IMG/VR virus record: IMGVR_UViG_3300027597_000043
Coordinates: 1 to 21,721 of that record
Source of the DNA: a virus
Direction: 5' to 3' (one strand)
Length of the DNA stretch: 21,721 bases
This document shows, in pieces, positions 1-21,721 of the stretch. The translations under genes and the position numbers were made by a program. The notes under the pieces were generated by a model, which was given only the letters and a program-made list of their open reading frames with translations, was not told the DNA's origin and searched no databases. How positions within the stretch are numbered: the stretch's first letter is position 1; every line of letters begins with the position of its first letter.

Positions 1-2
1 AG

Positions 3-551
3 AAGAAAGAGCGCGATCTGGCCCAGGCGGAAGATCCGCTGGACCGTGAGCTGCTTGAAATTGAGATCCTAGAGATCAACAGCCACATTGAGGGCACCCA
101 GAACCACGTCAACGGCGCCATCCGGAAGATGAATTTCTTCGTCAACCAGCACAAGCAACTGCTTGAGAAGGTCGGCAAGGAAGAGATTACCGAGGAAGAT
201 TACGAGCGCGAAGAGGCCCGCTACCACATCATGACTTGCATGAAGCAGGCTCTCAGTGCCGCCCGTAGCCGCAATGGCATGATTGACGAGGGCAACCTGA
301 TCTACCTGTTTGACTTGGGCATCAACGCTGCCCAGGCGCAGGCTGAGATGTTTGCCTACCTCAGCATGGAGAACCAGCTGATCAGCGAGGGCAAGGCCCC
401 CACGCATGAAATGACCATGCGGTGGCTGGAGGCTTGCGCGGACAAGTGGGCTGAAGATCCGGCTAAGTTTGCTGCCCGGCGCGGCTTCAGCGTGTTTGAC
501 CACACCAGCCTGACCAATGTGCCGCAGATCACGCAAGAGGCCGCCGAGTAA
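3..551 (+). CDS. Phage protein of unknown function, 5' end missing
   Basis: The frame is open from the first bases of the window, so the gene begins upstream; 182 codons are visible and a Met codon at 129 is internal rather than the start. The visible N-terminal part is highly charged and Leu/Glu/Ile-rich, with the look of a coiled coil up to about visible residue 70. It is followed by a helical segment rich in Ala, Met and Gln. No catalytic motif or membrane segment is seen. The stop TAA shares its last A with the ATG of the glycosyltransferase, so the two are translationally coupled. A virion-associated or late role is inferred only from position. I do not recognise the family. Confidence 0.8.
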   Translation, partial: KKERDLAQAEDPLDRELLEIEILEINSHIEGTQNHVNGAIRKMNFFVNQHKQLLEKVGKEEITEEDYEREEARYHIMTCMKQALSAARSRNGMIDEGNLIYLFDLGINAAQAQAEMFAYLSMENQLISEGKAPTHEMTMRWLEACADKWAEDPAKFAARRGFSVFDHTSLTNVPQITQEAAE

Positions 552-1288
552 TGCACCTCGTTATCGGCACCCCCTGCTATGGCGGCATGATGTGTACGGA
601 ATACGCGCAGTCGGTGTTGGCTTTGAAGGAAGCCTGCATGACGCACGGCATCAAGCTGACCTGCGTCTTTCTCGGCAATGAAAGCCTAATCCAGCGCGGC
701 CGGAATACCATCGCCCACCATTTCTTGCAGATGGAAGATGCCACGCATCTGATGTTCATTGATGCCGACCAGAAGTTTGTCCCCAATGACATCGCCAAGA
801 TGATTAAGGCCGACAAGGGGATCATCGGCGGTGCTGTTCCAATGAAGGGGATCAACTGGAGCCGGGTGAAGATGGGAGCCATTCTCAATCACCCGGATCT
901 CAGCAAACTGACGGGCATCTTCAATATCAACAAGCTGCCCGGCCACGAGATGGTCACGGCGGACATGCCGTTTCAGGTTAAGCATGTCGGCACCGGCTTT
1001 ATGCTGATCCGCCGGGATGTGTTTGAAGATCTGAAAGACCATGTTGGCTGGTACAAGAATGGCGGTTCAAGCATTCACCCTGAAGACAAGGTTTATGACT
1101 TCTTCAAGGTTCAGAATGTGGACAATGAGTTGCTGTCTGAGGACTATAATTTCTGCCACATGTATCGCGAGAAGGGCGGCACGGTTTGGGTCGCCCCTTG
1201 GTGCGATCTGGGGCATTTTGGCGCGTATCTTTTCAGCGGGCAGTATGCCCAGACCGGAGGGTTAGAAGATGGCTCATCACTGCATTAA
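551..1288 (+). CDS. GT-A fold glycosyltransferase (family 2-like)
   Basis: This 245-residue protein has the layout of small phage glycosyltransferases. It has an N-terminal strand MHLVIGTPCYGG for nucleotide-sugar binding, a segment with LIQRGRNTIAHHFL near residues 46-59, and the metal-binding DxD motif in FIDADQ (Asp71, Asp73). Next come GGAVPMKGINW (93-103), an FMLIRRDVF strand near 157 and a C-terminal LSEDYNFC acceptor-side segment followed by LGHFG. By family knowledge it transfers a sugar from a nucleotide donor. The acceptor cannot be read from sequence: virion protein glycosylation, host surface glycan modification and DNA base modification are all possible. There is no signal peptide or membrane helix, so it is cytoplasmic. 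Its ATG overlaps the upstream stop by one base and its 3' end overlaps the next gene by 20 bases. Confidence 0.85.
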   Translation: MHLVIGTPCYGGMMCTEYAQSVLALKEACMTHGIKLTCVFLGNESLIQRGRNTIAHHFLQMEDATHLMFIDADQKFVPNDIAKMIKADKGIIGGAVPMKGINWSRVKMGAILNHPDLSKLTGIFNINKLPGHEMVTADMPFQVKHVGTGFMLIRRDVFEDLKDHVGWYKNGGSSIHPEDKVYDFFKVQNVDNELLSEDYNFCHMYREKGGTVWVAPWCDLGHFGAYLFSGQYAQTGGLEDGSSLH

Positions 1289-1616
1289 GTATCGGCTGGC
1301 GGCTGATGGCACAGTCCCCACGTTCCTTTGCCTCCATCCTGAAGGTGTTGGCGGTGTGTTTGTGGTGGGTGATCCTGCTACTCCTAGCCCTCGTGATATG
1401 GTGATGATCGGCCTGTCCGAGAACGACGACACGGGCGATGCTGAGGTGATCCCCACCCAGGCTGACTTGGAAGCCTATCTAACGGCGGTGGGGGCGGATT
1501 GGTCCGTGCCTGATCCGGCCAATCCGGGCGATCCGGCCGCGACCGTGCCGTTTGATCCGGTGGCTGCCGCGCAGTGGGTCTGGGACCGTAAAGTGGCGCT
1601 TGACGCGGCTGGCTGA
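1269..1616 (+). CDS. Small phage protein of unknown function
   Basis: A 115-residue protein starting at an ATG preceded by GGAGG (1256-1260) at good spacing. It overlaps the end of the glycosyltransferase gene by 20 bases and its TGA shares a base with the next ATG. The N-terminal half is a predicted beta segment (KYRLAADGTVPTFLCL, then a Gly/Val strand). The middle is acidic with a SENDDTGD turn, and the C-terminal half is proline/aspartate-rich with an Ala/Trp-rich helix. No cysteine pattern, membrane helix or known motif is visible. Position between a glycosyltransferase and lysis genes suggests an accessory virion or lysis-region protein, but this is inference only. Confidence 0.75.
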   Translation: MAHHCIKYRLAADGTVPTFLCLHPEGVGGVFVVGDPATPSPRDMVMIGLSENDDTGDAEVIPTQADLEAYLTAVGADWSVPDPANPGDPAATVPFDPVAAAQWVWDRKVALDAAG

Positions 1617-2080
1617 TGGAACTGCCCAAGCTCACGCCCATTGTTCAGTTTGCCACAGCCAGCTTTGCGCTGGTTGTCGGCGGCTACACGGCCGGCGAGA
1701 AGTTTGGCTGGTTCAAGAATGAGATCATCGCCTGGGCGCCGGAGCATTTCAGGATTGAGCCGGCCAAGATTGGCCAGCCTGTTACGGTAACGGTGGCCAG
1801 GATCAAGAAGCGCGACGATTGCTCGGTTGAGGGCTTTGAGGTGACGGTCAGGGACGGCGGCGGGGTTATTCATCAGGCCGCGCCGAGTATGACCCGGTTT
1901 ACCGGCCCGGCTGGTCCGGAGATAGACACGTTTACCTATCTTCTGACGATCAACGATAAGGATGCTATCAATCCTGGCCGGGCAACGCTGTTGGCGACCA
2001 TCAAGTACAAATGCCCAGAGGGTGAGCGGACGGTGACCTATCCGCGGCACCAGAACCTCACCTTCATGCTGGAGAAATAG
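1616..2080 (+). CDS. Membrane-anchored protein with a C-terminal beta domain
   Basis: This 154-residue protein has one hydrophobic segment near residues 9-25 (ending in VVGGYTAGEKFGWF). It is followed by a roughly 120-residue domain that alternates polar and hydrophobic residues in the manner of an Ig-like beta sandwich, with two cysteines near 64 and 136 that could form a disulfide. The likely topology is an N-terminal anchor with the beta domain outside the cytoplasm. It lies directly before the holin, with one base between its stop and the holin ATG, so a role in lysis or host-envelope interaction is plausible. It has no lipobox, so it is not a typical two-component spanin. The function is not established. 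Confidence 0.75.
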   Translation: MELPKLTPIVQFATASFALVVGGYTAGEKFGWFKNEIIAWAPEHFRIEPAKIGQPVTVTVARIKKRDDCSVEGFEVTVRDGGGVIHQAAPSMTRFTGPAGPEIDTFTYLLTINDKDAINPGRATLLATIKYKCPEGERTVTYPRHQNLTFMLEK

Positions 2081-2081
2081 G

Positions 2082-2600
2082 ATGGAGCAGCTTCTCAATT
2101 TGGTCCGCACGGTGGCACCGAGCATCGCCAGCGCGGTGGGTGGCCCTTTGGCTGGCATGGCTACCAAGGCCATCTCTGAGGCCCTCTTGGGCAAGCCAGA
2201 CGGGTCTGAGGAGGAGTTGCTCCAGGCTGCAGCCAAGGCCAGCCCTGAGCAGTTGCTGGCGCTAAAGAAGGCGGAGAACGATTTCGCCTTGCAGATGCGC
2301 GAGCTGGACATTGATCTGGAGCGGATTGCCAGCGAGGACCGCGACAGCGCCCGCAATCGGGAAATCAAGACCAAAGACTGGACCCCCAAGATCCTGGCCG
2401 GCGGCATTACTGTCGGGTATTTCGGGGTGCTGTTCTACATGCTGACGCATGGCCTACCGACCACGGGCGGGTCTGAAGCCATGCTCGTGATGCTGGGGAC
2501 GCTGGGCACTGCCTTTGGTGGTGTCATGGCCTACTATTTTGGCAGCAGCGCCGGCAGTAAGGAAAAGACCGAGGCGCTGAACAGGATGAACCACAAATGA
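2082..2600 (+). CDS. Holin, GTA-type 3TM family
   Basis: The 172-residue sequence matches the architecture of the holin family first named from gene transfer agents (PF11351-like). An N-terminal amphipathic, Gly/Ala-rich segment (about 8-34) is followed by a charged helix with an EEELLQAAAKASPEQL stretch (44-59). Then come a short KTKDWTPK linker and two clear membrane helices (about 103-122 and 133-155). The tail is basic and ends in NRMNHK. Holins oligomerise in the cytoplasmic membrane and release the endolysin at a timed moment. The ATG of the endolysin overlaps this stop (ATGA at 2597-2600), a typical lysis cassette. The family assignment is by eye, from topology and residues around the WTPK motif. 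Confidence 0.85.
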   Translation: MEQLLNLVRTVAPSIASAVGGPLAGMATKAISEALLGKPDGSEEELLQAAAKASPEQLLALKKAENDFALQMRELDIDLERIASEDRDSARNREIKTKDWTPKILAGGITVGYFGVLFYMLTHGLPTTGGSEAMLVMLGTLGTAFGGVMAYYFGSSAGSKEKTEALNRMNHK

Positions 2601-3112
2601 AGGATATGTTCCCCCAGGCCCTAAAGATGGTGCTGCATCATGAGGGGGGCTGGGCTGACCATCCGGCTGATCCTGGCGGCGCCACCATGAAGGGTGTGAC
2701 GCTAGCAACCTTCAGCAAGCATTTGGGCCGCCCGGCTTCCAAGGATGAGTTGCGGGCGATCAAGGACGAGCATCTACATGAAATCTACAAGAAGGGCTAT
2801 TGGGACAAGGCTTCTTGTGATGCGATGCCGGCTGGTGTTGATCTTGTCGTGTTTGACATGGCGGTAAATGGCGGCCCAGGCCGGGCGGCCAAGCTGTTGC
2901 AGCAGGTGGTGGGGGTTACGCCGGATGGCGGGATTGGCCCCATGACTTTGGCGGCGGTGGCCGGCAAGCCTGCGGCTGATACCATTGTGGGCTTCTCCAA
3001 TGCCCGGCGGGAGTTCTATCGGTCCCTGCCGACCTTTGCCACGTTTGGGAAGGGCTGGCTGCGCCGGGTGGACGAGGTTGAGGCCGAGGCGTTGAAAATG
3101 GCCAATGCTTGA
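2597..3112 (+). CDS. Endolysin, glycoside hydrolase family 108-type muramidase
   Basis: A 171-residue lysin. The N-terminal HHEGGW motif holds the family's catalytic glutamate (Glu16), followed by HPADPGGATMKGVTL, the signature of GH108 (PF05838-like) enzymes. The second half (about 75-165) contains FDMAVNGGPGRA and VTPDGGIGPMTL, resembling the associated peptidoglycan-binding domain (PF09374-like). The length is typical for the family. It cleaves the glycan strand of peptidoglycan once it reaches the periplasm. There is no signal peptide or anchor, so export should depend on the holin upstream, with which it is coupled by an ATGA overlap. It is the last gene before an 84-base gap that carries a promoter-like sequence. 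Confidence 0.92.
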   Translation: MKDMFPQALKMVLHHEGGWADHPADPGGATMKGVTLATFSKHLGRPASKDELRAIKDEHLHEIYKKGYWDKASCDAMPAGVDLVVFDMAVNGGPGRAAKLLQQVVGVTPDGGIGPMTLAAVAGKPAADTIVGFSNARREFYRSLPTFATFGKGWLRRVDEVEAEALKMANA

Positions 3113-3118
3113 AATGGC

Positions 3119-3148
3119 TTGATTGTTTTGATTGGCAAGAGGTATATT
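3119..3148 (+). promoter_or_regulatory. Putative sigma70-type promoter for the tail/ejection operon
   Basis: TTGATT at 3119-3124 and TATATT at 3143-3148 are separated by 18 bases. They lie in an 84-base gap, the largest in this late region, upstream of the head-tail adaptor gene. Both hexamers match the consensus at four or more positions. This is prediction from sequence only; read-through from upstream late genes is also possible. Confidence 0.4.
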
Positions 3149-3196
3149 TACCCCGGCGCAGGCTGAACCAGCGGCGGAAAAACTTCCGGAGCGCGC

Positions 3197-3829
3197 ATGT
3201 CGTACACTATGACCTACGATAGCCTGCTAGTGGATATCCGGCGCTATCTTGAGCGCGGCTTCACGGCTGAGAGCGATCAGATCGTTTATGAGCAGCTGCC
3301 GCGGTTGATCACGCTGGCGCAGCGCCGAATTGCGCGTGAATTGAAGATCCAGGGCTTCATCCGCCCGGTGCAGACCAATTTGCAGATCGGGGTGGCGGTC
3401 TATCCCAAGCCAGATAGGTGGCGCGACACCATCAGCATGACGGTGGATGGCTCGCCCATCTTTGCTCGGTCATACGAGTATCTGCGAAGTTATTGGCCGA
3501 ATGAGGCTACGACTGGCGCCCCGCAATTCTATGCGGATTATGATTTCCAGCATTGGCTAATTGCTCCCACGCCAAGTGCCGTGGGTGTTTTGGAGGTCAT
3601 GTATTATGAGCAGCCCGCGTTGCTTGGCGATGACTTGCAGACGAATTGGCTGACCGAATATGCGCCGGATCTTCTTCTCTATGCCACGCTGTTGGAGGCT
3701 ACTCCATTCCTCAAGAGCGATGAGCGGATACAGGTTTGGCAGGCAATGTATGATCGTGCGGCGCAGGCGCTGACGGGCGAGGACATGAAGCGCATTATGG
3801 ACCGCAGCGCCGCGAGGAGTGAAGCATGA
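3197..3829 (+). CDS. Head-to-tail adaptor protein (SU10 adaptor/T7 gp11-like)
   Basis: The 210-residue protein starts at an ATG five bases after GGAG (3188-3191). The N-terminus SYTMTYDSLLVDIRRYLERG, then helical segments containing LPRLITLAQRRIARELKIQG, and a beta middle with VYPKPDRWRDTISM resemble adaptor proteins that sit beneath the portal in short-tailed phages. The C-terminal half (YAPDLLLYATLLEATPFLK, then a helix with QVWQAMYDRA) is the helical bundle typical of this group. In virions, twelve copies would connect the portal to the nozzle, which fits the nozzle gene two genes downstream. Its stop overlaps the next start by four bases (ATGA). The assignment rests on motif resemblance and gene order. 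Confidence 0.75.
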   Translation: MSYTMTYDSLLVDIRRYLERGFTAESDQIVYEQLPRLITLAQRRIARELKIQGFIRPVQTNLQIGVAVYPKPDRWRDTISMTVDGSPIFARSYEYLRSYWPNEATTGAPQFYADYDFQHWLIAPTPSAVGVLEVMYYEQPALLGDDLQTNWLTEYAPDLLLYATLLEATPFLKSDERIQVWQAMYDRAAQALTGEDMKRIMDRSAARSEA

Positions 3830-5028
3830 CCATTTATCAGGATGTTTTTGGCGGCGCGACGATCTACCCGAGTGAGATCAGTTACAGCGCGATTTCGCTG
3901 ACGGCAGATATCACGCTCAGCTGGCCGGAGGAGACTTCTGCCAGCGAGAATTTGGCGACCAAGATCATTGATGTCACGCCTTCAACGTCTGGCCTGAGCA
4001 TTCTTCTGCCGCCGGCGAACAGGACGGGCGTTGGCAATACGATCCTGTTCAATAACCGCGGCGCCGAGACTTTCACGGTTAAGAACAATGTAGGCACGCA
4101 GGTTGTTACGGTTGCTCCTGGCACGCTCTGGCAGGTTTATCTGGCGGCCAACAGCAATGCGGCCGGCACTTGGCGGTCTTTGCAGTATGGTGCGGCGACT
4201 TCCACGGCCAATGCCAGTGCCTTGGCTGGCACGGGGATTGTGGCGGTTGGTACGCTGCTTAGCCAGTCTGTGCCGGTCACGAGCTTCAACAGCAACTACA
4301 CGGCGGGCGTTACTGACCGCGCCAAGATGTTCAATTGGACTTCTGCCGGCGGCACGTTCACGCTGCCTGACCCGACAGTGGTGGGCGATAACTGGTTTGT
4401 GTATTTGCGGAACAGCGGCACGGGCGCGATTGTCGCGGATCCTCCTGGCCTGATTACGATTGACGGCGCTTTGTCGTTGTCTTTCCAGCCGGGGGAGTCG
4501 GCCATCATTGTTTCAGATGGCGCCAACTTCCACACAATTGGCTTTGGTCAATCGGCCACCTTTGCGTTTGACTACACGGTTATCAACATTCCCGGCACTG
4601 GCACTTACACGCTGACTGGATCTGAGCTTAATCGTGTTGCTTATCGGTTCACCGGGATTTTGACGGGCAATCGGACTGTTGTGGTGCCGGCAACGGTGCA
4701 GCAGTATTGGATTGATAACCAGACGACTGGCGCCTACACGCTTACGATTGACCCTTCAGGCCCCGGCACGAGTTTCACTGTTGGTCAGGGCCAGCGTGTC
4801 ATTCTGTATTGCGATGGCACAGACGTTTTGAATGCCACCACGCAGGGTATTTCGGTGCCGTTGACGATTGCCGAGGGTGGCACGGGAGCGACTACTGCTG
4901 GCGCTGCGTTGATCAATTTGGGTGGCACGGCGACTGGTATTGCCTTGTTTACTGCTGTTGATCAGCCTGCGGCTTGGGCTGCCTTGGGTGTTGCTCAGGC
5001 TGGCAATGTGAATGGCGGTACGTTCTGA
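3826..5028 (+). CDS. Tail fibre-like structural protein with three beta repeats
   Basis: A 400-residue protein, almost entirely Thr/Ser/Gly/Val-rich beta sequence with no lysine-rich or enzymatic motif. It contains three related modules near residues 57-118, 176-238 and 283-337. Each has a strand with a Leu/Val-Pro, an asparagine-rich turn (FNNRGAETF, LRNSGTGAI, IDNQTTGAY), and a PG or GQG turn followed by a Val/Ile strand and usually a Gly-rich ending (SDGANF, CDGTDV). The C-terminus carries the classic phage fibre motif GGTGATTAGAALINLGG (351-367), found in trimeric fibres. It is expected to be a trimeric fibre or adsorption appendage. It overlaps the adaptor gene by ATGA and the nozzle gene by one base. 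Confidence 0.75.
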   Translation: MTIYQDVFGGATIYPSEISYSAISLTADITLSWPEETSASENLATKIIDVTPSTSGLSILLPPANRTGVGNTILFNNRGAETFTVKNNVGTQVVTVAPGTLWQVYLAANSNAAGTWRSLQYGAATSTANASALAGTGIVAVGTLLSQSVPVTSFNSNYTAGVTDRAKMFNWTSAGGTFTLPDPTVVGDNWFVYLRNSGTGAIVADPPGLITIDGALSLSFQPGESAIIVSDGANFHTIGFGQSATFAFDYTVINIPGTGTYTLTGSELNRVAYRFTGILTGNRTVVVPATVQQYWIDNQTTGAYTLTIDPSGPGTSFTVGQGQRVILYCDGTDVLNATTQGISVPLTIAEGGTGATTAGAALINLGGTATGIALFTAVDQPAAWAALGVAQAGNVNGGTF

Positions 5029-6866
5029 TGCCAGTAACGACTGCCGTCCTTCGCTCTCAGCCGGGTATTAAGCGCGATGGTACGCGCTTTGAGGGCGATA
5101 ACTACGTTGACGGGCAGTGGGTGCGTTGGCAGCGCGGATTGCCGCGCAAGATGGGCGGCTATCGTGCAACGCAGAAATATCTGCAAGAAATCAGCCGTGG
5201 CTTTTCAACATTCACGCAGATGAATTTTGTCTACTGCCATTCGGGCAGCGACAATTACCTTGAGCGCTTCACGATTGACAGCACGGCCAATAGTTCAATT
5301 GTGACTGACCGGACGCCGGTGAGTGCTGCGGCTACTGCGACTGTTACGCTGACGGGTGGCGCTGCTGGTTCTGTTGATACGATCACGGTTGACGGCGTGA
5401 ATATCATGTCGGGCTCTGTGGCGTTCACGACAGACTTGGCGACCACGGCGGCTGCCGTTGCCTCAAATATCAACTCTCATACGTCTTCGCCCGAGTACAC
5501 GGCTGCGGCTGTTGGTGCGGTGATTACGATTAGCGCGGCCAGTTCGGCTGGCTCGGATCCGAATGGCTTTGTGGTGTTGGTGACGGCAACAACCATTACT
5601 TACACCAAGACCAATATGTCTGGCGGGTCTTTTGCTTATGTTTCTTCGCCAGAAAATATGTGGATGTTTGACTATCAATATGATTCTTCCTCCAACCAGA
5701 ATTATCTGATTGCTCATGCGGCGCCCAATTTGGATTGCATTTGCAATGACCAGGGTGGTCAGATTTTCTTTGGCGAGGTTCTTGGTACTGGTTTGTTAAA
5801 GTCAGTATCGCTGCCGCCTGATGCCAATGCGACTGGCGGGATTGTCTCGTTGCATCCGTATTTATTCTATTATGGGACGGACGGGATTGTTGGGTGGTCG
5901 GTTGCTGGTGAGCCGACTAATTTGACGGGCTCCGGATCTGGTTTGGCGCGCGTGTGGGGCCAGAAGATCATCAAGGGTATGCCGCTGCGCGCTGGTTCTG
6001 GCAGCGCCCCTGCGGGCATCTTTTGGGCGTTTGACGCGGTTATTCGTGCCACGTTTACGGGCGGTGCTACGGTATTTCAGTTTGATGTGATTGCTACAGA
6101 TACCTCAATCATCTCGCCGCAATGCGTGGTGGATTATGATGGGGTGTTTTTCTGGTGTGGCGTTGATCGGTTTCTGATGTTCAATGGTGTGGTGCGTGAG
6201 GTGCCAAACCAGATGAACCTCAATTACTTCTTTGATGGCTTGAACCAGCGTCAGCGCAGCAAGGTTTTTGCGTTCAAGGTGCCGCGATATGGCGAAGTTT
6301 GGTGGTGCTATCCTCGCGGGGATGCGACTGAATGCACGCATGCGGTGATCTACAATGTGCGCGAGAACACTTGGTATGATACCGAGTTGCCGAATTATGG
6401 TCGTTCTGCCGGCCAGTTTAACAACTCGTTTGCGGCGCCAGTTTTGACGGGCGTTGAGGATAGCGGTTCTGGTTATCGCGTTTGGGTGCAGGAGCAGCTG
6501 ACCGACGAGTATGACGGGCCGAATATCCGACCTATTCGGTCCTATTTTGAAACGGCGGACTTGTCCAAGTTGGTGCAGGGCCAGAACGAGTATCTGCGGA
6601 TCACGACGATTGAGCCGGATTTCGTGCAGCGCGGGCCGATGACTGTGCAGGTTACTGGCCGGGCGAATGCAAGGGCGCCAGAGGTTTACAGCACGATATT
6701 CACGTTCCCTGAGAACGCCTCAACGCCGCATGAACAGATTGTGATGCTCAAGGAGCAGCGCCGTGAGTTGCGTATCCGGTTTGAGAGCAATGCTGTTTAT
6801 GGCGATTACCAGATGGGTCAGATCATTGGGCATCTGTCTACTGGGGATCGGACGGTGTTGGGATGA
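5028..6866 (+). CDS. Tail nozzle/packaged DNA stabilisation protein
   Basis: Start chosen at 5028, where ATG shares a base with the upstream TGA; an ATG at 4974 would lie inside the fibre gene. The 612-residue product begins with SQPGIKRDGTRFEGDNYVDG and RGLPRKMGGYRA (residues 10-46), a signature of nozzle or gp10-like proteins. The rest alternates beta strands and short loops (MWMFDYQYD at 211-219, FFWCGVDRFLMFNGVVRE, VWWCYPRGDATECTHAVIYN), consistent with a beta-propeller. About residues 94-200 form a Thr/Val/Ala-rich Ig-like domain that interrupts the propeller between a TDRTPV segment and SPENMW. In SU10- and P22-type phages this protein closes the head and forms the tail tip. Four-base ATGA overlap with the next gene. 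Confidence 0.78.
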   Translation: MPVTTAVLRSQPGIKRDGTRFEGDNYVDGQWVRWQRGLPRKMGGYRATQKYLQEISRGFSTFTQMNFVYCHSGSDNYLERFTIDSTANSSIVTDRTPVSAAATATVTLTGGAAGSVDTITVDGVNIMSGSVAFTTDLATTAAAVASNINSHTSSPEYTAAAVGAVITISAASSAGSDPNGFVVLVTATTITYTKTNMSGGSFAYVSSPENMWMFDYQYDSSSNQNYLIAHAAPNLDCICNDQGGQIFFGEVLGTGLLKSVSLPPDANATGGIVSLHPYLFYYGTDGIVGWSVAGEPTNLTGSGSGLARVWGQKIIKGMPLRAGSGSAPAGIFWAFDAVIRATFTGGATVFQFDVIATDTSIISPQCVVDYDGVFFWCGVDRFLMFNGVVREVPNQMNLNYFFDGLNQRQRSKVFAFKVPRYGEVWWCYPRGDATECTHAVIYNVRENTWYDTELPNYGRSAGQFNNSFAAPVLTGVEDSGSGYRVWVQEQLTDEYDGPNIRPIRSYFETADLSKLVQGQNEYLRITTIEPDFVQRGPMTVQVTGRANARAPEVYSTIFTFPENASTPHEQIVMLKEQRRELRIRFESNAVYGDYQMGQIIGHLSTGDRTVLG

Positions 6867-7096
6867 GCCTGCGGGTAACGCTTCCTACTGGGCTTGGGTT
6901 GCGGGACTGGGCAGATCAGATTGCCTTGGATCTTGATGCGTATGGCGCGTTTGGCCGCTTGGACATTGAGGACCAGTGGCAGAATTGGGCCATGCAATTT
7001 TTGAACAACATGACGCTTAAAGAAAACTTCCCGGTTCCGTATAGTTACGACAATTGGCGGGATTGGGCTGAGCGTTTCTGTCAGGCTTTGGAGTAG
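6863..7096 (+). CDS. Small tryptophan-rich structural-region protein, unknown function
   Basis: This 77-residue protein overlaps the nozzle stop by ATGA. It has five tryptophans in two similar acidic helical segments (LRDWADQIALDLDAYGAF and YDNWRDWAERFCQALE), suggesting an internal duplication or a small helical hairpin. There is no signal, membrane segment or recognised domain. Its place between the nozzle and ejection genes suggests a virion component or assembly factor. The similarity of the two WxDWA-type segments is seen directly; the function is unknown. Confidence 0.75.
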   Translation: MSLRVTLPTGLGLRDWADQIALDLDAYGAFGRLDIEDQWQNWAMQFLNNMTLKENFPVPYSYDNWRDWAERFCQALE

Positions 7097-7101
7097 AGAC
7101 A

Positions 7102-8997
7102 ATGGCGATCCGCGATCAAATCATGCAGATGGCGCAGAGCGATCCTCAGTTTGCTCAGGCGGTTGACGCCATGGAGCAGGCGGTCATCAACATGCCTGTC
7201 ACTCCAGAGGACTTGGAAGAGGTTATTGAGCTTCTGGAGGTCGTTGTTCAGGATCCGTCCAAGTATCCTGAGATGCGTCAGGCGGCGATTGATGACGGTG
7301 AGATTGATGAGGATGTGCTGCCGCCGCAATTTGACATGATCTATATCGTGTCCCTGCTGGTGGCTTTGTATGGCCTTCAGGACCGCCTAAGCCAAAAGGG
7401 GTACGCCCGTGGGGGTCTGTCTGTTGCGGGCCGCCGGTTGGCTTCTAAGGGGCGTGGTGGCGATAGCGAGCTGGCGCATGTAAACCCGCGCGAGGCTGAG
7501 ATGCTGCGCCGGGCTGGCGGGTCTGGCGGGATCAACCCGGCCACCGGCCTACGGGAGTACAAGTTCAAGTGGGGTAAGATCCTTGGTGCTGTTGCGCCAA
7601 TTGCGTTGAGTTTGCTGTTGCCTGGGGTTGGTACAGTTATTGGCGGCGCAATCAGCGGCAGCCTTGGTTTGGGGCTAGGCGCTATTGGCCAAGGTATTCT
7701 TGGCGGTGCTGTTCTTGGGGCTGGCAGTTCTCTTTTGGGCGGAGGCAATCCTCTTACAGGAGCCGTGTCTGGCGCTTTGGGTGGGGGTCTGGGCGGCCAA
7801 ATTGGCGGCCTTTTTGGCCTAGAAGGCACCATGGGCAATATGCTCGGCACTAGCCTTGTTGGTGCCGGGACAGCTGCTGCCACCGGCCGCAATCCGTTTA
7901 GCGGCGCGCTGCGTGGCGCATTGGGTGCTGCTGCTGGTGATTTGGCGGGGCAAGCTGCTGGCAACCTTGGCTTTGGCCCTGGCGCTACCGGCGTGCAGCG
8001 CGGTATTAGCGCGGCCGGCAAGGGCTTTGGGATTGGCCTTGCGACTGGCATGGATCCAAAAGCCGCTGCCATTGCTGGCGGCTTGAGTGGCTTGGCGGCA
8101 GGAGCCATCAAGCCATCCCAAGCTGTTGTTCAGAATATGAGTGGCGAGGTTCCTTTGGCGGAACCTATTACGCAACCTGATGGCACTTTAGCGCCGGCCC
8201 CAGGATCTCGTGGCGTTATGCCTGACGGCCGCCCTGGCACTTATGAATTAAACGACACTACAGGTTTTGTGGAATTAAAGCCCGTGTCCGGAACTTATCG
8301 GGTAGTTGATGGTCGCAGCCAGTTTGTCCCTCAACAACAAAGCTCAGGCCTTATGAACGCCCTTCGCGGCGATCTTGGCCTTCCTCCGGCTACACCAACC
8401 GCAGGTGGCGCTGGCGGTGCAGGCGGCCAGGGTGGCGGTCTGCTTGGCAATCTGAATATGGGCACCCTGCTGGCTGGCGGTGCGGCATTGGCAGCGGCTT
8501 CCGGCATGGGGTCTGCGCCTGCGCCGGCGCAGCAAGCAGTAGCAACCTTGCCACCTAATCAGCAAGAATACTTCAATCGCCCTGGCGTAACCTGGGATTG
8601 GGGGCGCATCCAGCGTGATGCTTCCATGTCTGGCATGAGCATGGGCCAGTACATTGCCACCAATTTCCCCCGGTTTACCTCCGGCCAATACAACGCCCAG
8701 TCAACAACAGCTGCGCCTGGAATGGCGCAGGGCGGCGCGTTGAGCGCGGTGGCGCGGTTTGCCCGCGGCGCTGGCACCGGCAGATCCGATGAAATTGATG
8801 CAAAATTGTCCGATGGCGAGTATGTAATTGATGCAGAAACGGTGGCCATGCTGGGCGATGGGTCCAGCAAGGCTGGCGCGCAAAGGTTGGATCAGATGCG
8901 TGAGGCTATTCGGTCCCATAAGGGCAAGGCATTGGCCAAGGGTAAATTCAGCCCGAATGCTAAGTCTCCGCTGTCATATCTGAAGGGAGTTGCGTGA
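7102..8997 (+). CDS. Glycine/alanine-rich ejection (internal virion) protein
   Basis: A 631-residue protein. Residues 1-75 are an acidic helical region. ARGGLSVAGRRLASKGRGG (102-120) leads into a VNPREAEMLRRAGGSGGINP motif (127-146). Residues about 160-340 form a long Gly/Ala-rich hydrophobic tract with GxxxG spacing, able to make glycine-zipper membrane helices. A low-complexity Pro/Gly linker follows. The C-terminus (about 570-631) has SDEIDAKLSDGEYVIDAE, a short module I recall from many short-tailed and marine phage structural proteins. This architecture is expected of proteins stored in the head and injected to form a trans-envelope channel. An SD-like GGAG lies at 7090-7093. There are no enzymatic residues that I can identify. 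Confidence 0.7.
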   Translation: MAIRDQIMQMAQSDPQFAQAVDAMEQAVINMPVTPEDLEEVIELLEVVVQDPSKYPEMRQAAIDDGEIDEDVLPPQFDMIYIVSLLVALYGLQDRLSQKGYARGGLSVAGRRLASKGRGGDSELAHVNPREAEMLRRAGGSGGINPATGLREYKFKWGKILGAVAPIALSLLLPGVGTVIGGAISGSLGLGLGAIGQGILGGAVLGAGSSLLGGGNPLTGAVSGALGGGLGGQIGGLFGLEGTMGNMLGTSLVGAGTAAATGRNPFSGALRGALGAAAGDLAGQAAGNLGFGPGATGVQRGISAAGKGFGIGLATGMDPKAAAIAGGLSGLAAGAIKPSQAVVQNMSGEVPLAEPITQPDGTLAPAPGSRGVMPDGRPGTYELNDTTGFVELKPVSGTYRVVDGRSQFVPQQQSSGLMNALRGDLGLPPATPTAGGAGGAGGQGGGLLGNLNMGTLLAGGAALAAASGMGSAPAPAQQAVATLPPNQQEYFNRPGVTWDWGRIQRDASMSGMSMGQYIATNFPRFTSGQYNAQSTTAAPGMAQGGALSAVARFARGAGTGRSDEIDAKLSDGEYVIDAETVAMLGDGSSKAGAQRLDQMREAIRSHKGKALAKGKFSPNAKSPLSYLKGVA

Positions 8998-10502
8998 TGG
9001 GAAGCTTGTTTGAAGGGGAGCCAAAGACGGCTACCTCCTACGTCACATCCTCTTCGGAAATGCCCAAGTGGATGCAGGACGCGGTTTACAACCAAATCCA
9101 AGTGGCCACCAATCTCGCAAACAAGCCGTATGAAGAGTATCAACTCTCTGGCGAAGCAGGTGTCGCGCAGCTTACGCCGCTGCAACAGGCCGCCTACAGC
9201 AAGGCCGCTTCAAATGCTGGCGTCGGTTTTACATACGACGCCCAAGGGAATGTGACTGGCACGCAGTTTGGCACTCCTGCTCACATGCAGAGTTTAGGTA
9301 CTGCCATGACTGGCATGGAGGGATTTGGGACTAAAGGCACTGCCGCTGATTTGCAGGCCGCACAAAACCAGTACCTTCGCCAGGGTTTGGTTGATGTTAA
9401 TCTGAATAAGGGTCAGGGGTATTTTGACCGCGCCGGCGGGTTGGATGTTGTTGGTGCGGCGCAGCCTGCGCTTAGCCGAGCCTTTCAGCAAGACATTGTA
9501 GGCGCAGCGCAGCCTCTTTTGGGGCGCGCAGAGCAAACAACTGCCCAATCCCTTGCAGAGCGCGCGTTGACGGCCGCCAGCCCATATTTGCAATCTGCTG
9601 GCCAGACGGCGGCCTCTCAGGTGGGGCAGTATATGTCGCCCTACCAACAGGGCGTGTTGGATGTCATCGCCAAGCAGGGTGCGCGCAATCTCAGCGAAAA
9701 CCTTTTGCCACAAGTGTCTGACGCTTTCATTAAGGCTGGGCAGTTTGGGTCAAATCGCATGGGTGAGTTTGGCTCTCGCGCTGTGCGTGACACGCAGGAG
9801 GCTATCCTTAACCAGCAGGCCCAGGCGGCGCAGCAGGGTTATGGACAATCCCTGCAAGCCGCTCAGGCGGATCTTGCCCGGCAAGCGCAATTGGCCGGCA
9901 CGGTTGGCAGCATCTCTGGCGCGGATCTTTCGCGCATCCTCCAGGGTGGCGCGCAGTATGGCAATCTCGGCCAGACCATGGGCCAATTGACCGGCCAGCA
10001 GATGGCGCAGTTGACCAACCTTGGCCAGACGCAAGGCCAGCTGACCAGCCAACAGATGCAGAACCTCGCCAATCTTGGGCAGATGCAGACGACTGCCGGG
10101 CAGGCGCAGCAGCAGTTTGGCCTTACGGCCGCGCAGCAGGCTCAGCAGGCCCAGGCGCAGGATTATGCCCGGCAGATGCAGGCATACCAGAATATGGCTG
10201 GGATGGCTCAGCAACAACAGCAGATGAACTTTGCTGATACTGCATCTTTGGAGGCTGCGGGTTTGGCGCAACAACGCCAAGGGCAGCGCAATTTGGATGC
10301 TGAGCGTGCTGAGTATGAAGCGCAGCAGCTTTATCCCAAGCAGCAGATGGATTGGCTCAGCACGCAAGTCCGGGGTATGGCGCCGATTACTCCGCAAGTG
10401 CAAACTGGCTCGCGGTCTTCAACGGGTGAGGTATATGCGCCTTCTCCGTTGTCTACGCTGGCGACTGGGTTGTACACCGGCAAGGGCCTTGGCGTCATTT
10501 AA
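8997..10502 (+). CDS. Glutamine/alanine-rich ejection (internal virion) protein
   Basis: The start is the ATG at 8997, which shares a base with the upstream TGA and follows AAGGGAG; a GTG three bases earlier is less likely. The 501-residue product begins with a Ser/Thr-rich strand and an MPKWMQDAVYNQIQ helix. An SPYQQGVLDVIAKQGARNLSE segment near 214 leads into AGQFGSNRMGEFGSRAV, both typical of a widespread family of phage ejection proteins. Residues about 260-430 are extremely Gln/Ala-rich and include an 18-residue tandem repeat. The protein is probably elongated, helical and packed in the virion with its neighbours. It has no signal peptide or catalytic motif. The assignment is by composition, position and family resemblance. 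Confidence 0.68.
   Translation: MGSLFEGEPKTATSYVTSSSEMPKWMQDAVYNQIQVATNLANKPYEEYQLSGEAGVAQLTPLQQAAYSKAASNAGVGFTYDAQGNVTGTQFGTPAHMQSLGTAMTGMEGFGTKGTAADLQAAQNQYLRQGLVDVNLNKGQGYFDRAGGLDVVGAAQPALSRAFQQDIVGAAQPLLGRAEQTTAQSLAERALTAASPYLQSAGQTAASQVGQYMSPYQQGVLDVIAKQGARNLSENLLPQVSDAFIKAGQFGSNRMGEFGSRAVRDTQEAILNQQAQAAQQGYGQSLQAAQADLARQAQLAGTVGSISGADLSRILQGGAQYGNLGQTMGQLTGQQMAQLTNLGQTQGQLTSQQMQNLANLGQMQTTAGQAQQQFGLTAAQQAQQAQAQDYARQMQAYQNMAGMAQQQQQMNFADTASLEAAGLAQQRQGQRNLDAERAEYEAQQLYPKQQMDWLSTQVRGMAPITPQVQTGSRSSTGEVYAPSPLSTLATGLYTGKGLGVI
9963..10070 (+). repeat. 54-bp tandem repeat coding 18-residue NLGQ units
   Basis: Two in-frame copies of a 54-base unit (9963-10016 and 10017-10070) encode NLGQTMGQLTGQQMAQLT and NLGQTQGQLTSQQMQNLA. 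A third decayed copy starts NLGQMQ at 10071. The period of 18 residues is compatible with a helical repeat. The copies differ at many third positions, so this is not a recent duplication. Confidence 0.75.
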
Positions 10503-10513
10503 GGAGTAGGGTT

Positions 10514-13183
10514 ATGGGTGCAATCCGCGATTTTCTTGACAGCGTTGGCCGCACAAAAACTGGCTATGCTGGTACCAACATTCCTGGGCCGCCGCCTGTT
10601 GCGCCGCCGGATCTAACGCCTACACAGATTACGGATGCACTGCGCGATGTTCTTAAAAAGAATATCGGTTTTGGCGGTGGAGATGGCACGTTTTCCAGCA
10701 CTGGCACTAGTAAGGCAGGCAGCGCGCAAACGGATGCCGAAAAATATGCCGCTGACAAGGCCGCTTTTGACGAGACAGTCCGAAAGTATCAGCTAGACCG
10801 CAAGGCGTATGAGCAATATCAAACGGACGTTAATGCTCGCCTTCGCGGGTTTAATCCTTACGCTGACGCGCAATATCGGATTATGCCGACCAATACGGGC
10901 TATCCATCTCAACCTACAATTATGGGTCAGCCGAATGTTTTAACAACACCTAATACAGCAGCGCAAAGTTCTGGGAAAATATCTGACCTTTTGCGCCGGG
11001 GTGACAGCGGATATGATCCGCTAGAAGCAGGACGAAAACAAGTTGAAGATGAAAAAGCATTTTGGAGAAAAGCTCGTCCTGATTTATTTGGAAATATACA
11101 AGGAACTGTTACGGTTCCCACGCCAACAGCGCCGGCTGCTCCAACGAAGTTGAATGCGCCCACTTACGGGGCAATTCCCATAACGATGTCTACGCCGACT
11201 GATCAGGGCGCTGCCTATAAGCAGATGCGCGACTTTGGCTACACGGATGCCGATATTCGCTCAGCGACCTCTAAAATTACTGGCACCCCCACTGATCCAA
11301 AATGGGCCGATATCCTTTCGGCTGGCTATTCGCAGTATGCGCCGGCGGTGCAGGGCGCTTACCAGCAGCTTGGTCGATCTGGCTTTGGTGGTGGCGCAGA
11401 GCAAATTGACACACCGGGCTATTCATACTGGCTGAACCAGTTGAGCAGCGGGGCTTTAAGGCCGGAAGATTTGAACCAAGCTGTTTTGACGGCCGGGCGG
11501 CCATCCAATTTGAGTGAAATTCAAAACATCTACCAGCAATACTTCAACCGCACACCGGATCCGAGTGGCACCCAATATTGGGGGCAATCTGGCTTGACGG
11601 GCAGTGCTTTGCAGAATGCCATCATTGCTGGCGCGCAGGGGCCTGACCTTGCGTATTATCAGCAGAATTTTGGTGGCGGCACGCAGCAGCCAATCAATCA
11701 ACCTACTGGCCCGGAACCTGATCCGTATTACGGCGGCGGGCCGGGTCCGGGCGGTGGCGCTGCCCGCGGTGGTTACATCAGCAAGTATGCTGAAGGCGGC
11801 CAAGTGCGGAGGCACTATCAGACGGGCGGCATGGCTGATGAAGGCAACCTGGATGAACTTGATGCGTTCTATCGCGATCCGCGCAATTTCACGCGGCCAA
11901 CGCCTTTAGGCCCAGCTCGGACGTATCAAGAAATGATGCGGGCGGCGATGCCAACTGTCGGGCCGGTGCGTGGCTTGCCAATCCCAGGTGAAACGATTGC
12001 TATTGGTGAGGGCGGAACATTGCAGCCCATGGGCGGTGAACCCTCTATGCCCATGGTTGCTGGGGCTCCGGCTGTTGAACCCACTCCTGCCGAGGCTGTT
12101 GGAGATCCTATTCAAGCCGCCGCCGCTCCTGTAGCGCCAAGGCAGCCGAGCATTCAAGATTTGTTGGCGCGGTATGGCGGCGGATCTGGTGAAGGCTCAC
12201 GCGAATTAGCCGGCGCGCGGCAGCGTTATCAATCTGAGGCCAATGCCTTCTCGGATATGATCCGGCAGATGTCTGAGCGCGCCGAAAGCCCCACTTCTCG
12301 CGCGGAGATGTATTTCCGTCTTGCTGCTGCCTTTGGCTCTCCTACCCGCACCGGGAGCATGGGGGAAACCCTAGGCAAGGTTGGCGAGCAGATGGGTGAA
12401 TACACCAAGGGTCGCCGGGCTGAAGAGGCGGAGCGTCGTGGCCTTACACTGAGGGCGCAAGAAGCGCGGCTTGCTGGTGCGCGGGAAGACTTGCAGACCA
12501 CGCGCGCTTTGGCTGCCCAAGAAGGCTCTGAGCGCCGGGCAATTACTTCTCAATTACTGCAGCAATACATCAGGTCAGGCGAGCCTCAATCTAATGCGGG
12601 CCGCATGGCTCGTGATATGGGCCTGACGCCTGGAACCCCAGCATTCAATGAATTTGTGCAGCGCAATTCTGAATTGAACATTGAGCGTACAAACCAAATG
12701 ATGCAGGCGCAAGCTGAAATCCTCCGATTGAGGACAGAGGCGGCTGATCGGTTGTCGCCAACTGAAATAAAGATGGCTGAAGAAACCATGCAGAATGTTG
12801 CTGTTGGTCGTGACAATCTGTCCGCATTGCGTCGGGCGCTTGAATTGAACGAAAGTAGCTCGCCTGACAACTTGACACAGGGCACAATCACCCGGTTGCG
12901 CGCGGCACTCGGCAGTGAGGCGCCAATTGTTGTGAACACTCGTGAACTCAACAACATTTTGGATCGTCTGACGCTCAGCAGCCTGAAGGAAACCTTCCCT
13001 GGCGCAATTTCCAATGATGAGCGCACGGCTTTACGAGCTGTCCAAGGTATTGGCGCCAAGTCTCTTGAAGAGCGCCGTCGCATTATTAGCAATGCAATTG
13101 AAAACTTGGAACGTGTCATTCCTCGCAATGAAAGTCATTTCAGGAATGTAAGGTCTGGTTCTTTTGGCCGTATTGAACGCTGA
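10514..13183 (+). CDS. Large ejection (internal virion) protein with a DUF4214-like region
   Basis: An 889-residue protein, ATG seven bases after AAGGAG that overlaps the previous stop. The N-terminus is Pro/Thr-rich. Residues about 234-300 and 303-387 contain helical repeats resembling DUF4214 (YSYWLNQLSSGAL, then YQQYFNRTPDPSGTQYWGQS). A Gly/Pro linker leads to ARGGYISKYAEGGQVRR and HYQTGG near 417-440, a motif family also seen in the 631-residue protein. The C-terminal 350 residues form charged helices (RAEEAERRGLTLRAQEARL), ending with FPGAISNDERTALRAVQGIG near 830-850. That last motif resembles the C-terminal region of several phage ejection proteins. It probably travels into the host cell during infection. 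Confidence 0.7.
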   Translation: MGAIRDFLDSVGRTKTGYAGTNIPGPPPVAPPDLTPTQITDALRDVLKKNIGFGGGDGTFSSTGTSKAGSAQTDAEKYAADKAAFDETVRKYQLDRKAYEQYQTDVNARLRGFNPYADAQYRIMPTNTGYPSQPTIMGQPNVLTTPNTAAQSSGKISDLLRRGDSGYDPLEAGRKQVEDEKAFWRKARPDLFGNIQGTVTVPTPTAPAAPTKLNAPTYGAIPITMSTPTDQGAAYKQMRDFGYTDADIRSATSKITGTPTDPKWADILSAGYSQYAPAVQGAYQQLGRSGFGGGAEQIDTPGYSYWLNQLSSGALRPEDLNQAVLTAGRPSNLSEIQNIYQQYFNRTPDPSGTQYWGQSGLTGSALQNAIIAGAQGPDLAYYQQNFGGGTQQPINQPTGPEPDPYYGGGPGPGGGAARGGYISKYAEGGQVRRHYQTGGMADEGNLDELDAFYRDPRNFTRPTPLGPARTYQEMMRAAMPTVGPVRGLPIPGETIAIGEGGTLQPMGGEPSMPMVAGAPAVEPTPAEAVGDPIQAAAAPVAPRQPSIQDLLARYGGGSGEGSRELAGARQRYQSEANAFSDMIRQMSERAESPTSRAEMYFRLAAAFGSPTRTGSMGETLGKVGEQMGEYTKGRRAEEAERRGLTLRAQEARLAGAREDLQTTRALAAQEGSERRAITSQLLQQYIRSGEPQSNAGRMARDMGLTPGTPAFNEFVQRNSELNIERTNQMMQAQAEILRLRTEAADRLSPTEIKMAEETMQNVAVGRDNLSALRRALELNESSSPDNLTQGTITRLRAALGSEAPIVVNTRELNNILDRLTLSSLKETFPGAISNDERTALRAVQGIGAKSLEERRRIISNAIENLERVIPRNESHFRNVRSGSFGRIER

Positions 13184-13197
13184 CCCGGAGGGCGATC

Positions 13198-15249
13198 ATG
13201 ACTGATGATGAATATGATCTGCGGCTGATTGAACGGGATCCTTTCGCCGCACCTCCTTCTCGGTTGGGCGTGCGTAATGTTCCCAAGCCTGCCAATGAGC
13301 CCCTAGAGAACGAGTATTATCGGGCGTTTTTGGGCCAGGGTTTGGGTATGGGCTGGGGCGAAGAGGCAGAGGCTTGGCTTCGCTCCAAGCTTCCTGGCGG
13401 CCGCTCATATGAGGATGAGGTCAGGGATTTGCGGGAGCGTTACGCGGAATTTTCCCGCCGCAATCCAACTGGATCCACGGTTGCTGAAGTAGCCGGGGGC
13501 ATTGTTCCAACGGCAGCGGCACTCCTGGCTGCGCCGTTTACCGGGGGTGCTACGGCGCCTGTTGCGGCGGCCGGTGCTGCCCGTACTGCCGGCGCCCTGG
13601 GCCGATTGGCGCAGCGTTATCGTGATGCGCCTCTCCTGGCTCGCACAGCAGGCGTGGGAGCCACTACAGGCGCAATTTCAGGGGCAGGAGTGGCAGACGA
13701 GGGTGACCGCCTCAACGAGGCCATGGTGGGCGCTGGCCTAGGCACAACGGTTGGAGTGGTATTGCCTTTGGCTATGCAGGGCACTGGTCGTGGGATTGGG
13801 TTTTTGCGTGACAGGGTTATTAGCAGTGAGCCTGTAACCACAAGCGTTGCAGCTTCCCGCGCTAATCGTGCGCTTGAGCGTGCTGGTATGACGCCGGCAG
13901 AAGCAGCAGCAAAGATTGAGGCTGACCGCTTGCAGGGCATCCCCTCTACCCTAGCCAATGTAGATCCCAAGGTTGCGGCTGTGTTGGAGCGGATTGCCCC
14001 GCGCAGTGAGGCGATAGAGCGCAAGATTGTTGATGCTCTGGAACCGCAAATAGAAGGGAGCCGCTATCGCGCCTCTGTGCAGACGCAGCAGCGGCTTGGC
14101 GCCGGCAATCTGTTTGATGATGAAGAGGCCATTACCCGCAGCTTGCGTAGCAATGCAGACCAGAATTATCGGGCTGCTTATGCGGTGGGTGACGTTGATG
14201 ATTTGAAAATCACGCAGATGTTGCGGGAACCGGCAATTGTAAACGCGTGGAAAGATGCGGCCGAGTTGGCCCGGTTGGATGCCCAAGCGGCGCGGTCCAA
14301 AGCCATTATGGCTGGCGATGAAAGCTTCAACCCGCGTGATTTCTTGATCCGGGCGCCGGGCGACACGCCTGACGTGAAGACGATTGACTATTTGAAGCGG
14401 GCCTTGGATGCGCGCATCAATTCCTTGTTTAGTTCGCCTGAAGCAACTGCCCGCACAGAAGCAACCTCATTGAGTACAATCCGCAACAATCTGCGTGAGC
14501 GGACCAAGGAAGTTGTTCCGGCGTATCGCGAGGCATTGGAGCGGTACGCTGGCGATACCGAGGTTAAGCAGGCCCTGCGTTCTGGGTTTGAGGACTTCAA
14601 CAAGTTGACAAACGAGGAAATCAACCGGATGTTCACGCGGGCGCCCAGCGCCGGCGGCATGAGCGATGCGGAAAAAGATGCCTTCGTGACGGGCGTTAAT
14701 CGGTTCTTGTATGGGCGCTTGATGGAAGCACCCATTGGCCAAAACGCTGTCGGCCGATTGATCCGGTCCCCGGAAATGGAAGCCAAGCTGCGGCCCATGT
14801 TTGACAGCCCGGCGCATTTTGATCTGTTCAAGGCTGCGCTGGAGCGTGAAGGCCAGCTTTATGACCAGGGCAAGCGCGCCCTTGAATCTGCCGTGCGCGG
14901 TGGCCGGGCTAGGGCTGCCGGGGATATTGAAGAAAGCAGCGAGCTGGGGCAGGTCGTCACCAATCTTGCCCATGGCAATTGGCGCAGCGGCCTCGTGAAT
15001 TTTGCCTCGTCTGTGGCGCGAAATTCAACAATTAGTGAAAAAGCGGCCCAAAAGCTTACCGATATGCTGCTTTCGTCCAGCCCCAATGAGGTGGCCGCGG
15101 CGGTGCGTATTTTGGAAGATTTTGGTGAGCGTGCTGCTGGCAGACGGGCTTTTTCGGAGGCCATGCAGACTGGCCTAACGCGTGGCGTTACTGGCGCGGC
15201 GTTTACCCGTGAGCCGCCGCGCCGGCGTGATGCTACAGCTGAAGATTGA
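13198..15249 (+). CDS. Large C-terminal member of the ejection protein set
   Basis: A 683-residue protein with a strong SD GGAGGG (13187-13192) five bases before the ATG. After an acidic N-terminus, residues about 50-90 carry SYEDEVRDLRERYAEFSRRN. Then two Gly/Ala-rich hydrophobic tracts (about 95-135 and 145-195, including VGVVLPLAMQGTGRGIGF) could insert in membranes. From about 215 to the end it is helical and charged, with coiled-coil character. I see no clear lysozyme or transglycosylase active site. It is the last gene of the rightward late operon; its TGA ends one base from the stop of the opposing operon. The role as an injected internal protein is inferred from position and composition. 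Confidence 0.68.
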   Translation: MTDDEYDLRLIERDPFAAPPSRLGVRNVPKPANEPLENEYYRAFLGQGLGMGWGEEAEAWLRSKLPGGRSYEDEVRDLRERYAEFSRRNPTGSTVAEVAGGIVPTAAALLAAPFTGGATAPVAAAGAARTAGALGRLAQRYRDAPLLARTAGVGATTGAISGAGVADEGDRLNEAMVGAGLGTTVGVVLPLAMQGTGRGIGFLRDRVISSEPVTTSVAASRANRALERAGMTPAEAAAKIEADRLQGIPSTLANVDPKVAAVLERIAPRSEAIERKIVDALEPQIEGSRYRASVQTQQRLGAGNLFDDEEAITRSLRSNADQNYRAAYAVGDVDDLKITQMLREPAIVNAWKDAAELARLDAQAARSKAIMAGDESFNPRDFLIRAPGDTPDVKTIDYLKRALDARINSLFSSPEATARTEATSLSTIRNNLRERTKEVVPAYREALERYAGDTEVKQALRSGFEDFNKLTNEEINRMFTRAPSAGGMSDAEKDAFVTGVNRFLYGRLMEAPIGQNAVGRLIRSPEMEAKLRPMFDSPAHFDLFKAALEREGQLYDQGKRALESAVRGGRARAAGDIEESSELGQVVTNLAHGNWRSGLVNFASSVARNSTISEKAAQKLTDMLLSSSPNEVAAAVRILEDFGERAAGRRAFSEAMQTGLTRGVTGAAFTREPPRRRDATAED

Positions 15250-15264
15250 TCTAGGGCAGATCAA
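15246..15264. terminator. Possible bidirectional terminator at the convergent junction
   Basis: TTGATCT and AGATCAA form a perfect 7-bp stem with a 5-base loop. It covers the stops of both converging genes (15247-15249 and 15251-15253). The stem is AT-rich and the following T-tract (GTTTGT on the + strand) is poor, so it may be only a weak barrier. Confidence 0.35.
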
Positions 15265-15445
15265 GTTTGTCCTGGTAGAATTTGGCCAGGATCGGGGCTA
15301 GGGCGGCGGCATCAAACTCGCCGCCCTCTTCTTTGTCCACCCGCCCGATATAGAATTTGCCGGGTTCTAGGTGGGTGGACGGAGCAATGAACAGGTTGCC
15401 GATGCGGATATGCCAGATGCAAGCTGGCGCGTATTTCTGTGTCAT
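15251..15445 (-). CDS. Small phage protein of unknown function
   Basis: Start chosen at 15445, where ATG overlaps the upstream stop as ATGA; earlier in-frame ATGs lie within the upstream gene and add an unlikely Pro/Arg-rich extension. The 64-residue product MTQKYAPACIWHIRIGNLF has beta-strand character in its first half. It then has FYIGRVDKEEGGEFDAA and a helical end (APILAKFYQDKLDLP). It is the last gene of the leftward operon. No membrane segment or known motif was found. Small acidic proteins like this are common at the ends of phage early operons, but no function can be given. Confidence 0.7.
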   Translation of the reverse strand: MTQKYAPACIWHIRIGNLFIAPSTHLEPGKFYIGRVDKEEGGEFDAAALAPILAKFYQDKLDLP

Positions 15446-15633
15446 TTGCGGCCAATTGTCTCGTTTGGTTGGATCCTGATGTCGCTGTTCCGGTAGGTCC
15501 AGCATTCGCGGGTATCGTCCTGAAAGCAGACCCAAAGAAGATCTGCTTCTGGCCCGTAGTCAATCACGAGATGCGCCCAGGCTTTTCCTCTGGGCGTTAT
15601 CAGTGGCAGCGGCGGGTTCAGCTGTTGGATCAT
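15442..15633 (-). CDS. Conserved-looking small phage protein, unknown function
   Basis: A 63-residue protein: MIQQLNPPLPLITPRGKAWA, then HLVIDYGPEADLLWVCF and DDTRECWTYRNSDIRIQ. From memory this pattern (PLPLxTPxGKA, hxIDYGxExDLxWV, then TxECWxxxN) recurs in small hypothetical proteins of alphaproteobacterial phages and prophages. That supports this start even though it overlaps the XRE gene by 74 bases in another frame. It looks like a compact beta protein of the size of an SH3-like fold. The function is unknown. Its stop is coupled to the next gene by ATGA. Confidence 0.72.
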   Translation of the reverse strand: MIQQLNPPLPLITPRGKAWAHLVIDYGPEADLLWVCFQDDTRECWTYRNSDIRIQPNETIGRK

Positions 15634-15889
15634 TTTGGCTTTCCATCATGGCGGCGGCCTTCTCGACTGAGATGATCAGGCTGGAGAGTTTGACGTTGCA
15701 GACGGTGGCGAATGTGACGAGGTGAGCCCAGCTGGGGGATCCCCGGCCGCCCTCCCAGGATGCCACTGCTGAGCGAGATACGTTCACCTTCCGAGCCAGT
15801 TCAGTCATTGACCAGTTGCGGTATTTACGCGCCGCGCGAAGGGAAATTCCCAACGCGCGTGCATAAAGATCATTTTTTGCCCGCGGCAT
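15560..15889 (-). CDS. XRE-family helix-turn-helix transcriptional regulator
   Basis: The 109-residue product has an HTH_3-type domain at about residues 13-70. LRAARKYRNWSMTELARKVN supplies helices 1-2. VSRSAVASWEGGRGSPSWAH contains the recognition helix and the typical SxWExGRxxP turn. The last 40 residues (KAAAMMESQNDPTAEPAA) are a low-complexity tail. There is no peptidase or dimerisation domain, so it is smaller than CI-type repressors. Its ATG shares a base with the stop of the MarR-like gene (TAATG) and there is no strong SD, so it depends on coupled translation. It probably represses phage promoters, possibly those at 18650-18780, but that is not shown. Confidence 0.88.
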   Translation of the reverse strand: MPRAKNDLYARALGISLRAARKYRNWSMTELARKVNVSRSAVASWEGGRGSPSWAHLVTFATVCNVKLSSLIISVEKAAAMMESQNDPTAEPAAATDNAQRKSLGASRD

Positions 15890-16185
15890 TAAGCAACGAG
15901 CATTTTGTTAAGGAATGCCATTCCTTTGGGGGTGATTAAAATTTGGACCTCGCGCTTGTCGCCTTTCTGTTCGCGCACGCGCCGCAAAAGGCCCTTCTCT
16001 TCCAATTTGTCTACGGTGCGAGAGATTGCCGGCGCCGACACCTTCAGCGCCTTGGCTGTCTCGTTAATGAGGGGCGCATCGTCCATGATGTCTGCGTGCA
16101 AGAGGATCTTGAGGCTCAACGTGCCGAGTTTGCCGGCCTTGTTGAGTTGGTCAAACATGACGATTGCTTTGTCTAGGTTGCTCAT
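15889..16185 (-). CDS. MarR-like winged helix-turn-helix regulator
   Basis: Start chosen at 16185: AGGAG lies nine bases upstream and the product MSNLDKAIVMFDQLNKAGKL begins cleanly, while an upstream in-frame ATG would add 45 Arg/Gln-rich residues overlapping the previous gene. The 98-residue protein has helices around KLGTLSLKILLHA, the recognition region LKVSAPAISRTVDKLEEKGL (about 49-68) and a wing RRVREQKGDKREVQILITPK, the hallmark of MarR-type DNA-binding domains. It lacks the long dimerisation helices of full MarR proteins, which are about 140 residues. It is probably a dimeric repressor or antirepressor acting on phage promoters. It is followed by the XRE gene with a one-base overlap. 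Confidence 0.85.
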   Translation of the reverse strand: MSNLDKAIVMFDQLNKAGKLGTLSLKILLHADIMDDAPLINETAKALKVSAPAISRTVDKLEEKGLLRRVREQKGDKREVQILITPKGMAFLNKMLVA

Positions 16186-16187
16186 TT

Positions 16188-16547
16188 TTATCTCCTGTCT
16201 ATGCGTCTGCTGACGCCTGTTATGACTTCGTAGGGGTTGATGCTGCGCTTGCTTTTGCAGTCGCAGCAAAGACGATTGTGATTGCCTTCTGAGTCGAACT
16301 CTTTCCGACAGCACATGCATGGCCTAGGGCGCAGCATGGGCTTTGGGGCAACGTGCAGTCCGGCTTGTTTGCGGACTGTTTCTGGTGGCGCCGGCACTTG
16401 GTAGACCTGCCGGCTCCTGATTGATCTGATGGTGCGGGCCGAGACATCAAAACGCTTGGCCAGCTCGTGGCTTAGCTCTGCGCTTTTGCGGATTTCATCC
16501 ACCTGCTCATCCGTTAGCTTGCGGTTGAAATAGGCGGCCTTACTCAT
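16188..16547 (-). CDS. Helix-turn-helix protein with a C-terminal zinc ribbon
   Basis: A 119-residue protein. Residues 11-46 (LTDEQVDEIRKSAELSHELA, then RFDVSARTIRSIRSR) look like the Hin/resolvase-type helix-turn-helix. After a Pro-rich linker, Cys77-x2-Cys80 and Cys94-x2-Cys97 form a C4 zinc-ribbon knuckle pair (PCMCCRKEF, RLCCDCKSK). The combination suggests a small DNA-binding regulator rather than a recombinase, as no catalytic serine or tyrosine domain is present. The end of the gene encodes the AGGAG used by the MarR-like gene three bases downstream. Its own ATG overlaps the stop of the 16-residue membrane ORF. Confidence 0.8.
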   Translation of the reverse strand: MSKAAYFNRKLTDEQVDEIRKSAELSHELAKRFDVSARTIRSIRSRQVYQVPAPPETVRKQAGLHVAPKPMLRPRPCMCCRKEFDSEGNHNRLCCDCKSKRSINPYEVITGVSRRIDRR

Positions 16548-16594
16548 AGGCTCTTCACCACGTTGTAGAGAAGTAACAGGATCAGGTCGATCAT
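16544..16594 (-). CDS. 16-residue membrane micro-ORF
   Basis: The ORF MIDLILLLLYNVVKSL fills the gap between two genes exactly: its ATG overlaps the upstream stop as ATGA and its TGA overlaps the next ATG in the same way. An SD-like GGAGAAAG lies upstream in the shared start cassette. The product is a single short hydrophobic helix. It may be a real peptide, a translational coupler, or both. Confidence 0.55.
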   Translation of the reverse strand: MIDLILLLLYNVVKSL

Positions 16595-16788
16595 TTGCCT
16601 TTCTCCAACAATTCGCGTGTTTCCGGCTTCAGCTTATCCCAATCACCGCGCCAGACATGCTTCGCCAAATCCTGCACAGCAGCGCGTAACTTCTCAATTT
16701 CGGTGGTCACAGGAGGCGCGATTGGCTTGCCACAATCATGCGTGGGCTGGCCTGGGTGGATGATGTTGTTGTCCATTTCGTCGCTCAT
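16591..16788 (-). CDS. Small phage early protein, unknown function
   Basis: A 65-residue protein with an extended N-terminal part (MDNNIIHPGQPTHDCGKPIA) and a helical C-terminal half (EIEKLRAAVQDLAKHVWRGD), ending LLEKGK. The helical part resembles the EKLRAALRAIAEDC stretch of the next upstream gene, so the two may be distant paralogues or share a helix type. It is coupled on both sides by ATGA overlaps. The C-terminal codons also supply the GGAGAAAG ribosome-binding site for the following micro-ORF. No function can be assigned. Confidence 0.72.
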   Translation of the reverse strand: MSDEMDNNIIHPGQPTHDCGKPIAPPVTTEIEKLRAAVQDLAKHVWRGDWDKLKPETRELLEKGK

Positions 16789-17003
16789 TCCTTTTCTCCC
16801 AGCGCCACGCGGGCGGCGTATTTGATAGCGCCGTGTGACGGCGGATAATCCGCTTCACAATCCTCTGCGATAGCGCGCAGCGCCGCCCGCAGCTTTTCGA
16901 TTTTCGCATCAGCTTCATCCCAGCCTTCGCGCAGCTTCTTGGCATCCTCAAATTTTACATACAGGACGCCATTTATTTGAACGCCGATATGGTCTTCGCT
17001 CAT
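16785..17003 (-). CDS. Small phage early protein, unknown function
   Basis: A 72-residue protein. The N-terminal beta hairpin HIGVQINGVLYVKFEDAKKL is followed by a long charged helix (EGWDEADAKIEKLRAALRAI) and a short end containing PPSHGAIKYAARVALGEKE. The last codons contain the GGAGAAAA ribosome-binding site of the next gene, and the stop overlaps its start (ATGA). This layout suggests a small coiled-coil dimer. There is no cysteine cluster or membrane segment, and no function is known. Confidence 0.75.
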   Translation of the reverse strand: MSEDHIGVQINGVLYVKFEDAKKLREGWDEADAKIEKLRAALRAIAEDCEADYPPSHGAIKYAARVALGEKE

Positions 17004-17257
17004 TCTTTTTCTCCCAGCACACGAATATCTCTTCCTGACCGAATATCTTGGGCGCTCTCGCTATGCACCCACAATGATCTTCGCTGCAATTCGGTTGATG
17101 ACCCCGCCATTTTCGCCATTAGATCATGGTATCGCGCCACTTGTTCCCGCGCATCGCGCCGGGCTTGTTGGATCATTTGCCCAATCTTTGCCGCCGCCTC
17201 TGAGTTGAGCGTCAGTCCGGTGGCTGCGTAGATTTTATCTGCGATTTCGCTTGTCAT
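17000..17257 (-). CDS. Small phage early protein, unknown function
   Basis: Start chosen at 17257, where ATG shares a base with the upstream TGA; a longer in-frame start would add a His/Arg/Asp-rich stretch that is antisense-like and overlaps the membrane protein gene. The 85-residue product MTSEIADKIYAATGLTLNSE is helical through AKIGQMIQQARRDAREQVA. The tail ends IRVLGEKE, whose codons hold the ribosome-binding site of the next gene. The N-terminal segment resembles short DNA- or protein-binding helical domains, but no known motif is visible. Confidence 0.72.
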   Translation of the reverse strand: MTSEIADKIYAATGLTLNSEAAAKIGQMIQQARRDAREQVARYHDLMAKMAGSSTELQRRSLWVHSESAQDIRSGRDIRVLGEKE

Positions 17258-17421
17258 CACCAAATCCCCAGGATGATGCCGGTGCCGTGGATCACACCCA
17301 CGGGAAAGCACACAAGCCCGATGATCAGCATCGCCGCCCAATTGGCAGCCACGCATGTCCAGATGTGAACGACCATGGATGTCATGATCCACGCGACAAT
17401 AAAGAAACTACCTGCATTCAT
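17257..17421 (-). CDS. 54-residue two-helix membrane protein
   Basis: The ORF starts with ATG at 17421 behind a strong GGAGGAG and ends in TGA sharing a base with the next ATG. The 54-residue product begins MNAGSFFIVAWIMTSMVV and ends GTGIILGIW. It is hydrophobic throughout, with two probable membrane helices (about 5-27 and 30-52) and two Cys, at 23 and 37. It has holin-like size and topology but sits in an early operon far from the lysis genes, so superinfection exclusion or an envelope function is as likely. Its exact coupling to both neighbours supports it as a gene. Confidence 0.65.
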   Translation of the reverse strand: MNAGSFFIVAWIMTSMVVHIWTCVAANWAAMLIIGLVCFPVGVIHGTGIILGIW

Positions 17422-17435
17422 TGTTTTTCTCCTCC

Positions 17436-17678
17436 TTAATTCAACGGTTTTTGGTTATCATATTTGATCGGCGGAAAACTTCCGACAATCTTCGCCATAT
17501 CTGCGGCCATTTTTTTCTTGCGCCCGGTCTTCACTGTCATCTCAATTGCCAATGCCAAGGATTGAGCTATGGCTCGGATCACATCGTGACCATCCAGATC
17601 ATGCTCTTCCCCCCGCGCCATCGCCCAAGTCACAATAGCAACGGAGAAATTCAGAATATCATCATGCTTATCATTCAT
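17436..17678 (-). CDS. Small phage early protein, unknown function
   Basis: An 80-residue mostly helical protein: MNDKHDDILNFSVAIVTWAM, an acidic turn EEHDLDGHD, then VIRAIAQSLALAIEMTV, then a lysine-rich TGRKKKMAADMAK and a short polar tail ending NQKPLN. The amphipathic helices could form a small bundle. The start is coupled to the upstream gene by ATGA behind GGAGAAAA. Its stop TAA lies 14 bases before the start of the membrane protein, which has its own strong SD. No function can be assigned. Confidence 0.75.
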   Translation of the reverse strand: MNDKHDDILNFSVAIVTWAMARGEEHDLDGHDVIRAIAQSLALAIEMTVKTGRKKKMAADMAKIVGSFPPIKYDNQKPLN

Positions 17679-17866
17679 TGCTTTTCTCCTAATACTGCTG
17701 TGATGATGGCATGCGCGCCAATTACATCGTCGGCATCAATGCACTGCCGGGCATGCACTAGAGCCTGCCGCAGCAGGCCATTCTCGGCCAGCAGCAGCCG
17801 GGCCTCTGCCTTGGCCTGGGCGGCTTCTGCCGTGGTGCTAGTGGTGGGTTGTGCTTCAATCTTCAC
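17675..17866 (-). CDS. Small coiled-coil-like protein, GTG start
   Basis: A GTG start at 17866 preceded by GGAGG (17873-17877 on the complementary strand) at six-base spacing, inside the end of the upstream ORF (11-base overlap). The 63-residue product MKIEAQPTTSTTAEAAQAKA continues as an Ala/Leu/Glu-rich helix (EARLLLAENGLLRQALVHA) with heptad-like leucines. It ends ITAVLGEKQ, whose codons form the next ribosome-binding site. It is probably a small coiled coil; the function is unknown. Confidence 0.68.
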   Translation of the reverse strand: MKIEAQPTTSTTAEAAQAKAEARLLLAENGLLRQALVHARQCIDADDVIGAHAIITAVLGEKQ

Positions 17867-17990
17867 GATGGGCCTCCATGACCGCTGTTAGGGCTTCCTG
17901 GGCATCCTGGCGGGTGGGCCAGGGGTAGCCATGAAATGCCCCCGAGGGGGCGTTGATGATGAACCAAAACTGTCCAATGAGCTTGATCAT
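17856..17990 (-). CDS. 44-residue small phage protein
   Basis: The ORF starts at ATG 17990, overlapping the stop of the preceding micro-ORF as ATGA, and ends TGA 17856-17858 within the following gene. The product starts MIKLIGQFWFIINAPSGAFH and continues GYPWPTRQDAQEALTAVMEA. The pattern (FWFIxxx, then GxPWPTRxDAxEA) suggests a small folded beta-alpha unit like short phage proteins that place a DAxEA helix after a strand. It has no SD of its own, so translation is probably coupled. Confidence 0.6.
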   Translation of the reverse strand: MIKLIGQFWFIINAPSGAFHGYPWPTRQDAQEALTAVMEAHRED

Positions 17991-18070
17991 ATGACCAGAT
18001 CCGCGAACAGGATCAGCAGGATGACGGCCCCCATCAGGAGGCCGCCGGCAATTATCTCAAGCATCCTCAC
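17987..18070 (-). CDS. 27-residue single-helix membrane micro-ORF
   Basis: GTG at 18070 is chosen as start: GGAGGG lies seven bases upstream and GTGA overlaps the stop of the preceding gene. An ATG two codons later (18064) is the alternative but sits poorly relative to the SD. The product begins MRMLEIIAGGLLMGAV and is one continuous hydrophobic helix ending ADLVI. Its stop overlaps the next ATG by ATGA. Confidence 0.58.
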   Translation of the reverse strand: MRMLEIIAGGLLMGAVILLILFADLVI

Positions 18071-18324
18071 CGCCAATCCCTCCGGATCTCGCGGGCTTCT
18101 GCGCGGTATTGGGCAGCCAACTCAAGGTTGATCTGCCCAATCTCGGGGAAGAACTTGGCCAGCTTCATGCCGGCGCGGTGCAGCTTCCAAGCCCGCTGCA
18201 TGATTTCCCGGCGGCGTTCAATTGCCTCGTCCCGTTCCATTTCGTAGCGGTTCCAATCATCCGCGGCCTGCTGCTCAAGCATGGCGTTGTCCATATCAAT
18301 CAGCATGTCTTTCCACGCTCCCAT
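18067..18324 (-). CDS. Small charged helical protein, unknown function
   Basis: An 85-residue protein dominated by charged helices: MLEQQAADDWNRYEMERDEA, then IERRREIMQRAWKLHRAG, then LKL-like FFPEIGQINLELAAQYRAEA and a basic end REIRRDWR. The alternation of Arg and Glu suggests a coiled coil or nucleic-acid contact surface. It starts three bases after the stop of the first gene of the leftward operon, so expression is coupled to it. No homologous family is recognised. Confidence 0.75.
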   Translation of the reverse strand: MGAWKDMLIDMDNAMLEQQAADDWNRYEMERDEAIERRREIMQRAWKLHRAGMKLAKFFPEIGQINLELAAQYRAEAREIRRDWR

Positions 18325-18327
18325 GGC

Positions 18328-18633
18328 TCAGGCCCCCCGACGCAGGTCAGCGGCGGCGCAGGCGCGGTTCCAAGAACCGTTCACGCGATTATCTTCTTCC
18401 TCAGCCACCGCGCGACCAACGAGGTCAGACAGCAGGTCGCGGGTGCTGTTGATCAGATCGTCGCACTCGTCGGTGCGGTGCATTTGGCGGATTTCCATAA
18501 GGCGCTCTAGAAAAGACTGGGTGGCGAACACCACGCGTTCAGCAATCGCCACAGTGGGGTGATCGTCAGCGGCATCCAGCTTCGCCAACTTGGACTTGAT
18601 TTCGCCTTCGAGGTTGAAATTGCCAATAGTCAT
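18328..18633 (-). CDS. First gene of the leftward operon, unknown function
   Basis: A 101-residue protein, ATG behind AGGAG, located about 40 bases downstream of the predicted leftward transcription start. The N-terminus MTIGNFNLEGEIKSKLAKLD is followed by helices around VAIAERVVFATQSFLERLME and DLINSTRDLLSDLVGRAVAE, then an acidic run EEEDNR and a basic tail. There is no helix-turn-helix or membrane segment. The promoter-proximal position suggests early expression at a high level, possibly as a host-takeover or regulatory factor, but this is inference. Confidence 0.78.
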   Translation of the reverse strand: MTIGNFNLEGEIKSKLAKLDAADDHPTVAIAERVVFATQSFLERLMEIRQMHRTDECDDLINSTRDLLSDLVGRAVAEEEDNRVNGSWNRACAAADLRRGA

Positions 18634-18652
18634 TTTACTCTCCTGTCTGTTT

Positions 18653-18663
18653 GCCGTTTCGGC
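18653..18663. promoter_or_regulatory. Short inverted repeat in the leftward leader
   Basis: GCCG-TTT-CGGC is a perfect 4-bp palindrome with a 3-base centre, in the untranslated leader of the leftward operon. Its core CGTTTCG is the same as the core of the 19-bp inverted repeat 38 bases away. It may be a second operator or an RNA hairpin before the ribosome-binding site. Confidence 0.35.
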
Positions 18664-18680
18664 TTGTTTGCGATGACATA

Positions 18681-18709
18681 ACCTTACTGTTGCGTTTCGC
18701 GACAGTCAA
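18681..18709 (-). promoter_or_regulatory. Predicted leftward early promoter
   Basis: On the minus strand TTGACT (18709-18704) and TAAGGT (18686-18681) are 17 bases apart, close to the sigma70 consensus. They would start transcription near 18674, giving a leader of about 40 bases to the ATG at 18633. The 19-bp inverted repeat fills the spacer. Confidence 0.6.
18687..18705. promoter_or_regulatory. Putative operator within the leftward promoter
   Basis: CTGTTGCGTTTCGCGACAG is an inverted repeat with 8-base arms, seven of eight pairs matching, around a TTT centre. It occupies the whole spacer between the -35 and -10 of the leftward promoter, the typical place for a repressor site. Candidate binders are the XRE, MarR-like or Cro/YdaS-like proteins of this phage; which one binds cannot be told from sequence. 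Confidence 0.6.
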
Positions 18710-18745
18710 CATAAAAGATGGAAACTAATTTATTTTTTTGTCGTC

Positions 18746-18775
18746 TTGACAGGTTGCCAAAATGACGAGTAGGCT
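18746..18775 (+). promoter_or_regulatory. Predicted rightward early promoter, probably leaderless transcript
   Basis: A perfect TTGACA (18746-18751) and TAGGCT (18770-18775) are 18 bases apart; the -10 is weak apart from its TA and final T. The expected start site, 7-9 bases further on, coincides with the ATG at 18784. There is no Shine-Dalgarno sequence before that ATG. Confidence 0.5.
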
Positions 18776-18783
18776 CCTGCCCT

Positions 18784-19020
18784 ATGAAAAACGCGACCAC
18801 CTGCGATATCATCGAGGCCCTCGGCGGCGTGCAACACGTTGCCAATAAAATATGCGTTGATCAGCAGATCATCTACAATTGGATGAGGCCAACGCGGGGT
18901 ATTGCGCGGTTATACTGGCTTGACATCCTTGAGCTGGCGCGGCGTGAACGCGCAACCTGGATCACAGCCGAGGTGCTGAAGAAGGCTAAGGGGTTGTATG
19001 CAAGGGAGATTGCAAAATGA
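18784..19020 (+). CDS. Cro/YdaS-like helix-turn-helix regulator
   Basis: A 78-residue protein. Residues 8-51 (DIIEALGGVQHVANKICVDQ, then IIYNWMRPTRGIARLYWLD) follow the Cro/YdaS plan: helix 1, GG turn, A-x-x-x-x-x-V helix 2, a recognition helix ending in NW, and the arginine-rich turn before a YW helix. It is probably a small repressor of the divergent promoters at 18681-18775, like Cro of lambda. The ATG has no SD and sits where transcription is predicted to begin, so the mRNA is probably leaderless. It is followed by an ATGA-coupled gene and heads the replication operon. Confidence 0.82.
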   Translation: MKNATTCDIIEALGGVQHVANKICVDQQIIYNWMRPTRGIARLYWLDILELARRERATWITAEVLKKAKGLYAREIAK

Positions 19021-19259
19021 GCGGAAAAGACCCCATGGCGATTCTTATTGAGTATATCAAATTGCAGGAAAAATCTGTGAAATTGCATATTAAAAATCAA
19101 CCGACATTGCGTGATTTGTTTGCAATGGCAGCTTTGCAAGGTTTGTTGGCGAACCCTGAAACAAATACAGGATACGGGAGAGAAACTTACGCTTCTATTG
19201 CTTATGGGCATGCTGATGAGATGCTTAAATCACGCAAAAAGAAAATCTTATCCGTATGA
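19017..19259 (+). CDS. Small AT-rich phage early protein, unknown function
   Basis: An 80-residue protein coupled to its neighbours by ATGA on both sides. The middle TLRDLFAMAALQGLLANPET and the end YGHADEMLKSRKKK match a pattern I recall in many small phage proteins (RDxFAxxALxGLLANP, then AxxxADxML). None of these has a known function to my knowledge. The gene counts to about 39% GC over 19021-19260, against about 65% in the first 120 bases of the following gene. That is unusual for this region and suggests a separate origin or relaxed composition. Confidence 0.75.
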   Translation: MSGKDPMAILIEYIKLQEKSVKLHIKNQPTLRDLFAMAALQGLLANPETNTGYGRETYASIAYGHADEMLKSRKKKILSV

Positions 19260-20002
19260 ACCCCTTTGAAACCCACGGCATCAAGCACCTCTCGGCTTCC
19301 AGCCTCAACACCTGGGCGGCGGAACCCGCCATGTGGGTGCTGCAAAAACTCGCCGGCAAGCAGACGCCCGCAGGCTTCGCAGCGCATCGTGGCACCGCAT
19401 CAGAAAGCGGCATTGTCAGCGGCCTGCTCTATCCTGACATGCCTATTGTTGAAGCGCAGCAAATCGCGCTGGACCAATTCGACACGCTCTCAGGCATGAG
19501 CAAAAATCCCAAGGCGGTAAAAGAACGCGCCGCCATCCCCGGCATCGTTGAGCAAGGCATCAACAAGCTGCGCGTTGCCGGCATCCCCGACGAGATCCAG
19601 CATAAGATTGAAGTCTTCCTTCCAGGCATCCCCATACCCTTCATTGGTTTTGTGGACCTTGGCTGGACACGCCACGGCATTCGCTTGGATATCAAATCCA
19701 AACTTCGCATCCCCTCAGACATTGAGCAGGCCCACCGCCGGCAAGTGGGTCTGTATATCCACGACACAAACAACACCGGCCGCGTGGCGTATTTCACGCC
19801 AACACAAGAGGCGGTGTATGCGCTTGAAAGCGCGCCCCTATATGTTGAAGAGTTGCGCCAGATCGCAATTCGGATGCAGAATTTCCTGGCGCTGAGCGAT
19901 GATCGCGAAAAGCTGATCCGCTCCTGCGTGCCTAACTACAACAGTTTTTATTGGTCTGACGAATATACTCGGCAGCTCGGTAAGGAGGTTTTCGGTGTCT
20001 AA
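19256..20002 (+). CDS. PD-(D/E)XK superfamily nuclease
   Basis: The 248-residue protein carries the RecB/Cas4-type plan. LSASSLNTW (12-20) is followed by HRGTASESG with the motif I glutamate (Glu50). FIGFVDLGW holds Asp134 (motif II), LDIKSK holds Asp145 and Lys147 (motif III), and RRQVGLY (Gln163, Tyr167) is the conserved QxxxY motif. By family knowledge it is a metal-dependent DNA exonuclease or nickase acting on phage or host DNA. It sits just before the single-strand DNA-binding protein, which suggests a recombination or replication role. No annealing protein of the RecT or Erf type was found in the window. The start overlaps the previous stop by ATGA. Confidence 0.85.
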   Translation: MNPFETHGIKHLSASSLNTWAAEPAMWVLQKLAGKQTPAGFAAHRGTASESGIVSGLLYPDMPIVEAQQIALDQFDTLSGMSKNPKAVKERAAIPGIVEQGINKLRVAGIPDEIQHKIEVFLPGIPIPFIGFVDLGWTRHGIRLDIKSKLRIPSDIEQAHRRQVGLYIHDTNNTGRVAYFTPTQEAVYALESAPLYVEELRQIAIRMQNFLALSDDREKLIRSCVPNYNSFYWSDEYTRQLGKEVFGV

Positions 20003-20051
20003 CCGGAAGGCGGTGCGGCGCTCTCCGCACATCACGCTTAAAACGAGGTAA
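19995..20051 (+). CDS. 18-residue basic micro-ORF before the SSB gene
   Basis: A GTG at 19995 lies six bases after a perfect Shine-Dalgarno AAGGAGG (19982-19988). It opens an 18-residue frame, MSNRKAVRRSPHITLKTR, that ends at TAA 20049-20051, three bases before the SSB start. It overlaps the nuclease gene by eight bases. Six Arg/Lys and one His make it strongly basic. It may be a real peptide, a translation leader for the SSB, or chance; the quality of the SD is the main support. Confidence 0.45.
   Translation: MSNRKAVRRSPHITLKTR
20013..20030 (+). promoter_or_regulatory. Hairpin inside the micro-ORF upstream of the SSB gene
   Basis: GTGCGG and CCGCAC pair perfectly around a six-base loop, inside the micro-ORF and 24 bases before the SSB start. 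If folded in RNA it could slow or gate ribosomes entering the SSB gene. The GC-rich stem has no T-tract after it, so it is not a terminator. Confidence 0.4.
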
Positions 20052-20054
20052 ACG

Positions 20055-20657
20055 ATGTCAACTTCAATTACGATCAAAAACGTCCGTTTGGCTTATGTGC
20101 ATTTGGTGGAGCCCCGCGCTGCTGCCGACGGCGCTGAGCCGAAATACAGCGTTACCGTAATCGTCCCCAAGACGGATACGGCAAACCTGAACGCCATTCG
20201 CGAAGCTATCAAAACAGCGCGTGAAGCACGCTGGGGAGCTAAGGCGCCCGCCGGTCTTCGCTCTCCGGTGCGCGATGGCGATGAAAAGGATGCTGATGGC
20301 AATTATGTGCGCGGCGAAGAGTTCCGGGGCGCATATTACATGAACGCCTCCAGCAAGCGGCCGGTAGATGCCAAAATTTTGATGGGTGGCAAGATCGTCA
20401 ACTGCCCGCCCGAGCATCTTGTCTCCGGCTACTACGGCAGCGTCATGGCCAATTTCTACGCCTATGAGGCTGTCGGGAACAAAGGCGTGAGCGCTGGCCT
20501 AAACGGCGTTACCATCACCAAGCGTGGCGAGCCCTTGGGCCGTAAGGTGGATTGGTCGCAGGCCATGGAAGGCGCTGAAGATTTCGGCGCTGGCGCAGCT
20601 GCCGCCGGCATGGAAGACTTTGGCGCCCCCGCGCAGGGTGACGAGATCCCCTTCTAA
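20055..20657 (+). CDS. Single-strand DNA-binding protein, DUF2815/Enc34 type
   Basis: A 200-residue protein, ATG six bases after GAGG (20045-20048). The N-terminal strands (ITIKNVRLAYVHLVEPRAA, then KYSVTVIVPKTD), the GEEFRGAYYMNASSKRPVD segment near 93-111 and GGKIVNCPPEHLVSGYYGSV near 117-136 match my memory of the DUF2815 family, shown to be phage single-strand DNA-binding proteins with an OB-fold. A Gly/Ala/Asp-rich flexible tail ends GDEIPF, nearly the same as the DDDIPF tip of bacterial SSB. It coats single-stranded DNA in replication and recombination. It lies between a nuclease and a primase gene, consistent with this role. Confidence 0.86.
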   Translation: MSTSITIKNVRLAYVHLVEPRAAADGAEPKYSVTVIVPKTDTANLNAIREAIKTAREARWGAKAPAGLRSPVRDGDEKDADGNYVRGEEFRGAYYMNASSKRPVDAKILMGGKIVNCPPEHLVSGYYGSVMANFYAYEAVGNKGVSAGLNGVTITKRGEPLGRKVDWSQAMEGAEDFGAGAAAAGMEDFGAPAQGDEIPF

Positions 20658-20666
20658 GTAACGAAG

Positions 20667-20693
20667 CCCCTCCCTTCACGGGGAGGGGTCTTT
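20667..20693 (+). terminator. Hairpin terminator or attenuator after the SSB gene
   Basis: CCCCTCCC (20667-20674) and GGGAGGGG (20681-20688) form an 8-bp all-paired GC-rich stem with a six-base loop, followed by TCTTT. The T-tract is short, so termination is probably partial, which would lower primase relative to SSB. The next gene is in the same direction and has its own ribosome-binding site. Confidence 0.6.
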
Positions 20694-20723
20694 CCCCAAC
20701 AATAGAAAAGTTCTGGAGGGTCC

Positions 20724-21721
20724 ATGGCCGATATCTCAGCATTCCCTGATCGCCTCAGGCCGAATGCAGACGCCATGCACGATGCCCTGACATTCTGGTT
20801 TGCCCTCTGCACTGAGGGCCAGATTGAACTCGGCTGGCGTGATCCGCACACCCAAACCCTCAACAGGTTCAAGCGTTTTGAATTGGACGAGATTGAGGAG
20901 CTTGTGACCTTTGCCTACGAGGTCAACACCAAGCCGGGCGCCAACGTCTATTTCCGGGTCTGCACCCTGCGGGATATGCCCGGCCCCACAACTGACGACC
21001 ACTTCCTCCAGGCCCCTGGCGCCCACATAGACCACGACGACGCCGCCAGCGTGGCGCGGCTATCAAGCCATCCGCTGCCGCTCAAGCCAGCCTATCTGGT
21101 GATCACTGGTCGTGACCCGGAAGTGCGCGGCCAGACATTCTGGCCGGTAGATGAGCCCATCACAGATCCCGCCATTGTGCGCGAATTAAACGGCGGATTG
21201 GCGCAATTTTTTGGCGGCGACCCCGCCGTGGTCAATCCAACCCGCCTCATGCGCCTGCCCGGCAGCATTGCGTGGCCAGTTAAGAAAGGCCGGAAGGTTG
21301 CTGAAATCACGCAGCTTTTATGGCCAGCAGATCAGCGCAGCAAGCGGCTGCACGCAAACGAATTGATCAACGTAATTCGCGCCGAAATTGCGCCGCTCGG
21401 CGTAAATTCTCAGTCCTCCGGCCTAAATTACGAAATCCCCGCCGCCAATTTGGCCGACGGCGCGAATTACGGCGCAAATTATCAGGAGCTAGTTGAGCCA
21501 GCCGAGAAGGCTTGGCAGCCACCTGTCCGCCAGAATGCACCCATCAGCGAATTGATCACCGCCACCCACCAACCCGGCCAGTGGCATTCCAGTGTCCTGC
21601 GCTTGGTGGCGTCCTGGCTGAACCGCGGGCTGTCCGACAAGGAAATCCACCTCTTCGCCCCCGCCCTGACGCTGCCCGGCTTTACCCTGCGCCAGACGCA
21701 TGAAGAGCTGCAGGCCATGAT
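20724..21721 (+). CDS. Primase-polymerase-like replication protein, 3' end missing
   Basis: The frame starts at ATG 20724, four bases after GGAGG (20715-20719), and stays open to the window end: 332 codons visible. NVYFRVCTLRD (74-84) and AHIDHDDA (100-107, Asp103, Asp105, Asp106) fit the metal-binding part of an archaeo-eukaryotic-type primase (RepB-like/prim-pol). FFGGDPAVVNPTRLMRLPGS (162-181) matches the conserved NPTRLMRLPGS block of such proteins. A C-terminal helical region (about 290-332, WHSSVLRLVASWLNRGLSDK) would be a primase C-terminal or linker domain. A helicase domain probably follows outside the window, as in many phage replicases. It would prime phage DNA synthesis. Confidence 0.7.
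   Translation, partial: MADISAFPDRLRPNADAMHDALTFWFALCTEGQIELGWRDPHTQTLNRFKRFELDEIEELVTFAYEVNTKPGANVYFRVCTLRDMPGPTTDDHFLQAPGAHIDHDDAASVARLSSHPLPLKPAYLVITGRDPEVRGQTFWPVDEPITDPAIVRELNGGLAQFFGGDPAVVNPTRLMRLPGSIAWPVKKGRKVAEITQLLWPADQRSKRLHANELINVIRAEIAPLGVNSQSSGLNYEIPAANLADGANYGANYQELVEPAEKAWQPPVRQNAPISELITATHQPGQWHSSVLRLVASWLNRGLSDKEIHLFAPALTLPGFTLRQTHEELQAM

Follow-up and report, generated by a model that had tools for sequence, protein, structure and literature searches.

Organization of the divergent early region

The window analysed here is the whole of IMG/VR record IMGVR_UViG_3300027597_000043 (21,721 bases), which is classed as linear and is probably a fragment. Close to its right-hand end, two early promoters point away from each other (Table 1). 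The leftward one heads a long minus-strand operon that has a gene for an XRE-type regulator near its end, and the rightward one precedes the gene of a 78-aa helix-turn-helix protein, here called HTH78, which is followed by three further genes on the same strand. The spacer of each promoter carries a palindrome; these are referred to below as op-L and op-R. The 248-aa protein encoded downstream of HTH78 belongs to a family found in 112 confirmed stretches of viral contigs, in many of which a RuvC-like gene adjoins it; among cultured phages, it has a single, distant match in Phage C72C1.

Table 1. Predicted genes and control elements of the early region (window coordinates)
Feature	Position	Strand	Remarks
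XRE-type regulator, encoded late in the leftward operon	15560..15889	-	Best candidate for the op-L repressor
MarR-like regulator	15889..16320	-	Real start probably at codon 45
Leftward operon, first gene (101-aa product of unknown function)	18328..18633	-	Good Shine-Dalgarno sequence (GGAG)
Leftward promoter -10, TAAGGT	18681..18686	-	Matches TATAAT at 3/6 positions
op-L, imperfect 19-bp inverted repeat CTGTTGCGTTTCGCGACAG	18687..18705	.	Core GTNGC-N5-GCNAC at 18689-18703
Leftward promoter -35, TTGACT	18704..18709	-	17-bp spacer to the -10
Rightward promoter -35, TTGACA	18746..18751	+	18 nt to the -10
op-R (TGCCAAAATGACG), degenerate version of a 13-bp palindrome	18755..18767	.	Perfect in L014-L018
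Rightward promoter -10, TAGGCT	18770..18775	+	TANGNT in all eight genomes; 8 nt to the ATG
HTH78, Cro/YdaS-like 78-aa protein, probably leaderless	18784..19020	+	
80-aa protein, unknown function	19017..19259	+	PHROG 20565/2201; in only some relatives
248-aa protein, uncharacterised phage family	19256..20002	+	PHROG 10230
ssDNA-binding protein	20055..20657	+	PF10991

HTH78 has seven relatives in IMG/VR, designated L012 (=L002), L013 (=L003), L014, L015, L016 (=L007), L017, and L018; the contig of L013 begins 50 bases before the HTH78 gene. A search of cultured phages with HTH78 gave no match, and no relatives were found when a collection with one genome per prokaryote species was searched for prophage copies using HTH78 and the 248-aa protein as queries. 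Examination of the 248-aa family (80 loci kept) for more kin of HTH78 yielded, beyond the relatives already known, only distant YdaS-like genes; those in L073-L075 have weak profile matches, and the one upstream region that was read has a different layout. The phage likely has an alpha-proteobacterial host, because a 630-aa structural protein encoded in the window matches the Caulobacter phages GB2A, RW, RLK, and KcrB at 54% identity, with 84% of the protein covered.

The leftward promoter and op-L

The preliminary description of this DNA had placed an inverted repeat within a leftward promoter with TTGACT and TAAGGT hexamers 17 bases apart, and both elements were recovered. Its statement that the repeat exactly fills the spacer is inaccurate, because a 19-bp element exceeds a 17-bp spacer: op-L covers the spacer (18687-18703) and the last two bases of the -35 hexamer (18704-18709), and one of its arm pairs, T/G at 18691/18701, is mismatched. 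A plain sigma-70 consensus scan listed neither the leftward nor the rightward promoter, which is uninformative since both -10 hexamers are weak (3/6 positions). Symmetry equal to that of op-L is reached somewhere in the 150-bp intergenic region in 10 to 30% of dinucleotide shuffles and inside the leftward spacer itself in 0.6 to 3% of them. Judged from the window alone, the palindrome is thus no more than suggestive of a functional site.

The leftward flank is available in six relatives (L012 and L014-L018), and in each of them TTGAC[ACT] is followed, after 17 bp, by a hexamer that contains TA (TATAAG in two of them, otherwise TAGGGT, TAAAAG, TAAAGT, and TAAGGT). The GTNGC-N5-GCNAC palindrome lies in the spacer of all six, in five of them exactly; the copy in L015 has one mismatch and is placed one base nearer to the -35 hexamer. 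The substitutions are symmetric: in L012, L014, L015, and L016, core positions 3 and 13 form either an A-T or a C-G pair.

Copies of op-L are also found upstream of other early genes in G002, G006, and G009. Of 24 distinct regions upstream of a conserved 92-aa early gene, 11 contain the core, 7 of these in exact form and the others with one mismatch, always 48 to 53 nt from the ATG, and base shuffles of these regions contain it in 0.07% (exact) or 1.9% (at most one mismatch) of cases. The genome-wide count is 12, including 6 leftward-promoter copies, with 4.9 ± 2.5 expected, so that the remainder is within chance; the case for a regulon is built on position and spacing and not on copy number. 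The palindrome is conserved, changes in a compensatory manner, and recurs at other promoters, all of which are properties of phage operators. On this comparison, op-L is a predicted early-regulon operator, because the same core stands at a fixed spacing before a second early gene. The proposal of an operator in the leftward promoter is thereby strengthened, and the suggestion in the preliminary description to look for the 19-bp site elsewhere has a two-part answer: the exact 19-mer occurs once in the window, and the relatives carry additional cores.

Several features of promoters in the wider group are worth recording. In L135, L136, and L137, the equivalent promoter of the 92-aa gene (TTGACG-17-TAAAAG) encloses another palindrome, TTTTAGCGTTTTGATAAAA, at a distance of about 40 nt from that gene, as if these phages possessed another repressor specificity. 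A GGC-N6-GCC element (GGCAATGACGCC, GGCGCTGATGCC, GGCGATGACGCC), which could form a small hairpin, opens the 5' leader of op-L-type promoters in L131-L134, L137-L139, L147, and L159 and is also seen in the leftward-promoter leaders of L014-L016. Two op-L copies of one relative, at L042:11697 and L042:12427, have long flanks in common, with aaaacataaaaagtggttaagtatct on one side and caaggcaataacgccg on the other, and represent duplicated promoter cassettes of the early region.

The rightward promoter and op-R

The rightward layout, TTG[AC][AC]A followed by 17 or 18 nt, TANGNT, 6 to 8 nt, and ATG, is found in all eight genomes, so the conserved arrangement in the relatives supports both of the divergent early promoters proposed in the preliminary description. 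The spacer of the rightward promoter contains a second palindrome, absent from that description and different in sequence from op-L. It reads TGTCA-AAA-TGACA in three genomes, TGTCA-AAA-TGACG in L012, CGTCA-AAA-TGACG in L017, and, with a compensatory double change, CATCA-AAA-TGATG in L018; the compensatory pairs are C-G/T-A and G-C/A-T. The palindrome is decayed in L013 and in the window (TGCCA-AAA-TGACG, 3 of 5 pairs), where its own version has one exact copy. The core CAAAATGA is invariant, whereas promoter spacer bases are normally free to vary. Taken together, the comparisons with the seven relatives lift both putative operators, op-L and op-R, well above chance.

An ORF of ∼110 aa is located on the minus strand between the two promoters in L014 (5629-5949), L015 (5699-5950), and L016 (3211-3540). 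In these genomes, op-R falls within the ∼50 bp that separate this ORF from HTH78 and might serve both.

HTH78 and its translation start

The assignment of HTH78 to any family is tentative at the level of profiles. Within the Cro/YdaS family (PF14549, PF15943), its scores against YdaS (19.7 bits, cut-off 30) and P22_Cro (17.8 bits, cut-off 30.2) are below the thresholds, as is its match to the carph-isopro domain, for which the curated cut-off was likewise not reached; a weak match to the YdaS profile is seen in all eight family members. The predicted structure is a five-helix model (pLDDT 77) whose top fold matches are Cro proteins at E values of 0.37 or more, i.e., without significance, and a profile search of the PDB gave no match. 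The label "Cro-like" used in the preliminary description therefore agrees with the weak YdaS and P22 Cro matches, falls short of the curated cut-offs, and is a reasonable working name but not a statement of family membership.

An in-frame TGA lies upstream of 18784 with no start codon in between, which makes 18784 the first possible start of HTH78. In all eight genomes, the gene begins with ATG and has no Shine-Dalgarno sequence at a usable distance. Predicted pairing with the anti-Shine-Dalgarno sequence ranges from +0.7 to -4.9 kcal/mol in six of them. In L017 and L018, there is a G-run (-6.9 and -5.8 kcal/mol, respectively) that is unusable for this ATG because it is only 2 nt away, although it could act as a Shine-Dalgarno sequence for a second ATG, 6 nt downstream. 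The 101-aa gene that opens the leftward operon has pairing energies of -6.4 to -7.8 kcal/mol in each of the seven genomes that show it. The distance from the rightward -10 hexamer to the ATG stays at 6 to 8 nt in the eight genomes despite indels, which corresponds to a predicted leader of 0 to 4 nt. A leaderless or near-leaderless HTH78 message is thus a well-supported prediction from the geometry of the start region, and the earlier placement of the start codon at the expected transcription start, with no Shine-Dalgarno sequence, extends to all eight genomes.

Candidate binding proteins and a recombination boundary

The window and L018 show a single difference over ∼104 bases up to position ∼18738 (∼5955 in L018) and only ∼65% identity beyond it. 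The break falls between the two promoters, with the swapped HTH78 gene on its right side, and position ∼18738 is taken to be a recombination boundary separating the leftward promoter from the rightward one. Among the window, L017, and L018, the XRE-type proteins are 90 to 97% identical and op-L is exactly the same; the HTH78 proteins of L017 and L018 have 56% identity to that of the window, their recognition helix differs, and so does op-R. Since op-L is unchanged and the XRE-type protein nearly so, while op-R and HTH78 change together across the boundary, binding of the XRE-type protein to op-L and of HTH78 to op-R is moderately favoured. The identity of op-L in these three genomes is weak evidence on its binder, because op-L sits in a recently shared block of DNA. 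Moreover, the HTH78 and XRE-type proteins of L017 and L018 are nearly identical, yet the op-R bases differ, which neither assignment of binders predicts.

The MarR-like protein was also considered as the op-L binder. It is disfavoured, and is the least likely of the proposed binders, because the fragments of two op-L-bearing relatives lack its gene. In the window (region 15889-16547), its ORF overlaps an upstream 119-aa ORF by 133 bases. Conservation begins near codon 45 (MSNLDKAIV), which is probably the real start.

Proposed separate control of the two promoters

The favoured explanation, which is considered more likely than not, is that this locus controls early transcription in both directions in a phage whose hosts are probably alpha-proteobacteria, that each promoter has its own spacer operator, op-L for the XRE-type protein and op-R for HTH78, and that the HTH78 message is leaderless. 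A dimer bound to a spacer operator, between the promoter hexamers, would block RNA polymerase. By binding op-L, the XRE-type protein would shut down its own operon along with other early genes, in a negative feedback; HTH78, by binding op-R (the TGTCA-AAA-TGACA type), which is found only in the rightward promoter, would regulate its own synthesis. The HTH78 mRNA would begin at the AUG or a few nucleotides from it and be translated as a leaderless message. The sequence comparison shows the conserved promoter geometry, the two palindromes with their compensatory changes, the op-L regulon of the relatives, the lack of a Shine-Dalgarno sequence, and the recombination boundary; the pairing of proteins with sites, their repressing effect, the position of the transcription start, and a part in lysogeny, if any, are inferred. 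A more speculative extension, put forward as a possibility somewhat short of an even chance, is that the two operator-repressor pairs are unrelated, that each is inherited with its own flank, and that recombination between the promoters swaps one of them and leaves the other in place, making early control modular instead of a switch built on common operators.

The main alternative is a lambda-like switch, with the XRE-type protein as the CI-type repressor, HTH78 as Cro, and cross- or dual-promoter action deciding between lysogenic and lytic development. Such an arrangement would account for the divergent promoters, for an HTH gene that stands where cro would, before the replication genes, and for Cro proteins being the top fold matches of HTH78, and YdaS and PaaR2 of CP-933P act in this way (PMC8630535). 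It is nevertheless unlikely here. The XRE-type protein is short, is encoded far from the promoter, and lacks the C-terminal domain of CI-type repressors. The two operators differ in sequence and do not form a single family serving both regulators, unlike the common operators of lambda, although one regulator could conceivably bind both of these unlike sites. Nine related contigs, the longest of 54 kb, yielded no integrase, resolvase, or ParA (PF00589, PF00239, PF13614); all of them are fragments, so this is not proof of absence. Because recombinases of both the tyrosine and the serine type and ParA are lacking from these contigs, the "genetic switch" of the preliminary description is unproven as a lysogeny switch.

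A lower probability attaches to the idea that HTH78 is a CII-like or other activator and that op-R belongs to another regulator, such as the XRE-type protein. HTH78 weakly resembles the CII-like PHROG 101 (E value of 0.01), and op-R diverges between L017 and L018, whose HTH78 proteins are nearly the same; both observations fit such a role. However, HTH78 matches YdaS and P22 Cro better, its gene is promoter-proximal, and op-R lies in the spacer, which is a repressing position. About equally improbable is an HTH78 message with a more distant upstream start whose translation, like that of most Caulobacter genes, needs no Shine-Dalgarno sequence. The rightward -10 hexamer is indeed weak, and a Shine-Dalgarno sequence is lacking at the start of 75% of the genes in C. 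crescentus (PMC4117421), but the near-constant spacing between this hexamer and the ATG argues against an upstream start, and no other conserved promoter was seen upstream. Finally, that op-L is a functionless chance symmetry, plausible from the window alone given how often intergenic shuffles reach it, can be rejected almost with certainty upon comparison with the relatives, six of which conserve its position with symmetric changes, and in view of the recurrence of its core at another early promoter.

Comparison with known systems

Spacer operators, divergent layout, and a leaderless Cro-like gene are each already known from other phages or bacteria. In phage lambda, the operators of the OR region lie in the spacers of the divergent promoters PR and PRM, and the cI message made from PRM is leaderless; its operators form one family that is bound by both CI and Cro, and its cro gene has a Shine-Dalgarno sequence. 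The window resembles lambda in having putative spacer operators at divergent promoters and a probably leaderless message for a putative repressor and differs from it in that the lambda operators are one family.

Leaderless transcripts are common in alpha-proteobacteria: 375 such mRNAs are known in C. crescentus (PMC4117421) and 171, with a poorly conserved -10 element, in S. meliloti (PMC3616915). HTH78 is like these genes in its predicted 5'-terminal AUG, in needing no Shine-Dalgarno sequence, and in its poorly conserved -10 element (PMC4117421, PMC3616915); it differs in being a phage gene whose start is predicted from geometry. In the N15-like telomere phage PY54, the cI and cro mRNAs were both found by RACE to start at the AUG, and Cro binds one 16-bp operator (PMC4488713). 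The wiring regarded in the preliminary description as unusual thus has a precedent in PY54 cro, and a leaderless Cro-like gene would be unsurprising because such mRNAs are normal in the probable host group. PY54 resembles the window in its divergent regulators, in its leaderless cro, the counterpart of the probably leaderless HTH78, and in an A/T-rich stretch adjoining the cro promoter, but its cI gene is promoter-proximal and leaderless, and it is a temperate phage with a plasmid prophage (PMC4488713). By comparison, the leftward promoter of the window serves a long early operon that opens with a gene having an ordinary Shine-Dalgarno sequence, and no lysogeny gene was found in the nine related fragment contigs.

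CP-933P has a leaderless message for PaaR2, its CI analogue, while the part of Cro is played by YdaS (PMC8630535). The paaR2/ydaS locus is alike in having a YdaS-type Cro analogue beside a divergent repressor operon and palindromes that overlap both promoters. It has four similar palindromes across these promoters (PMC8630535), whereas the window has a separate operator sequence for each, and the leaderless gene is that of the CI analogue there and probably that of the Cro-like HTH78 here.

These comparisons outline, in testable form, how early genes may be regulated in uncultured phages that are linked to Caulobacter phages through a structural gene: the elements are two putative operator sequences, a predicted early regulon, and a Cro-like gene whose message is probably leaderless. 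The most interesting point is whether each promoter answers to its own repressor; if it does, with a recombination boundary in between, the arrangement would be unlike that of lambda, with its common operators.
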